This document shows, piece after piece, positions 1 through 64,000 of a stretch of 64,000 bases of DNA. Numbering within the stretch: position 1 is the stretch's first letter; the number at the start of each line of letters is the position of its first letter. This DNA is from Deltaproteobacteria bacterium (lineage in GTDB: Bacteria > Bdellovibrionota > Bdellovibrionia > Bdellovibrionales > JAMPXM01): contig JAFLCB010000015.1 of the NCBI GenBank assembly GCA_017302795.1, positions 1-64,000 on the forward strand, written 5' to 3'. The translations under genes were made by a program, and so were the position numbers. Below the pieces are notes generated by a model, which worked only from the letters and a program-made list of their open reading frames with translations, was not told the DNA's origin and made no database searches.

Positions 1-3
1 AAT

Positions 4-79
4 TGGATGGGGTGCCAGGACTCGAACCTGGGAATGACAGAATCAAAATCTGTTGTCTTGCCAACTTGACTACACCCCA
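4..79 (-). tRNA. tRNA-Gln (anticodon TTG)
   Basis: Read on the minus strand this folds as a complete cloverleaf. The acceptor strands TGGGGTG and CACCCCA pair, the T arm carries GGTTCGAGTCC, and the anticodon stem ACAGA/TCTGT closes a seven-base loop with anticodon TTG. The 3' CCA is encoded at positions 4-6. TTG reads CAA glutamine codons. The gene stands alone; a strong stem-loop lies about 110 bases upstream of it. Confidence 0.95.
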
Positions 80-182
80 ACACGGGACTCCCAAGCGAGG
101 TCAAAGCGGGCAGACCAAGTGGTCATCAGCCTAGTTCGTTTGGATGTACAGATTTAGGGAAATAGCTGGAAACAGGCAAGAA

Positions 183-230
183 AAATTCGAGTGATGGGGA
201 GTCCGACCAAGGTTTTCTCCCCATCACTCT
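183..230 (-). terminator. Perfect 13-bp stem-loop, likely intrinsic terminator
   Basis: GAGTGATGGGGAG at 189-201 pairs perfectly with CTCCCCATCACTC at 217-229 around a 15-base loop. On the minus strand the stem is followed by GAATTTTTC, which fits a Rho-independent terminator placed between spoVG and the tRNA gene. The rest of 80-346 holds a second small hairpin (GATCGGG/CCCGATC, 308-326) just past the spoVG stop and no gene I can support. Confidence 0.6.
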
Positions 231-346
231 TCGAAATGAACCCAAGGATTAAGCAGGGCCCGGGTTCAAAAGGTGTGTTTGATTAAAAAAGCGGCACGGC
301 GCGACATCGATCGGGTATCGCCCGATCATCTATGGGCCAGCGTCGA

Positions 347-646
347 CTAGTCGTCGTATTTGCGGCGAACCGCCTCTAACGAACTAGACATAGACGTGAT
401 CTCTTTTTCGTAAGCCTCGAACACCATCTTTTCGATGTGTGCACGGGTCTCTTGATTCAAAGGATGAGCGATATCTTTAAACTGACCGTCTTTGCGCTTC
501 TTAGACGGCATCGCAACGAAGAGTCCGCCGGTGCCTTCGATGATTTTAAGATCGCGCACGACAAAGCAGTCATCGATGGTGATCGAGACGTACGCCTTCA
601 AGCGATCTTCGTTTACGGGAAATACCTTCACCTCGGTGATAACCAT
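347..646 (-). CDS. spoVG: SpoVG family regulator
   Basis: This 99-residue protein matches the SpoVG family along its whole length: the start MVITEVKVFPV, then a YVSITIDDCFVVRDLKIIEG core and the segment FVAMPSKK, ending in a helical tail. SpoVG proteins are small site-specific DNA- and RNA-binding regulators found in Firmicutes, spirochaetes and some deltaproteobacterial relatives. I start at the ATG at 646 because TTTGGAGGAG lies just before it; a longer in-frame reading to 721 has no family similarity. It follows the histidine kinase gene on the same strand after about 180 bases, so it may have its own promoter. What it regulates here cannot be read from the sequence. Confidence 0.93.
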   Translation of the reverse strand: MVITEVKVFPVNEDRLKAYVSITIDDCFVVRDLKIIEGTGGLFVAMPSKKRKDGQFKDIAHPLNQETRAHIEKMVFEAYEKEITSMSSSLEAVRRKYDD

Positions 647-828
647 GGCGCTCCTCCAAAGTTGCGAATCGCGGATGCCTGATATGCTTGTCACAGCATA
701 ACGGAACTTTAGTCGGGGCACTTAAACTAAGAGGTAAAGTGTTTCATCTTGAGACAGTGTATGTGATTTATTCTTTGATTTCGATCCAATCGTCTTGAAT
801 CGGCTTACCAGTTTTCTTGATATTTGGA

Positions 829-2469
829 TCAAGCGATTTCCTTTCCGGTTAAAGGGAGCGTCACCACGAACCGCGTGTTTGATGACTTTGCATCGTAGTA
901 GATTTTGCCGCTGTGGCTTTCCACCAAGCCCTTTGAAATGCTTAATCCTAGCCCGGTGCCGTGTCCCACAGCTTTAGTAGTAAAAAATGGTTGAAACAGT
1001 TTCTCTACCAATTCCGGCGGAATTCCTAAGCCTGAATCCGTAACGCTGAATTCGATGTTGCCTCCTACCTGTTGAAGATCGAGGCGAACCCATTTTTCCG
1101 GAAGTTCCTGGACTTCGTCCAACGCATTGTTGAGTAAGTTCAAAAGAACCTGCGAGATTTGCGATTGGCGGCAAGCCAAAGTCTTGTCACCGATGTCACC
1201 ATAGTTCACATCAAGCCGTACCTCGCGCGCTTTGAACTTTTCATGGCAGAAAGCGACAGTTTCTTCGACCATTTCTCGGATGACGGGATTGCCAGGAAGG
1301 TCTTGCTCACCCGCTCGTGAAAATGCCAGTAGGCCAGTCGTAATTCTAGCGATGCGGACCGCGGTGCCAGCGATCTTTTCAAGTTCGAGCGCGATTTTTT
1401 CGCGATTGAAGTCAGGTTGCTGAACGAGGGTTCGAACGGTGCCGCACTTTCCAACGATAATTGAAAGGGGATTATTTATTTCGTGGGCTACGCCACCTGC
1501 CATTTCGCCTAGCGCCGCCATTTTCGAGTTCGCAATCATCGCAAATCGCATTTCTTCGACTCGCTTTTGTTCGGTCATATCGATAAAAGTAAAAAGTATT
1601 TTAACGGTCCCATGGCCATCTATAAGCTTTACGGCTTGAACGCGCGTCCATTTTCTTTGATTGTCGAACTGGTGCTGAACTTCCAAGTTCCGATCGGCGT
1701 TCGTTTCACCCGATAGCTCTCGCCGGATTCGATTGTGAAATTCAGCGGGAAGAATTTCGAATATCGACGCGGGGTTCGCAACAGTCCTGTTGTGGGATTG
1801 AGGTTTAGATTGCACCAGGGTTTTTATGGCATTGTTTTGGAAGACGATTTCACCGGATTCTTCGACTAGAATTTTCGCTACCGGCGATGACTCTAAAATT
1901 GCTCGAATTTGTTGTTCACGGTTAATGAGTTCTTTTTCGACCGTTTTGCGGGATTTCTCATAGGAGCTTCCGAGGAAGTACGCTCCGACGGCAGTTGTTG
2001 AGATCAAAAAGGCCTTCGCCGTACTGTAGCGTTCAGGGTTAGGGAATGCAGCCGTCAGGCCTTCTTGCTCGGCCAACCACACGATGGTGACTGTGGAGAG
2101 CGTAAATGCGAGTCCTGTGATTCCGCCGTGCCGTCCGTTCAGAAGAAATCCAATTACTGGAATGAGCACGAACACGATAGCCGCTGGTGCCGCAATGCCG
2201 CCGTTCCCAAATGCAGACGATGCGCCAATCACCGAGATCAGAAAGAGAAACAATGTTGCCAAGACTTTGTGGGGGATCTTTCGTTTTAACCAAAACGGAA
2301 AAGTGAGCAGTATCATTCCGCAGGTGAAATTAATTGTAGTGGTATAGATGTTAAACGGGGCAATCGAGTATCGTGTGATGACACCTAGGGAAGCGAGCGC
2401 GCCGATCCATATTGCCGAAGTGCGTAATACGTTGAGGCGAAATAAATTCTCAAGCGGCGCGTGTTCCAC
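829..2469 (-). CDS. Membrane PAS sensor histidine kinase
   Basis: The protein has 546 residues. About six hydrophobic segments fill residues 15-170, with almost no extracytoplasmic domain. A PAS-like region follows (about 180-300), then a HisKA domain with the phospho-acceptor motif GGVAHEINNPLS near residue 327. The C-terminal HATPase domain shows the N box LLNLLNNALDEV, the G1 motif TDSGLGIPPE and the G2 motif GHGTGLGLSIS. It should autophosphorylate and pass phosphate to a response regulator, but no receiver-domain gene lies nearby, so it is an orphan here. The start is GTG with GGAG six bases upstream. It is divergent from tldD. The signal sensed is unknown. Confidence 0.92.
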   Translation of the reverse strand: MEHAPLENLFRLNVLRTSAIWIGALASLGVITRYSIAPFNIYTTTINFTCGMILLTFPFWLKRKIPHKVLATLFLFLISVIGASSAFGNGGIAAPAAIVFVLIPVIGFLLNGRHGGITGLAFTLSTVTIVWLAEQEGLTAAFPNPERYSTAKAFLISTTAVGAYFLGSSYEKSRKTVEKELINREQQIRAILESSPVAKILVEESGEIVFQNNAIKTLVQSKPQSHNRTVANPASIFEILPAEFHNRIRRELSGETNADRNLEVQHQFDNQRKWTRVQAVKLIDGHGTVKILFTFIDMTEQKRVEEMRFAMIANSKMAALGEMAGGVAHEINNPLSIIVGKCGTVRTLVQQPDFNREKIALELEKIAGTAVRIARITTGLLAFSRAGEQDLPGNPVIREMVEETVAFCHEKFKAREVRLDVNYGDIGDKTLACRQSQISQVLLNLLNNALDEVQELPEKWVRLDLQQVGGNIEFSVTDSGLGIPPELVEKLFQPFFTTKAVGHGTGLGLSISKGLVESHSGKIYYDAKSSNTRFVVTLPLTGKEIA

Positions 2470-2559
2470 GGTATCTCCATTGATCTCGAGAAATCCAATG
2501 AACTACATTGCACATTGCCATAGATTCTAATTTGATCGCGAAACGTAGGGGGAATCTTA

Positions 2560-3948
2560 ATGTTAGATCTTCGTTTACTCAAGTCAGAAATGGAAGCGGC
2601 CACCGGGACTTACTCAGAGCTGCGTTACCAAGAAAATGTCGACATTCGTTTGGCCCTTCTCAATGGTCAGCTTGTCACAAATCTTCAGGAAAGTTCTCGC
2701 GGTGTTTCGGCACGAGCCTTTAGCGGTGGCTACTGGGGCTTTTCTTCGCATGTTAGTCCGACGAAAGAATCTGCGTCGTCGGCGTTGAAAGAGGCTGTTC
2801 GGAATGCGACTTTCCTGAGTGGCCGAAAGAAAAAGCACGCAAGTCTTTCGCCAGCTAAAGGCTTAAATTTTGAGAAGAGCTACGCCAGTGGTCGTGCTCC
2901 GCTGAACGCTTCGGCATGGATTGATTTTTTGAAAGGAATCGATTCGCTGATCACCTCGACTTACAAGGATCTGAAGGCTCGTTCCGTCACGCTGGCTGCA
3001 TTGGATATGGAAAAACATTTTCTTACATCGGACGGAGCGCTGGTTCATACTTTGGTTCCACGGGCGCATTTGATCGTGTCGATGACAAAAGACTCTAAGC
3101 AAGGTCCCGTTCAAGCTCGCGACAATCGCGGCGGTTTAGGGCAGCTTCAGGACCAAGTCGTTCCTGATCCAGCCAACTACGCCGCTTGGTTAGATGAAAT
3201 TTATCAAATGGTGAGTAAGAAATCCGATGGCATTTTGCCGGCTTCCGGAGAACACGATGTGATACTGGCTGCCGATCTCGCGGGAATTCTCGCACATGAG
3301 GCCGTTGGGCACACCGCGGAGGCCGATTTAGTTTTGGGTGGTTCTGTTGCGGGTGATTGCCTCGGTCGTCAAGTCGCAAGCCCCTTGGTTTCATTGGTCG
3401 ATTTCGCTCATACTTACGAGGGCAAAGTGGCGCCTCAACCAGTGCATGTTGACGATGAAGGTGTCGACGCAAAAGACACCGTGATTATCGAAAACGGGAT
3501 ATTAAAAACATTTATGAACAATCGAGAAACCGCATCGCATTTTGCTCAGCCGGCGACGGGCCACGCACGCGCGTTCACATTTGCCGACGAACCGCTGATT
3601 CGAATGCGCAACACGGCCATTTTGCCAGGTAAGTCGAAGCTTCCTGCCATGATTTCGTCGATCGAAAATGGTTACTACTTGAAGAAAGCGGGAAATGGAC
3701 AAGCGGACACGACGGGAGAGTTTATGTTTGCCGTCGGGTTTGGGTACGAAATTAAAAACGGAAAACTGGGTCGACCGTTACGAGATTCGACTATTTCTGG
3801 CGTCGCGTTTGATATGCTGAAGTCGGTTTCAATGGTCTCGGACGATTTTGAATGGGAATCATCAGGTTATTGCGGCAAGAAGCAGCCGATGCCTGTCGGA
3901 ATGGGCGGACCTGCAATCAAATGTCGTCTCCAAGTGGGAGGTCAGTAA
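2560..3948 (+). CDS. tldD: TldD metalloprotease subunit
   Basis: The 462-residue product matches TldD. The catalytic zinc motif HEAVGH (H246, E247, H251) is intact and is followed by the conserved TAEAD segment; the glycine-rich C-terminal half is typical. TldD forms a heterodimeric protease with TldE/PmbA that degrades unfolded peptides; in enterobacteria it is known for maturation of microcin B17 and for CcdA turnover. The stop overlaps the pmbA start by one base (TAATG), so the two subunits are translationally coupled. No peptide-antibiotic gene is nearby, so a housekeeping proteolytic role is more likely. Confidence 0.96.
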   Translation: MLDLRLLKSEMEAATGTYSELRYQENVDIRLALLNGQLVTNLQESSRGVSARAFSGGYWGFSSHVSPTKESASSALKEAVRNATFLSGRKKKHASLSPAKGLNFEKSYASGRAPLNASAWIDFLKGIDSLITSTYKDLKARSVTLAALDMEKHFLTSDGALVHTLVPRAHLIVSMTKDSKQGPVQARDNRGGLGQLQDQVVPDPANYAAWLDEIYQMVSKKSDGILPASGEHDVILAADLAGILAHEAVGHTAEADLVLGGSVAGDCLGRQVASPLVSLVDFAHTYEGKVAPQPVHVDDEGVDAKDTVIIENGILKTFMNNRETASHFAQPATGHARAFTFADEPLIRMRNTAILPGKSKLPAMISSIENGYYLKKAGNGQADTTGEFMFAVGFGYEIKNGKLGRPLRDSTISGVAFDMLKSVSMVSDDFEWESSGYCGKKQPMPVGMGGPAIKCRLQVGGQ

Positions 3949-5252
3949 TGGTTAACTGCACAATAGAACAGGCAAAGAAAATCATGTCGACTGTTCAAGC
4001 TGCGGGTTTTGATAAAGCAGAAGTGATCATGACCGCATCTGATATGACTGAAATGCAGGTCGATGCAGGGGATGTTTCGCTGATGCGCAGTACGGAAGAT
4101 CTTGATCTTTCTATTCGCGGCATTCGCGGCGGTCGCTATGCGATGGTGACTCTCAACCAGACCGATGATGCCAGTTTGAAAGCGGGACTTGAGAAGCTAA
4201 ACGACGCGATTGATTCTGCACCAGTTGACTCGGCTCGAGCGTTTGCACCCAAGCAGCCTGCCGCTAAAGCGATCGCCGAGGGGCCATCGGAACCAAACTT
4301 GGACATGATGTATAGCCGCATGTCCGATTTCGTATCGATTACTGGTGACAAGTATCCTGCGTTGAAACTCGAGCAGAGTGGCGTGCAGTTTCGCCGGTCG
4401 CGATATTTGCGCGTGAATTCTGAAGGCTTGGAACTCGATGAAGCTTCTGGACACTACACAATGTCGGCGATGTTCTCGTCGAAAGTTGGTGAAAAGATGA
4501 GTTCCTTCAATTTCACTGGGGCGATCGCGAAAGATTTAAATCGTGATTTCATGCATTGGGGTTCGACTGCTCGCTTGATTGAAAACTCGGTGAAAGAAGT
4601 GAACCACGAGCCTTTCACCGGAAAATTTAAAGGTACGGTTATTTTGACGCCGGATTGTGTGTATGACTTTCTAGGAACATGGTTCAGCCATTTGCGGGAC
4701 GACCGCATGATTTCTGAAACCAGTCAGCTTCGCGACAAAATAGGCCAGCCTGTTGCTTCGCCTCTGTTAACCGTGCGAATCGAGCCCCATCATCCTGAAT
4801 TTGCGATTCACGAGCACAGTACGGGGGATGGCTATGTTTCGCAACCGTCGGTGATTGTGGAAAATGGAGTTCTTAAATCATTTCTGTTATCGGACTATGG
4901 CTCGCGTAAAACGGGTCTTCCTCGTGCCATCAACAGCAGCGCAAACCGAGTGATCGATGCTGGCCAAACTTCGTATGCTGACATGATTTCATCGACCAAA
5001 CAGGGGTTGTTACTTGGACGCTTTTCGGGAGGAAATGCCGCAGCCAACGGCGATCTTTCGGGTGTCGCGAAAAACTCCTTCTTGATTGAGGGCGGCGAGA
5101 TCACTCGACCAGTGTCTGAGGTGATGATTTCGGGTAACGCCTTCGAGATGATGCGATCAATCGCGGCGATTTCAAAAGAGCGGGTAAACGACGGCGGTAC
5201 GCTAACTCCCTGGGTAAAAGTCGAGGGACTAACAGTTGCCGGCGCAAATTAA
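3948..5252 (+). CDS. pmbA: PmbA/TldE protease subunit
   Basis: This 434-residue protein is the TldE/PmbA partner of TldD and shares its fold but has no HExxxH motif, as expected for the non-catalytic subunit. The ATG at 3948 is used because it overlaps the tldD stop; an earlier in-frame ATG at 3852 lies inside tldD and gives an N terminus unlike the family. The C terminus shows the usual glycine- and serine-rich segments (SSANRVIDAG, ISGNAFEMM). The gene pair forms a two-gene operon. Confidence 0.95.
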   Translation: MVNCTIEQAKKIMSTVQAAGFDKAEVIMTASDMTEMQVDAGDVSLMRSTEDLDLSIRGIRGGRYAMVTLNQTDDASLKAGLEKLNDAIDSAPVDSARAFAPKQPAAKAIAEGPSEPNLDMMYSRMSDFVSITGDKYPALKLEQSGVQFRRSRYLRVNSEGLELDEASGHYTMSAMFSSKVGEKMSSFNFTGAIAKDLNRDFMHWGSTARLIENSVKEVNHEPFTGKFKGTVILTPDCVYDFLGTWFSHLRDDRMISETSQLRDKIGQPVASPLLTVRIEPHHPEFAIHEHSTGDGYVSQPSVIVENGVLKSFLLSDYGSRKTGLPRAINSSANRVIDAGQTSYADMISSTKQGLLLGRFSGGNAAANGDLSGVAKNSFLIEGGEITRPVSEVMISGNAFEMMRSIAAISKERVNDGGTLTPWVKVEGLTVAGAN

Positions 5253-5276
5253 AGAATGAAACCGGTCTAGATAGAA

Positions 5277-5310
5277 AATCCCTCTTTTCCGACAAGGACT
5301 TAGAGGGATT
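5277..5310 (+). terminator. Possible terminator after pmbA
   Basis: AATCCCTCT at 5277-5285 pairs with AGAGGGATT at 5302-5310 around a 16-base loop. There is no T-run directly after it, so this may be a weak or Rho-assisted terminator, or only an RNA 3'-end structure between the convergent pmbA and the minus-strand genes. Confidence 0.4.
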
Positions 5311-5356
5311 CATGTTTCGCCTCGGTCTGCAGTGGATTGACTACAACATAAGAATC

Positions 5357-5620
5357 TTAGCGAAGTGGCTGGCCGGCGGAAATGCGCCGAATGATCCGAA
5401 AAACAGCGCCGCAGCTTAGTTCACTCTGCTGTACTGTATCTATATCGGGATGCTCTCCATTCAAACGTCTGTCGGTGGATTTCGATATGGTACAGCCACT
5501 CTCGAGCGCTTGGTCACGGAGAAAGCTAGCGCTTGGGCAAAATGCGAAAAACAATAGAGTAAAGAGCAGCATGAGGCAAAGAGTCAGCATCACGAATTTT
5601 CGTTTGCTGACTCCGGTCAT
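5357..5620 (-). CDS. Small single-TM hypothetical protein
   Basis: This 87-residue reading frame starts seven bases after the stop of the Do protease gene on the same strand. It has a basic start (MTGVSKRK), a strong hydrophobic helix at about residues 9-28, and a short polar tail with two cysteines. That is the look of a small anchored or exported protein. No clear Shine-Dalgarno sequence precedes the ATG, although translational coupling could compensate. I do not recognise the family. It could be a chance frame, but the good membrane segment and close spacing argue for a gene. Confidence 0.45.
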   Translation of the reverse strand: MTGVSKRKFVMLTLCLMLLFTLLFFAFCPSASFLRDQALESGCTISKSTDRRLNGEHPDIDTVQQSELSCGAVFRIIRRISAGQPLR

Positions 5621-5626
5621 TGGAGA

Positions 5627-7180
5627 TTACTTAGTCCCCACGACAGCAATCAGAATCGAGTTGCCTCGAGCGACGCGAATCAAGTTTCGTCCCTTCACGA
5701 GGCGACTGGATACATCGGAAGCTTTTGAAACAGCTTGCCGATTGACGTCGAGAATCACGTCGCCTTCGCGAAGTCCCACGCGAGCTGCCGGACCTGATGC
5801 CGCTACTTCGACAATGATAGGCCCCTTTGCCTCGGGCGAAACATTGTAAAACTGCCGAAGCTTTGGAGTCTCGTCGGCCACCTTAAAGCCGAGATCGTGA
5901 GGAACTGCCTTGCCTCCTTGCGGAGGCTTCGAGTCTTGCGTCGGTTTAAGTGTTGAAAGATCCTCTGGATTCTCAGCAAGAGTCACTTCGAGATTCAAAG
6001 TTTTCTTTGAGCGGTCATCTGCAAATCGCAAAACTTTGACGGCGACTTTCCTTCCGACATCGCTGTCTCCAACAGAGACTTGCAAATCACCAGGTCCGCT
6101 AAGTTTTTTTCCGTTGAATTCGATGATGATGTCATATGGCTGTAGACCAGCTTTGTCCGCGGGACCACCGCGCATGATTTGCGATACAATCACGCCTTCG
6201 GTGTCACCGAGTCCTAATTGTTCGGCGACATCAGGTGTAAGCGGCGCTAGGCCAATACCAAGAAAGCCACGGCGAATGCGGCCGTCTTTTTCTAGTTGCA
6301 GAATAACTTTCTTTACGTCGTCGATGGGAATCGCAAATCCAATACCTTGCGCCCTCGCATCGATAGCGGTGTTCACACCAATGACGAGGCCTTTGGCATT
6401 GACCAAAGGTCCACCCGAATTTCCTGGGTTAATACTCGCATCTGTTTGGATGAAGGGAAACCGGTTGAGTTCTGGGATCGCTCGGCCAATCGCCGACACA
6501 ATCCCTTTGGTCATCGTGTGCGCATGACCATAAGGATTGCCGAAGGCCGCTACCCATTCTCCTACCTGAACGTCTTTGCTTGTACCGAGTTGAGCAACGG
6601 GCAGGGAGCGTTTGGCATCGATTTTAAGTACCGCTATATCGGTGCGGGCGTCGCGGCCGAGGACTTCTGCCTCAAAAAATTTGTCCGAGTTGTTGTCGAG
6701 TTGCACTTTGATGAGATCGGCCTGTGCAACGACGTGGTTGTTCGTGATGATCAAACCGTCTTCGCGCACGATGAACCCGGTGCCTAGTCCCGACGCCTGT
6801 GGCGACCCTCTTCCGCCGCGCGGTTCTGGTCGGCCAAAGGGGGCACCCCAGAATTGCTCAAATAAATCCTGCATTGGATCGCGATAGCCGCCGCGTCCTG
6901 TGTCTCGCGGCGCTTGGGACGAGAAAATAGACACAACCGCGGGATTCAAAAGTTTTCCGAGTTCAATGAATAAGTTTGCCGGCAGCGGATCACTTAACTT
7001 TTTAGAATCTAGCGGAACCTCGGTCTTCGGCGCCGGTAGCGCCATCGAGGGTTTGCCACCTTTACCCTGCGAGACGGCGTCCAGGCTGTAGGTGCAAGCA
7101 GCTGCAACAATGAAAAGTGCAGTCGCCATCCAAAGAGACCTTTTTGCGACAATTGACGAATAAATTTTTTGTAAGTTCAT
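5627..7180 (-). CDS. Do/DegP-type periplasmic serine protease
   Basis: A 517-residue S1C protease with an N-terminal membrane helix (about 14-33) that is either a signal peptide or an anchor. The trypsin-like domain has the full triad: H149 in TNNHVV, D181 in RTDIAV, S255 in NPGNSGGP. Two PDZ domains follow (about 295-390 and 430-515), the second with the GLREGDVILDVN signature. A glycine- and arginine-rich insert at about 93-127 precedes the catalytic core, like the flexible LA loop of DegP. These enzymes degrade or chaperone misfolded envelope proteins. It sits downstream of a DUF1844 gene and a dead M48-like gene. Confidence 0.95.
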   Translation of the reverse strand: MNLQKIYSSIVAKRSLWMATALFIVAAACTYSLDAVSQGKGGKPSMALPAPKTEVPLDSKKLSDPLPANLFIELGKLLNPAVVSIFSSQAPRDTGRGGYRDPMQDLFEQFWGAPFGRPEPRGGRGSPQASGLGTGFIVREDGLIITNNHVVAQADLIKVQLDNNSDKFFEAEVLGRDARTDIAVLKIDAKRSLPVAQLGTSKDVQVGEWVAAFGNPYGHAHTMTKGIVSAIGRAIPELNRFPFIQTDASINPGNSGGPLVNAKGLVIGVNTAIDARAQGIGFAIPIDDVKKVILQLEKDGRIRRGFLGIGLAPLTPDVAEQLGLGDTEGVIVSQIMRGGPADKAGLQPYDIIIEFNGKKLSGPGDLQVSVGDSDVGRKVAVKVLRFADDRSKKTLNLEVTLAENPEDLSTLKPTQDSKPPQGGKAVPHDLGFKVADETPKLRQFYNVSPEAKGPIIVEVAASGPAARVGLREGDVILDVNRQAVSKASDVSSRLVKGRNLIRVARGNSILIAVVGTK

Positions 7181-7212
7181 GTTTAGCTCCGTTAACTTTT
7201 TCGATCGACGAT

Positions 7213-7452
7213 CTAATTAAGTTCAACAAATTTCAATTTCAAGTCTTGAACAACCGACGTGATAAAGCGGTCTTCATCGGCAGTGCGGTTTCCCCGCGTT
7301 TTTTCTTCTAACATCGATAGCAGGTCGATGTTGAATTTCGCAAGCGTCGCGTCCTTTTCCGTTTTGCCGGAAACTGGATGGGGCGCAAGGCCCAGCGCCA
7401 TTGCAGCACTAGATGCAATTGAAAGAACGAGCGTCGAGAGGTTAGCTTCCAT
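7213..7452 (-). CDS. DUF1844 family protein
   Basis: A 79-residue protein with the DUF1844 pattern: an N-terminal hydrophobic stretch STLVLSIASSAAMALG, then HPVSGKTEKDATLAKFNIDL, then LSMLEEKTRGNRTADED and a C-terminal DLKLKFVEL. The family is known from Acidobacteria, Myxococcota and relatives and has no assigned function. GAGGAG lies about nine bases before the ATG. It sits between the M48-like gene and the Do protease gene, all on one strand and closely spaced, so they probably form one operon. Confidence 0.85.
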   Translation of the reverse strand: MEANLSTLVLSIASSAAMALGLAPHPVSGKTEKDATLAKFNIDLLSMLEEKTRGNRTADEDRFITSVVQDLKLKFVELN

Positions 7453-7485
7453 GGCGAAAATCTCCTCGGTCGAAAAAGTTACCGT

Positions 7486-8565
7486 TCAGGGCGGGAATCG
7501 GTCAATCAGAGCCCCGATTCTAGTTCGTACGCCCGGCAATACACGTTCATAGCGAGAACCACGAATTTCCGTCAAGGAGCCCCATGCCGCACCTTTTGAG
7601 GGCGGGTTAACCGTTGACTGAAAGGATTTGAACACGGACTTTGTTTCCCGAGCAGGTCCGCGAAAAATTTCAGAAGTGAATACAGTTTGCAATGCGGCAT
7701 CGCTGATTAAAAAACGGCGCGATTTCGCCGCCATCATTGAATCAAGTGACCAGAGTGTTCGCGCCCAAAGCTCGCGACTTTCCCCATGTGACGCGATCCA
7801 TTCGTCAATTTTCAGAATTCTTCCGCCGCCCATTGACAGGCGAAGAATCCATATCGGAAGAAACGAAAAACCCGGCCAGTCAAAAAGTCGCGCGAGACCA
7901 CGGGCAGCTGTCGCGCTGGCGGTCCACTGGCAGGCTATTTTTGCCGTTTCAAATGCCACTATGAGGCGACGCTCTTCCGGCGAGAGCTTTTCTACGAGCC
8001 CATGGGAGAGGATAATCGTTGATCGGGTTGAGCTCAGCCCGATCGACATCGAAAAAAACTGATCGGTGTCAGCCAGCGCGATTCTTGGTGCCGGGATGTG
8101 GGCGAGCTGAGCGGCTTCGCGCGCGGCATCTAAGAGTCCCCATGTGTCTCGACCCTCGAGCTCCCACGAGATCAGCCCACGGATCATTTGTGACGGCGAT
8201 AAAAACAAAATCCAAAGATTGAGAACTAGGGTCGCGATGAAGCCAAGAACGAGACCAAACCGCCCCCCGAACTGGACCCCCGCGACAAGCGCAGTTGCAG
8301 AAAGCGTAAATAACAATAACCAAACACGAAGTGCATCAAAGCCAGGCTCCAGTGCTTCCGGTTTCGGAGCCGTGATCGCTTTCGGTCCGAAGCCGCGCGG
8401 CAGCTGAGAAATACGAACGCCGCGCATGGTGCGCGCGAAGCGCATACTTTGTCGACTGCGCCATTCTGAATGCCGTGCTTTGAGATATTTCCTTAGATCG
8501 GCCCAAAGGTTTGGCGCCGTTTGTGGCGGCTGGCTAGAGGTCGGTTGGTTCGAAGAAGAATTCAT
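7486..8565 (-). CDS. Catalytically dead M48-like membrane protein
   Basis: This 359-residue protein has two adjacent membrane helices (about 80-124), then a stretch that follows the M48 (HtpX/Ste24) peptidase pattern closely: PRIALADTDQFFSMSIG, STIILSHGLVEKLSPEERR. Where M48 enzymes carry HExxH it has FETAK (205-209), and the downstream ExxxD zinc-ligand region is also altered (KIDEW). The sequence therefore shows a family member without its zinc site. By analogy it may bind or regulate membrane protease clients or be structural; this is inference. It is divergent from the moxR-bat operon and heads the minus-strand run that includes the Do protease. Confidence 0.8.
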   Translation of the reverse strand: MNSSSNQPTSSQPPQTAPNLWADLRKYLKARHSEWRSRQSMRFARTMRGVRISQLPRGFGPKAITAPKPEALEPGFDALRVWLLLFTLSATALVAGVQFGGRFGLVLGFIATLVLNLWILFLSPSQMIRGLISWELEGRDTWGLLDAAREAAQLAHIPAPRIALADTDQFFSMSIGLSSTRSTIILSHGLVEKLSPEERRLIVAFETAKIACQWTASATAARGLARLFDWPGFSFLPIWILRLSMGGGRILKIDEWIASHGESRELWARTLWSLDSMMAAKSRRFLISDAALQTVFTSEIFRGPARETKSVFKSFQSTVNPPSKGAAWGSLTEIRGSRYERVLPGVRTRIGALIDRFPP

Positions 8566-8702
8566 ACGGTACTATAGTCTGTATTCCGCGGCGCGTTGCC
8601 AAGGTCTTTTGTTATTCATTTTTTGCCGGAGGAGGTGATCGGAGTTCACAATAGTGAGTGTGCTGATTTTTTAGGTCAGCAGACGTCACCAGGAGTTGCG
8701 CC

Positions 8703-9698
8703 ATGTCTCAAAACGTCGATGTGATGGCATTAAATGCCGCGATAAAACAAGAGGCTCAGTTTGTTGACCGAATGCTGAAGGAAATCGGCAAGGTGGTCGT
8801 CGGCCAGCGCGAGATGGTCGAAGGAATTTTAATGGGCCTCCTCACGGGCGGTCATGTTTTGTTGGAAGGCGTACCGGGTCTTGCGAAAACACTGACCATC
8901 GCTTCGGTTTCGAAATCGATCTCGCTCGATTTTAATCGAATCCAGTTCACTCCCGATCTTTTACCATCGGATTTAATCGGAACGATGATTTTTAATCCGA
9001 AGTCAGGTGAGTTTGCCCCTAAAAAGGGCCCGATTTTTACGAACATCGTTTTGGCCGATGAAATTAACCGCGCACCGGCGAAAGTTCAATCCGCATTGCT
9101 GGAAGCGATGGCCGAAAAACAAGTCACCATCGGTGACACGACTTACAAGTTGGAAGTTCCTTTTTTGGTTCTTGCTACACAAAACCCGCTAGAACAAGAG
9201 GGCACCTATCCGCTTCCTGAAGCACAGATGGATCGCTTCATGTTTAAGATCATGGTGGAATACCCAACCAAGCAAGAAGAATTCGAGATCATGAATCGCA
9301 TGGGGCAGGACAAGACGCCAGTCATCGAAAGTGTGATTTCTCGCGAAGATTTAATGCGCGCTCGTGCTCGGGTTGACGAAATTTATGTCGACGACAAAAT
9401 CCGGCATTACATTGTTGAGCTTGTTATGGCAACTCGGGAGCCTGCCAAGTACGGTCTCGGCGCATTAGCTCCCTTGGTTCGCGTCGGGGCAAGTCCACGG
9501 GCGACGATTAGTTTGATCCGCGCTGCTAAGGCGCACGCATTTTTACGTTCTCGCGGATTTGTGACAGCTGAAGACGTGAAAGCGGTCGCGCCTTTGGTTT
9601 TGCGTCACCGCTTGATACTTTCGTTTGAGGCTGAAGCCGAGGAAATCAAAAGCGATCAGGTGGTCAAAGATCTGCTAAGTCACGTCGAGGTTCCATAA
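8703..9698 (+). CDS. MoxR family AAA+ ATPase
   Basis: The 331-residue product is a MoxR ATPase. Walker A is GVPGLAKT (residues 56-63), Walker B is LADEINR, and LATQNPLEQEGTYPLPEAQ is the family sensor-1 region; the C-terminal lid domain is complete. MoxR proteins act as chaperones that activate VWA-domain partners. Here it is the first gene of a run with a DUF58 protein and BatA, BatB-C and BatD, the common MoxR-Bat arrangement linked to envelope stress tolerance. AGGAG precedes the ATG. Confidence 0.97.
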   Translation: MSQNVDVMALNAAIKQEAQFVDRMLKEIGKVVVGQREMVEGILMGLLTGGHVLLEGVPGLAKTLTIASVSKSISLDFNRIQFTPDLLPSDLIGTMIFNPKSGEFAPKKGPIFTNIVLADEINRAPAKVQSALLEAMAEKQVTIGDTTYKLEVPFLVLATQNPLEQEGTYPLPEAQMDRFMFKIMVEYPTKQEEFEIMNRMGQDKTPVIESVISREDLMRARARVDEIYVDDKIRHYIVELVMATREPAKYGLGALAPLVRVGASPRATISLIRAAKAHAFLRSRGFVTAEDVKAVAPLVLRHRLILSFEAEAEEIKSDQVVKDLLSHVEVP

Positions 9699-9702
9699 CG
9701 AC

Positions 9703-10587
9703 ATGTCGCTGCCACCGGAAATCTTAAAAAAAGTTCGGCTGCTTGAGATTTCGACTCGCAAGCTCGTGAACTCTTTGTTTGTTGGCAGTTATCACTCGGC
9801 CTTCAAGGGCCAAGGTATGACCTTTTCCGAGTTTCGCGAGTATGTTGCAGGAGACGATGTCCGCACAATCTCATGGCCTTTGACGGCTCGAACCGGCAAG
9901 GTCTACATCAAAAAATATGATGAAGAGCGAGAACTGACGTTGATGTTACTAGTTGATGTCAGCGGTTCTCTGGATTTTGGCACCGGGGCAGAGTTCAAAG
10001 GCGAAATTGCCACTCACTTGTCAGCACTTCTGGGTTTTGCCGCAGCGAAGAATAACGATCACGTCGGCCTGCTGCTATTCAGCGATCAAGTAGAGCATTT
10101 TGTTCCTCCAAAAAAAGGGCGCGGTCACGTGAATCGAATTTTGCGCGACCTTTTTTATCAAAAACCGCTTCATAGCGCGACAAAGATTGCTCCAGCAATA
10201 CAGTACATTCAAGGCGTTCTTAAAAAGAAGGCGATCGTTTTTGTTTTTTCCGATTTCAACGACGAAGGTTTTGCCGAGTCACTTCGGATGATCGCCAAAA
10301 AGCACGATGTGATTGCCGTGGTTGTTGACGACAAGGCGGAACGCACGCTTCCAAAGATGGGCCTCGTCGATCTGAGAGATGCGGAGACTGGCGAAGTGTA
10401 CACTGTCGACACTTCCTCGAAGTCGTTTCGTGAGGCGTTTGAAATTGAAGTTAAACGACGAATTGAACGTCGTGAAATTGAATTGCGTAAAGCCGGTGTG
10501 GATCGTATCGATGTTTCCACCAACTCTGACTTTGTTGCACCGCTTGCCTCCTATTTCCGTCGGCGGGCGGCAGGTGGCGGCAAATGA
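9703..10587 (+). CDS. DUF58 VWA-like protein
   Basis: A 294-residue DUF58 protein. The N terminus has the family motif FSEFREYVAGDDVRTISWPL, and the second half is a VWA-like domain with a MIDAS-type DVSGS motif near residues 85-89. It has no membrane segment and should be cytoplasmic. DUF58 proteins are routinely encoded beside MoxR and are thought to be its partners. It starts four bases after the moxR stop and overlaps the next gene by four bases (ATGA). Confidence 0.93.
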   Translation: MSLPPEILKKVRLLEISTRKLVNSLFVGSYHSAFKGQGMTFSEFREYVAGDDVRTISWPLTARTGKVYIKKYDEERELTLMLLVDVSGSLDFGTGAEFKGEIATHLSALLGFAAAKNNDHVGLLLFSDQVEHFVPPKKGRGHVNRILRDLFYQKPLHSATKIAPAIQYIQGVLKKKAIVFVFSDFNDEGFAESLRMIAKKHDVIAVVVDDKAERTLPKMGLVDLRDAETGEVYTVDTSSKSFREAFEIEVKRRIERREIELRKAGVDRIDVSTNSDFVAPLASYFRRRAAGGGK

Positions 10588-11456
10588 GCGACGCGATCTG
10601 GAACTGTGAAGCATCCGGAATTCCGTCTGATGGTTTGACCGTGGGCCAGATCTTCGATCTCAAATGTTCCGGCGGTGCAGTTGCTGGTCTTTCCGTTCAA
10701 TCACTTGGCCTGGAACTCGCCAAACCTGATCGTTATCGTCTGAAGGTAGTTTCTGCGAAGTCTGCAAATGAAAGCGGCGTGCACTTGCTGGTCACCTCCT
10801 ACCAAACAGGGGAAAACAAACTCGAAAATGTAGTTCTGACGGATGGACTTGTCCGTATTTCTCTTAGCGGAATTCAGTTCGAAGTGCGCTCGGTTTTGAG
10901 TCCGCTGGAACAAGATCCGAAACCGTTCCCTCCGCATCCACCCGTAAGTTTGATGTGGCCGACGGAGGTCATCGTTCTTATCGCCAGTCTTGTTTTTGCG
11001 CTGATTGGTCTTACGTTTCGGGTCTATTTTCTTCGAAAGAAACGTGCCGAATTTCAAGCTTGGCTGAGCGGTCATCGCACGCCGCTATCGCCGATCGATC
11101 AGCTAAATAAAGAGCTGCGACGAGTCGCCAAAGAGCGAAACCCTTCTACGCAAGTGATTGAGTTAGAAAAAGTGTTACGTGAGTATCTCGCTCGCGAGCT
11201 TCGCGAACCCGTTCTTAATGCATCACCGAAAATTATTTTGAAGCGCGCAAGCGGGGGCGATCGGCGGGTAAAGGAAAAGCTTCAACCTTTAACGGCGCGG
11301 GTCTTCGGCGAGTTCGATCGCTTGCAGGTGGGCCTCAATAAGAAAACTATTGACGCAACAGAAGCGTTGTCAAAAACCCTCCCGGAACTTTTAGAAATGT
11401 CTCGCGAACTCGCGGTCGCGGTTAATAGCCGAGGAAAACTGCGAGGTGCGAAATGA
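10584..11456 (+). CDS. Single-TM protein of the MoxR-Bat operon
   Basis: A 290-residue protein without a signal peptide in the usual place. Residues 1-125 look like a beta-rich domain, one membrane helix follows (about 129-149: EVIVLIASLVFALIGL), then a basic stretch and a helical C-terminal region of about 130 residues. This layout is like the small DUF4381-type membrane proteins often found at this operon position, but it is longer and I do not identify the family with certainty. It overlaps both neighbours by four bases, so it is translationally coupled within the operon. Confidence 0.85.
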   Translation: MSDAIWNCEASGIPSDGLTVGQIFDLKCSGGAVAGLSVQSLGLELAKPDRYRLKVVSAKSANESGVHLLVTSYQTGENKLENVVLTDGLVRISLSGIQFEVRSVLSPLEQDPKPFPPHPPVSLMWPTEVIVLIASLVFALIGLTFRVYFLRKKRAEFQAWLSGHRTPLSPIDQLNKELRRVAKERNPSTQVIELEKVLREYLARELREPVLNASPKIILKRASGGDRRVKEKLQPLTARVFGEFDRLQVGLNKKTIDATEALSKTLPELLEMSRELAVAVNSRGKLRGAK

Positions 11457-12454
11457 GCTGGTACTCGACCTGGGCCTTTGCGTTGCTGCCGGTCGCGGTT
11501 TTCCTCGTGGCTTGGGCCTATCGGCTGTCGCGAAAAAAATCGCCGACCATACAATACTCCTCTTTGAGTATTTTAAAGGGACTGCCAAGGCCGCTGCGCA
11601 CAAGACTGCTTTGGCTGCCGTCGGTCGTGTTTCTTTTGGCTATGACGCTCTTGATAGCAGGCCTTGCTCGCCCCCAGAGAGCAGACACAAAAATCCGAAA
11701 GAACGTCGAGGGTATCGACATCATGTTGGTGCTTGATGTTTCGGATTCCATGTTGATCGAAGACATGAAACCGAATCGGCTTGAAGTTTCAAAGCAAATG
11801 CTGATGGACTTCGTGAAGAGACGCACAACGGATCGTCTTGGTCTTGTGGTTTTCTCAGGGGAATCTTACACCCGAGTCCCATTGACTTTAGATTACAAAA
11901 TTTTGCTCCAGAGCATCGAGCAAATTAAAATAAGTCGGAACATAAAAATGGGTACTGCCATCGGCGTGGCACTTGCGAACGGGACCGCGCGATTAAAGGA
12001 TTCGACGGCGCGATCACGCGTGATGGTTTTTCTAACGGATGGTGAAAACAACTCGGGCACGATTGACCCAGAGACAGCGCTCGACATAGCGAAGGGCTTT
12101 GGACTTCGGATATACACAATTGGTGCTGGGCGAGATGGTGATGCGCAGCTTCCGGTTGAAACTCAGGATGCTTTTGGACGCAAAGTGAAGCGGTATCAGC
12201 CGATCCATTCGAAAGTGAACGACGAACTTTTAGGGAAAATGGCCTCTGACACTGGGGGCAAGTACTATCGTGCGACAGACAACGAATCGCTGAAAAAAGT
12301 TTTTACAGATATTGATCGGTTAGAAAAAACCAAAATCGATGTCAACCAATACACTAAGTACGCCGAACTCTATCAGTCTTGGGTGCTTTGGGGATTGATG
12401 GCTCTTTTCTTTTCGTGGTTTTTGCAGCTGACAGTGTTTCGGAGGGTGCCGTAA
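11453..12454 (+). CDS. batA: BatA-like VWA membrane protein
   Basis: The 333-residue protein has the BatA layout: a short N-terminal membrane segment, a second one at about 55-75, a VWA domain with an intact MIDAS motif (VLDVSDSM, about 97-104, and a downstream FLTDGENNSG), and a C-terminal membrane helix (about 306-326). The VWA domain faces the periplasm in the accepted topology. Bat proteins were first named for Bacteroides aerotolerance. It overlaps the upstream gene by four bases, and its stop overlaps the next start (TAATG). Confidence 0.93.
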   Translation: MSWYSTWAFALLPVAVFLVAWAYRLSRKKSPTIQYSSLSILKGLPRPLRTRLLWLPSVVFLLAMTLLIAGLARPQRADTKIRKNVEGIDIMLVLDVSDSMLIEDMKPNRLEVSKQMLMDFVKRRTTDRLGLVVFSGESYTRVPLTLDYKILLQSIEQIKISRNIKMGTAIGVALANGTARLKDSTARSRVMVFLTDGENNSGTIDPETALDIAKGFGLRIYTIGAGRDGDAQLPVETQDAFGRKVKRYQPIHSKVNDELLGKMASDTGGKYYRATDNESLKKVFTDIDRLEKTKIDVNQYTKYAELYQSWVLWGLMALFFSWFLQLTVFRRVP

Positions 12455-14214
12455 TGCGCTTTGCAAATCCGGAATGGCTTGGGCTTCTGTGGTTACTTCC
12501 TGCTTTATGGCTACTGCTTTGGTGGAATGGGCGGCTAGCTAAGAAAAAACTCACCGCCGAGTTGGGTGTACGCATGGCACCTTTGCTGGCCCGTGATGGT
12601 TCTGCGTCAAAAAAAAGATGGAAAGTGGCGCTTCGTTCGCTCGGCATCGTGATGGCTTGTTTAGGACTTGCGCGACCTCAAATGGGTAAAGGCCAGTCTG
12701 AGATCAAAGTTCGCGGAGTCGAGCTGATGGTGATGCTCGACATTTCGACCTCCATGCTTGCGGAGGACGTAAAGCCTTCACGTCTTCAATTTGCTAAGGC
12801 GGAACTCACCAGACTTTTCGACATGATGTCCGGCGACAAAGTCGGCCTTGTTGCCTTTGCGGGCTCCGCTTTGTTGCTATCACCTCTAACCAATGACATT
12901 TCGTCACTTAAAATGTTTCTCGATTCTGTTTCGCCATACTCGGTCGAGACACAAGGGACGGATGTAACCAAAGGACTCGAAGAAGCTGCCAACGCATTCG
13001 AGCGCGGCGGCACCGAGGATGATGATCAAGCAAAAACGACGCGCGTAATTTTGGTGTTGAGCGACGGCGAAGACCAAGAAAAAGGTGCGCTGGAGATTGC
13101 GAAGAAATTGACGAAAGAAGGCGTTCGCATTTTCACAATCGCCTTCGGCACCGAGCGAGGTGGGCTGGTGCCTATGCGCGACGAACGAGGTTTCCTAAGA
13201 GGTTACAAAAAAGACCGGTCGGGTAAAGAAGTTGTATCTCAAGTTAAGGGTGAATTCTTGAAAGAGCTGGCGCGAGTTGGCCAGGGCGCTTTTCACTTTG
13301 CGACGTTCGGTGGAAACGAAGCCCGTATGGTGAAAGCTGATTTGGATAAGCTACAGAAAACGGAATTCGCGTCTAGCATGGCAACCCAGTATGAAGAACG
13401 ATTTCAGTTGTTCCTCGCACTTGCGCTTTTATTTTTTGCACTCGAGCTATTGATTTCTGAACAAGGCGGGCGCGAACGCGTTTGGCGTGGCCGATTTGAA
13501 GCTGGGCTTAAAGCGGTGTTGCCCTTTGCAATCGGTTTGATGCTTTTCAAGACTGACGCAGCGCTAGCATCCGATTTTGATGGAGTCCGGAAAAACAATG
13601 AAGCGCAAAAACAATTCAATGCCGAGCGCCCAGTTGAGGCCCTTGAAGGTTTCTCTAAGTCGCTTGAACATTTACCTGATCGAGCGGAAGTTCACTTTAA
13701 TATTGCAACTTCCTTTATGGCTCTCAAAGACGACGACAAGGCTCTAAAAGAGTTCGATGTTGCGCTGAGAACAAATCCCGCGCCAGAGCTAGAGTTCAAA
13801 ATCCACTTCAATAGAGCCCAAGTCCTTGCAACGAAAAAAGAAACAGCAAGGGCCCTTGATAGCTATCAAAATGCGCTTCGCCTGAATCCAGATTCTGTCG
13901 AAGTGAAAACCAATATTGAACTTCTGATGGCCGCTGGCGAGGGCGGAGGCGACGGCGACGAGAAAAATGATAAAAAGGATCCGAATAAACAAGACCAAAA
14001 CGGTGATCAACAGAACCAGCCGGATCAGAAACAAGAGCAAAAGCCTCAGCAGGGCCCCACGCCGAAACCAACGGCGCGACCTTTTAAATCTGAGCAACTG
14101 AGCAATCAAGATGTAAGTCGAATTCTGGAAGAGCTCAAACGCCAGGAAGATCAGATTCGAGAACGGATGCAACGGGAAGGAGGCAAAGATGCTCCTCGCG
14201 AAAAAGATTGGTGA
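12454..14214 (+). CDS. BatB-BatC fusion: VWA and TPR protein
   Basis: The protein has 586 residues from the ATG at 12454, which overlaps the batA stop; an earlier in-frame start at 12379 lies inside batA and is unlikely. Residues 1-330 repeat the BatB plan, two N-terminal membrane helices and a VWA domain with MIDAS MLDISTSM and VLSDGEDQ. After further hydrophobic helices (about 315-380) come two or three TPR repeats (about 400-500), as in BatC. The C-terminal ~90 residues are low complexity, rich in D, K, Q and P. BatB and BatC are separate in many genomes, so this is a fusion. Confidence 0.92.
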   Translation: MRFANPEWLGLLWLLPALWLLLWWNGRLAKKKLTAELGVRMAPLLARDGSASKKRWKVALRSLGIVMACLGLARPQMGKGQSEIKVRGVELMVMLDISTSMLAEDVKPSRLQFAKAELTRLFDMMSGDKVGLVAFAGSALLLSPLTNDISSLKMFLDSVSPYSVETQGTDVTKGLEEAANAFERGGTEDDDQAKTTRVILVLSDGEDQEKGALEIAKKLTKEGVRIFTIAFGTERGGLVPMRDERGFLRGYKKDRSGKEVVSQVKGEFLKELARVGQGAFHFATFGGNEARMVKADLDKLQKTEFASSMATQYEERFQLFLALALLFFALELLISEQGGRERVWRGRFEAGLKAVLPFAIGLMLFKTDAALASDFDGVRKNNEAQKQFNAERPVEALEGFSKSLEHLPDRAEVHFNIATSFMALKDDDKALKEFDVALRTNPAPELEFKIHFNRAQVLATKKETARALDSYQNALRLNPDSVEVKTNIELLMAAGEGGGDGDEKNDKKDPNKQDQNGDQQNQPDQKQEQKPQQGPTPKPTARPFKSEQLSNQDVSRILEELKRQEDQIRERMQREGGKDAPREKDW

Positions 14215-16192
14215 GACTTTGATGACGCGGAAACAATTGCAGTCGGTTGGCTGCGCGATACTGGTCGCGGTTGGAATTAATATTTTTCCAGTCGACCGCG
14301 CCCCCGCCCAGAGCGGAGGCGGCAAGCTTGAAGTGAAAGCGACACTGGATCGACGAGCGATCGAGCCCACCGAATCCGTGGTGCTATCAGTTTCAGTTGA
14401 ATCGGCAGAAGAAGTTGAACCACAATCACCAACTCTTCCGCCTATGAATGATTTTGAAGTTCTCAATCAATGGCAGGCAAAAGAAGTTCGAGCAAATCTC
14501 GTTCAAACTCCGTCGGGGCCACAATTTCAGACTATGCGGCGAATGGTATTCAATTACCAACTTGCGCCAAAACGCCTCGGTGCCTTAACCATTTATCCAG
14601 TGGAAGTTGTGATCGACGGCCGAAGCTACCGCACGTCGGCATTGACGCTACAAGTGGCCAGCGGTGCGGGTCGTCGGCAGGCGCCGAACACAGCGCCCGG
14701 TGCGAGGCCGCCGCCAGGTTTTGAAGATGAAGAAGTTTCCGAAGAAGAAGATCTGTTTTCACAACTTCTTCGGCGTGGGATGGGGCAGATCCCGAGAGGT
14801 GGAGGTTCACGCACGCTCCCGACAAATCCGAAGGATGCGTTTTTCATTCAGGTGGAAACAGATAAAACCGAAGCCTATGTCGGCGAGCAAGTTACGGTTT
14901 CCTTTTTCCTTTACACGACAGGTTTGATTCGAGATCTCGACACGCTGAAGTATCCATCGCTGAAGGGGTTTTGGAAGGAAGACATCGAGATTGCAACGCA
15001 CTTAAATTTCCAACAAGAAGTCGTGGATGGGGTTCCCTACAAAAAAGCGTTGCTCGCATCCTTCGCACTTTTCCCTATCAAAGAGGGAACTGCGATGATT
15101 GATAGCTATCAAGCAAAATGCACAGTGATTCCAGGCGCAGATCCGTTTGGTGCGCTTGGGATGGGTCGAGCGTTCACTTTTACCAAGGCGTCACAGCCCG
15201 TAAAAATCAACGTCAAACCACTTCCGTTGGAAGGTCGACCGGCAGATTTTTCTGGAGCTGTTGGTGATTTCGCTGTCACGGCAAGAATCGAAGACAATAA
15301 CGTCGTTGCAAATCAGCCGTTCCCTCTGAAAATTCGATTCGAAGGACGCGGGAATGCCAAGCTTATTGATATTCCTCCGTTTCAGCCGCCCGAGGGAATG
15401 GAGCTCTACGATACACAGAAGGAAGCGAAGTTCTTCGGCTGGGGCACGAGCTTTAAAGAATTCACGGTGCAATTGATTCCCCGAAGAGACGGTGAGTTCG
15501 AAATTCCTCCGATCGCGGCTTCAATGTTTGACCCTGTGACAAAAAAGTATATTTCTCGCGCGACGGAATCGTTACGGCTGCGCGTAGGTAAGGGTTCGGG
15601 TGCCAACCGCAGTGGGTCCGAAAGTTACACGGGTGGCAAAACTGAAGCTCGGAAAAATGGAAAGGCAAATGGGCCTGCCGAGCCGCGTCTCGTAGAGCAG
15701 TTTAAGTCGGAATCAAGATGGACGACAGCACAAGCAGTCAGTGGGGCCGCCGGAATATATTCATTGGTGATTGCACTTTTGTTTGGCGTTGCGGCTAAGG
15801 AGCTCGGCTGGGGGAGGGGAAAGCCAAAGCTCAACCGCTTGGTCAAAGCTCGAGTCCGTGGCCTTCAGGAAAAAGCGAACAGTGGCGACCTAAGGCAGTT
15901 CGGTGTGGGCGGAGTAAACTTGGTCGCGTTTACGTTAAGGGAAATCGTAGGCGATCGTTTGAGCGAACGTGAAGTGCTTAAACTTTTGTCTGCGACTCCT
16001 CCGTCCATCCAGAAGGAATGCGGCAAAGCGGTCGAAGAGCTTTTAGCCGATTTCGAAATACTCGCGTTTGCTCCGGAAGCGACTTTGGGTGAATGGAAAG
16101 ATCCGGCGAAAATTAAATCGCTGATTTCGAAGACATCGGAAGTTCTGCTGCGTATGGTTTCGCTTTCAGGGTCCGACGAGCCAGGCGCTTAA
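14189..16192 (+). CDS. batD: BatD-like membrane protein
   Basis: A BatD ('oxygen tolerance') family protein of 667 residues. A signal peptide ends near APAQS, beta-sandwich repeats follow, and one membrane helix lies about two-thirds along (AAGIYSLVIALLFGVAA). The C-terminal ~120 residues are cytoplasmic. I keep the start at 14189 because GGGAAGGAGG sits about five bases before it; the next Met (14222) has a poorer ribosome site but also gives a good signal peptide. BatD is the usual last gene of the operon. Its 3' end overlaps the convergent glycosyltransferase gene by 80 bases. Confidence 0.92.
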   Translation: MLLAKKIGETLMTRKQLQSVGCAILVAVGINIFPVDRAPAQSGGGKLEVKATLDRRAIEPTESVVLSVSVESAEEVEPQSPTLPPMNDFEVLNQWQAKEVRANLVQTPSGPQFQTMRRMVFNYQLAPKRLGALTIYPVEVVIDGRSYRTSALTLQVASGAGRRQAPNTAPGARPPPGFEDEEVSEEEDLFSQLLRRGMGQIPRGGGSRTLPTNPKDAFFIQVETDKTEAYVGEQVTVSFFLYTTGLIRDLDTLKYPSLKGFWKEDIEIATHLNFQQEVVDGVPYKKALLASFALFPIKEGTAMIDSYQAKCTVIPGADPFGALGMGRAFTFTKASQPVKINVKPLPLEGRPADFSGAVGDFAVTARIEDNNVVANQPFPLKIRFEGRGNAKLIDIPPFQPPEGMELYDTQKEAKFFGWGTSFKEFTVQLIPRRDGEFEIPPIAASMFDPVTKKYISRATESLRLRVGKGSGANRSGSESYTGGKTEARKNGKANGPAEPRLVEQFKSESRWTTAQAVSGAAGIYSLVIALLFGVAAKELGWGRGKPKLNRLVKARVRGLQEKANSGDLRQFGVGGVNLVAFTLREIVGDRLSEREVLKLLSATPPSIQKECGKAVEELLADFEILAFAPEATLGEWKDPAKIKSLISKTSEVLLRMVSLSGSDEPGA

Positions 16193-16928
16193 TTCTAACG
16201 AGATCAAAAAACATTTTGATGGGATCAATCCAGATTCGAACCTTTGAATCTGGTGAGTTCACCCAGCGAACGGGAACTGTCTGAATTTTGAATCCCATCA
16301 ATTGCGCAAGGATCAATAGCTCGACATCAAATGCGAAGCCGTTCAATGTTTGGCGGGAAAAAATAGGTTCGACGGCACGCCTGCGAAACGCCTTGAATCC
16401 ACACTGGGTGTCTTTAATACCTGCGACGCCGAATATTTGAACGAATCGATTAAAACCTCGACCTAAGTTGCGTCTGACCCAAGATTGCTTCTTTATGACC
16501 TGGCTTTTTGCTTCCGCTCGGGAGCCGATCAGAATATCGATGCCTGGATTCGCTTGGAATTCAGAAAGAAATGAAATCACTTCGGCAAGCGGAGTGGACA
16601 AATCTGCATCCATGAAAAATACGACTTCGCCTTTCGCCCGTAGCATACCGGTTTTAACTGCGTACCCCTTGCCGCGTTGCACCTCATTGGCGATGATCTG
16701 GATACTCGAATCGCCTGCCGCAGCTTGAGCTGCTAGTTCGACGGTCCGGTCCGATGATTTTTCAATAACGATAATGATCTCGACCGAGCCGAAGCGGCCA
16801 AAGAAAGAGCGCAGGTCTTTAATCGTAGCAGGAAGCCGACGCTCCTCGTTGTAGGCGGGAACAACGATTGATATCGCCGGATTTGAATTTGCCGAAAATG
16901 AATTTGATGGATTGGACGACGTACCCAT
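16113..16928 (-). CDS. Family 2 glycosyltransferase
   Basis: A 271-residue GT-A enzyme. It has the nucleotide-sugar start ISIVVPAYNEERRLPATI, the DxD-type motif FFMDADLSTPL and the CGFKAFRRRA region seen in dolichyl-phosphate-glucose and polyprenyl-phosphate-sugar synthases. Such enzymes make lipid-linked monosaccharide donors that GT-C membrane enzymes then use. The two plus-strand genes starting 22 bases away encode GT-C-like proteins, so a shared glycosylation job is plausible. There is no hydrophobic C-terminal anchor. No Shine-Dalgarno sequence precedes the start. Confidence 0.9.
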   Translation of the reverse strand: MGTSSNPSNSFSANSNPAISIVVPAYNEERRLPATIKDLRSFFGRFGSVEIIIVIEKSSDRTVELAAQAAAGDSSIQIIANEVQRGKGYAVKTGMLRAKGEVVFFMDADLSTPLAEVISFLSEFQANPGIDILIGSRAEAKSQVIKKQSWVRRNLGRGFNRFVQIFGVAGIKDTQCGFKAFRRRAVEPIFSRQTLNGFAFDVELLILAQLMGFKIQTVPVRWVNSPDSKVRIWIDPIKMFFDLVRIKRLARRTLKAKPYAAELPMSSKSAI

Positions 16929-16950
16929 GAGTGATAGATTATTCTAATAA

Positions 16951-18504
16951 ATGTTACGGACAAACGAAAATCGCGAATCGCAATTTACACGCTCGACGTT
17001 TTGGCTTTGGCCGCTATTGGCTGTCGCGGCCTATTTTCGCTTTCGGGATTTAGGAATCAAACCACCCCATTTTGATGAGGGAATAAATGGTCACTTCGTC
17101 ATGACGATTTGGCGGGATGGGTTTTACACCTACGACCCGACCAATTTCCACGGACCTTTGTACTTTTACCTTCTGCATGGAGCAGAGGTTCTGTTTGGTC
17201 GTGGTGTCGAATCTTTTCGAATCATGAACGCCTTTTTAGCGATGGGCTTAGTGTACTTTGTTTTTCAGTTTCGCCGCTTTCTCGGGCCGGCTGCAGTCGT
17301 AGCCGCTTGGATTGTAGCGGTGAGTCCTGCGTTCACGTTTTATGGACGATATGCGATTCACGAAACACTTTTTGTTTTAGGGCAGATTGCATTTGTTTAT
17401 GGACGGCTGGTGTGGCTGAACAAACCGACGCGCGAAGCCGTCGCGATGATTGCCGCAGGTTTGGTGATCATGCTTGCGACAAAAGAAAATTTTTTTATAT
17501 TTGTCGGCACCTGGATAATCGCAGAGTTCGTGGTCCGGTTTCTTGAGAAACTGGAAAAATCCGATGAGCCGTGGAGCCGCCTCGGCGATTTATCGCAGTC
17601 GGAATCTCGCCGGTTAGTTCGTGGCACTGCAGTCATTTCCTCGATCGCCTTATTCCTGTTGTTTGCTCTTTACACTGGATTTTTTGAATACATGAGGGGA
17701 GCCGGGGATTTTTTTCGAGCCTTTGATTTCTGGACAAAAACGGGCACTAAGGGAAATGGTCACGAAAAGCCCTTTTTCTATTGGCTCGAAACAATGGGGC
17801 GCTATGAATGGGTTCTGTTGATTGGACTTGCGGCATCGGCAGTAGCGACATTGTTCTTGAAATCGCAGAATCGCGCGCAGAGACTAATTCTTTTAACAGG
17901 CTTCGGTACGTGGCTCGCTTATTCTATAATCCCATATAAAACGCCGTGGCTCTTGCTTGGCTTTTGGCCGCTCGCATTTTTGTTGCTGCCACAAATGGAG
18001 CGGGGCAAGTGGCGGATTTTAACTGCCGTTGTTCTTGGATTGACGCTAGTTCATTCGACAGTGAAGAGCTACCGCTTGAACTTCGTTGATTTTGCTAAAG
18101 CTGGTGAGCCCTATGTCTACGTTCAGACAACCTCTGATTATTCCAATGTCATGGATGTATTAAAACGGAAAATTCGTCAAAACCCAGCAGTCGCGAATTT
18201 ATCGCTTGTGATTATGATTCAAGATCCCTGGCCTCTTCCCTATGAAGTAGCGCTTTTTCCGAACTTAAAATACGCGAAGCTTGAGGATATTGACAGAGAT
18301 CCAAGTATAGTTGCCAATGCGGATCTATTGCTGATCGATGGATCGATCCTTGAGGGTTTGCGAAATATTCTGCCAAAGAAGTTTGGTCGAATGGATTTTC
18401 GCCTGCGCGATTCTTATGACAGTGGCTGGGCGCTATTTGACTTCGAAAAGTTTCGCAATGTACTAGCAGTAGATGTACCTATCGAAAGTCCGGGGAAAAA
18501 ATGA
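16951..18504 (+). CDS. Agl23-like (TIGR03663) GT-C membrane protein
   Basis: A 517-residue polytopic protein with about ten membrane helices. The first loop carries PPHFDEGINGHFV, with the acidic dyad position of GT-C enzymes, followed by YDPTNFHGPLYFYLLHG, a pattern I associate with the TIGR03663 'flippase activity-associated protein Agl23' family. GT-C enzymes take sugars from lipid carriers at the outer face of the membrane. The start lies only 22 bases from the divergent GT2 start and has no clear ribosome site. It overlaps the next gene by four bases (ATGA). Confidence 0.85.
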   Translation: MLRTNENRESQFTRSTFWLWPLLAVAAYFRFRDLGIKPPHFDEGINGHFVMTIWRDGFYTYDPTNFHGPLYFYLLHGAEVLFGRGVESFRIMNAFLAMGLVYFVFQFRRFLGPAAVVAAWIVAVSPAFTFYGRYAIHETLFVLGQIAFVYGRLVWLNKPTREAVAMIAAGLVIMLATKENFFIFVGTWIIAEFVVRFLEKLEKSDEPWSRLGDLSQSESRRLVRGTAVISSIALFLLFALYTGFFEYMRGAGDFFRAFDFWTKTGTKGNGHEKPFFYWLETMGRYEWVLLIGLAASAVATLFLKSQNRAQRLILLTGFGTWLAYSIIPYKTPWLLLGFWPLAFLLLPQMERGKWRILTAVVLGLTLVHSTVKSYRLNFVDFAKAGEPYVYVQTTSDYSNVMDVLKRKIRQNPAVANLSLVIMIQDPWPLPYEVALFPNLKYAKLEDIDRDPSIVANADLLLIDGSILEGLRNILPKKFGRMDFRLRDSYDSGWALFDFEKFRNVLAVDVPIESPGKK

Positions 18505-20324
18505 GAAGTCGCTTGCTTAGCTTCGCTCACTTTTTCGTCGCGCATTCCGTTTCCGCCACAGCACTCGCATTTTTGTTGTCGTGGCTATTCGGAGGCCTGT
18601 CGCCATTTATTTCGGCAATTAGCATCGCTTTCTCGCTTGTTCGAGCCCGACGTTTTACGCGGGCTATGCGCAACACGCTCGAATGGCGTGCACCCGGCGT
18701 GGTACGTCCATGGAATTTTAGCGAGACTTTGATTTTCGTTTTCGTGATTTTCGCAAGTTGGAAACATTTCGCTTGGATGATGCCGACGATTCCGTCAGGT
18801 GCGGCGCCAGGTGTGGTCACACTTTCCTCGACGAATTATGGGGATCTGCCGCTACACATTAATTTCATACGTGCAATCGCGAATGGAATCGATTTTTTAC
18901 CACTCAATCCGATTTTTGCTAGTGAGCCGCTTCGATATCCCTTTGGCCCTGATCTTTATAATGCGTTGTGGGAATCCTTGGGTTTTGTCACAAGCGGCCA
19001 TCTGTTTTTTGCCGGTGTGTCGGCTACGATCGCGTCTTTAGTGTTGCTTCGAGAACTTGGTGGATCTTGGGCAATGGCGGCGTTCTTTTTTGCCGGCGGT
19101 GCCGCTAGTGCCGCCACCGGAACGGGTGCGACTAGCGTTGAACTTGACTGGAAAAGTTTTTTTCTTGCGATCTGGATAACACAGCGAGGAATGTTGTGGG
19201 CGTTACCGATCGGCTTAATGCTACTATTGTATTTACGGCCTCACCTTTCTGGCGCGACACGTTTGCCGCAAAGAGCTGTCGGCGGCTTAGGCCGAATGTG
19301 GGCTGTGTTTCCGTTGTTTCATGCCCATTCTTTTGTTGTCGTTAGTTTGTTGTTGTTCGCGCTCGTCTGGAAAGATTTTGGGATCAAGCGAACGAGAGAC
19401 TTTTTGGCGCGCTTCTTCCTGAAAAATCGCGCGCTCTACTGGGCTTTTTTTCCGGCTTCGCTTCTGATCTTTCACACCTCAGACGCGTTTTCAAAAGCTT
19501 CGGTTGTGAGGCTCCGCTGGTTTTGGACGCTCCCAGAAAACAGCAGCTTTGCTAGCGGGCTGAGTTGGTACTGGCAAAACTTTGGACTCAGCACCGCGGT
19601 TTTGTGTTTGATGAGTTGCGGTGTCTTTGCGTTAAAACGAACGTTGTTTCGTGAAGCTGAGGCGGTTGCAAAGCCGCCTTCTACGTTCAACGAAAGTCTT
19701 TTGTACTTGGTATGCTTCGTGGTTTTCCTTTTCGTCATTTTGGCCCCATGGGAATGGGACAACGTAAAAGTTTTGCTATGGCCCTGGGTTCTCGGCTTTG
19801 GCATTCTGGGAAGAAACTTGATTAAGATACAAGAACTTAAACCTTCTCGGCTTTGGGCCGGGATCTCGGCGTTCGCACTTGTCGTTGCGTTTCATCAAGG
19901 TATTCGCGTCATTTCTGATTCTTGGGAAAAGCCAGCATCGCGCGCCCCAATGATCTGGTCGGTTGAACAGCTGGCGCATGCGGAAACAGTTCTGCAAAAA
20001 GTTTCAGTCAAAGCGGTATTTTTATCGGCGCAATCACCGACTCATGTGCTTGCATATTTCGGACGTCTGCGGGCGATGGGTTACGCCGGTCATCTTTGGT
20101 CTCACGGAATTTCGTACGCCGCACAGGAGGAAGAAATAGAAAAATTCATGAAGGGTGCGGAAGATTGGATTGAAATCGCAAAGCGTCTGAGGATGACCCA
20201 TGTGTATTGGGGGCCAGACGAAAAAGCGCGTTGGGGAACTGACCGACGAACTTGGCAAGATCGATTGGCGATGATTGCGAGATCGGGAGAACATGAAGTG
20301 TACGAGTTCAAGGAGGCCAAGTGA
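18501..20324 (+). CDS. Large polytopic membrane protein, GT-C-like
   Basis: The 607-residue protein has about twelve hydrophobic helices. The first big loop contains SSTNYGDLPLHINFIRA and SEPLRYPFGPDLYNALWE, which resembles the acidic and aromatic loop of GT-C glycosyltransferases, and the C terminus is a soluble domain of about 130 residues (YFGRLRAMGYAGHLWSHG, THVYWGPDEK). I do not know the exact family. It is translationally coupled to the upstream Agl23-like gene and to the downstream transglycosylase (GTGA). It probably transfers or moves sugars at the envelope; this is inference. Confidence 0.8.
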   Translation: MRSRLLSFAHFFVAHSVSATALAFLLSWLFGGLSPFISAISIAFSLVRARRFTRAMRNTLEWRAPGVVRPWNFSETLIFVFVIFASWKHFAWMMPTIPSGAAPGVVTLSSTNYGDLPLHINFIRAIANGIDFLPLNPIFASEPLRYPFGPDLYNALWESLGFVTSGHLFFAGVSATIASLVLLRELGGSWAMAAFFFAGGAASAATGTGATSVELDWKSFFLAIWITQRGMLWALPIGLMLLLYLRPHLSGATRLPQRAVGGLGRMWAVFPLFHAHSFVVVSLLLFALVWKDFGIKRTRDFLARFFLKNRALYWAFFPASLLIFHTSDAFSKASVVRLRWFWTLPENSSFASGLSWYWQNFGLSTAVLCLMSCGVFALKRTLFREAEAVAKPPSTFNESLLYLVCFVVFLFVILAPWEWDNVKVLLWPWVLGFGILGRNLIKIQELKPSRLWAGISAFALVVAFHQGIRVISDSWEKPASRAPMIWSVEQLAHAETVLQKVSVKAVFLSAQSPTHVLAYFGRLRAMGYAGHLWSHGISYAAQEEEIEKFMKGAEDWIEIAKRLRMTHVYWGPDEKARWGTDRRTWQDRLAMIARSGEHEVYEFKEAK

Positions 20325-22657
20325 ACGGCGGAAATTGTTTTAAATTGTGCGCCTCTTTTTTATTTCATGTGGTGGGTTTATTGGCGATCTTACTACCGGG
20401 GGCACGTGCCTTCAGTTCCTCGGCCCAGCCTGTGACTTTGACACTCAATGATCAAGTGGTTTTGAATCCAGCAGCGGCTTCTGAATTAAAAGCATTGAAG
20501 AGCTTTTTTGAAACGAAAGATTATGACAAATGCCTCAAGGCTGCGCCAAAAGCTGCAAAGAAAGCAAAGTCGCTTGAACCTTGGATTTTGGCTCAGGAGT
20601 TTGAATGCGCAGAAAAACTGCCAGTTTCTAAAGCGAACTCTGATCGCTTGAACTTAGTTTTATTCAAAATGGATTCAAAACCCGTCTTTCTTTCCTTCGG
20701 TCCCTGGAGTCAACGTATCCGGAATGCATGGGCGCGGACTTTAGTCACCGCTCTCGAAATGGATCAGAAGTACAATCGCCCTCGAGCTTGGAAAAGAGTC
20801 GAAACTCTTTCTACGTTACTCTCACTGACGCCAGCAGGAAAACAATCTTTAGATGAGGCTGGAAGAGCAAAGGTTTGGAAAATTGCTGGCGAGCTTTTGT
20901 TCCTCGGGCAAAAGCAAGAGGGAGCAAGGGAATTTTTTCGTCGAAGTCTGTTGGAGCAAGAACAACCAGATTTAAGAGAGCGACTCAAAACGTTGGATAA
21001 TGTTGCAAAGAAATCGACAAGTTCCTCTGGAGAGGACTCTTTGGTAAAGGGGGCGGATAAAATTCCCGCTGGTAGCGCAGAGGAAATTGAACTCTTCGAC
21101 CGGGTTTCTCAGAACTTGAAAGCTGGTGATCTTGTTGCCGCCGGCGAAGATGCAGTCAAACTGATGAATGACTTCCCTGGTAGTCCACGAGCGAAGTTGG
21201 CGGCGGATAGAACTTATGAAAGCTTGGTGTCCGTTGCAGAAAAACCGAACGAAAAATTTCAACCCGTGCGGAATTCACTTTTGACGGTCATGGAAAAAGC
21301 CGATCCCGACCGCGTCGCGGAATGGGCAAGGCTTGCCTTCAATCGTGGCCTTTGGAATGAGTCTGCGAGGCTCGGGAAAGCCGCTGTCGAAAAACAGTCT
21401 TCTTCGCGCGCAACAAAGACTCTTGAGCTTGCCATGGACGCTTCGATCGCGATTGACGACTTTAAGCAGGCGAAACTATTTGGTGAAGAGCTTGAAGCGA
21501 GGCATGCGGGTACTCCGTCTAGTCGCTTGGCTACGCTTCGTTTGGGTTTGATCGCGTTTAGAGAAAAGGACTATTCTAAATCGTCGGCCATTTTCGAGAA
21601 AATGATTGCGACTCAAGCGGTTGATAATTATGAGCTCCAAGCGCGTTACTGGCTGTGGCGAAGTTTGGAAAAGCTGCAAAACCCTCGAGCAAAATCTGAG
21701 GCCGAGGAGATGGCTCGCAGATTCCCGTTTAGCTACTACGGCCTGCGTGCGCGTCTAGAGTCTCAAGGTGGGAGGCTTGAATGGGCGAAAGAAAACCCAA
21801 GTGTGTTTGAAGCTGGCGGGGCCAAGCTGGAACATCGGCTTTGGCTGACACAAGAGGAAAAACTTAGTTTAGACCGCGCCATGCTTTTGGTGACCGCCGG
21901 TTGGTTCGAAGAGGCTCAGGCAGAGCTTCGAATTTTACCTGAGCCCGTTAGTCCGGACGAAAAAGCGATCCGTGCAAAAATTTGGGCGGCGGCTAAAAAT
22001 TTTCTTGCTGCTTCAAAACTTGCGAACGAGGCGTGGGATGTAAAGTTTGAGCTTCGTCGGCCCGAACTCATGAAAGCGGTGTGGCCACAGGAGCACAAAG
22101 AGTTTTTTGAATCCGCGGCAAAATTAAAAAATCTGGATCCCGTATTGACCCGAAGTTTGACAAAGCAAGAAAGCGGCTACTTCCCCAAGGCTGTCTCAAG
22201 TTCCAATGCCCTCGGGCTTATGCAGATGATTCCGCCAACGGCTCGGGAAATTGCTGATGATTTGAAATTGGGGAAAATTAATTTGCCGGACGATTTGTTT
22301 GATCCTAGTCGAAACATCACTATGGGTACTCATTACGTTGCAAAAATGCTGACGCAGTTTAAAGGTCACGTCCCACTTGCTTTGGCGGCGTACAATGCGG
22401 GGCCTACGAGGGTCGACCGCTGGCTAAAGTCGCGGCAAAGCTTAGTTGGACTAGAGACTGGACGAACGTCTGCCCCAGAATCAGAAATTTGGATCGACGA
22501 ATTTCCGTTTGCGGAAACTTCTTTCTACGTCAAAGCGATCCTTAGAAATATTCTGCTGTATCAAATCGTTGAGAGTGGATTGGTAGAGGCGCAAGAACCT
22601 TTGTGGAAGGGTGTTTCGAGCAATCCTCGACCATCATCGAGCCTCGAAATAAAGTAG
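20321..22657 (+). CDS. slt: Slt70-like soluble lytic transglycosylase
   Basis: A 778-residue protein starting at GTG, with AAGGAGG just upstream and a four-base overlap with the previous stop. After a signal peptide (cleavage near ARAFSSS) comes a long alpha-superhelical, TPR-like region (about 35-590). The SLT domain (about 600-745) has the catalytic glutamate in LTKQESGYFPKAVSSSNALG, then LMQMIPPTA and ALAAYNAGPTRVDRW. These enzymes cleave the glycan strands of peptidoglycan to 1,6-anhydro products. Together with the next gene it gives a pair of wall-cutting enzymes; whether they serve the cell's own growth or prey remodelling cannot be told. Confidence 0.95.
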   Translation: MNGGNCFKLCASFLFHVVGLLAILLPGARAFSSSAQPVTLTLNDQVVLNPAAASELKALKSFFETKDYDKCLKAAPKAAKKAKSLEPWILAQEFECAEKLPVSKANSDRLNLVLFKMDSKPVFLSFGPWSQRIRNAWARTLVTALEMDQKYNRPRAWKRVETLSTLLSLTPAGKQSLDEAGRAKVWKIAGELLFLGQKQEGAREFFRRSLLEQEQPDLRERLKTLDNVAKKSTSSSGEDSLVKGADKIPAGSAEEIELFDRVSQNLKAGDLVAAGEDAVKLMNDFPGSPRAKLAADRTYESLVSVAEKPNEKFQPVRNSLLTVMEKADPDRVAEWARLAFNRGLWNESARLGKAAVEKQSSSRATKTLELAMDASIAIDDFKQAKLFGEELEARHAGTPSSRLATLRLGLIAFREKDYSKSSAIFEKMIATQAVDNYELQARYWLWRSLEKLQNPRAKSEAEEMARRFPFSYYGLRARLESQGGRLEWAKENPSVFEAGGAKLEHRLWLTQEEKLSLDRAMLLVTAGWFEEAQAELRILPEPVSPDEKAIRAKIWAAAKNFLAASKLANEAWDVKFELRRPELMKAVWPQEHKEFFESAAKLKNLDPVLTRSLTKQESGYFPKAVSSSNALGLMQMIPPTAREIADDLKLGKINLPDDLFDPSRNITMGTHYVAKMLTQFKGHVPLALAAYNAGPTRVDRWLKSRQSLVGLETGRTSAPESEIWIDEFPFAETSFYVKAILRNILLYQIVESGLVEAQEPLWKGVSSNPRPSSSLEIK

Positions 22658-22736
22658 TTTTGCCGAGACCTCAGGCAAGTGTCAGGCGTGTTTTCGTTGC
22701 GCATCCTTTAAGGCACCGTTACGGTGATAGAACGGT

Positions 22737-24284
22737 ATGAAGAAATCTGATCACGTGCGTCTAAAAACAAGTCCTGAATCTTCAAGCTTCACGCGGTGGA
22801 TTCTTTTACCAATCCTGTCACTTTCGACGCTGTCGGCGTGCGCGACTCAGGCTGTGCGCCTTGAAGGAGGCGGAGACGCAGGCGTTACTGCGTCGGGCGG
22901 TTCGTCTTCGTCGTCCAATGGCGCTGAGGGAGCGACAAGTAACGATCTTTCGGACTCCGGCGCAGATCTGCTGGGTATTCCGTTGGAAGTAAACCGTTCG
23001 GTTTTGAAGTGGATCGATTATTTCCAAGGTCCAGGTCGGCCCCACATGGAACGCTACCTATCTCGAAGCACCCGGTATGCGCCAATTATGAAAGAGATTC
23101 TTCGTAAAGAAGGGTTGCCCGAAGATCTGATTTATATTGCTTTGATTGAATCAGGATTTTCGTCAACGGCACATAGTACTGCCAGCGCCGTGGGATACTG
23201 GCAGTTTATTCGCGGCACGGGGAAACAGTATCGTCTGCGAATTGATTCCTTTGTCGATGAGCGCCGCGACTTTGAACGGTCGACAGTGGCCGCAGCGGAC
23301 TACTTCAAAGGTCTATATAACTTATTTGGTGCCTGGTATTTGGCGATCGCTTCCTACAACGTCGGCGAAAATCGCGTGAAGGGCCTAGTGATGCGAAACA
23401 AGACGCGAGACTTTTGGAAACTCGCGCGTGAGCGTCGTCTTCCGCAGGAAACGGTCGACTATGTACCAAAGTTTTTAGCAGCACGATTGATTGGAAAAGA
23501 ACCTGCAAAATACGGGTTCACTGACGTGGAATACATGCCGCCTCTTGAATTCTCGACGGTCAGCTTTGCTAGTCCCATCGATATTCGTCGATTGGCAACG
23601 GAGATGGGTCTTGAGTACGACGATCTTCGCGATTTGAACCCGGCCTACAAGCGTGGCGTCGCCCCAATGCCCAAGAGTGGCGACAAGTTGGTACTTCGGG
23701 TGCCGAAGGGCACGGAAGAAAAGGCCCTCGCGGCGGCGGAGAATGCGAGTGCAAATTTGAGCACGCGATATATTGCGGAAGATGACTATTCGTACTACCG
23801 CGTTCGGCGTGGGGACACGATTAGTTCGATCGCGCGAAAGTTCAATGTCAGTCAAACAAAGATTCTACAGCTCAACAGAATGTCTGCTCGCTCGGTTCTT
23901 TCAGTTGGTAAGAGGTTGCGCGTACCTAGCGAAAATGTCGCGACCCTGGGGCCTGCAAAGTCTTCTCAACTTGAATCTCGCGAACGTCGCGAACCGTCGA
24001 ACACTGTAATTAAAGGGAAGCCCCAATCGACAACGGTGGCCGCTCGCGCAGGAAATATTTCGAAGGCAGAAATCAAAGCTGAGGCAAAGCTTAAAGACGC
24101 GGCGAAGAGACGGAGTGAAAAATCAATTCGCCAGGCTCGCCTTCATGTCGTTCGGCGAGGCGAGAACCTCGCGGTCATCGCGAAGAAGTACGGCGTTTCG
24201 GTCCGAGAACTTGCCACTCACAATCATCTCAAAAAACAATCCACACTTTTCGTTGGCAAGAAACTCGAGATACCGAAATTTTAG
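22737..24284 (+). CDS. MltD-like lipoprotein transglycosylase with LysM
   Basis: The 515-residue protein starts with a lipoprotein signal (lipobox LSAC, cysteine near 34). A glycine- and serine-rich linker leads to an SLT domain with the catalytic glutamate in ALIESGFSSTAHSTASAVG and the family segment YWQFIRGTGKQY. Two LysM peptidoglycan-binding domains follow (YYRVRRGDTISSIARKFNVS near 360 and HVVRRGENLAVIAKKYGVS near 470), separated by a basic linker. This is the MltD arrangement. It lies 80 bases after slt on the same strand, with a small hairpin (CACCG TTA CGGTG, 22713-22725) between them. Confidence 0.95.
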   Translation: MKKSDHVRLKTSPESSSFTRWILLPILSLSTLSACATQAVRLEGGGDAGVTASGGSSSSSNGAEGATSNDLSDSGADLLGIPLEVNRSVLKWIDYFQGPGRPHMERYLSRSTRYAPIMKEILRKEGLPEDLIYIALIESGFSSTAHSTASAVGYWQFIRGTGKQYRLRIDSFVDERRDFERSTVAAADYFKGLYNLFGAWYLAIASYNVGENRVKGLVMRNKTRDFWKLARERRLPQETVDYVPKFLAARLIGKEPAKYGFTDVEYMPPLEFSTVSFASPIDIRRLATEMGLEYDDLRDLNPAYKRGVAPMPKSGDKLVLRVPKGTEEKALAAAENASANLSTRYIAEDDYSYYRVRRGDTISSIARKFNVSQTKILQLNRMSARSVLSVGKRLRVPSENVATLGPAKSSQLESRERREPSNTVIKGKPQSTTVAARAGNISKAEIKAEAKLKDAAKRRSEKSIRQARLHVVRRGENLAVIAKKYGVSVRELATHNHLKKQSTLFVGKKLEIPKF

Positions 24285-24300
24285 TTTCGTCTCACAATGA

Positions 24301-24585
24301 GACAAACACGATCAAGTTTTCACTCCACAATATCTTAACGTTTTCCCTAAGGAATCCATTGAGCTCGCTGTTCGCGAACTTTCCGAATGGGCGTCGGTGG
24401 ATATAATAGTCAGTCGCGAAGTTTTAGGGGATTCGATTAGTTCAGAAACTATGTACACAGAAGATCTCAACGCAGTGGCGTTGTTTTTTATCGGCTTTAA
24501 ATCAGAAGAAATCAGTTCACACATCAAGCGATTTCAAGATAGCTACGCGGCGACGGACGCAAAATGCCGGTTGAGTTTGAAATAG
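24301..24585 (+). pseudogene. Startless reading frame, possible gene remnant
   Basis: The frame is open for 95 codons and reads like a soluble protein (DQVFTPQYLNVFP, SIELAVRELSEWASVDIIVS, FKSEEISSHIKRFQDSY), but it is preceded directly by TGA and has no ATG or TTG start; the only candidate is a GTG at 24397, which cuts off the first third. An ATG at 24297 is one frame off and would join it after a single-base shift. I do not recognise the family. It may be a decayed or frameshifted gene, or a shorter real gene from the GTG. The rest of 24285-24722 has no other gene. Confidence 0.35.
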
Positions 24586-24668
24586 TCACCCCACCAACCC
24601 CGCGAGGATTTGTGACAATCCGGTTTTAAAACCCGCTTCATCGTGGTGCGATGACCGAGAGGTCAATA

Positions 24669-24713
24669 CGACAGTCCGAACTTGAACTGTCGCCGGGTTT
24701 TCGTGATATCACG
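24669..24713. repeat. Two palindromes between convergent genes
   Basis: CGACAGT at 24669 pairs with ACTGTCG ending at 24692, and a perfect 12-base palindrome CGTGATATCACG sits at 24702-24713, just past the dps stop. They may be RNA 3'-end structures for the minus-strand dps transcript or a protein-binding site. No T-run supports a classical terminator. Confidence 0.35.
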
Positions 24714-24722
24714 GACGATAAA

Positions 24723-25202
24723 TCAGCCTTCAATCAAGCTTCGAAGCATCCACGCTGTTTTCTCGTGGATCTGCAGCCTCTGCGTCAATAGATCAGCCGT
24801 CGTCTCATCGGTAGCTTTTTCTGCCAAAGGATAAATAGAGCGCGCAGTTCGAATCACTGTCTCTTGCGCTTCAACAAGATTTCGAATCATCGTCTGTGCG
24901 TTTGGAATACCAGTGTCCTCTTTGATTGAAGTCAGTTTTGCATACTGAGTGTACGTGCCGGGAGCGTAAACCCCGAGTGCCCGGATCCGTTCCGCGATCA
25001 AATCAACTGCGATCGCTAGTTCGTTGTATTGACCTTCGAACATCAAGTGCAGTGTTTGAAACATCGGCCCAGTAACGTTCCAGTGATAGTTGTGCGTCTT
25101 CATGTACAGAGTGTAGGTGTCTGCTAAAAGGCGTGATAGACCTTGGGCGAGGTCTTCTCGATCTGATTCTGAAATTCCTATGTTGATCGGTGTCGTTCCC
25201 AT
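24723..25202 (-). CDS. dps: Dps ferritin-like DNA-protection protein
   Basis: A 159-residue Dps protein. The ferroxidase-site residues are visible in [11 protein letters not shown] (His) and in [23 protein letters not shown] (Asp and Glu ligands), and the four-helix-bundle length is standard. Dps dodecamers oxidise and store iron with hydrogen peroxide and protect DNA. AGGAGG lies five bases before the ATG. It is transcribed alone, convergent with the remnant at 24.4 kb and divergent from a secreted protein gene. I see no clear Fur or OxyR box in the 120-base divergent gap. Confidence 0.96.
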
Positions 25203-25323
25203 GTTTCCTCCTGAATGTTGGACCTAAAATTCTTAGATGAACCTACTCTCTTTCGGAGTCCTGGTGAAATCGATAGTGCCTATTTGCCGATAGGGATTTA
25301 CAATTAGATGAGGGGGCCAGTGT

Positions 25324-26019
25324 ATGAGCTTTGGCAAAATGACTTTCGGCGTAAGCAGTCCGCTGTTAATAGCAGCGAGTATTTTATGGACGTCCTTTTC
25401 ACGGGTTCCGGAAGCGCAGGCAGAAGATTGGCGGACAGTCGAACTTGTACGCACGGAAGAAATGTCTGAAACCTCTGCGCCCGTTTTTCAAAGTAAAGAC
25501 CCAAAGGGACCCTTCGGAAAATCGAAAATTACGCTTCGATGCGCTGATGAAGGTTGGGGAAGCGTAAGCCTTGAGCGTGTTCGGGGTAGATTTGCGTTGG
25601 ATCATCAGTTGGGTTTGAAATCATGGCCTGAACTGACCAAGGCACTTGAAAAACAGACAGACGCCTACATACGTGGTGAACGTTTGAAGTTCCGAGAAAT
25701 TTTTGTTCAAGATGATTCTGGCCCGGAACATCCGCGCGATGAGCTTTCCGTTTTTGGCGATTCCGAAAAAGGCTATAAATATAAGTTCGCAAAATTTGAT
25801 GAGTGCTCGAAAGTTGACTCGGAAACTCTCAAGCCGGGGCAATCTTGCGTGGTCACGATGCAGATTAAAGGCACGTCAAAGAAAAGTGGTTCGGCAGGGC
25901 ACATTCGGTACCGATCCATCAAGTGTGAAGCAAAATCCAACCCGAATGTGACACCTGCAGCAGTGGGTAACGGCGCTGAGGATTCTCGCAGGAGCGGGAA
26001 GAGCGCAATTGCGCCGTAA
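25324..26019 (+). CDS. Secreted hypothetical protein
   Basis: A 231-residue protein with a signal peptide (MSFGKMTFGVSSPLLIAASI, cleavage probably near AQAED). The mature part has three cysteines, KITLRCADEGWGSVSLERV near 70 and VTMQIKGTSKKSGSAGHIRYRSIKC near 190, and a low-complexity tail. I do not recognise a family. A GAGGGGG ribosome site precedes the ATG. It is convergent with the riboswitch RNA, whose terminator lies 15 bases past this stop. Confidence 0.85.
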   Translation: MSFGKMTFGVSSPLLIAASILWTSFSRVPEAQAEDWRTVELVRTEEMSETSAPVFQSKDPKGPFGKSKITLRCADEGWGSVSLERVRGRFALDHQLGLKSWPELTKALEKQTDAYIRGERLKFREIFVQDDSGPEHPRDELSVFGDSEKGYKYKFAKFDECSKVDSETLKPGQSCVVTMQIKGTSKKSGSAGHIRYRSIKCEAKSNPNVTPAAVGNGAEDSRRSGKSAIAP

Positions 26020-26033
26020 TCAATTCGGAAAAA

Positions 26034-26067
26034 AGGCAAAAAAAACCCGCCGTGGGGCTGGCGGGGG
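26034..26067 (-). terminator. Strong intrinsic terminator of the riboswitch RNA
   Basis: On the minus strand CCCGCC (26065-26060) pairs with GGCGGG (26051-26046) around AGCCCCAC, followed by eight T residues (26045-26038). It lies about 110 bases downstream of the GEMM-I aptamer with no gene between, so it ends a short non-coding RNA. Confidence 0.88.
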
Positions 26068-26262
26068 AGAAGAAACCGGGTTTTCATGGCAGGCACCACG
26101 GCTCTTCTTTGTGTTGAATCCTCCCAGGTGGATGCTCAAGTGCTTTCTCGTCCTCTGGCAGACTGGCTGGCATAGCACGAACCGGCATATCATCGTTCGG
26201 CCTTAGCCCCTCTAGCTTTGCGTCCCGTTCTTTCAAACGGTTTGCCCTTAAGCTAAGGAAGG
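26040..26262 (-). ncRNA. Orphan c-di-GMP-I riboswitch RNA (merRNA-like)
   Basis: The minus strand at 26262-26165 carries the GEMM-I aptamer signature: AGGGCAAACC, a GTTT-GAAA-GAAC tetraloop hairpin, GGGACGCAAAGC, then GGGGCTAAGG and a second stem GCCGAAC/GTTCG. P1 forms between TAGCTT and AAGCTA. The RNA continues about 110 bases to a strong terminator and no gene lies downstream on this strand; the next one is convergent. Bdellovibrio bacteriovorus is known to make a massively abundant orphan c-di-GMP riboswitch RNA, merRNA, of this kind. I infer a homologue that may store or titrate c-di-GMP. The exact transcription start is not fixed by the sequence. Confidence 0.88.
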
Positions 26263-26793
26263 ATTTGTGATTTAGCTTTCTTATAGACCTCCTTCATTTC
26301 TAGAGTCCTACAAAAGCTTCTATGTCAGTTTCGGCCCGCTACTCGGGCGGTGGATCTGCGAATCTCATGTGAACCCCCTTTGTGGTTGGCGACAAAAATC
26401 CATCTCCATCGCTTGTTTTAAGAATACCGCAGAGTGCGGCTGGCCCAAAGTCGGGTGGCGCGAGAGGTGCACAATAGGACGATTTACGATTTGAAATGAA
26501 ACGCGCAGGAGCGCGCGAACGTCACTTGTCGTGTTGTTGAACGAATAAAATCGATTTAAATAGATGGGTTGTTTCGGGTTGAGGCAGAACAAGAGCTTAT
26601 TGGTAAAGACCTGCGGCATCATCGCGAATCATCTTTTTTCTGCGCTCGCGATTAGTCTCAACGACCTTTTCATACCGAGATTCTGCCAGCAAAATGAGAC
26701 AGTTTCTTGTTGTCGAAAATTTGAGCGGAATGCCTGACAATTGCGTCTCAGAAGAAGACGCTGTTTATCATCGAGACGGAAAACCAGTTTTTA
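26263..26793. other. Intergenic region upstream of riboswitch RNA and mrp
   Basis: About 530 bases without a gene I can support. It must contain the promoter of the riboswitch RNA at its left edge; GGTCTATAAG on the minus strand near 26280 is a possible -10 but no matching -35 is convincing. A small hairpin (CCCGCTACTCGGGCGG, 26335-26350) and an 85-codon minus-strand frame (26365-26622) are present; that frame has no family features. Confidence 0.5.
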
Positions 26794-27594
26794 CTAATCG
26801 AACGGCACGAGCTCCATAATTCGGCCAGCTAGATCGTTAAACGCGCGAGCTTCATCAGACTTCGAGTCGCTTTCAACAACGGGAATTCCGGCTTCAGCGC
26901 CCATTCCAATGTTGGTATTGAATGGGACCTCGCCGAGTTTTGCTATTCCGCGTTCGGCAAGCCAAGAATCGATCTGGCCTTTAGGGAAAAGTTGCATGCG
27001 CTCGGTAGAGCCGGGAGGGATAAACCAGCTCATATTTTCGACGACTCCTAGAACTGGAACCTGAACCCGGGCCCACATATCGATGGCTTTTTTTACATCG
27101 GTAAGTGCCACGTTCTGTGGCGTGGATACCGCGATCGCTCCAGCAACTGGGACCTTTTGCGCTATGGAAAGTTGAATGTCACCGGTACCAGGCGGTAGAT
27201 CGATTAAGAGATAATCAAGTTCCCCCCAAGCGACGTCGCGAAAAAACTGATCCATCGCTTTGAATAGCATCGGGCCGCGCCAAACTACCGCCAAGTCCTC
27301 GTCAATGAGGTAGCCGATGCTCATTAGCTTCACGCGGAAACGTTCTAGCGGCTGTAGTTTTTTATCTTCGCCTAATTCGACTTTTTGGTGAAGCGTGCCG
27401 CTCATTCGGGGAAGCGATGGACCGTAAATATCGGCATCAAGAAGGCCGACTTTCAGCCCCCGCTTCGCGAGTGCCGCCGCAAGGTTCACTGAAACGGTGC
27501 TCTTTCCAACTCCGCCCTTGCCAGAAGAAACACAGATTATTTTCTTAATCCCATCGACGGGTCGTTGCTGTTCAAATGGATTCATTGTCGCCAT
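26794..27594 (-). CDS. mrp: Mrp/NBP35-type P-loop ATPase lacking CxxC
   Basis: The 266-residue protein has the Mrp deviant Walker A SSGKGGVGKST, the LLDADIYGPSLPRM signature and DLPPGTGDIQLS. Mrp proteins are scaffold ATPases for iron-sulfur cluster delivery. Two things differ from typical Mrp: there is no N-terminal MIP18 (DUF59) domain, and the metal-binding CxxC after VVENMSWF is absent, the segment reading IPPGSTERMQ. It may therefore not hold a bridging cluster in the known way. GAGG lies eight bases before the ATG. It is divergent from the J-like gene. Confidence 0.9.
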   Translation of the reverse strand: MATMNPFEQQRPVDGIKKIICVSSGKGGVGKSTVSVNLAAALAKRGLKVGLLDADIYGPSLPRMSGTLHQKVELGEDKKLQPLERFRVKLMSIGYLIDEDLAVVWRGPMLFKAMDQFFRDVAWGELDYLLIDLPPGTGDIQLSIAQKVPVAGAIAVSTPQNVALTDVKKAIDMWARVQVPVLGVVENMSWFIPPGSTERMQLFPKGQIDSWLAERGIAKLGEVPFNTNIGMGAEAGIPVVESDSKSDEARAFNDLAGRIMELVPFD

Positions 27595-27726
27595 CGTTTT
27601 TGCCTCACTTTTTCAATGTCGTCTCAGTTCGAGACGAGCTCCCGCTACAGTAGGTCTTGTCGCGTTCCGACAAGACATAAGCTGTGTGTACACAGCTGGA
27701 GAGAAACTTATTAATGAGAGTCTGCC

Positions 27727-28218
27727 ATGAGTAGCCTCGGTATCGACGAAGTCGTAGCGCTAAACGCCTTGATTGTCACGGCGATTGGGCTTTCGCTTGC
27801 CTTCGGTCGACGAGAACGTAAAACGGGTCCCTTGGACCTCGGTGCACCACGACGTCTGACGGCGGTCGACGAATTGGGCTCTCAAACTGGGCGCAAAGAG
27901 TCTTCCAAGGCGATGACTTCTTCAATCCCGCCATTGCGAAATCGGACTAACTCCTCACGCGGGCACGAAATAGGAGATTACGGTGCGGCGGCTCTTAGGC
28001 GTTTGGAAGAGGAAGACCGTGCGACATCTCGGCAGCTCAACGTGTTTTTCAATTGGAATGGTCACACTTGGGACGCATTTGAAGTGCTTGGTGTTCCAGC
28101 CGGTGCATCGCGAGAATCTGTGATTCAGGCATTTCACCACGCCCGCGCGAAGAGTCCCGATTCGATTGCCTTTCTGCAGGCGGCCGCCGACGCCATCCTA
28201 AAAGGGCGCAAAGCTTAG
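27727..28218 (+). CDS. Membrane-anchored J-domain-like protein without HPD
   Basis: A 163-residue protein with one N-terminal helix (about 9-27), a basic disordered middle and a C-terminal region that follows the J-domain pattern: WDAFEVLGVPAGASRESVIQ, then AFHHARAKSPDSIAFLQAAA. In J-domains the loop between helices II and III holds HPD, which activates DnaK; here it is absent (HHARAKSPD). So it is either a very degenerate J-protein or a J-like adaptor. No chaperone gene is nearby. Its stop is followed by another secreted-protein gene. Confidence 0.75.
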   Translation: MSSLGIDEVVALNALIVTAIGLSLAFGRRERKTGPLDLGAPRRLTAVDELGSQTGRKESSKAMTSSIPPLRNRTNSSRGHEIGDYGAAALRRLEEEDRATSRQLNVFFNWNGHTWDAFEVLGVPAGASRESVIQAFHHARAKSPDSIAFLQAAADAILKGRKA

Positions 28219-28321
28219 GTCTAAAACATCGCCCCGCACATGCATTGCAGTGCTCAGGTCCCAAATGTGGGATTCCGAGAAAAGCGTTCGCGAGCGCCAA
28301 TTTAGTCAGGTTTGGTCAGGA

Positions 28322-29041
28322 ATGACTGTTTTTTCAATGCCCTTTCTGGGCAAGTTCCTGGCATTTTTTGGGGCTCTGGTGGTGTTGGCAGCAAGCCCTG
28401 CTGCCCCAGCATCGTCTGTCGGACCATTCGAGTTTCGCAGTCAACGCAGCGTGGATTTTCAAAAACCACCCTACAAAACGGGCATCAAGGTGAAATGTGA
28501 AGCGGCGTTCGCGGGGAACTTTTCTTCCGTATCAGAGGTGCGCCTGGCCGTGCGAGAGGCAGGGCCACTGGTTGAGCAAAAACTGATTGATCAGGTCTTA
28601 ATGAGAATGCCTCTGGCCACGCGTCAAGAGCTTGAAGCGCACTTTAATCTGTCTTGTGCCGTCTGTAGGGGCGCCTCGTTTTTGATGGTTCCACAGTTGG
28701 ACGTGCAGGGAATTCGACTGGATATTACGCCCGTGCTCACCCCTTGGATTCCAGCCATTCAAAGTAGTCACATTTACCTGACACATCAGAATTATTTCGG
28801 TCTCGGACAGCACTTGATAATCGATCCGACAATTCGTCAGTTTTTTTCTTCTACGATGAGCCGGGAAGATCTGCATAAAAAAATACCACAGGTTTTTGTT
28901 GGTACAGCAGCCGAACTAGAGGCCTTGTTTTTGCGCCATTTTCTTCCATCAGAGCAAGGCCTCAATATGAAGGCTCCTGAGCTAGTACCGTACTATCTGC
29001 ATCCCGATCCGATCGACTACCTGCTCGATCCCTCCGCTTAA
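28322..29041 (+). CDS. Secreted hypothetical protein with CxxC
   Basis: A protein of 239 residues from the ATG at 28322, chosen because it gives a clean signal peptide (MPFLGKFLAFFGALVVLAAS, cleavage near APASS); an upstream in-frame GTG at 28250 adds 24 hydrophilic residues. The mature part has a CAVC motif near residue 114 and ends in HPDPIDYLLDPSA. I do not know the family. The ribosome site is weak (TCAGGA directly before the ATG). It stands alone between the J-like gene and glyQS. Confidence 0.75.
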   Translation: MTVFSMPFLGKFLAFFGALVVLAASPAAPASSVGPFEFRSQRSVDFQKPPYKTGIKVKCEAAFAGNFSSVSEVRLAVREAGPLVEQKLIDQVLMRMPLATRQELEAHFNLSCAVCRGASFLMVPQLDVQGIRLDITPVLTPWIPAIQSSHIYLTHQNYFGLGQHLIIDPTIRQFFSSTMSREDLHKKIPQVFVGTAAELEALFLRHFLPSEQGLNMKAPELVPYYLHPDPIDYLLDPSA

Positions 29042-29183
29042 CCCGGCACGCAGCGTGTCGTATTGCAAATTTCAAAAGTATATTCGCTCGTCCCACGTTT
29101 GACGAAGGCACCTCTAAGGTTGCAATTTAGGGCATCTGACAAACTGGGCCAAGTATCGGGCTCCGCACAAAGGACGAACTCTG

Positions 29184-30590
29184 ATGTCTGCCACCACTCC
29201 AACCGCTACAAAGCCAGCTGACGCTTCGACTTCAGCTTGTGATTCCGTAAAACGTCTTTCTGATTTAGCGACAATGGTCTCATTGTCGAAAAGGCGGGGT
29301 TTTGTTTTTCAGTCGAGTGAAATTTACGGGGGCTTAAATTCGTGCTGGGATTATGGCCCGCTTGGCGCGCAGCTAAAAATGAATGTTAAAAAAGCATGGT
29401 GGAACTCGATGGTCCGTCGCGACGATGTCGTCGGTCTTGATGCTGCCATTTTGATGCACCCGACAGTTTGGAAAGCGTCAGGCCATGTCGATGGCTTCAG
29501 CGATCCATTGGTCGACTGCAAAGATTGTAAGACTCGTTTCCGGGCCGACAACACCGACAGTTACCTCAAAGACAAGAAGTGCCCCAGCTGCGGATCGAAA
29601 AATCTGACCGAGGAACGAAAGTTCAATCTCATGTTTAAAACTCACATGGGACCAACGGAAGACGCTGGAGCTGTCGTGTACTTGCGTCCGGAAACGGCGC
29701 AAGGCCATTACGTGAATTACGAAAACGTTCTGACAAGTTCGCGCAAGAAAATTCCTTTCGGAATCGCGGCGATAGGCAAATCGTTTCGAAACGAAATCAC
29801 TCCTGGTAATTTTATTTTCCGCACGCGCGAATTCGAACAGATGGAGATGCAATACTTTGTAAAGCCTGGCCAAGATGCCGAGTGGTACGAAAAATGGCGC
29901 GAAGCGCGCTGGGCTTTTTATAAAAAAATCGGCATTCGCGAAGAGAACCTTCGTTGGAAACCGCACGGTCCAGACGAACTCGCTCACTACGCAAAAGCGG
30001 CTGTCGATGTTCAGTATCTCTTTCCGTTTGGCTGGCAAGAACTTGAAGGCGTTCACAACCGTGGTGACTTCGATCTCACTCAGCACGCTAAATTCAGTGG
30101 GAAGAAACTTGATTACTTCGAAGAAGCGACGAAAGAGCGCTACGTCCCGTATGCCATCGAAACGGCTGTTGGCTGCGATCGCTTGGTTTTGGTCGTCATG
30201 TGCGATGCTTACCGCGAAGAGATCACGGTCGACGAAGAGTCAGGAAAACCAGATGTTCGCGTCGTCCTCGGTTTTCATCCAGAGCTAGCACCTGTGAAGG
30301 CCGCGATCTTGCCGCTTTCAAAAAAGGCAGAACTCCAAGGACCATCGATGAAACTTCGCGATGAACTTTCAGCGGAATTCGAAGTTCAGTACGACGATTC
30401 CCAGTCCATCGGTAAGCGCTATCGCCGCCAAGACGAAATCGGTACTCCATTTTGTATCACAGTCGATTTCGAAACTTTGAATGACCACAAAGTTACTGTT
30501 CGACATCGCGACACGATGACGCAGGATCGAGTCGCGCTGACGGAAGTCGCGAGCTTCGTTGCTCACGGGTTAAGAAACTTCGCAAAATAA
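29184..30590 (+). CDS. glyQS: Glycyl-tRNA synthetase, dimeric type
   Basis: The 468-residue class II synthetase is the alpha-2 (eukaryote- and archaea-like) glycyl-tRNA synthetase, not the bacterial alpha2-beta2 form. It begins with the family segment [18 protein letters not shown], has a zinc-ribbon insert with CKDC and CPSC pairs near 112-138, motif 2 in the [18 protein letters not shown] stretch, the glycine-specific [11 protein letters not shown], and motif 3 near [12 protein letters not shown]. The C-terminal anticodon-binding domain is present. The enzyme charges tRNA-Gly. AAAGGA lies upstream of the ATG. I see no T-box leader. Confidence 0.96.
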
Positions 30591-30678
30591 TTTGATTGGG
30601 AAATGAGGTTTTTTCTTGGATTCCACAACTCAAACATCAAAAAGCGGCAAAAATGACGGCGGCGGGCAAGGCGGAAAA

Positions 30679-33372
30679 ATGACAGCGAAAAGTGTTTTCT
30701 TTTTCTCGGCCGGAGAGACCGATGGCAACTCTTCAATGAAGAACATCCTTGGCGGAAAAGGTGCGAACCTGGCCGAAATGACGTCACTTGGACTTCCGGT
30801 TCCGCCGGGCTTCACCGTGTCGACAGAAATGTGCCAAGCGTTTTTTGATGCGGGCGAGAAGCTTCCGGTAAGTTTAATCGCTTCAATTGAAGAGGCCCTC
30901 GCAAAGGTAGAAACGAAGATCGGTAAAAAATTTGGCGACAAAAAAAATCCGTTACTGGTTTCTGTTCGATCGGGCGCCCGCGCGTCGATGCCTGGTATGA
31001 TGGACACCATTTTGAACCTTGGCCTCAATGATGAAACTGTCGAGGGTTTGGCGGTCGCCAGCGGTAATCCTCGGTTTGCCTGGGATTCTTACCGTCGCTT
31101 CATACAAATGTACTCGGAAGTGGTCATGGGAATGAATGCGTCGTTCCTAGAAGTCACGATGGAGGACATGAAAGACGATAAGAGTTATAAGCTCGACACC
31201 GATCTCACCGCGGAAGACTTGAAAGTGCTTGTCGGTAAATTTAAAAAGCAAGTGACAGAAAGTACGGGACAAAAATTTCCGTCGGATCCCAAGGAACAAC
31301 TTTGGGGATCCGTATCGGCGGTCTTCAGATCGTGGAACACACCGCGGGCCATTTCTTACCGACAGCTGCACGGGATTCCTGCCGAATGGGGAACGGCCGT
31401 CAATGTTCAGTCGATGGTTTTTGGCAATATGGGAACCGATTCTGCAACAGGTGTTGCATTCACCAGAAACCCGTCCACTGGCGAAAGCCTGTTTTATGGG
31501 GAGTATTTGATCAATGCGCAAGGGGAAGACGTCGTCGCTGGAATTCGTACACCAATTCCAATCATGGCAAGCGAGGCTGGGCTAGCTGGCATGAAGGGCG
31601 AATCGCTCGAAGAGAAATTGCCGCTGGCTTTTAAGGATCTTGTAACCAATTACAAACTTCTCGAGAAACACTACCGCGATATGCAAGACATTGAGTTCAC
31701 CATTGAGCGCGGTAAACTTTGGATGTTGCAAACGCGCACAGGCAAACGAACAGCGAAAGCAGCGTTGAAAATTGCCTGCGACATGATCGACGAAAAACTG
31801 ATTTCGGTGGACGAGGCGATGATGCGAATTGAAGCCAAGTCACTAGATCAATTGCTTCATCCAACACTTGATCCGAAAGCAAAGAAAACTCTTTTAACGA
31901 AAGCGCTACCTGCTTCTCCTGGTGGATCGACAGGCAAAATTGTTTTCTCAAGTGAAGAAGCCGTCGAATGGAAAGAGCGCGGCGAAAAAGTAATTTTGGC
32001 TCGCATCGAAACTTCGCCGGAAGACATTCTTGGGATGGTCGCCGCGCAAGGAATTTTGACTTCACGAGGGGGAATGACTTCGCACGCTGCGGTCGTCGCG
32101 CGTGGCATGGGAAAATGCTGTGTCGCAGGTGCCGGTGAAGTGGCGATCGACTATAGTTTAGAAACGCTACGTGTGAACGGTTACGTTCTAAAAAAGGGCG
32201 ATTTGATTACCTTGGATGGTTCGACAGGCGAAGTTTTCCTGGGCGAAGTGAAAACGGTCGAGCCAGAACTTTCGGGTGAGTTTGACCGAATCATGAAGTT
32301 CGCTGATTCGAGACGCACAATGAAGATTCGTGCGAACGCCGACACGCCTAAGGACGCAGTGACAGCAAGAGGCTTTGGCGCAGAGGGCATCGGTCTTTGT
32401 CGCACGGAACATATGTTTTTCGGTGCAGATCGTATTGATGCCGTTCGCGAAATGATTGTGGCAGAAACACGTGCCGAGCGCGAACTGGCCTTAGAGAAGC
32501 TCTTGCCGATGCAGCGATCAGATTTCCTTGAGCTATTTAAAACAATGAAGGGTTATCCGGTAACAATTCGGTTGTTGGATCCGCCACTGCATGAGTTCGT
32601 TCCACACTCCGACGACGAAATCCGAACTCTGGCGAAAACGCTGAAAATGGATTTTGAAAAGCTTAAGGTTCGCGTCAAAGGTCTTCATGAATTTAACCCC
32701 ATGCTGGGACACCGCGGGTGTCGGCTTGCAATCACGTACCCAGAGATCTATCAAATGCAAACTCGAGCGATCGCAGAAGCGGCGGCGGAGCTCGTGAAGT
32801 CTGGAATGGCGTTGATTCCGGAGGTAATGATTCCACTGATTGGAACAGCGAAGGAGCTTGAAATACTTCGTGCGCAATCAGAAAAAGAGATTCTTGATGT
32901 TCAAAAAGAAACTGGCGTGAAGTTCGACTACTTGATCGGCACAATGATTGAGCTTCCGCGAGCGGCGTTAACGGCTGACGAAATTGCCGACTACGCGGAC
33001 TTCTTTAGCTTTGGAACCAACGATCTCACACAGACGGCGTTAGGGCTGTCTCGGGATGATTCTGGTCGATTTCTTTCGACCTACGTCAACGAAGGGATCT
33101 ACAAACAAGATCCTTTCGTCTCGATTGATCAAGGTGGGGTTGGAAAGCTTGTTACGATGGCTACGACACTCGGGCGCAGTGTAAAATCGGGATTGAAAGT
33201 CGGAGTTTGTGGTGAGCACGGCGGAGATCCGGATTCGATTCAATTCTTCCAGAGTGCTGGCCTTGATTATGTCAGCTGTTCGCCTTATCGCGTGCCTATT
33301 GCACGGTTGGCGGCTGCACAAGCTGCGATTGCGCAAAAGTCCGGCGGTAAAGCTGGAAGCGGGATGCACTGA
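30679..33372 (+). CDS. ppdK: Pyruvate, phosphate dikinase
   Basis: The 897-residue enzyme interconverts pyruvate, ATP and phosphate with PEP, AMP and pyrophosphate. Its order is the N-terminal ATP-grasp domain (GGKGANLAEMTSLGLPVPPG), the central phosphohistidine domain (GGMTSHAAVVARGMGK) and the C-terminal PEP/pyruvate TIM barrel with the catalytic cysteine in GVCGEHGGDP. I start at the ATG at 30679 because it gives the usual N terminus (VFFFSAGE) and has GGCGGA before it; an upstream TTG at 30616 would add 21 polar residues. The stop overlaps the next start (TGATG). It follows glyQS closely. Confidence 0.96.
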   Translation: MTAKSVFFFSAGETDGNSSMKNILGGKGANLAEMTSLGLPVPPGFTVSTEMCQAFFDAGEKLPVSLIASIEEALAKVETKIGKKFGDKKNPLLVSVRSGARASMPGMMDTILNLGLNDETVEGLAVASGNPRFAWDSYRRFIQMYSEVVMGMNASFLEVTMEDMKDDKSYKLDTDLTAEDLKVLVGKFKKQVTESTGQKFPSDPKEQLWGSVSAVFRSWNTPRAISYRQLHGIPAEWGTAVNVQSMVFGNMGTDSATGVAFTRNPSTGESLFYGEYLINAQGEDVVAGIRTPIPIMASEAGLAGMKGESLEEKLPLAFKDLVTNYKLLEKHYRDMQDIEFTIERGKLWMLQTRTGKRTAKAALKIACDMIDEKLISVDEAMMRIEAKSLDQLLHPTLDPKAKKTLLTKALPASPGGSTGKIVFSSEEAVEWKERGEKVILARIETSPEDILGMVAAQGILTSRGGMTSHAAVVARGMGKCCVAGAGEVAIDYSLETLRVNGYVLKKGDLITLDGSTGEVFLGEVKTVEPELSGEFDRIMKFADSRRTMKIRANADTPKDAVTARGFGAEGIGLCRTEHMFFGADRIDAVREMIVAETRAERELALEKLLPMQRSDFLELFKTMKGYPVTIRLLDPPLHEFVPHSDDEIRTLAKTLKMDFEKLKVRVKGLHEFNPMLGHRGCRLAITYPEIYQMQTRAIAEAAAELVKSGMALIPEVMIPLIGTAKELEILRAQSEKEILDVQKETGVKFDYLIGTMIELPRAALTADEIADYADFFSFGTNDLTQTALGLSRDDSGRFLSTYVNEGIYKQDPFVSIDQGGVGKLVTMATTLGRSVKSGLKVGVCGEHGGDPDSIQFFQSAGLDYVSCSPYRVPIARLAAAQAAIAQKSGGKAGSGMH

Positions 33373-33734
33373 TGAAAAAACAGTTTTGGATCGCTTCAGT
33401 CGCAATTGCGACCATTGGTCTCGCCACGGTGTTGCTGCTTCCGCAGTTTAAACAGCAGCAATTGAAATCGGATTTAAACCTTCTTTGCTCTGCACATGAG
33501 CGCGCTGAAGTTTCGATGAAAGAAAAGGGCATTGATCGGATTGATCCCGAGATAACAGTAAAGATGTGGACCGAAATTGAAGCCGGTATGAAGCATCCGG
33601 ACATGATTTTGGCGGTGAGGGCGATCGCGAATGCGTCGCCCGAAATCAAATATTCGTTGTATCAGCAGGCTGCTGCGGAAAGCGGCCAACCCGGCTGGGA
33701 ATGTCCAGCAGTTCAACGCCTGATTGGCTTGTAG
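33372..33734 (+). CDS. Small membrane-anchored hypothetical protein
   Basis: This 120-residue protein has an N-terminal hydrophobic helix (about 5-25) and a soluble helical domain with two cysteines (NLLCSAHERAE and GWECPAVQRL). The start overlaps the ppdK stop, so it is translationally coupled to it. I do not recognise the family; the position of the cysteines suggests a periplasmic disulfide. The last 89 bases overlap the 3' end of a convergent broken gene. Confidence 0.8.
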   Translation: MKKQFWIASVAIATIGLATVLLLPQFKQQQLKSDLNLLCSAHERAEVSMKEKGIDRIDPEITVKMWTEIEAGMKHPDMILAVRAIANASPEIKYSLYQQAAAESGQPGWECPAVQRLIGL

Positions 33735-34462
33735 GCTCTGCGGGACAAGGGTTGATGAACGTTCCGTGTAAGCGGTCCCAAATGTTCGTATACAGACCAT
33801 AGTTACCATGGACATTAAAGTGGTGAAAGCCGTGCACAGTTGGAGAGTTTAAGAGATTAAACGGTAATTTCGAACGAAGGGGTTCACGCACCCAATCGTA
33901 GTTTCCATGGCCATAGACGTTGTTGAAAAATGCAATGAAAGTGAAGACCACGTAGGCTGTGGGATGAATCGGAAACATGAACGGAAAAGCCATGGCAATG
34001 AGGACGTTGATCACTGTTTCGATACCGTGGAATGACTGGGAAGTGAGTGGCGTGGTTACCCGACTTCGGTGATGGATCGCATGGTAGCGCGCAAATAATG
34101 GCTTTAGGTGAAGCAGTCGGTGTGTCCAATAAAAATAGATGTCATTGATGACCACCATTTAAAATATTGAAAAGTAAAAATAGCCCCAGCCATATTTGTC
34201 GACATCGGTGTAGACGAAGCCAAGGCTTTCTTCTTTGGCGATGTAGAAATTCAATCCCCCCCAAACCGAAGATGAAGGTCGTAAGAAGGGCATACTTTAA
34301 TTCGAATCCGATTTGTCCACGAAAAACACTTTGCGGATTCACCAGGAAACCAGAAACGCGGTTTTTTAATGCGACCCAAGTCGCAAAGTAATAACCGCCC
34401 GCTATGATTACATAACGGGCTGCAAGTACGCCAACGATCGTGAGGTACTTTTCAAGAAGCAT
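33646..34462 (-). pseudogene. Broken fatty-acid hydroxylase / sterol desaturase family gene
   Basis: Two minus-strand frames together make one protein of the fatty acid hydroxylase superfamily. The first (from 34462) has a membrane N terminus; the second holds the di-iron histidine motifs HRLLH, HAIHHRS and HGFHHFNVHG. They are separated by a shift in a run of seven G (minus strand; 34256-34262). Removing one G restores GLNFYIAKEESLGFVYTDVDKYGWGYFY but that frame then meets TAA at 34161-34159, directly before the ATG that opens the second part. So two lesions break the gene. The histidine motifs themselves are intact. A read error could explain one lesion but hardly both. Confidence 0.75.
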
Positions 34463-35061
34463 TAGCAGGGTCCAGAATTTGTCAGTAGGATCTCGTAAAT
34501 CAGTCCGTTCTCTTCATCGACAATCAACAGTCCCATGAAACTGACTCCGCAATAGCCGGATGAACCACTTGTGAAGCCGAAGGTGACGCCGTTCATTTCG
34601 GAAAGCTCTTTCAAGATCACTTGGCCTAATCCACGGCGCCGAGCGGCCAGAACGCGGCCGTTGTCCCAATCATCATCCGAAGCAAATAGATCTTGAGCCG
34701 CTGGAAGCTTCATTGTGCCCCAAGCAGTCATATCTCCAAACTCAATATCCTTTGATTGAAGATCGCGAATGAATCCCTCTTCTTTTATGAATTCTTCTCG
34801 GTCGGAATAGCCGCTTCCTTCCATAGCGAGGTTAAGAATCATTTCGTCTCCGGTTTCACCGATTCCCGTAAGAACATTAAGTCCGTAGCCCATTGAAGCG
34901 AGTAAATCGACTTTTCGTGCGATTTCCTTTTTTCGCGCCTCTCCCTGAAGCGTCGCACCTGCATGGGGGCGGGCTTCTGCAACTAACTCTAAGGCAGGGG
35001 CAAACATTAAAAATGAAAAGACGGTTAGCAGGCTGATTGTTCGCAAAAATCCTGGGCCCAT
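34462..35061 (-). CDS. Secreted hypothetical protein
   Basis: A 199-residue protein from the ATG at 35061, chosen for AAGGAGC six bases upstream; an upstream in-frame start at 35127 adds 22 polar residues. The signal peptide (ISLLTVFSFLMFAPALELV) ends near AEARP. The mature region is acidic and ends with FTSGSSGYCGVSFMGLLIVD and a C-terminal cysteine. I do not recognise a family. Its stop overlaps the start of the broken hydroxylase gene by one base, so the two were probably co-transcribed. Confidence 0.8.
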   Translation of the reverse strand: MGPGFLRTISLLTVFSFLMFAPALELVAEARPHAGATLQGEARKKEIARKVDLLASMGYGLNVLTGIGETGDEMILNLAMEGSGYSDREEFIKEEGFIRDLQSKDIEFGDMTAWGTMKLPAAQDLFASDDDWDNGRVLAARRRGLGQVILKELSEMNGVTFGFTSGSSGYCGVSFMGLLIVDEENGLIYEILLTNSGPC

Positions 35062-35585
35062 AAATGCTCCTTGGAGGTTTATTTGACTGGACGTTTTGAG
35101 GACGGTGTTACCTCTTTTGTTCGACAATTTGTCGCCCTTCGGGATTCGACGCCTCGATTATGAAAACGATTCTGTAGAAACTCGATTTGCAGCGCTTGGT
35201 CAAAGCACCAATTTACATTTGAAACTTTGAGGCTCGAACGACCGGTCAAGGCGCAGTTTTTTTGCCAATCGTTTTTCCAGTCTATTTTCCGGGCCGTTTT
35301 CCGGCACTTAAATTTACCTGATTACCTTTCCGCTTATTGGTCTAGTCGATTGAGCGCGAATATCGACGCTGGCCTATTTTCAAAGAATAGAACTTTTTCG
35401 AAGCAAATCCATTCCCATTTTCTCGTGCGCACACGGCAACTTATTGGTTTCAGATAGCTTTCTGCGGTGTCAATTTCCGTCACTTGTAAAGCAGATGAAC
35501 AGATTCGCACAGTGATACCGTTTCTGGCACTGAGCTTGCGATCAATATCGGCTGATCCCAAGGTATGGGACCGGAGGAAAATAAT
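35062..35585. other. Intergenic region before the gliding cluster
   Basis: About 520 bases separating a minus-strand secreted-protein gene from the plus-strand motility cluster. It is AT-richer than its neighbours. Its right end holds a sigma-54-type promoter. A 76-codon plus-strand frame (35227-35457) is present but rich in F, S and R without a ribosome site; I do not count it as a gene. Upstream space here could hold enhancer sites for a sigma-54 activator. Confidence 0.5.
35525..35539 (+). promoter_or_regulatory. Sigma-54 (-24/-12) promoter for the gliding cluster
   Basis: TGGCAC at 35525-35530, a five-base spacer (TGAGC) and TTGC at 35536-35539 match the RpoN consensus TGGCAC-N5-TTGC exactly, including the invariant GG and GC. 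Transcription would start near 35551, giving a leader of about 35 bases before the AglR-like start at 35586. Expression would then need RpoN and an ATP-dependent enhancer-binding protein. Confidence 0.75.
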
Positions 35586-36260
35586 ATGTCGTCGTTCATT
35601 CAATCGATTTCTGAAGCATTTAGCCACGGTGGGTTCCTTATGTGGGCCATCGTTCCCGTCCACATCGTAACATTGGCAATCATCGCCGAACGCGTTTTGG
35701 CGCTTTATTTCCGTCGAGACTTGAACCAGAAAAAAGTCGTCCAAGTTTTCGAGGACGATATTAGAAAAGGCCATCTAGATAAGGTCATGTCGAAAGCGAA
35801 AGCCGCGGGCGACGAGCCAATCGCAGTTGTTGCTCTTGCCGGTGCGCAGGCCACAATGGATCTCGCTGGAAAAGAAGAAGTGCAGCTTCGTATGGACGAA
35901 GTCCTTCTCGAAGAACAATCTCGAATTGAAAAGCGAACCGGTTTCCTTGCGATGCTTGGAAACGTTGCGACTCTTCTCGGACTTCTTGGAACAATCACAG
36001 GTATGATCAAATCTTTCGCTGCGGTTGGAAACGCCAACGCGACGGAAAAAGCGGCTCTTCTTGCATCTGGTATTTCGGAAGCAATGAATGCGACCGCTTA
36101 CGGTCTGATTGTCGCTGTACCAGCCCTTGTGATGTACGCCGTTCTTCAGAATCGCACCAATGCTTTGTCGGACGATCTCAACAAAGCTGCTCTGCGGTTG
36201 TTCATTTGGCTGACCTACAATTACGAAACAGTTTCGGGTTCGAAACGAAAGTCGATGTAG
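35586..36260 (+). CDS. AglR/TolQ/ExbB-like proton channel
   Basis: The 224-residue protein has the MotA/TolQ/ExbB layout: one helix at about 12-35, a cytoplasmic loop and two helices at about 125-150 and 165-190 with LLGLLGTITGMIKSF and ISEAMNATAYGLIVAVPALV. In Myxococcus AglR is the TolQ-like part of the gliding motor with AglQ and AglS; the next two genes here are TolR-like, so the motor set is present. ATG at 35586 follows CCGGAGGAAAATAAT; an earlier ATG at 35565 overlaps the ribosome site. Confidence 0.9.
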   Translation: MSSFIQSISEAFSHGGFLMWAIVPVHIVTLAIIAERVLALYFRRDLNQKKVVQVFEDDIRKGHLDKVMSKAKAAGDEPIAVVALAGAQATMDLAGKEEVQLRMDEVLLEEQSRIEKRTGFLAMLGNVATLLGLLGTITGMIKSFAAVGNANATEKAALLASGISEAMNATAYGLIVAVPALVMYAVLQNRTNALSDDLNKAALRLFIWLTYNYETVSGSKRKSM

Positions 36261-36263
36261 ACC

Positions 36264-36752
36264 GTGGTTTCATCAGGCGGAAATCCTCACGCCAGAGGAA
36301 AAAAGAAAGAGCTCGACTTCGACCTCAACTTGATCCCGGCGATCGATTTGCTCTCGGTTTGTATCTGTTTCCTGCTTTTGACCGCTGTATGGATTCATCT
36401 AGGGTCCCTGAAGCTTGAACAAGGCACTGGCGAGACCAACGCAACGGGAGGAGTTAATCCTCCCTCGCTGTGGATTCAGGTTGCGCGCTCGGGTGATCTG
36501 ACGCTTTCGACTCGAGACCTTCCAGCGAACAGCCGAGGCCTTCAAGGGTCGGTGCTTAAGTCGCAAGGTCTGGGCAAAGTCGATCGCGAAAAGCTAGCGC
36601 AAGCTCTGGCGCTGATTCAACAAAAGATGCCTTCGATCGCAACTGTAATCGTTCGGCCGCAAACGAAAGTGCCCTATGGTGAAGTGATCGCGGTGATCGA
36701 TAAATTGAAAGCTGCCAAAGTCAAAGACGTAGGAATTTCTCCAGAAACGTAA
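36264..36752 (+). CDS. AglS/TolR/ExbD-like protein 1
   Basis: The 162-residue protein starts at GTG three bases after the TolQ-like gene. A basic N terminus (ARGKKKELDFDLNLIPAIDLL) leads into one membrane helix (about 25-47), then a periplasmic domain ending in VIAVIDKLKAAKVKDVGISPE, the TolR/ExbD fold. The Asp in PAIDLL is at the position of the proton-pathway aspartate of TolR/ExbD. It should pair with the TolQ-like channel to turn proton flow into periplasmic movement. Confidence 0.88.
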   Translation: MVSSGGNPHARGKKKELDFDLNLIPAIDLLSVCICFLLLTAVWIHLGSLKLEQGTGETNATGGVNPPSLWIQVARSGDLTLSTRDLPANSRGLQGSVLKSQGLGKVDREKLAQALALIQQKMPSIATVIVRPQTKVPYGEVIAVIDKLKAAKVKDVGISPET

Positions 36753-36781
36753 ACGAAATGTAGAGAGAGAGAAGGATTCGC

Positions 36782-37360
36782 ATGGGCCTCGCGAAGACAG
36801 ATAAAAAAATAGACTATTCTCAACCTCGACCGGCGAGTTTCATTCCGTCGCAAGGGCCAGCTATTGGTCTGCCGTCTCCGCTTGGCTCGGTTATGTCGGG
36901 CCAGAAATCTGGTGGCCGGAGGAAAAAGGACATGAGTACGCCGCTGTTGTTGACGGCCCTCGTGGATGCGTTTTCGATCCTGGTGATTTTCCTTCTGGTC
37001 CAAGTGTCTGGCGTACCGAATGACTTTGAAGCTCAGGATGGAATTAAGCTTCCGCAAGCCTCTGCTGTGGACATGAACACAGACCCTAACACGAAAGATG
37101 TTTTCAACTTGGTGATCACGAAACAGGGCTATGTCTTAAACGGTGAGACTCTTGGTTTATCTGATCTCAAGGCTCGCCTCATTCAGGCAGGTCGAGAGTC
37201 AAAAACTTCGCGATTAGTTATTCAAGCAGACGAAGCGGGTGACTTCGATCTTCTAACGCCGGTCCTAAGTTTAACTGCAGAAGCTGGAATCTCGAAGCTC
37301 GAGTTCGCAGTGCAGGCTGTCAACGTGTCTGCTAGTTCGCTCGCAGACGAAGGAACTTGA
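36782..37360 (+). CDS. AglV/TolR/ExbD-like protein 2
   Basis: A second TolR-like protein (192 residues) with an N-terminal extension of about 55 residues, the PLLLTALVDAFSILVIFLLV helix with the conserved Asp, and a periplasmic domain with SRLVIQADEAGDFDLLTPVL. Two TolR-like proteins beside one TolQ-like protein is the composition of the Myxococcus motor (AglS and AglQ with AglR). A purine-rich GAGAGAGAAGGA site precedes the ATG. The next gene begins within ten bases of its stop. Confidence 0.88.
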   Translation: MGLAKTDKKIDYSQPRPASFIPSQGPAIGLPSPLGSVMSGQKSGGRRKKDMSTPLLLTALVDAFSILVIFLLVQVSGVPNDFEAQDGIKLPQASAVDMNTDPNTKDVFNLVITKQGYVLNGETLGLSDLKARLIQAGRESKTSRLVIQADEAGDFDLLTPVLSLTAEAGISKLEFAVQAVNVSASSLADEGT

Positions 37361-37365
37361 TAACT

Positions 37366-40300
37366 ATGAAAACCCCATCCGTGACCGATTTCAAAAATCC
37401 GAGTCGAATTAAAACACGTGTTTTTCTGGCGTTAATGGCCATAGCGATGATGTTTTTTTTCGGCGTGGTGTCAGTTGGTCATGCCGATGCAGAGCGCATG
37501 GATCTGGAAACTCATCGTTTCTTGATCGAAAAACTCGAAACAGTGGTCAAAGAAACTCCGCGCGGGGATACGACGCGGGTGCCAGCCCTTCTTCGCTTAG
37601 CCGATTTATTTTCAGAGCGTGCTCGGCTTTTGTCGATGCAGGAAATCGAAGCAGGGTGCTTTGATCCTTCACAAAACACACCAGAAAAAAAGACACAGTG
37701 TCTGGTTTCCAAAGAAGATCGAAGGAAAGCTATTTCTTATTACGAGATGGCTTTGACTGAGAGCTCAGGAGCAAGCCAAAGCCGCATTCTTTTCCATTTG
37801 GCACATTTGTATGAGACGAACGGCGATAATAAAAAGGCAGTCAGTCTTTACCGCCGAATTCTAAGTTTAGGTCCAAAGTACTTCACGAAGGCAGTTCTGG
37901 GGCAGTCACAAGCTGGCCTTGGCGAAATTGCGTTTCGTGAAAAGCGCTTCGCGGATGCTAAAGCTCAGTTCGAACTTTCGCTGCAAAACAGCGCCACTCC
38001 TCGCAAGGGTTGGATACAATACCGTATTGCTTGGTGTGAACTGAATCTCGGCCGCGCAGAGGCCGGTAAACAGCGGCTCCTCCGCGTTTTAAAAACTCCG
38101 TCGCTTTTAGCGCTGGAATCGAGCACCTCTTCGGACGGCGTAACGCCGGACGCTTCCTTCCAAGAAGATATAGCTCGTGATCTCACGATTTTCTACGCTC
38201 GCACAGGTTTCAATCGTCAAGATATCGAAGCCCTTTGGAATTTAAGTCCCGTGGCAGCCCGAAAAGATATCATGGTCGGTCTTGCGGAAGAATCTGAACG
38301 CCTGGGCCAGCGTCGCTCGGCGATGGATGTTTGGTCGGTCGTTGCTGCCCGATCTGTCGATTCTGGTCGCGAGCGAGTTGAAGCTTATATCCGCGTAGCC
38401 AATCTTCGATTTGGCCTTGGTGACAAGACGAAAGCAGTCGCAGACTATCGTACGGCGATTGAGCAGTGGAAAAAAGGCAAGTGTGAACCACTGGCAGAAT
38501 GTGAACTTCTTCAGAAGCGCTTCCGCAAACTCGTTCTTGATTGGAATAAGAACGAAGAAACGAAACTCACGTCGAACCTTCTTGAAATTTATAAAGCTTA
38601 TGTCGGTACCTTCCCGGAAGACGCCGAGATGGCATTCTGGGGTGCGTCTGTTGCAAGAACACTAGGAACGAAACATCGTGGTGATGCATTGGCACTCTAC
38701 CGAACGGCATCAGTGGAAGCCGCAAAGATTATGAAAGCAAAGAAGGAATCGGACTGGGACAAGAACTTGGTTTCGGTTTTTGAGGGAAGTTTGCTGTCGG
38801 AAATCGAACTTGCCGAGCAGTCTAAGGAGCTCGGTTTGCGAGAATCAGCTTACCGACACTATTTGGCTCTGAATGCGGATGGCCCGAAGGCTTTGGAAGT
38901 AAAGTATCAGATTGCTCACGTGACTTACACACGCGGCGATACTGCTAAAGCTGGGGACCTCTTCTTTGAAATTGCGGCGCGAGATGAAAAGTGTCGCATA
39001 AAGGCAGCAGCTAGTTATTGTCGTCAAGCCGCAGATCTTGCTCTCGATTCGGTAGCGCTTCAAAAGAATGATTCCCGGCTTGAGGCAATGGGTGAAGAGC
39101 TTGCGTCTTTGTACCCAGCAGCCCAGGCCGAGTACTTGGGTATTGCTCGTCGCGCTCGCCTCAACTTAGCTGCGAAGGCTGCTAGCTCTGGCTCGTCGTC
39201 CGAAATGAGCGAAAATTTGAAACGCTTAAAAAACTTGAATCTCAAAAGCGCATCAAATGATGAGATCCTTTTGACGCATCGAAATCGCTTCGTACTTGCC
39301 GAGAAAACTAGAAATTTTGATGAAGCAAGTGCGGCCGCGGTCGCAGTGATCAATTTTAAAGGTGCTAGTGCCGATCAGCGCGAAGATGCAATGGCAAAGC
39401 GCCTTTGGGTCGCAGAAATGCAACTTGATTTCCCAACGGCGTATGTCACGGCGAAACAAATGAAGCTAAGTGGTGTTTCAAAGGTTGAGCGTGCGCTCAA
39501 GCTTTCGCTTCTTGCCGAACTTGCGGGACGGGATGCACGCCCACACTTGCATGAGTTCATTTCGCTGAGTGGCGACCGACGGGCTCAACTTGCTGCTCGC
39601 GTGAATCTGGTGAAGCTCTCTGGTTTTTCGGAATCCGAGTTCAATCGACAGTTTTCTTTCATAAAATCGGACTCTCGAATACTTGCGAGCCTCGGTCTTG
39701 AAGTCTATGCACGAAACCCTTCGCGCCGTTTGGCGGACCGGCTGCTTTCGGTACCAGGAGTTGCACGAACTGAAGAGGGATCTGTGTTGGTTCGCTCAAG
39801 AGACTTGAAGTCTTTGATCATCTGGTCGAAGCGTCTGGAAGCGCAAAAGCTTCCATCTCAGGCGGGCGACCGCGGCTTGCAAAAGGCGCTTTCCGCTAGA
39901 ATTGCCGAACTTCAAAAGGCTGATGCTTACGCAAATAAAATGATCAATACCGGTGATGTTTGGTTACAAGCTTTGGCTCTGCAAACGGTTGCCAATGAAA
40001 ATCGTCGTTTGAAAAACGAGATCATGGCTTTGCCTGCCCCGGCAGGGCTGAAACAGTCCGACTTAAAACGTTACCAAGTACTTGTCCAAAAACAAGTGCA
40101 GCCCTTTGAAGTCAAATCCGTTCGTGTCGCCGATAAGGTTCAGAAGTTTTGGAAGTCGAATCCGGCAGAAACTGTCGGCCTCACAATAGAAAAAACTTTG
40201 GGCTCGAAGCGAAGTTTTCTCAGTCGAGAGGCGGCGGTCCTTGCAGCTGCGCTTGAGACTGTTGGCCAGGACCAAGAGGCAAGACGTGTTAGATCAGCAA

Positions 40301-40482
40301 TCGAATCCGACGCGACTTCTGTTCGTCAGTCTGCGATTGAGTCAGCTCGAAATGATGTGAAAGAAGATCCGTTTGATGTCGACAGTATCCTTCGTTTGCG
40401 TGAGCTAGAAGCTAAGCTTGGACGCGAGACGATGGTCGCTTATTTGGATTCTCGAATGATTCGAATGGGAGTTAAGCCATGA
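37366..40482 (+). CDS. Large periplasmic TPR protein of the gliding cluster
   Basis: A 1038-residue protein starting at ATG 37366 (a TTG nine bases earlier is possible). A membrane or signal segment (FLALMAIAMMFFFGVVSVG) is followed by many TPR-like helical pairs across the whole length, for example the repeats with ISYYEMALTES and AVSLYRRILSLGPKYF. Large TPR proteins (GltD/AgmU, GltE/AglT) are periplasmic or outer-membrane parts of the Myxococcus gliding complex; this one takes that place by position and architecture, but I cannot tell which. It is coupled to the next gene by a four-base overlap. Confidence 0.85.
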   Translation: MKTPSVTDFKNPSRIKTRVFLALMAIAMMFFFGVVSVGHADAERMDLETHRFLIEKLETVVKETPRGDTTRVPALLRLADLFSERARLLSMQEIEAGCFDPSQNTPEKKTQCLVSKEDRRKAISYYEMALTESSGASQSRILFHLAHLYETNGDNKKAVSLYRRILSLGPKYFTKAVLGQSQAGLGEIAFREKRFADAKAQFELSLQNSATPRKGWIQYRIAWCELNLGRAEAGKQRLLRVLKTPSLLALESSTSSDGVTPDASFQEDIARDLTIFYARTGFNRQDIEALWNLSPVAARKDIMVGLAEESERLGQRRSAMDVWSVVAARSVDSGRERVEAYIRVANLRFGLGDKTKAVADYRTAIEQWKKGKCEPLAECELLQKRFRKLVLDWNKNEETKLTSNLLEIYKAYVGTFPEDAEMAFWGASVARTLGTKHRGDALALYRTASVEAAKIMKAKKESDWDKNLVSVFEGSLLSEIELAEQSKELGLRESAYRHYLALNADGPKALEVKYQIAHVTYTRGDTAKAGDLFFEIAARDEKCRIKAAASYCRQAADLALDSVALQKNDSRLEAMGEELASLYPAAQAEYLGIARRARLNLAAKAASSGSSSEMSENLKRLKNLNLKSASNDEILLTHRNRFVLAEKTRNFDEASAAAVAVINFKGASADQREDAMAKRLWVAEMQLDFPTAYVTAKQMKLSGVSKVERALKLSLLAELAGRDARPHLHEFISLSGDRRAQLAARVNLVKLSGFSESEFNRQFSFIKSDSRILASLGLEVYARNPSRRLADRLLSVPGVARTEEGSVLVRSRDLKSLIIWSKRLEAQKLPSQAGDRGLQKALSARIAELQKADAYANKMINTGDVWLQALALQTVANENRRLKNEIMALPAPAGLKQSDLKRYQVLVQKQVQPFEVKSVRVADKVQKFWKSNPAETVGLTIEKTLGSKRSFLSREAAVLAAALETVGQDQEARRVRSAIESDATSVRQSAIESARNDVKEDPFDVDSILRLRELEAKLGRETMVAYLDSRMIRMGVKP

Positions 40483-40787
40483 GTCGCGTTTTTACCATAG
40501 CGCTTTTATACTTCGTTGCCTTGATCGCTATGCTGATCCCACAGCTTTCCAACGCCAGTTCAGCCAATGGTGGCGAAAAAGTCGCCTTATCCAAGCAAAG
40601 CATGTCGGGCGAAACGGCAAAGCGGCTTTCGACTAGCATGACTTTCTCGGGCTCGCGAGTAGGTGGCCAGTATCAGGTGCCCGGCGAAGCCACAGCTCGC
40701 ATTGAAAATGAAAAACCAATCGAAGAACTACTTGGTCTTCGCACGCAGTTTCGCGATCGAATGAAGCAGGATGAAGAGAGAAAATGA
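40479..40787 (+). CDS. Small secreted protein of the gliding cluster
   Basis: A 102-residue protein with a signal peptide (FTIALLYFVALIAMLIPQL, cleavage near NASSA) and a short polar mature part that ends in a charged helix (RTQFRDRMKQDEERK). The start overlaps the TPR gene stop by four bases, and the stop is one base from the next start, so it is translated as part of the operon. I do not recognise a family. Confidence 0.8.
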   Translation: MSRVFTIALLYFVALIAMLIPQLSNASSANGGEKVALSKQSMSGETAKRLSTSMTFSGSRVGGQYQVPGEATARIENEKPIEELLGLRTQFRDRMKQDEERK

Positions 40788-40788
40788 T

Positions 40789-42141
40789 ATGACACATGCA
40801 CGTGTTTCGAAATCTGAAGGTCCTAAAGAGCAGCTGGCTCTTCTCAATTCAGAGGGGCAGCTTGTCCGTACGTTTTCCCTGTGGAACGATTCCGGCGAAT
40901 CGCTTTCGACACGGTCGAAAGTCTTTATCGTATATCGGCACGATAAACGGCGAGTCGAACCGGTTCTCGATACGGAAGCGTTGCAGGCAAGTGGCGCTGT
41001 TTTTGATTTGCTATCAGAAACGACGCTCAGCCAGTTGAAAACAAAGCCGTACCAGGTTGGGACTCTCGGTCTGCTGACTGTGATCGATATCGCCTCTTTA
41101 AAGGTTTCTCCTAGCTATGAACTAAAAAAGGAAGAGGACGAAAGAGACCTTATTCTCGCGGGCAAATGGATCGGCGGAATTCAAACAGCACTCATCTTGT
41201 TAACTCTGTTGCTTGGCCATTTTCTAGCCCAGGAAGCAAAAAAAGACGAAGTGGTTACGACCATACGGCCGATGGAAATTGAAAAACTCGCTGTCGTGGA
41301 ACCACCGCCGGTGGTGAAGCCCATGACTCGTCCACCGGTTGAAAAAGTCGTTCGACCTATGGTCAACGCCGTCGTAAAAAAACAAATCAAGCGCCCCGAG
41401 CCCAGAATCATTACTCGCAAGGCACCTAAGATGCCGACCACGGTTCGCCAGGCAACGGCTCGAATTCCCAAAACCGCGCCAAAACTTGAAAGCCTCGGTG
41501 CTCTTGGTGCGTTGGGCGGAGTTTCTAAAAAGCTTCAATCTGGCGGCGGATTAAATTTGAATGGATCTTCGCTCGCTCGCGGTGGTGATCGTGGAACAGG
41601 CGGCGGCGGTGTCGGTTCGAGTGGCAAAGGCGGTGTCGCCGGTGCTCTATTCGGAAAAGGATTGATTGCCGCTTCCAATGGTTCAGGTGCACGCGCTGGT
41701 TCGGCCGGCGGTTACGGAACTAAAGGCCGTGGCGGCGGTCGCGAAGGTTATGGCAACCGAAATATGTTGGGTTCTTCGGGCGGGTATGTTCTTCCGCTCG
41801 ACAGCGAGTCGTTCATTGAAGGTGGTTTGACTCGCGATCAGGTTGAAGAAGTGATTAGCCGAAACATGGGTCAGATTCGGTACTGCTATGAAAAAGGACT
41901 GCAAGTTGAGCCTTCTTTGCGCGGTCGGGTCGCAGTCAGTTTCGTGATCGGTTCCGCAGGCCAAGTGACGACAGCGCGGGTTCAGCATACGTCCGTTGAT
42001 TCTAAACAACTCGAAGGCTGTATCGTCGGTCGTCTGAAAGACTTCCGCTTTCCGCGGCCGGTAGCGGGAGTAAATGTATCAGTACAGTATCCATTTAGCT
42101 TCCGCCGAGTATCTTCAACTGACGTTGTTGGCGTGAACTAG
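40789..42141 (+). CDS. AgmX/PglI-type TonB-like protein (GltG/GltJ-like)
   Basis: The 450-residue protein has a cytoplasmic N-terminal domain (about 1-115), one membrane helix (WIGGIQTALILLTLLLGHFL, about 124-143), a proline- and lysine-rich periplasmic stretch, a long glycine-rich linker (about 245-330) and a C-terminal domain with VEEVISRNMGQIRYCYEKGL and GRVAVSFVIGSAGQV. That domain is the AgmX/PglI C-terminal (TonB-like) module, found in GltG and GltJ of the Myxococcus gliding complex, where it links the inner-membrane motor to the outer membrane. Start at ATG 40789; an earlier ATG at 40771 overlaps the previous gene. It is the last gene before a strong terminator. Confidence 0.9.
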   Translation: MTHARVSKSEGPKEQLALLNSEGQLVRTFSLWNDSGESLSTRSKVFIVYRHDKRRVEPVLDTEALQASGAVFDLLSETTLSQLKTKPYQVGTLGLLTVIDIASLKVSPSYELKKEEDERDLILAGKWIGGIQTALILLTLLLGHFLAQEAKKDEVVTTIRPMEIEKLAVVEPPPVVKPMTRPPVEKVVRPMVNAVVKKQIKRPEPRIITRKAPKMPTTVRQATARIPKTAPKLESLGALGALGGVSKKLQSGGGLNLNGSSLARGGDRGTGGGGVGSSGKGGVAGALFGKGLIAASNGSGARAGSAGGYGTKGRGGGREGYGNRNMLGSSGGYVLPLDSESFIEGGLTRDQVEEVISRNMGQIRYCYEKGLQVEPSLRGRVAVSFVIGSAGQVTTARVQHTSVDSKQLEGCIVGRLKDFRFPRPVAGVNVSVQYPFSFRRVSSTDVVGVN

Positions 42142-42175
42142 AGCAATAATCAAATTCTTTAGTTCGAATGTGAAA

Positions 42176-42207
42176 GACTCGGCCCCCACGGGGACCGAGT
42201 TTTTTTC
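42176..42207 (+). terminator. Intrinsic terminator of the first gliding operon
   Basis: ACTCGG-CCCC at 42177-42186 pairs with GGGA-CCGAGT ending at 42200 around a short loop, followed by seven T residues. It is 35 bases past the TonB-like gene and separates the two halves of the cluster. Confidence 0.92.
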
Positions 42208-42462
42208 GTCCAAACTTTGGTCACATCTCAGTCTAAGTAGATCGTAGTCTTACCGATACCGAAAACCGGCACAGGCTTGAACGTTCTTTCACCGCTTAAT
42301 CTCTCATTTGCTAGTGATTTTGAGATGGTGGCCATTTCGGGCCGGCACGCGGCACGCACTAAGAGGCACTGTCGAGAAAGCACTCGTGGCATTCTCAAAG
42401 AGTTTTAACTGATAGGGGCGTCGAGATTTTAAAGGCCCCGGAAACATGGATGGGTTGCTAAA
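42208..42462. other. Intergenic region between the two gliding operons
   Basis: About 255 bases without a coding frame. It starts directly after the terminator, contains a sigma-28-like match at 42234-42259 and a GCCGGCACGCGGCACGC stretch near 42340, and ends at the lipoprotein start. No good Shine-Dalgarno sequence precedes the ATG at 42463. Confidence 0.5.
42234..42259 (+). promoter_or_regulatory. Candidate sigma-28 (FliA)-like promoter
   Basis: TAAG at 42235 followed by CCGATA at 42253-42258 resembles the FliA pattern TAAA-N15-GCCGATAA, with a spacer one base short of the usual length. It lies 204 bases before the second gliding operon. The match is partial, so the call is tentative. Confidence 0.35.
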
Positions 42463-43545
42463 ATGAAGTCAATAAGCCGATCGCTCGATCAAACAGGCAA
42501 GCAAAAAGGCGTTGTTGTCTCGCTCGCGATTTTGAGCCTGCTTGCCGGTCTCGTTGGTTGTGGCGGCGCCGGTTCCGATCCCACGTCCCAATTTGCAGAT
42601 CTCAATACAGCCGTTCCTCCCCACACTGAAAAAGCTCGCACCCAAGCCGTCATCGATCGATCTTACGTGATCGAACCAGAGCGCGATGTGACTTTCATTG
42701 AAGGCGAAACGGCGTCGTTCAAGGTTCGAGTGCGAATGTTTTTTCCTGTCGATTCGTATGAGCTTCGATTGGTTGGCTTACCTGAAGATGTCGGCGGCGT
42801 TTCTCTCGCAAAGATCCCCGAAGAGCCAGGCAGCTACATCGTCACATGGGCTGCGCCAAAAGCATTCATTCCCTCCGATCGCGCCGAGCGAAGTGTTCGT
42901 TACCGATTGGAGCTAATGGACATTCGAGCCCAGGATCCGTCTGTCGAATCGCTTTTCCGTTCTATTAATAAAGTGCAGGAATTTTCTTGGTCCGTGCGAC
43001 GTACTGGTAAAACTCCAATGATCGTCAAGATGAGTGAATTGCCGACTGAAATCGCACAAGGCCAAGTTGTGCCCTTCACGGTCGACGTCATGGATCCAGC
43101 ATCTTACGACGGCTATGCGCCTCGGCTAGACGTCTATTTCCAAGGTACAAACAAAACTGAAAGTGGATTTGAGGCAAACGGCGCGACCTATGTTCGTCAC
43201 GAATCGACGGCAAAAAATGTTGGTGGCGGTATCTGGCGCTTTTCGTTTGTGTTCGATGCAAAAAACAACGACGTCGGCGCCCAGCTTGATCGCGATGGCA
43301 AACGAGTTGAAGGTGCCACGCACTTGCGTACCCGAATGTTGTTGAAAGCTTACAGCGCCAGCGGCGGTGTATCTGGCGAAAAGCTAGTGCTTACAAAAAT
43401 CATGTACGAAAAACCGCAGACGTCGGTTGTGAAGCCAGCTGAAGGGTGCGTCGCATCGCCTGTGAAACCGGCGGCGGTGAAGCCCACTGCTAATACGCCA
43501 AAGCGCAAAGCTGATGCAGTCACTCCGACACCGAAAAAATCGTGA
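42463..43545 (+). CDS. Lipoprotein of the gliding cluster
   Basis: A 360-residue protein with a lipoprotein signal peptide (lipobox LVGC, cysteine near 33). The mature part appears as two beta-sandwich-like domains (about 70-170 and 185-320) and a proline-, alanine- and lysine-rich tail. I do not recognise the family by sequence. It opens the second operon: its stop is followed within ten bases by the barrel-like gene. A periplasmic or outer-membrane accessory of the motility machine is the likely role, by position only. Confidence 0.8.
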   Translation: MKSISRSLDQTGKQKGVVVSLAILSLLAGLVGCGGAGSDPTSQFADLNTAVPPHTEKARTQAVIDRSYVIEPERDVTFIEGETASFKVRVRMFFPVDSYELRLVGLPEDVGGVSLAKIPEEPGSYIVTWAAPKAFIPSDRAERSVRYRLELMDIRAQDPSVESLFRSINKVQEFSWSVRRTGKTPMIVKMSELPTEIAQGQVVPFTVDVMDPASYDGYAPRLDVYFQGTNKTESGFEANGATYVRHESTAKNVGGGIWRFSFVFDAKNNDVGAQLDRDGKRVEGATHLRTRMLLKAYSASGGVSGEKLVLTKIMYEKPQTSVVKPAEGCVASPVKPAAVKPTANTPKRKADAVTPTPKKS

Positions 43546-43553
43546 GGCTTAAT

Positions 43554-44285
43554 ATGGGAAATATGATGTTTAATTCAATCAAGATTTTTTCGCTAGTAAC
43601 TGCAACGCTTGTGTTTGTCGTTACAACTGTACCAGCGAGTGCTGCTTCCGATTTTGATTCTCTTGGCGCAAACGAAGGAATTGTAAAACGCGCGCGAGCG
43701 CTGAACACGAAACAACAAATCCAAATTGTTCAAAAACGCGCGGTTGATCGTGATCTGCGGTTGGAGCTGGGAATTGCGTATGGCGGCGTCGCGGGAGGAA
43801 ATTCTTATTTGAATTCTCAACCGCTGATGGGCGCTTTAGACTTTCACATTACACCGCGGATTTCGGTAGGGTTTCGTTATGCGCAGTACGCGAATCAACT
43901 TTCTAAAGAGGGCCAGTCGCAGTTTGAAATCGCTCGCGATGCACAACAGGCTGGACAATTGGATTACACGATCCCAGAAATTGATCTTCCAAAATCATCG
44001 ATGATGGGGATGGTTTCCTACTACCCAATGTACGGAAAGCTTAATTTCTTTGATCTCTCCGTTGTTCAATTTGATCTTTATCTGACTGGCGGTTACGGCC
44101 AGATGGACCTGAAATCAGGTTCAACTTCAACTTGGACAGCTGGCGGCGGCGTCGGATTCTGGTGGAATCAGTATTTGAGTTCGCGATTCGAAATCCGCCA
44201 CCAAGCTTATCAGGACAAGGTCTATACTGGAACGCGTGACGTTGGCATGATGATCGGTACGTTTGGAATTGGACTCCTCCTATGA
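43554..44285 (+). CDS. Outer-membrane beta-barrel-like protein (GltA/GltB-like)
   Basis: The 243-residue protein has a signal peptide (FSLVTATLVFVVTTVPASA) and a mature region of alternating hydrophobic beta strands with many glycines and aromatics (LRLELGIAYGGVAGG, ITPRISVGFRYAQYA, QFDLYLTGGYGQMDLK, SRFEIRHQAYQD) and ends in IGTFGIGLLL, like an outer-membrane barrel. Myxococcus GltA and GltB are barrel proteins in the same complex. The start at 43554 follows TGAGG; a GTG at 43542 overlapping the upstream stop is possible. It overlaps the next gene by four bases (ATGA). Confidence 0.82.
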   Translation: MGNMMFNSIKIFSLVTATLVFVVTTVPASAASDFDSLGANEGIVKRARALNTKQQIQIVQKRAVDRDLRLELGIAYGGVAGGNSYLNSQPLMGALDFHITPRISVGFRYAQYANQLSKEGQSQFEIARDAQQAGQLDYTIPEIDLPKSSMMGMVSYYPMYGKLNFFDLSVVQFDLYLTGGYGQMDLKSGSTSTWTAGGGVGFWWNQYLSSRFEIRHQAYQDKVYTGTRDVGMMIGTFGIGLLL

Positions 44286-45214
44286 TCTTCACGGCGCGCT
44301 TTACACTGAACTACATTATTGCTTTCGTGCTGGTCATTTTGACAGCGCAATTGGTGCGCGCTGAAGGACTAAATGGCAACGAACGGCCTAACGTCAACGA
44401 CCGAAAGGTTATGCGTGACGCTCGCATGGCGTTCGAGAAAAAAGACTTCCGTCGCTCGATTTCACTTTATTCGAAAATCCCTGCGACCTCTGATTACTGG
44501 GCAGAATCATTGGAAGAGCGCGCATGGGCATTGGTTCACGTGAAGGAACATGATCAGGCGCTGGCGCTTGTTAAAACATTAACAGCACCACCAGTGAAAT
44601 CTGAAATCGGTGCAGAACCCTACTTGCTATCGGCTCTTGTCCAACTTCGCCTCTGTGATTATGACGAGCTTTTTAAAGTGATGAAGCGGTTTAAAACAGA
44701 TGTTAAACCTCGCTACGAAGCACTAAAGGAACTTGCAAAAACAGGGCAGTCTTCGGCTTCTGAGAAGTTTTTAACTCGCTCGATTGAGCTCGGACAAATT
44801 TCTAGAAACACAGCTGGACCTGAACTTAGTTCGCTACCGCGTTTGGTTTATCGCGATGCAAAGATGCAGGCGGCGTTCAAGGATATGTTAAAGCCAGGCG
44901 CGTCGGATCGCTACGCGCGAATTGTTGGACTGAGGCTTAAGGCACTTGCGGCCCGAGATGTAAAAGATCTGGATATAGTCTTGCGAAAATTTCATTTGAT
45001 CGAAGTTGAAGCTGTTAGCCGAATGTATTCGGATGTGCACTTAGCGGACGGAAAAAATCCGGCGACTGAAATCAAGCGCGATGCAAATACGCTCGTGTTT
45101 CCAGATGATGACGAAGATGTCTGGCTAGATGAGCTTGATGATTACCATGTGAATGCGAAAGGTTGTCCGGCAGCAAAAACTGCTGCGGTAGCTGGCAAGG
45201 GGCCAAAGTCATGA
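44282..45214 (+). CDS. Secreted TPR-like protein (GltC-like position)
   Basis: The 310-residue protein begins with a signal peptide (YIIAFVLVILTAQLVRAEG) and consists of helical repeats typical of TPR proteins (ARMAFEKKDFRRSISLYSKI, LEERAWALVHVKEHDQALAL). The C terminus is acidic (FPDDDEDVWLDELDDYH). Myxococcus GltC is a periplasmic TPR-rich protein encoded beside GltA and GltB, and this gene holds the same place. It is overlapped by its neighbours at both ends, so the operon is translationally coupled. Confidence 0.82.
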   Translation: MIFTARFTLNYIIAFVLVILTAQLVRAEGLNGNERPNVNDRKVMRDARMAFEKKDFRRSISLYSKIPATSDYWAESLEERAWALVHVKEHDQALALVKTLTAPPVKSEIGAEPYLLSALVQLRLCDYDELFKVMKRFKTDVKPRYEALKELAKTGQSSASEKFLTRSIELGQISRNTAGPELSSLPRLVYRDAKMQAAFKDMLKPGASDRYARIVGLRLKALAARDVKDLDIVLRKFHLIEVEAVSRMYSDVHLADGKNPATEIKRDANTLVFPDDDEDVWLDELDDYHVNAKGCPAAKTAAVAGKGPKS

Positions 45215-46479
45215 TGACGAATGCGATGAAAATTAAAGTGGGCTCGCTGAAAAGCGTTTGCCGAAACTCCTACCAAGCAGCGCGAATTAGAATTTTAGGT
45301 GCGGCGATTTTGGCGGCAGCTGGGATTGCCTGCTCGCCAGAAAATCCTCGGCTGATGGCGCCGCCAGTTAAGTATGGTGTGGCAGCGACTGAATCTAAAC
45401 CCCAGATTTTAAGTGTCACTCCAAAAGTCGACATCATGCTGGTCATCGACAATTCGGACTCGATGCTTGATGAGCAAAATGATCTCAGCCGCAACATCGA
45501 CCGCTTCACGACGGGTCTGGCTGCAAACAGCGGGATCGATTTTCATATAGCGGCTGTCTCTGTGTGGGACACGATCACTTTCAAAGAAATGCAAAAGGAT
45601 CATGGACCAGGGGAGTTTCGTCGATTGAAGCGGCCCGACGGTAAGCCAATGCCCGAAGAGTTCGGACGTTACGTATCCAGCCGCGCAAACTACGATGAGT
45701 ACCTTGCTGGGCAAGGATTCAAACTTGGTAAAGAGCCAGGTTGGTTGCAGGTCCTTCGCGCGTCGATGAAAATCGGAACGGAAGCTTATAACGAAAAATG
45801 GCGCGAACAAAAAACGGGTGGTCCCAACATCGAGGAAGTTTTTTCTCCGGTACGGATGGCTTTAAGCGCGCCGATGGCGGATGGAGCAAACAAAGGTTTC
45901 CGTCGTCGGGATGCTCATTTGGTTTTAATCTTCATCACTGATTCAGATGCTTCGGTCAGAAATTCTGACGGAACGTCGTTTGATCTTTCCTCTGGCGAGT
46001 TGCAGGAGTTCTTGCGAGCGGAGCTTGGCAAAGAATATCGCGATCAAGTGACCGCACTCGGTGTCTTGGCTCGAAGCTCGGATGCAGAAAAAGAACGTGA
46101 TCCAGCGATTCGATATGCCAGCCGTGGACCGACAGAGCCTGTCAATATTCAAGGCTTCATTCGCGATCTCGGCGGTCGATACATGGGTCTTCGAGATAAA
46201 AACTATGGTGATGCGATGGCTGACCTTGGCCGCTATGTTCGAAGCCGAGCATTGGCGCGCCCACGAGTCGATTTAGAAGCGATCCCTGAGTGGGGAACAA
46301 TCGAAGTGAAATTGAATGATCAGGTTCAGCCACTCGGTGAAGGATGGCTGTACGATGATCAGCGAAATAGCGTGATCATCGCTCAAGATCTTTCGGCAGT
46401 GAATGGTCCGATCGACATCAAGGTCAAGTTCACTCCTGTGACTGCGCAGAGCCTGCGTGCAGGACGGGTTAACAGGTAG
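45211..46479 (+). CDS. VWA-domain lipoprotein of the gliding cluster
   Basis: A 422-residue protein from ATG 45211 (overlapping the upstream stop). After a hydrophobic signal with lipobox GIAC (cysteine near 42), a VWA domain starts with a MIDAS motif VDIMLVIDNSDSML (about 74-87) and includes LVLIFITDSDASVRNSDG and an ending beta domain. A VWA protein is a metal-dependent adhesion or protein-binding fold. It is the last gene of the second gliding operon, and I know of no VWA lipoprotein in the Myxococcus core set, so it may be a lineage-specific part that touches surfaces or prey. That is inference. Confidence 0.85.
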   Translation: MMTNAMKIKVGSLKSVCRNSYQAARIRILGAAILAAAGIACSPENPRLMAPPVKYGVAATESKPQILSVTPKVDIMLVIDNSDSMLDEQNDLSRNIDRFTTGLAANSGIDFHIAAVSVWDTITFKEMQKDHGPGEFRRLKRPDGKPMPEEFGRYVSSRANYDEYLAGQGFKLGKEPGWLQVLRASMKIGTEAYNEKWREQKTGGPNIEEVFSPVRMALSAPMADGANKGFRRRDAHLVLIFITDSDASVRNSDGTSFDLSSGELQEFLRAELGKEYRDQVTALGVLARSSDAEKERDPAIRYASRGPTEPVNIQGFIRDLGGRYMGLRDKNYGDAMADLGRYVRSRALARPRVDLEAIPEWGTIEVKLNDQVQPLGEGWLYDDQRNSVIIAQDLSAVNGPIDIKVKFTPVTAQSLRAGRVNR

Positions 46480-46527
46480 CGCGAAGCCCGTTCCGAAAGA
46501 ACTATGGTCTCACATTAACGAGCATCC

Positions 46528-46557
46528 AAAGCAGGCATCAATTGGTCTGCTTTTTTT
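46528..46557 (+). terminator. Intrinsic terminator of the second gliding operon
   Basis: AAAGCAG at 46528-46534 pairs with CTGCTTT at 46547-46553 around a 12-base loop, running into a T tract. It lies about 50 bases past the VWA lipoprotein stop. The following 220 bases up to smc hold no gene, apart from a three-codon frame with a perfect ribosome site. Confidence 0.82.
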
Positions 46558-46633
46558 CATGGCAGCTGTCGGCATTGGTACGCGTTCTGTGGCCGAATGC
46601 CGGCCAGTTTTATGCGGCGCGTTTCAAAAATGT

Positions 46634-46658
46634 AGGAGGTACCTTAATGGTGGGTTGA
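46634..46658 (+). other. Perfect Shine-Dalgarno with a three-codon frame (M-V-G-stop)
   Basis: AGGAGGT at 46634-46640 is followed after six bases by ATG GTG GGT TGA (46647-46658). The ribosome site is better than that of most genes here. It may be a minimal leader peptide for smc, or the relic of a lost gene. Nothing else in 46558-46781 looks coding. Confidence 0.4.
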
Positions 46659-46781
46659 CCGGGGTGCGGGTGGCAACCAAGACTTTAGGCTTGGCCCAAG
46701 GATGGTGCTGAATTGATCTTTGAGGATTGAAGATCTATGGCTTTGGCGCGGGTATGCGCCGATCGCATTTGGGGGGGCTTC

Positions 46782-49700
46782 GTGCGAATAAAGAAACTTG
46801 AAATCGTCGGCTTTAAATCATTTAAAGACCGAACGGTTATCCAATTTGATTCTGGCATCACTGGCATCGTCGGACCAAACGGTTGTGGAAAGTCCAATAT
46901 CGTCGATGCGCTGATGTGGGCGATGGGCGAAATGTCGGCCAAGCATCTTCGCGGTGCTTCAATGGAAGATGTTATTTTTGCAGGTGCCGAGGGCTATGCG
47001 CCGATGGGCATGTGCGAAGTTTCTTTGACGCTCGAAAACGATGGCGGTCCATTTCCGGTCCAATACTTAAAACATTCAGAAGTTATGGTTACTCGTCGTC
47101 TTCACCGCGGTGGTGAGTCCGAGTATTTTATCAACAAGGAACCTTCCCGGCTTCGCGACATTCAAGAAATTTTCATGGACACGGGCGCGGGCGCTAAAGG
47201 CTTCTCGATCATCCAACAAAACGCGATCGGACAGCTTGTTACATCCAAGCCCGAAGATCGTCGCCATTTGATTGAAGAGGCAGCGGGAATAACAAAGTTC
47301 AAAGCGAGAAAGAGGGAATCTCAACGCAAACTTCTTTCTACCGAACAGAACTTAATTCGTTTGCACGACATCGTGAACGAACTAAAACGCCAGATCGATT
47401 CGCTTGAGCGTCAAGCTCAGCGCGCCGAGCGCTATCGTGGTCTAAAACGTGAAGCCGATGACCTCGATATGTGGATTTCCTCGCGTCAGTACCTAGAGCT
47501 TCGCGACAAATCGGAAGCTGCGGCAAAAGAGCTTGCAGAGGCGGAAGCATTAGAGGCCGCTGCCCAGGCAGAAGCCGGAACCCAAGAAGTTGAAGTTGAG
47601 ACATTGAAGATTGCGGTCTCTGAAAAACAAATGGCTGTCGAAGATCTTGCACGCGAAGCCCAAGAACTTCAGCTGCAAGTTTCCTCAGCGGAATCGCAGA
47701 TCCAGGAGCTTCGTTTTGAAATCGAAGCGGCACGTCGCAATAAAGAAATGACGGGCGGACTTTTAGAAGAGCATCAGGCTCGTCAGATCGCGCTATCAAC
47801 TGAGCTTGAAAAACTAAAAACACAGCTCGCGATTGTTGCGGAAGAAGCGTCGAAATTCACGAACGAATACCAAGAGAAAAAGGTGCGTTGGGAAACAGCG
47901 GCTTCGCGCATCGACGAAGTTGATACCGAACTCACAGACAGTCGTCGTGAGTTTATCACTGTGACCCAAGGGGAAGCGCAAATTCAAGGCCGTGTGGCTG
48001 CACTGTCCGACGGAATTGCAGGCATCGAAGAACGCGAAACTGAGGCGCGCGCGATTCTGGAAGAGCTCCTAGGTAAAAAAGTCGAATTCGAAGCTCGACG
48101 AAAAAAAGTGTGGAACGAGCTCGAAAAAAATCGACAAGATCAGATGGATCTCGCAAAAGACGTCGAAAGCTTCCAAGGCAATCGCGCTCATTTGACGAAG
48201 CAAATTGCTGAACGTCGCGAGGAAGTCGAAACGTTCAAACAAGAACTTGCCGACGTAACAGGTAAACTTTACGGCCTCGAAAATCTCGCATCGAATTTTG
48301 AAGGCTTCGAAGCAGGCGTAAAGTCGGTGATGTTCTGGCAGAAACAAAAGCTAGAATCGCTTCCAGAATCAGACCGCGGCGAAGCGACTGAATTTCATCC
48401 GATCGCGGAGGTTGTGGAAGTTCCGGCAGAGTACGAACTTGCTATGGAGGCAGCGCTTGGGCCAAGGCTTCAAATGCTCTTGTCGCCAACGCCAGATTCC
48501 GCTGTCGGTGCAGTTAACTTCTTAAAAGAGCGAAAGTCAGGTCGATCAAGTTTCGTCGCGGGTGGACTGCAAGTTGTTGAATCGACTTCCGCAGAGCCAG
48601 ATCGCACGCGCATTCGCGCGGTACTGTCAGACATTGTCCGCGCACCTGATAAATTCCAAGGGACAATTCGCCGACTTCTAAGAAATGTTGCTGTGGTCGA
48701 TTCTATCTCGGATGCGGTTGAACTTCGTCACCAGGCGCCAGAGTGGACTTTCGTCACGTTGGAAGGCGACACCGTTACCGCTGACGGCGTGATTACTGGC
48801 GGAACAGCCGAATCGGCGGATAGCGGTCTTCTTCAACGCCGACGAGAAATCAAAGAATTCTCACAGAAAAAAGACGAGTGGAGCGGAAAGCTTGCATTGG
48901 CCCAAGTGGCGCTCAAGAAAATGGAAGAGAATCTTCGCGTTTTGACCGAAGAACTTGAGATGGTGGAAAAACGCTCGACAGAAAAAGAAATTCTTCTCGC
49001 TTCACTCAAAAAGGATCTCGAGCGCGCGGAACAAGAATTATCAAATTGCGAGCAGGCTATTTCGCGTCAAGATCGCGATGTTCATTCTCTGACGACGCAA
49101 GTGGAAACTCGCCGCAATGAACTGGATGAATTGCAGATGCGTCTGACGAATCTTCTTGAGCGCAAAGTCGTGCTTGAGTCGCGCATCGAGGTATTGACTC
49201 AGGATCTTGAATCCGCACGTGGTGGCGTTGGATCGCTTCAAGATGAAGTGGGCAAGCTTCAAACGCATTCCGCCACGAAAACGATGGAGCGCGATGGCTT
49301 AGAGCGCCAGGTCGAAATGCTTTCGAAGCAATTGAACGAAACGGAACAGCAGCTTTCAAGAATGTCGTTTGAAAGCGAGCGATCAAACGAATCGATCTCT
49401 TCGAACTCGGTTGTTTTGGAAGAACGAAAAATTCAGCTGGACGAAATGATTCGCCGACTTGAAGACGCGCGAAGCGAGGTCTCACGAGGCCGCGATGAGT
49501 TCGAGCAGATGAACAATCGCTACCTCGAAATTCAGCGCGGTCTGGCGTCTTATTTGTCAAATCGAAACCAGCTTCAGTCAAAAATGAACGATGCAAGGCT
49601 TACTAGCGAGCAGTGCCGTTTAAAAGAGGCTTATTTGATCGAACAAGTTCGCGAACGCTATATGCTTGAATTGTCCGAGGTAGCAGAGCGATATCGCGAA

Positions 49701-50384
49701 CGAACCGCGACCAAAGAAGAGCTGAAAGATACCGAGTTGAAGCTGAAAGACCTTCGCGAGAAGCTTTCGAAAATTGGTGATGTGAATCTTTCGGCCATAG
49801 AAGAATACGACAAAGTAAAAGATCGGTACGAGTTTTTGTCGAAACAGCAGTCGGATTTAGTTGAGGCAAAAGAAATGCTCAAAAAAGTTATCGACCGCAT
49901 CAACCGTGTTTGTGCGAAGCGCTTCAAAGAAACCTTCGACCAAGTGAACGAGCGCTTCACGAAGGTGTTTCCGGTTCTTTTTGGTGGCGGGGAAGCGCAA
50001 TTGATTCTTGTTGAGGATCCGGAAAAAGGCGACATGGGCATCGACATCATTGCGAAACCTCCTGGTAAGAAGCTTCAGAACATGACGCTTCTTTCGGGTG
50101 GCGAAAAAGCGCTGACAGCTGTTTCTCTGATCTTCTCGATCTTCTTGGTTCGCCCATCTCCGTATTGCTTGTTGGATGAGGTTGATGCACCACTGGATGA
50201 CGCCAACGTTTACCGTTTCAATGACTTGGTCAAAGAAATGGCAAAGCGGTCGCAAATCATCGTTGTTACCCACAACAAATTCACGATGGAAGTTGCAAGC
50301 CGACTTTACGGCGTGACCATGGAAGAGCGCGGCGTTTCGAAAATGGTTTCAGTCGATTTGAATAAGCAGTTTGATCAGGCTTAA
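46782..50384 (+). CDS. smc: SMC chromosome partition protein
   Basis: The full-length 1200-residue SMC has Walker A GPNGCGKSN (about 30-38), two long coiled-coil arms, a hinge around 500-660 (GRSSFVAGGLQV, VTADGVITGGTAES), the ABC signature TLLSGGEKALTAVSLIFSI and Walker B YCLLDEVDAPLDD. SMC dimers with ScpA and ScpB condense and separate chromosomes. I start at GTG 46782 because the product then begins RIKKLEIVGFKSF as usual; an upstream ATG at 46737 would add 15 residues (ALARVCADRIWGGF) and cannot be excluded. ftsY follows after 64 bases. Confidence 0.96.
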   Translation: MRIKKLEIVGFKSFKDRTVIQFDSGITGIVGPNGCGKSNIVDALMWAMGEMSAKHLRGASMEDVIFAGAEGYAPMGMCEVSLTLENDGGPFPVQYLKHSEVMVTRRLHRGGESEYFINKEPSRLRDIQEIFMDTGAGAKGFSIIQQNAIGQLVTSKPEDRRHLIEEAAGITKFKARKRESQRKLLSTEQNLIRLHDIVNELKRQIDSLERQAQRAERYRGLKREADDLDMWISSRQYLELRDKSEAAAKELAEAEALEAAAQAEAGTQEVEVETLKIAVSEKQMAVEDLAREAQELQLQVSSAESQIQELRFEIEAARRNKEMTGGLLEEHQARQIALSTELEKLKTQLAIVAEEASKFTNEYQEKKVRWETAASRIDEVDTELTDSRREFITVTQGEAQIQGRVAALSDGIAGIEERETEARAILEELLGKKVEFEARRKKVWNELEKNRQDQMDLAKDVESFQGNRAHLTKQIAERREEVETFKQELADVTGKLYGLENLASNFEGFEAGVKSVMFWQKQKLESLPESDRGEATEFHPIAEVVEVPAEYELAMEAALGPRLQMLLSPTPDSAVGAVNFLKERKSGRSSFVAGGLQVVESTSAEPDRTRIRAVLSDIVRAPDKFQGTIRRLLRNVAVVDSISDAVELRHQAPEWTFVTLEGDTVTADGVITGGTAESADSGLLQRRREIKEFSQKKDEWSGKLALAQVALKKMEENLRVLTEELEMVEKRSTEKEILLASLKKDLERAEQELSNCEQAISRQDRDVHSLTTQVETRRNELDELQMRLTNLLERKVVLESRIEVLTQDLESARGGVGSLQDEVGKLQTHSATKTMERDGLERQVEMLSKQLNETEQQLSRMSFESERSNESISSNSVVLEERKIQLDEMIRRLEDARSEVSRGRDEFEQMNNRYLEIQRGLASYLSNRNQLQSKMNDARLTSEQCRLKEAYLIEQVRERYMLELSEVAERYRERTATKEELKDTELKLKDLREKLSKIGDVNLSAIEEYDKVKDRYEFLSKQQSDLVEAKEMLKKVIDRINRVCAKRFKETFDQVNERFTKVFPVLFGGGEAQLILVEDPEKGDMGIDIIAKPPGKKLQNMTLLSGGEKALTAVSLIFSIFLVRPSPYCLLDEVDAPLDDANVYRFNDLVKEMAKRSQIIVVTHNKFTMEVASRLYGVTMEERGVSKMVSVDLNKQFDQA

Positions 50385-50448
50385 AGCGCGGGGACTACTA
50401 GACAACGATTGCTGGCCTAGGTGCGAACTTTAGGTTAAACCGTCCGCA

Positions 50449-51789
50449 ATGAATACAAGCGACGAGTCTTTTCCAATGGGCGGTTTAGGTATGTGGCTTT
50501 CGGGTGGCCTTTTCTTGCTCACCTTTGCCATTGGCATTGCTGTCTTTTTCTGGTTCCTTAAGGGCCAAAAGCTTGAAAAGCAGCAGAAACAGCTGGAGGA
50601 GTTCAAAGAATCCTCGGCCGACAAAGCCACAAAACTGGGCGTCGCGAAGCAAGATGGAGCTACAGAGAAAGTCGCTACAGAGAAAGTAGCTACAGAGAAA
50701 TTAAAATTAGCTGGAATGCCGGAAGACGCGGATGCTCTGGTTACACGCGACGAAAAAAAACCATCAGAAAAAACGTCACCAGAAAAAACACCGGCCGAAA
50801 GAACACTTCCAGCGTCGTTGCCGACAGCGCTCGGGAAAACTCGGGCGTCGCTTTTCGGTCGTATTCAGTCGCTCTTTGGAGCTAAGCAAACGTTGTCTGT
50901 TTCCGAGCGCGAAGAACTAGAAGAAATCCTTTACACGGCAGATCTCGGACCAAAAACGGTGCAAGACCTGTTGGACCATGTTTTTGAAAAAGTAAAGGCT
51001 TCTGGCGAAACAGGCTTCGAAGCCGTCCGCAGGGAGTTACACACTAAAATAGGTGAGATTTTGACAGCGAAAGCTGTCGTGCAGTTAGCGGATGGAGATG
51101 ATGGCGTTGAACGCCTTAATCTTTTTGCTGCCAAACCGGCGGTCTTAATGGTCGTTGGGGTCAACGGCGCCGGAAAAACTACGACTATCGGGAAGCTCGC
51201 GGCAAAGCTCGCCGGTCGCGGAAAAAGAGTTCTCGTTGCGGCGGGTGACACCTTCCGGGCGGCAGCGGGCGAGCAGCTGAAAACATGGACCGATCGCGCT
51301 GCGAGTCAGAATGGTTCCGGTGCTGATTCTAGTGGCACACTAGCGATGGTGGAAATTTTCGATCCGCCAGGTGTAAGCGAGCCAAGTGCAGTCGCCTATC
51401 AAGCGCTCGAGCGCGCGCGGGCGAGCGGCTTCGACATTGTTATCATAGATACTGCCGGTCGGCTTCACACGCAGAAAAACCTGATGGAAGAACTCAAAAA
51501 AATGAAACGGGTTCTGACTAAGCTCGATCCGACAGCACCCCATGAAACCCTTCTGGTTTTAGACGCCAACAGCGGCCAAAATGCTTTGATTCAGGCAAAA
51601 GAGTTCCACGGTGCCTTGGTGGTCGATGGCGTCGTACTGACTAAACTTGATGGTTCGGCAAAAGGTGGTGTTGCAGTCGGCATTACGAACGAAGTCGGTC
51701 TTCCGATTAAACTCATCGGTGTCGGCGAGAAAATCGGCGATCTTCGGCCGTTTGAAGCTACTCGGTTTGTCGACTCGATCTTGACCTAA
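50449..51789 (+). CDS. ftsY: FtsY signal-recognition-particle receptor
   Basis: The 446-residue SRP receptor has an N-terminal membrane helix (about 10-34), a charged linker with repeats, the NG domain and its GTPase motifs: G1 GVNGAGKTTTIGK, GDTFRAAAGEQL, DTAGRLHTQKNLMEEL, TKLDGSAKGG. It docks Ffh-ribosome complexes at the membrane. E. coli FtsY has no such helix, but membrane-anchored forms are known from other bacteria. The linker contains a 15-base tandem repeat (50659-50703) coding ATEKV/ATEKV/ATEKL. Confidence 0.95.
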   Translation: MNTSDESFPMGGLGMWLSGGLFLLTFAIGIAVFFWFLKGQKLEKQQKQLEEFKESSADKATKLGVAKQDGATEKVATEKVATEKLKLAGMPEDADALVTRDEKKPSEKTSPEKTPAERTLPASLPTALGKTRASLFGRIQSLFGAKQTLSVSEREELEEILYTADLGPKTVQDLLDHVFEKVKASGETGFEAVRRELHTKIGEILTAKAVVQLADGDDGVERLNLFAAKPAVLMVVGVNGAGKTTTIGKLAAKLAGRGKRVLVAAGDTFRAAAGEQLKTWTDRAASQNGSGADSSGTLAMVEIFDPPGVSEPSAVAYQALERARASGFDIVIIDTAGRLHTQKNLMEELKKMKRVLTKLDPTAPHETLLVLDANSGQNALIQAKEFHGALVVDGVVLTKLDGSAKGGVAVGITNEVGLPIKLIGVGEKIGDLRPFEATRFVDSILT

Positions 51790-51878
51790 AGTGCCAGCTC
51801 ACTGTTGCGGTGCAGAAAGCCGGTCGAACAAGTCGAGATCACTCGTCTTTTCAGAAAATTGAGAATAGCATCATCTCG

Positions 51879-52454
51879 ATGGCTGGACTAAGCTCGACGC
51901 CAAAAACAAGTTCCCGAGACATGCAGGCACCGGAAGGTTCCGGAGTACAACCATCTGTGCAACAAGCTGGAAGGCTTGAGCGCTCAGGTGGGGTGGCGAA
52001 AGCCGTGGCATCGAAATGGAATTTGAAAAGTGATTTGAAAACCGAAAACACTGTCGCTGATCGTACACATGCATCGGCGGGTGGATCTGTTAATAGAAAC
52101 GGTAAAGTAGACGGTAAAAAATCTGGCAGTCGAGCGGCTCCTGGTACTGAAGTGGCGCGACCAACCGGTCAAGGCTCGCAGCAAGTTTCAATTGCGGGCG
52201 TGCCCCTTCGGCTAAAGTCTTCACACGACGAAGAAACAGTGAACGAACTCGTGCGCATGGTGGATGAGAAAATCCGCCAGGCCCTGCCTCTGACGAAAAC
52301 GGGTTCGATTCAAAATGCCTCAATCTTGGCCGCATTGAATATGGCCGAGGAGTTGCTGCTCCTGAAACGACACGCGCGAGAGCTCGTCGATCGTCTCGAA
52401 GCCCGCACCTTGCGTGTGATAGAAGACCTGGAGAAGTCTGGCCCAACAGCGTAG
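51879..52454 (+). CDS. zapA: Long ZapA-like cell-division protein
   Basis: The C-terminal ~90 residues match ZapA: QVSIAGVPLRLKSSHDEETV, LVRMVDEKIRQALP, then a coiled coil ILAALNMAEELLLLKRHARELVDRL. ZapA bundles FtsZ and helps assemble the division ring. Before it lies an extension of about 100 residues that is S-, T-, K- and G-rich and likely disordered; usual ZapA is about 100 residues in all. I start at ATG 51879; a GTG-like start at 51810 would add 23 more. zapA followed directly by 5-formyl-THF cyclo-ligase is a widespread order; 6S RNA, which often sits between them, is not in the 25-base gap. Confidence 0.8.
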   Translation: MAGLSSTPKTSSRDMQAPEGSGVQPSVQQAGRLERSGGVAKAVASKWNLKSDLKTENTVADRTHASAGGSVNRNGKVDGKKSGSRAAPGTEVARPTGQGSQQVSIAGVPLRLKSSHDEETVNELVRMVDEKIRQALPLTKTGSIQNASILAALNMAEELLLLKRHARELVDRLEARTLRVIEDLEKSGPTA

Positions 52455-52479
52455 CAGACGCTTGGTGGGAGACTTATAA

Positions 52480-53181
52480 GTGATTGATTCGAAATTTCCC
52501 TCTCGGGAAAAAATTAACTGGCGTACCGAGCTAAAGGCTCGTTTGCTTGCTGCAGGTCGCGATGAAGAGTCGGGCCGTGAAGCGGCGGAAGGTCGCATCC
52601 TTCAGCTCCTTCAGCAGTGGCTGATTTCCCGTTCGGGGCTTTGGCTCAGTTTCCGAGGCTTTTCATTTGAGCCGCGGTTGTCGTTAGGGGGCCTTCAAGC
52701 AGCGCGCTCGCCTGCGGTTAATAGCTTCGGATACTCATTTGGTTGTTCGTTTGCTTACCCAAAAATTCTTCCGGACCAGACGCTGTCGTTTTATCGATGG
52801 ACTGGCGCGGGCCCGGTTGCTTCCGGTGCCTGGGAAACGAATCGGTTCGGAATCCCGGAACCGGAAATTAAGAGTGCTCAACCGGAGTGGGCCCATGTCG
52901 AGGCGAAAGATCCTGTTGTCGGAGCGCTGATTCCAGCCCTCGGTTTTGACCGACAGCTTTTTCGGCTCGGTCGCGGGCGTGGATTTTACGATCGTTTTCT
53001 TGCCTCGTTTGACGAGCAAAGAAAACAAATGGGTGAAAATCCCATCTACAAATTAGGAATTGGATTTTCCGAACAGCTCGTCGATGAGCTGCCGCTGGAT
53101 GACCATGATGTGAAGCTAGATGCTGTGCTGACGGATCGAGAAATGATCGTCGGATGTACAGGGGTTAGCTACGCCGATTGA
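52480..53181 (+). CDS. 5-formyltetrahydrofolate cyclo-ligase
   Basis: The 233-residue protein carries the family C-terminal motif ALGFDRQLFRLGRGRGFYDR, with GRGRGFYDR binding the phosphate, and the late IGFSEQLVDELPLDDHDV. The enzyme turns 5-formyl-THF into 5,10-methenyl-THF with ATP. The start is GTG with GGGAG eight bases upstream. It lies between zapA and rny, matching the common zapA-ygfA order. The N-terminal half is less conserved than usual but has the expected length. Confidence 0.92.
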   Translation: MIDSKFPSREKINWRTELKARLLAAGRDEESGREAAEGRILQLLQQWLISRSGLWLSFRGFSFEPRLSLGGLQAARSPAVNSFGYSFGCSFAYPKILPDQTLSFYRWTGAGPVASGAWETNRFGIPEPEIKSAQPEWAHVEAKDPVVGALIPALGFDRQLFRLGRGRGFYDRFLASFDEQRKQMGENPIYKLGIGFSEQLVDELPLDDHDVKLDAVLTDREMIVGCTGVSYAD

Positions 53182-53193
53182 AGGGTGATTGAA

Positions 53194-54771
53194 ATGAATG
53201 ATGTGGTATTGACGATAGTTGCGCTGGTTGCGGGGCTTGCGGTGGGGGCAATGACGATGCTCCTCTATCGCAACGCGATGGACATTAAAACGAAAAAGTC
53301 GGCTGCTGATGAGGCGGAACGTCTTGTGCAAAAGGCAAGGGCTGAGGCACAGCGAATTGACCGCGATGCAAAGACTCGAGCAAAAGATTTTGAGGCCCGC
53401 GCCCGGAAAACTGCGGAAACGGACATCCAAAAGCAAAAGGAAAAGCTGCAAAAAGAAGAGAAGTCTTTGGTCGATCGTGAGTCGCGCTTAGAAAAAGAAA
53501 CGCAGACGAAAGACCAAGAGCTTCAGGCGAGGCTTCAAGAAATCTCGGGCCGCGATGAAAAAGTAAAAATCGCCGAGAAGAAATTAAACGATCTCGAACG
53601 CGAGGCAATGAATCAAGCCGAGGCGTTAAAAGAACGACTCGAGCAAGTTTCAAAACTGACTCAAGCTGAAGCCAAGAAAGAAATGATTGAAGCATTAACG
53701 GAAGAGGCCAAAATCGAGGCGGCCCGTAAGGCGCAAGAAATTGAAGACCGCGCGATGCAAGAAGCGGAAGAAAAAGCTCGTCGCACCATTGCCGTCGCGA
53801 TTGCCCGTTACGCAAGCGAATTCACCGCCGAGCGGACAGTGACCGTCATCAATCTTCCGAACGAAGACATGAAGGGAAAAATCATTGGCCGTGAAGGTCG
53901 AAATATTCGCGCCCTCGAAGCCGCTTGCGGTGTAGATTTGATTGTCGATGAAACGCCGGAAGCCGTTGTGATTTCATCCTTCGATCCGGTTCGACGGGAA
54001 GTAGCAAAAAAAGCTTTAGAAAAACTGATGGAAGATGGCCGCGTGCATCCGGCACGAATCGAAGAGGTGATCGACAAGGTCAAAAAAGATCTTTTCAAGT
54101 CGATCAAAGAGGACGGCGAAAAGGCGGTTTTTGAGCTTGGCCTTCACGGATTACATCCGGAAATTACGAAAGTACTCGGTGGTTTAAAGTTCCGTCACAC
54201 GTTGACACAAAATCTTCTTGAGCATTCTGTGGAAGTTGGATTTTTAGCTGGAATGATGGCAGCAGAGCTTGGTGAAGACGTGAAGCGTGCTCGTCGAGCC
54301 GGCCTCTTGCATGACATTGGAAAAGGTCTTGAGCACACGATCGAGGGCTCGCATGCGATCGTCGGTGCGGACTATGCCAAAAAGTATGGAGAACAAGATG
54401 CAGTCGTTCACGCGATTCGCGCGCATCACAACGAAGAAAAACCAAACACTGTTTTGGCGTTTATTGTTCAAGCAGCGAACATCATTTCTAACTCGCGGCC
54501 GGGTGCCCGCCGGCAGTCCATCGACGCTTACGTTCGCCGAATGGAGGATCTGGAATCGATTGGAAACTCGTTCGACGGAGTCATCCGAACGTTTGCAGTT
54601 CAGGCCGGAAAAGAAGTTCGCGTTCTGGTCGAAGCATCGCGTGTAACGGACGATCAGGCGCAAATGCTTTCCTATGATATCGCTCGAAAAATTGAACGTG
54701 AAATGAGTCACCCCGGCCAGGTACAAGTGACAGTGATTCGCGAAGTTCGTGTCGTCGAACATGCACGGTAG
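53194..54771 (+). CDS. rny: Ribonuclease Y
   Basis: The 525-residue enzyme is a membrane endoribonuclease that starts mRNA decay. It has an N-terminal membrane helix (about 3-24), a long charged coiled coil (30-200), a KH domain with NLPNEDMKGKIIGREGRNIR and an HD domain with GLLHDIGKGLEH and IRAHHNEE. ATG 53194 is preferred, as AAGGG lies eight bases upstream; a TTG-type start nine bases earlier exists. It is close to the neighbouring genes on one strand, with tyrS next. Confidence 0.95.
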   Translation: MNDVVLTIVALVAGLAVGAMTMLLYRNAMDIKTKKSAADEAERLVQKARAEAQRIDRDAKTRAKDFEARARKTAETDIQKQKEKLQKEEKSLVDRESRLEKETQTKDQELQARLQEISGRDEKVKIAEKKLNDLEREAMNQAEALKERLEQVSKLTQAEAKKEMIEALTEEAKIEAARKAQEIEDRAMQEAEEKARRTIAVAIARYASEFTAERTVTVINLPNEDMKGKIIGREGRNIRALEAACGVDLIVDETPEAVVISSFDPVRREVAKKALEKLMEDGRVHPARIEEVIDKVKKDLFKSIKEDGEKAVFELGLHGLHPEITKVLGGLKFRHTLTQNLLEHSVEVGFLAGMMAAELGEDVKRARRAGLLHDIGKGLEHTIEGSHAIVGADYAKKYGEQDAVVHAIRAHHNEEKPNTVLAFIVQAANIISNSRPGARRQSIDAYVRRMEDLESIGNSFDGVIRTFAVQAGKEVRVLVEASRVTDDQAQMLSYDIARKIEREMSHPGQVQVTVIREVRVVEHAR

Positions 54772-54783
54772 GAGCTTAGGGAA

Positions 54784-56037
54784 GTGATCAATTTAAAGCG
54801 TGCGACCCCAAACGAACAGCTATCTGTTTTGAAGCGTGGCCTCGTGGACATGATTTCAGAAGCGGATCTCTTAAAAAAGCTCGAGAAGTCTTACAAAACA
54901 GAAAAGCCTCTGCTTGTGAAGCTAGGTGCTGATCCCACTCGTCCGGATCTGCATCTGGGGCATTCAGTGGTCATCAATAAGCTAAAGCAGTTCCAGGATT
55001 TCGGTCATCAGGTGCAATTCCTGATTGGTGATTTCACTGGAATGATCGGTGATCCAAGCGGAAAAAATGAAGCAAGACCGCCACTGACTCGTGAAGAAGT
55101 GAATGCAAACTCCAAAACTTACGAAAAACAGATTTTTAAAATTCTTGACCCCGAAAAAACCAAGATCGTCCACAATTCGACTTGGATTGATAAGCTAACG
55201 CCTGTTGATTTTATTAAGATCACAGCACAGTACACGGTTGCGCGGATGCTAGAGCGAGATGACTTTTCAAAGCGCTACAAAGGTGGCGTTGCGATTGCGA
55301 TTCATGAATTTCTTTACCCGCTAATGCAAGGCTACGATTCAGTCGCTTTGAAGTCGGATGTGGAGCTTGGTGGGACCGATCAGCTGTTCAACCTTTTGGT
55401 TGGACGCGATTTGCAAAAGGCTTACGGGTTGGAATCGCAGATCGTGATGACAACGCCGCTCTTAGAGGGGCTTGATGGCGTCAATAAGATGTCGAAGTCG
55501 CTCGATAACTACATTGGCTTTGATGACACTCCTCGCGATATGTTTGGCAAAACGATGCGTATATCGGACCTCTTAATGCTTCGGTATTACGAACTTTTGA
55601 CGGATGTACCGCTGACTGAAATTTCTGCGATGAAGTCTGCTATGCAGGCGGGAAGCGTAAACCCGCGCGACTACAAAGTCAGTTTAGCAAAACAAATAGT
55701 TTCTAGGTTTCATGGCGAGGCCGCGGGTGTTGCCGCAGTTGAAGAGTTCGAGCGAATTTTCGTTAATAAGGGTCTGCCAGATGAAATGCCAGAAGCTCCG
55801 CTTGCGCTGACAGCGCTTTCGGGCGCTTGCGATGTTTCTTCGGTCCTCAAGGAATTGGGCCTCGTGGCGTCGACATCTGAAGCGCGACGCCTGATCGAAG
55901 GCGGCGGTCTAGAAATTGGCGGCGAAAAAATACGGGAACTAAAGCTCGATCTTGCGGCCAAGCTTTCTTTAAAAGTAGGGCAAGATGTCGTCGTCAAAGC
56001 TGGTAAGAAAAAGTTCCTCAAGCTCAAGGTGACATGA
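54784..56037 (+). CDS. tyrS: Tyrosyl-tRNA synthetase
   Basis: The 417-residue class I synthetase has HLGH (in [15 protein letters not shown]) and KMSKS ([11 protein letters not shown]), and a C-terminal S4 RNA-binding domain with [20 protein letters not shown]. The spacing of motifs and the [13 protein letters not shown] form are of the TyrZ-like bacterial branch. It charges tRNA-Tyr. The start is GTG, 12 bases after the rny stop. The stop is adjacent to the ferredoxin gene start. Confidence 0.95.
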
Positions 56038-56038
56038 C

Positions 56039-56758
56039 GTGAAAGTAAAGTTCGTTCCGCAAAATGTCGAATTTGAGATTAAGCCTGGGCAAAGTGTCAT
56101 GCACCTTGCGGAAGATAACGGGATCTACGTGAAGTCTGTCTGCCGGGGAGTCCCGTCATGTGCTGAATGTCGCGTAAAAATCGTCGACGGTGAAAACAAC
56201 GTATTTCCCCCGGCGGGCGAAGAGCTTTCTTTGATCGGTAGTGGTTGGTTTATCGATCGTCGCCGGCTTGCCTGTCAGCTTCAGTGTCTAGGTGATGTCA
56301 CGGTCGATATGACAGAACAGCTCGCGAAACAATCAGGTCTGATCGGTGGAAGAAAGTCGAAAGCTGCAAAAGCGATTGGCGACCGCGTGGAAGATGAAAC
56401 AGTCATTCGCGATTCTTCTGCTAGCCGCGACCGAGGCAGTGAAGATTCTAATGACCGAGATTCAGAAGGTTCGCAAGGGCCGCAGTCACCCCAGACGCAA
56501 AGTTCTGGCGGGCCACGGCCGATTATTTCTAATCCAACGGGTGGTGCAGGTGGCTCTCGGCCACAACCGCAATCAGTTGGCTCGCGGCCCCAGCCGCAAC
56601 CTGGTAACTCGCGGCCCCAGCCGCAGGGCCCACAGCCAAACAGCGATGGTCTGCGGCCACAGCCGCAATCTGGTAACTCGCGGCCCCAGCCGCAGGGCCC
56701 ACAGCCAAATGGCGATGGGCCGCGACCGCAAGGCGGCGGTGGGCGACGCCGTCGTTAG
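56039..56758 (+). CDS. 2Fe-2S ferredoxin with repetitive disordered tail
   Basis: Residues 1-95 form a plant/adrenodoxin-type [2Fe-2S] ferredoxin with four cysteine ligands C35, C41, C44 and C79 (CRGVPSCAEC and RRLACQLQ). From residue 100 it becomes an acidic and then proline-, glutamine- and arginine-rich tail with repeats such as SRPQPQGPQPN, ending in GGGRRRR. The GTG start is one base from the tyrS stop. An electron carrier with an RNA- or protein-binding tail is the simplest reading. The tail repeats are encoded by 69-base near-perfect DNA repeats. Confidence 0.88.
   Translation: MKVKFVPQNVEFEIKPGQSVMHLAEDNGIYVKSVCRGVPSCAECRVKIVDGENNVFPPAGEELSLIGSGWFIDRRRLACQLQCLGDVTVDMTEQLAKQSGLIGGRKSKAAKAIGDRVEDETVIRDSSASRDRGSEDSNDRDSEGSQGPQSPQTQSSGGPRPIISNPTGGAGGSRPQPQSVGSRPQPQPGNSRPQPQGPQPNSDGLRPQPQSGNSRPQPQGPQPNGDGPRPQGGGGRRRR
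56597..56745 (+). repeat. 69-base tandem repeat in the ferredoxin tail
   Basis: CTGGTAACTCGCGGCCCCAG at 56601 recurs at 56670, a period of 69 bases (23 codons), and both copies share most positions up to the GCGATG. Shorter copies of CGCGGCCCCAGCCGCA occur at 56583. Such repeats can change copy number by slippage or recombination. Confidence 0.8.
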
Positions 56759-56773
56759 AAGCGGGGCATTCAA

Positions 56774-57451
56774 CTACCAATTTTGTTTGTTGTAGGGATC
56801 GTCATCAAGACTACTTGAAGGCTTTCGTTTAGCTTTTTCTTTCACCAAGATCTCTGGAAGTGTTCCAGTTAATTCATAGTTTTTCAAAATCTTAGCGCGA
56901 AGCTCGGCCGGGATATTCATAGCCATGATACGGTCGATATCGCTGTGATCTTGGACCGAAGGGTCGTTGATTACGGCGATCACGTCGCGACCGTCTTGAG
57001 TTTGCGATACTTCAACGATTTGGCCTTGAAGGGATTCGACTTTTTGACTTTCAACCACTCCTTTTACATTCTCCGGCGAAGCTGTCTCCAAGTCGGTTTG
57101 CCGTTCAAGAATAGCAGCGCTGTTGTGTTTTACTGCGATATAAGTTTCTGTTTCTTTCACTGGTTGGGTCGGTCGCGCGGCAATGCCAGGGTGATTCATG
57201 GTCAATGATTCTGACGTCGTCAGTGATTTCAAAAGACCCATGGCTCCCATTGGTGCAAGTTCCGATTGGCGCTTCACTTCCGCTGGCGGCATGCCTGGTT
57301 TAAGTGATTTGATCTTGAGGGCTTCGACAGCGCTTGAGAGACCTCCAAATCCACCATTTCCTTTAGTGACTTCCTCGAGGGCAAATGCTGATAGTACGAG
57401 TCCAACGATGGCCAGCACAAAAAACATTCCGATTTTTTTGATTTGTCGCAT
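56774..57451 (-). CDS. Exported hypothetical protein
   Basis: A 225-residue protein with a signal or anchor helix (IGMFFVLAIVGLVLSAFAL). ATG 57451 has GAGGG six bases upstream; a start at 57463 is in frame but has no ribosome site. The mature region is helical with no recognisable domain, then DRIMAMNIPAELRAKILKNY and a basic-acidic tail (KRKPSSSLDDDPYNKQNW). It is convergent with the ferredoxin gene and divergent from gpmA. Function unknown. Confidence 0.8.
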   Translation of the reverse strand: MRQIKKIGMFFVLAIVGLVLSAFALEEVTKGNGGFGGLSSAVEALKIKSLKPGMPPAEVKRQSELAPMGAMGLLKSLTTSESLTMNHPGIAARPTQPVKETETYIAVKHNSAAILERQTDLETASPENVKGVVESQKVESLQGQIVEVSQTQDGRDVIAVINDPSVQDHSDIDRIMAMNIPAELRAKILKNYELTGTLPEILVKEKAKRKPSSSLDDDPYNKQNW

Positions 57452-57597
57452 GAATGCCCTCATGTTTACTGTGACAGTGGAGCTGCCAACGAGATTGCCA
57501 AATAATGCCTACATTCCCTTATCGGAAGAATTCTTTGGAATTTCTGAGTCATTATGAGACGGATGCGATTTTTTTAGAGCGCTTGAAGGAGTTTTAA

Positions 57598-58371
57598 ATG
57601 ACAGATGCTAGTGGTCGCCAAATCAAACTTGTGCTTCTTCGTCACGGCGAAAGTACTTGGAATCACGAAAACAGGTTTACGGGCTGGAAAGACGTTGGCC
57701 TATCAGAGACCGGAAAGAAAGAAGCCCTACGAGCGGGTCGAGTCCTTCGAGAGTCGGGGCTGGAATTTGATCGGGCTTTCACATCGGTTTTGAAGCGCGC
57801 GATCTTGACCTTAGAAACTGTCTTGCAGGAACTCGATTCTTCTTGGATTCCGGTTGAAAAAACCTGGCGCCTTAACGAGCGGCACTATGGCGCACTGACG
57901 GGCCTCAATAAGGCCGAAACCGCTGCGAAGCATGGCGAAGATCAGGTAAAAATTTGGCGCCGCAGTTATTCGACGCCTCCTCCGGCGATGGAAAAGAATT
58001 CGCCGGATCACCCTTCGCATGACCGAAAGTATAACGCGGTCCCCAGAGAGCAGCTTCCTGATTGCGAAGCCCTTAGCCACACCGTCGCGCGCGTACTTCC
58101 TTATTGGAGCGAACAGATCGCGCAATCATTAAAACAGGGTGAGCGAGTATTGATCTCGGCTCATGGAAATTCGATACGTGCTTTATTGAAGCATCTTGAA
58201 GGAATATCCGAAGAAGCTATTCTAGACCTCAATATACCAACTGCCGTTCCACTTGAGCTTACGCTAGATGGAAACTTGAAGTTCATTTCGAAACGCTATC
58301 TCGGAAATGCAGAAGAAATTGCGAATGCAGTACATGCCGTCGCCAATCAAGGGAAAGCGGGTAAGGTCTGA
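57598..58371 (+). CDS. gpmA: 2,3-bisphosphoglycerate-dependent phosphoglycerate mutase
   Basis: The 257-residue enzyme interconverts 3- and 2-phosphoglycerate. The catalytic RHGESTWN (H16) stands near the start, followed by [38 protein letters not shown] and a second catalytic His in [15 protein letters not shown]. This is the dPGM form. AAGGAG lies six bases before the ATG. The stop overlaps the hemB start (TGATG). GpmA and HemB share no pathway, so the pairing is probably only a matter of transcription. Confidence 0.96.
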
Positions 58372-59351
58372 TGTCACTCAATACGTCTCGACCACGACGA
58401 AACCGCAGCTCGGAATCTGTTCGATCGCTGGTTCGTGAAACTGTTTTAAGCCCAAGTAATTTCATACTTCCACTTTTTGTTTGCGAGGGAAAAGGGATTA
58501 CAGATCCAATCGTTTCAATGCCGAACCAGGCACGTTTCTCGATCGATCGCCTCATAAAAAAGGCGAAAGAAGCGGCTGAACTAGGTATACCGGCAGTTGC
58601 GCTATTCCCGAAAATTTCCGATAGCCACAAGGATCGGTTGGCGAAGGAGTCGGCCAATCGCGACGGGCTTATTCCGCGCGCGGTTCGTGAATTAAAGTCA
58701 GCGCTTCCACAGTTGACGGTCATCACGGATGTCGCAATGGATCCGTACTCGACCGACGGTCACGATGGACTTGTTAAAAACGGTAAAATTTTGAACGACG
58801 AAACGCTTCCGATTTTAGCAGAAATGGCACTTTGCCAAGCGGAAGCAGGCGCCGATTGGATTGCACCAAGTGACATGATGGATGGCCGCGTGGGCTACAT
58901 CCGTCGCGCGCTTGATAAAAACGGTTTTTCTGATCGAAGTATTTTGGCCTACACCGCAAAATACGCATCAGCATTTTACGGCCCTTTCCGGGACGCCTTG
59001 GATTCAGCGCCAAAATCAGGTGATAAAAAAACCTATCAGATGGATCCCGCGAATCGCCGGGAGGCACTTCGCGAAGCTCTTCTTGATGCGAAAGAGGGGG
59101 CCGATGTTCTGATGGTGAAGCCAGCCTTGGCCTATTTGGATGTAATCTCAGAACTCCGACGTCAAACGACGCTTCCGGTTGCGGCCTATCAGGTCAGCGG
59201 CGAGTACGCGATGATTCTAGGGGCGGGCGAGCGGGGATGGTTGGACGAAGAGGCGGCAATGATGGAGGCGCTGATCGGAATTAAGCGGGCAGGCGCCTCG
59301 ATGATCCTATCGTACTACGCCACTAAGGCATGCCAGATTCTTCAACGTTAA
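58371..59351 (+). CDS. hemB: Porphobilinogen synthase (HemB)
   Basis: The 326-residue enzyme condenses two 5-aminolevulinate molecules in tetrapyrrole synthesis. Both Schiff-base lysines are visible: K197 in LAYTAKYASAFYG and K250 in VLMVKPALAYLD. At the metal site it has DVAMDPYSTDGHDG (D120, D124, D132) in place of the three cysteines of zinc enzymes, so it is of the zinc-independent, magnesium-type class. The start overlaps the gpmA stop. The 253 bases after its stop carry no gene. Confidence 0.96.
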   Translation: MSLNTSRPRRNRSSESVRSLVRETVLSPSNFILPLFVCEGKGITDPIVSMPNQARFSIDRLIKKAKEAAELGIPAVALFPKISDSHKDRLAKESANRDGLIPRAVRELKSALPQLTVITDVAMDPYSTDGHDGLVKNGKILNDETLPILAEMALCQAEAGADWIAPSDMMDGRVGYIRRALDKNGFSDRSILAYTAKYASAFYGPFRDALDSAPKSGDKKTYQMDPANRREALREALLDAKEGADVLMVKPALAYLDVISELRRQTTLPVAAYQVSGEYAMILGAGERGWLDEEAAMMEALIGIKRAGASMILSYYATKACQILQR

Positions 59352-59604
59352 CAATGAATTAAGACTGGTTCCAAGATGGGTGAAACAGCGCCCATGGGCC
59401 GGCTAAAATTACATGCAACGCGTTATTTTACAAGGTCTTCGGGTGCCCCTGTCAGAGCGGCAGTCAGGTGCTTTTCACCCACGATATTGAATAGATGGCT
59501 GTAAATCGGGCACATATAAGAAGAATTTTGTCGTCAATTACAAAGGTGGCTACATCTGTGCTATAAGCACTCGTTCGACCACTTCGATTCAAGGAGAGCT
59601 ACCT

Positions 59605-60291
59605 TTGAGCATCCACACCACTACTGACGTACAGTCTGATATTCAGCCAGACATTCATGCAACACCGGCCGTTCGCGGAAACGACGACCTTGGGTCTGAT
59701 TTGAAATCAAAAGACCTGGAAAACTCACGTTTGGATGCTGCCGACCTCGATTCGGTCGATCTTGATTCTGACGATGAAGACGAAATGGGTAGCACTGGAG
59801 GCGCACGCGCTGCTTGGAGCGACGTTGACTCAGATCCGGCAGCTGACCTTCAAGACATGTTGAAAGCGCAGATGCTTGATAAAGCTCAAGACGGTAAGCG
59901 CCTTCTTGGTGATGAATCCGAAGAAGACGACCTCGATCTCGATATGATCGATGATATTTTGGCTTTGCCAGAAGATCAGTTCCCGCGCTTCACATTGGCG
60001 AAAAACAAGGCCCGCTTCTTACGAATGGTGTCTTGGTATAAGAACAAAAAAGAATGGCTCGAAGTTGCTCCGCTTTCAGGCGTGAGCAAACTATTCAAAC
60101 AACAAACCAAAGAATTGGTTGGTATTCGCGCTTCGAAACTTGATTACGAAATGGAACTTGAAACGGGAACACTGACACCGTCGCAACGTTCTTATCGTCG
60201 TGACGAATTGAAGATGTGCAAAGTCCACGAAAAGATGGCTGTAAATTTGATCGCTCGTATGCAAGTCAAAATTAAATCAGGTCGTCGCTAG
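59605..60291 (+). CDS. Acidic cytoplasmic hypothetical protein
   Basis: The 228-residue protein starts at TTG, with AAGGAG seven bases upstream. The first ~115 residues are highly acidic, with D/S-rich runs (DAADLDSVDLDSDDEDEM, DESEEDDLDLDMIDDILAL), and look disordered. The last ~110 residues are basic and helical (KARFLRMVSWYKNKKEWLEV, GVSKLFKQQTKELVGIRASK). No signal peptide is present. I do not recognise a family. A strong terminator follows. The charge split suggests a regulated nucleic-acid- or protein-binding domain, which is inference. Confidence 0.8.
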   Translation: MSIHTTTDVQSDIQPDIHATPAVRGNDDLGSDLKSKDLENSRLDAADLDSVDLDSDDEDEMGSTGGARAAWSDVDSDPAADLQDMLKAQMLDKAQDGKRLLGDESEEDDLDLDMIDDILALPEDQFPRFTLAKNKARFLRMVSWYKNKKEWLEVAPLSGVSKLFKQQTKELVGIRASKLDYEMELETGTLTPSQRSYRRDELKMCKVHEKMAVNLIARMQVKIKSGRR

Positions 60292-60298
60292 ACCCAAT

Positions 60299-60335
60299 AA
60301 GAAGGCGGCTTTGCTAAGGTCGCCTTCTTCTTTTC
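60299..60335 (+). terminator. Intrinsic terminator
   Basis: GAAGGCGGC at 60301-60309 pairs with GTCGCCTTC (60319-60327) around TTTGCTAAG, followed by TTCTTTT. It ends the acidic-protein gene, eight bases past its stop. Confidence 0.88.
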
Positions 60336-60394
60336 CGCATAGACATAGGAATAGTCCTAGGAATAGACCTAGACAATAGGCCGCTTACGATTCG

Positions 60395-62179
60395 GTGCTA
60401 AATGTCCGAAAAGTAACGGTGGTCCATCTCCCGCGCTCGGCATTTTGTTTTGAACGTTTATCGAATTTGAAATCTCAAGTTTCGTCGGCACGCATATTCT
60501 TCGCGTTTATCATGGGCCTATCCCTTTCCGCTTCGTCTTTGGGTCGTGCTTCAGAATGTCCATTAGAATATGACAATCTCTTTAGTGGCGCCAAAGCCTC
60601 CACTCGAGATCGCCTTGTAACCGCCTATTTGAATTCAAAGTTTTCTTCGCCTCAGCAAAACTTAAGGTGGATGTCGCTCGCAGAGCGATCAGGTCCTAGC
60701 GACCGAGTCCTATTTGGCGATATCGAGTTCTCGGTGCTTCAAAAAATAAACAATCTGACCAATGATAAAAATCTCGCAACCAGCATTACCAACAAGCACA
60801 AAGAACTGACTTTTGCTGCGTTGGCTGCGCTTCAGAAAAGGTATTCGAAGGACCTGACGGTCGAGATTTATTCCGACTTTAAATCCGCCCGCTTCGCGTT
60901 TGTTAAAAATAAAAACAACAAGAAATCGACGTCGAAGCTAATGAGTATGGCTCGAAAAGATCTTAGTAAAATATTTGATCAAGTGAACGATGAATTTGTG
61001 ACCTTTTTGAATGCACGGGGTCTTAACGTGGACCAGGCCGCTGAAAGTTGGTTTCGGGGAGGGGTCGGCCCCACTGCGGACGAAGCTAATTTTGCGGCGC
61101 GTGCTTCGCGCGACTTAGGTGGCCCAAACATCCTCCGCGACATAGATGAAGGCGGGATCCAAGCGAATCTCAACGCCTACCGTTTGTGGGCGGAGTCGAT
61201 GCGCACCGATGTTTTGTCGCCCGATCCTGCAATGGCTTCTTTGATTGAGGACGGGTTCGTGAAGGATGAAGTATTGGACATCTTAAAAAAAACACCAGTA
61301 GCGAAAGAAGCGATTAAGCGAATCAAAGCTAAGTACGGTGCCGATCTAAGTGAACAGCAAATTGAGCGCCTTTCCATTTATAACGAAATCATCGATAAGT
61401 TTAGTCCAGGTATTCACGTGGCCGAACGGCAAATAGCTTCGTTAGAGGCAGCTGATTTCGGCGGTCTTTCTGCAGACTTTTCGGGTCTCGGCGCAAAAAA
61501 CCGAGGCGCGACGGCAAGGGCCATTGCGGAAGGAAAAACTCTGCGTGAGGCGATCGCTATCGCACGCAGAAACGAGCAAGAGGTAACTGCCAGGTTCAAA
61601 GAATCGACGGCTGCATTTAGCGAAATCATCAATCGGTACGTCGCAAAAAGTACATCGTCAGGCGACGATTTTGTGGGAATCGCAGGTGCATCGTTCTCTG
61701 AACAGACAAAGAAGAAATTGATATCTGAGGTTGCGACGCTTCCGGTGCCCTCGGCTCAGCGTCTTTCGTTTATTTCTGCTGGTGTAAATCCAACTCAAAG
61801 AAACTTAATTGCAGCGCACGGCGAGGCCATTGAAAAAGTACTCAGGATGGAACTTGAGGGTGTCGTTTCGCAGGAAAAGATGAAGGAATTAGTGTTTGGG
61901 ATCGACATGAAGTCAGTGAGTGCCGGAGCAGGAGAGGTTTCACTCTTGATCGGAGAGGGAAAAAATCGAGTCTTTCAAGGGCAGATCGAGCGTCGATACA
62001 ATCCGCATTCGAAAATGCGGTCAGACATTTTAACCAAAAGCCCGACACCGACAAAAGTTTGGCAAAATCTTACGTTCCTAGGTAATCCCAGACCGAAGAT
62101 CGGCCAGTGCAGTATCCAGTGCTTTATTTTGAAAGTAATTGGCCGAAGTGGGCCATGCTTGATTTCACGTGGGTCATGA
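60395..62179 (+). CDS. Large secreted hypothetical protein
   Basis: The frame encodes up to 594 residues. A hydrophobic stretch ending in MGLSLSASSLGRASECP is preceded by about 35 basic and mixed residues, so the real start may lie downstream (for example TTG 60467), giving a normal signal peptide. The mature part is helical and charged with no domain I recognise. The last 30 residues (KIGQCSIQCFILKVIGRSGP) run over the 3' end of the convergent gene, and their composition differs from the rest, so the original stop may have been lost. Confidence 0.75.
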   Translation: MLNVRKVTVVHLPRSAFCFERLSNLKSQVSSARIFFAFIMGLSLSASSLGRASECPLEYDNLFSGAKASTRDRLVTAYLNSKFSSPQQNLRWMSLAERSGPSDRVLFGDIEFSVLQKINNLTNDKNLATSITNKHKELTFAALAALQKRYSKDLTVEIYSDFKSARFAFVKNKNNKKSTSKLMSMARKDLSKIFDQVNDEFVTFLNARGLNVDQAAESWFRGGVGPTADEANFAARASRDLGGPNILRDIDEGGIQANLNAYRLWAESMRTDVLSPDPAMASLIEDGFVKDEVLDILKKTPVAKEAIKRIKAKYGADLSEQQIERLSIYNEIIDKFSPGIHVAERQIASLEAADFGGLSADFSGLGAKNRGATARAIAEGKTLREAIAIARRNEQEVTARFKESTAAFSEIINRYVAKSTSSGDDFVGIAGASFSEQTKKKLISEVATLPVPSAQRLSFISAGVNPTQRNLIAAHGEAIEKVLRMELEGVVSQEKMKELVFGIDMKSVSAGAGEVSLLIGEGKNRVFQGQIERRYNPHSKMRSDILTKSPTPTKVWQNLTFLGNPRPKIGQCSIQCFILKVIGRSGPCLISRGS

Positions 62180-62879
62180 CTGCTTCGCCCATTCGATCGA
62201 GGTTGTTTTCATAATTAACTTCGATCAATGGTATTTGGCTTATCATTCGGTGTGCATTGAAGTCATCTCCTGTGCGGTCGACCGCTTTGTGACCGATGAA
62301 GACTTTTTCACCTAAGAAAACTAGCTGATGATGAATCTCAAGCCGGTCCATGCGCTTTTGTGCTCGAAGATTTCTTAGCTGGTTAGGAATATTCGCCTCG
62401 GGATTCTGCTTCACTTCCTCTGCGAATTTCCCAACAGTCAGACGCACTAGGATCGAAACGTTGAAAAGCAGTTTCCACACCTCAGGTTTTTCATTGAGAA
62501 ATTTCTCGGTCGGCGAGTTGGCCGATTGCTTTAGGCGATCTAGCGCCTGAGTGATTTCTTGTGTAGCGAGGTCCCATTTTTCTAAGGACACTTGTGCGTA
62601 CTGAGGACGATGGCTGGCCTCCAAATTAGCTGAATGATCAAGACAAGCATCTGGTGCTAAGTCCGCACAGGCGTGCCTGGCGTACACGATTGAAAGGGTG
62701 TGCGAAACGATCGTCGCACCTAGGCGCTCGCGCGCTTCTTCGGACATCTGAAACCGCGGGCGGACCGCGCCACCGTTGAGCGGTTTGTTAAGATAAAATC
62801 CTTGGGCCGAAGCGAACGGCGTCATTGCAGTTATCGCGAATAATAGTAGAGAGGCGAATGAGGCCACTAACAGTCGCAT
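62124..62879 (-). CDS. Secreted hypothetical protein
   Basis: The 251-residue protein has a signal peptide (RLLVASFASLLLFAITAMTP, cleavage near ASAQG). ATG 62879 is chosen; an in-frame ATG at 62906 adds nine residues. Two cysteines are close together (RHACADLAPDACLDH) and may form a disulfide. The rest is helical (LDRLKQSANSPTEKFLNEK, RNLRAQKRMDRLEIHHQLVF). I do not recognise the family. Its 3' end overlaps the convergent secreted-protein gene by 56 bases. Confidence 0.82.
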   Translation of the reverse strand: MRLLVASFASLLLFAITAMTPFASAQGFYLNKPLNGGAVRPRFQMSEEARERLGATIVSHTLSIVYARHACADLAPDACLDHSANLEASHRPQYAQVSLEKWDLATQEITQALDRLKQSANSPTEKFLNEKPEVWKLLFNVSILVRLTVGKFAEEVKQNPEANIPNQLRNLRAQKRMDRLEIHHQLVFLGEKVFIGHKAVDRTGDDFNAHRMISQIPLIEVNYENNLDRMGEAVMTHVKSSMAHFGQLLSK

Positions 62880-62906
62880 GTGTGGGAACCTATTCAATGC
62901 AATCAT

Positions 62907-63227
62907 ATTGAGCTAGGGAGCAAGGCCGGCGCCAAGAAACACGGGGCCAGAGAGAAGCAATTGACTGATTCTGTATTCGATTTGGGCGAACGTCTTGTTT
63001 CGAGACAAGATCCCGGACTGTATTGAAAGTAGACAGTCGAAGCGAAACGCCCAACGAGATTCAACACTTGGCTGGCTGTCTCAAAGAGAGGAAATTTTTT
63101 CCTCTTTTCGGCTCAGTTTCTCAGATCGAAGCGCCGATAGGTATATTGTGAGGCGATTTTCGCCTCTGTAAGAGACGGATCGCGGCACAGAAAAAAGCCG
63201 CGGAACAGGAAACCGGAGGGTCTTTAA
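62907..63227 (+). promoter_or_regulatory. Structured leader with three stem-loops before the Fis-type gene
   Basis: Three perfect or near-perfect hairpins lie in a row: AGAGGAAA/TTTCCTCT (about 63084-63108), GAGGCGA TTT TCGCCTC (63150-63166) and CGCGGC/GCCGCG (63181-63202), followed by GGAGGG and the ATG at 63228. This looks like a structured 5' untranslated region. The first 150 bases show no clear promoter. No known riboswitch fits. Confidence 0.55.
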
Positions 63228-63650
63228 ATGGTACGTTCGTCGTTTATCGTCGTTTCAGACGATCAGCTTCTGATTCAAAAAGCTCACCAATTTGGAATGG
63301 TGAACAATGTGACTGTAAAGGTCATGACGCCAGGAGAGTGGGAAGCGTCACAAAAAACTTCGGGAGAAGTGCCAAGTCTTGTTCCCGGAACTGGACAGAC
63401 AGAGTCGTCGGGTATGGCGAAGGTTCTTCCATTTCCTGGTACACCAGGTTTCACATCGTCGGACGCACGCCGGAGTGTTTCGACCATCGATCAACTTGAG
63501 AGCGTTGCAATTGAAAGTGCGATCACAGCTTTCAAAGGCAATCTCACCGAGGCTGCAAAAGCCCTTGGTATTGGTCGCGCGACTTTGTATCGAAAGGTGA
63601 AGGCTTATAACCTTGACCCTTCAATGGCTCGTAAGAAAAAGGCCGCTTAA
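63228..63650 (+). CDS. Fis-type helix-turn-helix DNA-binding protein
   Basis: The 140-residue protein ends with a Fis/NtrC-type HTH: ESVAIESAITAFKGNLTEAAKALG, then IGRATLYRKVKAY, the recognition helix. This domain usually sits at the C terminus of sigma-54 activators, but here there is no AAA+ domain; the first ~50 residues (FIVVSDDQLLIQKAHQFGM) resemble a shortened receiver-like fold, followed by a linker. So it is a stand-alone DNA-binding regulator. GGAGGG lies about seven bases before the ATG. Confidence 0.88.
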   Translation: MVRSSFIVVSDDQLLIQKAHQFGMVNNVTVKVMTPGEWEASQKTSGEVPSLVPGTGQTESSGMAKVLPFPGTPGFTSSDARRSVSTIDQLESVAIESAITAFKGNLTEAAKALGIGRATLYRKVKAYNLDPSMARKKKAA

Positions 63651-63688
63651 AGAATTCCTGTTCTGAGGTCGGCTTATGAGGTTCAAAA

Positions 63689-64000
63689 GTGAAACTTAAA
63701 GCCGCGCTGAAAGTGACGACACTCGAAAGAGTTTCGTCACTTTTGTTTTTTCTGGGCCTACTGGCGGTCATGTCGGTGACATTCGGACTTTCGTTTTCGT
63801 TGATCGAGTATGCGGGTTTAAGAAAAGCCCATCGCGATGTCTGCCTCAGGCTTCGCACAGACTATGTGAAAAAAAATGATCCGCGAGTTCGGGACTTTGT
63901 AAAAACCTGCCTCGATGAAGCAGAAAAAGATGTAGCACGTGCGCTGTCAGATCGCTTTGCTTACGATCCAAGACGAGCTCTTATTGAAATTTTAAACCAA
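63689..64000 (+). CDS. Membrane protein, 5' part only (cut by window end)
   Basis: The frame opens at GTG 63689, with GAGG seven bases upstream, and stays open for 104 codons to the window end. It has a hydrophobic segment (about 17-40: LLFFLGLLAVMSVTFGLSFS) followed by a charged helical region with two cysteines (HRDVCLRLRTDYVKKND, FVKTCLDEAEKD). The N terminus of a membrane sensor or anchored enzyme is possible, but nothing more can be said. A terminator-like hairpin overlaps its first codons, so the true start might be further in. Confidence 0.65.
   Translation, partial: MKLKAALKVTTLERVSSLLFFLGLLAVMSVTFGLSFSLIEYAGLRKAHRDVCLRLRTDYVKKNDPRVRDFVKTCLDEAEKDVARALSDRFAYDPRRALIEILNQ
63710..63751 (+). 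terminator. Strong intrinsic terminator of the Fis-type gene
   Basis: AAAGTGACGA pairs with TCGTCACTTT across a C/T mismatch and an inner ACTC-GAAA-GAGT hairpin, followed by TTTTGTTTTTT. It is 60 bases past the Fis-type stop and overlaps the first 21 codons of the next frame, so most transcripts probably stop here. Confidence 0.8.

Follow-up and report, generated by a model that had tools for sequence, protein, structure and literature searches.

A putative merRNA gene with a conserved micropeptide reading frame 5' of an orphan c-di-GMP-I aptamer in a Bdellovibrionales genome

An orphan aptamer with its own terminator

The window analysed here is a stretch of 64,000 nucleotides from a genome of the order Bdellovibrionales (contig JAFLCB010000015.1). 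Its minus strand carries a series of features that extends from a promoter-like hexamer to an intrinsic terminator (Table 1). Central to this series is a full-length match to the c-di-GMP-I (GEMM-I) riboswitch family RF01051 (model positions 1–87), which was obtained by cmscan of the 64-kb window (61.5 bits, gathering score 35, E 1.4e-9). The initial annotation had read a complete GEMM-I signature from this strand and had named the Rfam covariance model as the means of checking it; the match at 26256..26154 lies above the gathering score, with both the GAAA tetraloop and the CUAAG/UAUG receptor in place. Within its Rfam clan the aptamer matches c-di-GMP-I best, and c-di-GMP, rather than cGAMP, is its predicted ligand. 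No other Rfam family is matched around the aptamer, even at E<=1, and no second copy of RF01051 was found in the source genome. Free folding of the 235-nt region yields a stability no better than that of shuffled sequences (z 0.19); hence, the evidence is provided by the covariance model and by conservation, not by folding energy.

Table 1. Minus-strand features of the locus, in the order in which the RNA would be read (positions in the window)
Feature	Position	Strand	Evidence
-10-like hexamer TATTCT	26421..26426	-	from reading; inferred transcription start near 26414
Shine-Dalgarno sequence AAAGGGGG of the micro-ORF	26374..26381	-	6/6 match, spacing 6
Micro-ORF, 9 codons and stop, ATGAGATTCGCAGATCCACCGCCCGAGTAG, MRFADPPPE-stop	26339..26368	-	frame-specific synonymous substitution; start and Shine-Dalgarno sequence in relatives
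Hairpin GCCCG-AGUAG-CGGGC, stop codon in loop	26334..26348	-	Pro-codon strand pairing, permutation p 0.0026 (DPPP group)
Orphan Shine-Dalgarno-like AAGGAGGT, no start codon, between ORF and aptamer	26287..26294	-	conserved in order loci
c-di-GMP-I (GEMM-I) aptamer	26154..26256	-	61.5 bits; only copy in genome
Pyrimidine-rich stretch GGUUUCUUCUCCCCCGC, directly 5' of terminator, resembling GGUUUCAUUCCCC of Bdellovibrionaceae	26061..26077	-	by eye
Intrinsic terminator, 6 G-C pairs and 8 T	26038..26065	-	terminator scan

The terminator (CCCGCC-N8-GGCGGG-T8) is the strongest of the terminator scan, and above-threshold terminators are likewise present in 66 of 75 loci of the order (none in shuffled sequences). 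It is followed by a convergent ORF of 231 aa on the plus strand (25324-26019), with no gene between aptamer and ORF. Hence, the aptamer has no gene within reach to control, and the regulated gene downstream on the same transcript that characterizes a c-di-GMP-I cis-riboswitch is lacking. An ordinary cis-riboswitch acting on a downstream gene might still be proposed for dps, which is located downstream on the same strand (25202-24723). However, both the terminator and the convergent ORF intervene before dps, dps is not a conserved neighbour of the aptamer locus across the order, and the downstream gene is mostly convergent there, so that we give this explanation almost no weight.

Hexamers of the type TATTCT/TATACT are found at the equivalent place in many relatives. 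A sigma-70 promoter scan of the window called no promoter here, and for this reason we infer the start near 26414 from the hexamer. The transcript would probably be a stand-alone RNA of about 377 nt (approximately 26414 to 26038, minus strand). The interval 26034-26262, to which the RNA had initially been assigned, thus holds as its 3' half, and the RNA is probably about 150 nt longer on the 5' side.

Relation to merRNA and distribution in the order

The merRNA of Bdellovibrio is among the most abundant transcripts of the attack phase, and has been proposed to bind c-di-GMP in bulk (Karunker et al., 2013; PMC3627812). In strain HD100 it maps to 1,073,741-1,074,185 on the minus strand (Karunker et al., 2013; PMC3627812), and the RF01051 match of genome G039 (1073868-1073951, minus strand) falls within this range; given the agreement of coordinates and strand, we regard G039 as HD100 or as the same assembly. 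In HD100, 234 nt separate the mapped merRNA start from the beginning of the aptamer, and merRNA is composed of a 64-nt leader, a 12-codon ORF (MRTHEHHDDELK, then stop), the aptamer and the terminator.

RF01051 is present in 84 of 127 genomes of the order, with exactly one match each, and in 117 of 290 genomes of the phylum sample, again one each. Clustering of neighbouring genes in families f1, f3, f4, f6 and f9 places mrp and a 163-aa protein upstream, and mltD-/slt-like genes downstream. Of the two neighbours to which the initial annotation had drawn attention, mrp is therefore conserved, together with mltD/slt, and dps is not. In HD100 the flanking genes are partly changed, with an aminotransferase-like gene in convergent orientation. 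In G015, the match to mrp crosses one in-frame TAG (L367), which may be explained by error, pseudogene or recoding.

As judged from order, locus in many relatives and aptamer-terminator layout, the window RNA is the ortholog of B. bacteriovorus merRNA, i.e. a single-copy orphan aptamer RNA with its own terminator, and the suggestion that the merRNA system extends to this genome is supported. The original description had not detected conservation of merRNA beyond the Bdellovibrio lineage (Karunker et al., 2013; PMC3627812); by sequence comparison, the range now extends to six or more families of the order. The same description, of 2013, called merRNA non-coding, and here the window RNA departs from it, with a micro-ORF under apparent purifying selection. 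This micro-ORF is also present in the merRNA of HD100, and therefore it is the description of the family that is corrected, not the membership of the window RNA.

Proteins with GGDEF domains are encoded in 125 of the 127 genomes. Flagellin is missing from 15 genomes of the order, none of which has the RNA, as compared to 84 of the 112 with flagellin in which the RNA is present; this link is confounded, because the genomes without flagellin are reduced genomes of one family (f4). Phage records gave no match for the RNA. Two viral contigs of IMG/VR (L302, L303) match a c-di-GMP-I pattern.

The 5' micro-ORF as a coding sequence

An RNA free of coding sequence, as implied by the initial annotation, is not supported: 5' of the aptamer, beyond the interval 26034-26262, there is a conserved micro-ORF. 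Its DPPP[KE]-stop pattern (GAYCCNCCNCCNRARTRR) occurs nowhere else in the source genome. Matching 5' ORFs are found in 54 of 77 aptamer loci of the order, HD100 merRNA included, and typically end in D-x-x-P-K/E-stop. The peptide follows the pattern M...LDPPP[EK]-stop in families f1, f2 and f4, and MK.RI[HF]DH[HN]D[KE].PK-stop in Bdellovibrio and Pseudobdellovibrio, with other forms elsewhere. No such ORF is seen in the remaining 23 loci, among them those of family f6 and of genera g27 and g37; the peptide is therefore not needed wherever the RNA exists. At aptamer loci outside the order, the 5' region yielded no comparable ORF. One locus of family f2 (L042, G022) displays two or three tandem micro-ORFs 5' of the aptamer (MSIAKFLRLDPPPE, MAKVKIFRLDPPPE and MKLHSKQWNLFPPPI, each followed by a stop). 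At three loci of family f6 (L040, L043, L048), where the 5' micro-ORF is absent, a proline-rich ORF led by AAGGAGG lies 3' of the aptamer and runs into the terminator (MDITPIFRPPYPPPK..., MGFNCCLHPPYSPQ with stop).

Several lines of evidence suggest that purifying selection acts on the micropeptide. A search for the C-terminal motif that did not require a start codon retrieved 47 of 77 loci in sense orientation, none of 77 in antisense and none of 694 control segments, and in 46 of these 47 loci an in-frame start is combined with a Shine-Dalgarno match of at least 5/6. Among single-base codon differences between genomes, 69-78% are synonymous in frame versus 3-16% in the other two frames, shares which are neither unbiased nor independent, since selection of the ORFs relied on a C-terminal amino-acid motif and the genomes compared are relatives. 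In the same comparison, the 33 nt after the stop yield 20-33%. The frames nonetheless differ strongly, and in the f9 group this difference extends to N-terminal residues outside the motif. Part of the change at third positions is accounted for by the hairpin that presents the stop codon in its loop, whose Pro-codon strand pairs better with the downstream partner of its own genome than with those of other genomes (DPPP group); this hairpin does not account for the fixed first and second positions.

Six genomes (G018, G038, G044, G058, G116, G118) carry a free-standing DPPP[KE]-stop ORF with Shine-Dalgarno sequence and terminator and without an RF01051 match; Rfam in E-value mode likewise gives no c-di-GMP-I match at these six loci. 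In five of the six the ORF sits 166-1280 nt downstream of mrp. With ORFs without aptamer in these genomes, and aptamers without ORF in 23 of 77 loci, peptide and aptamer can thus each be lost. Nine further matches to DPPP[KE]-stop (L305-L308, L311, L325, L326, L332, L333) were discarded, as they are not free-standing micro-ORFs with Shine-Dalgarno sequence and terminator. A second ORF 3' of the aptamer in Bdellovibrionaceae (MEG..DWFHSP-stop) is not claimed as coding, because its nucleotides are fixed at all codon positions.

Matching ORFs in relatives, frame-specific synonymous substitutions and retention of the ORF without the aptamer indicate that the label "non-coding" is probably wrong, and that merRNA is probably a micropeptide mRNA whose 3' part holds a c-di-GMP aptamer. 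The same evidence weighs against a purely non-coding reservoir, in which the RNA would soak up and release c-di-GMP, the 5' ORF being accidental or merely protecting the RNA: selection is frame-specific, start and Shine-Dalgarno sequence are conserved, and the ORF is retained where the aptamer is gone. Massive expression in the HD100 attack phase and the lack of an ORF downstream of the aptamer (PMC3627812), as well as the lineages that retain the aptamer without the ORF, speak in favour of such a reservoir, which on balance appears unlikely.

The orphan AAGGAGG between ORF and aptamer matches AAAGGAGGT at six or more positions in 67 of 77 order loci, as compared to about 5% in shuffled sequences, and is rarely followed by a start codon. 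In most order loci its sequence is complementary to that of the 5' strand of P1 (CCUUCCUUU). This may suggest self-regulation: formation of P1 upon binding of c-di-GMP would free the orphan AAGGAGG and thereby change translation or stability of the micropeptide mRNA. However, pairing within genomes (16.5) is no better than between families (16.3), covariation is lacking, and the switch is not seen in predicted folds. Hence, we regard self-regulation as possible but doubtful, and the anti-P1 switch itself was set aside, conserved sequence being its sole support and the folds uninformative.

A c-di-GMP-gated small RNA acting in trans would pair with mRNAs via the pyrimidine-rich stretch 5' of the terminator. 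In Bdellovibrionaceae GGUUUCAUUCCCCUU is nearly invariant at all codon positions, and the window contains a similar stretch (26077-26061); in other families of the order, however, the stretch is different, and this mode of action seems rather improbable. At L053 and other loci of Bdellovibrionaceae, GGUUUCAUUCCCCUUAG directly 5' of the terminator is nearly invariant and could be a pairing seed.

Working model and comparison with known systems

Comparison of sequences establishes that the gene is orthologous to merRNA and present as a single copy, that it occupies an orphan position and ends in a terminator, and that the peptide is under purifying selection. Based on this dataset, we hypothesize a merRNA gene whose stand-alone transcript combines a 5' micropeptide ORF with a 3' c-di-GMP-I aptamer and terminator, with no downstream target, and we consider it reasonably likely, and the best of the explanations, that this one transcript gives two products. 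In this organism the RNA would be both transcribed and translated, the micropeptide would act on its own, and the aptamer would bind c-di-GMP. If the RNA were as abundant as in the attack phase of HD100, it would bind much of the cellular c-di-GMP; such bulk binding is plausible. A narrower hypothesis, which we hold to be a serious candidate though short of an even chance, states that merRNA serves first of all as mRNA for a conserved Bdellovibrionales micropeptide of 9-19 residues, with c-di-GMP setting timing or amount via the 3' aptamer, and with the peptide rather than storage as the main function. Lowered merRNA has been reported in stator mutants with altered c-di-GMP (PMC11323537), which is compatible with any of these models.

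For over a decade, the speculation about c-di-GMP storage has been the only footing for a role of merRNA. Conservation across the order, constant single copy and a micropeptide ORF under selection, which is retained even where the aptamer is absent, provide a concrete and testable alternative. An abundant c-di-GMP-I RNA in Bdellovibrio was already known; new here, on comparative grounds, are merRNA beyond Bdellovibrio across the order and a probable conserved micropeptide gene.

The window RNA shares with HD100 merRNA (PMC3627812) the order, the single-copy orphan c-di-GMP-I aptamer, the terminator of its own and the short 5' ORF. The peptide is different (MRTHEHHDDELK in HD100, MRFADPPPE in the window), the leader is shorter in the window RNA, which is a predicted transcript, and the published RNA was considered non-coding and confined to the Bdellovibrio lineage. 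With c-di-GMP-I riboswitches (GEMM-I, RF01051) it has aptamer sequence and fold in common, but its aptamer is without a regulated downstream gene and is placed 3' in a micro-ORF transcript. Dual-function small RNAs such as SgrS/SgrT combine a regulatory RNA with a small ORF. They resemble the window RNA as short single transcripts that join a structured part to a micropeptide ORF; their sequence is unrelated, and the structured part in the window is a metabolite aptamer. Outside the order, about 20 genomes of families f17, f20, f22 and f26 (L146-L171) carry an aptamer on the strand of queE and 85-310 nt upstream of it, and in some genomes this RNA is found without queE. It shares with the window RNA the single-copy c-di-GMP-I aptamer and a terminator, which often lies between aptamer and queE, but no 5' micro-ORF was found there and the flanking helices differ.
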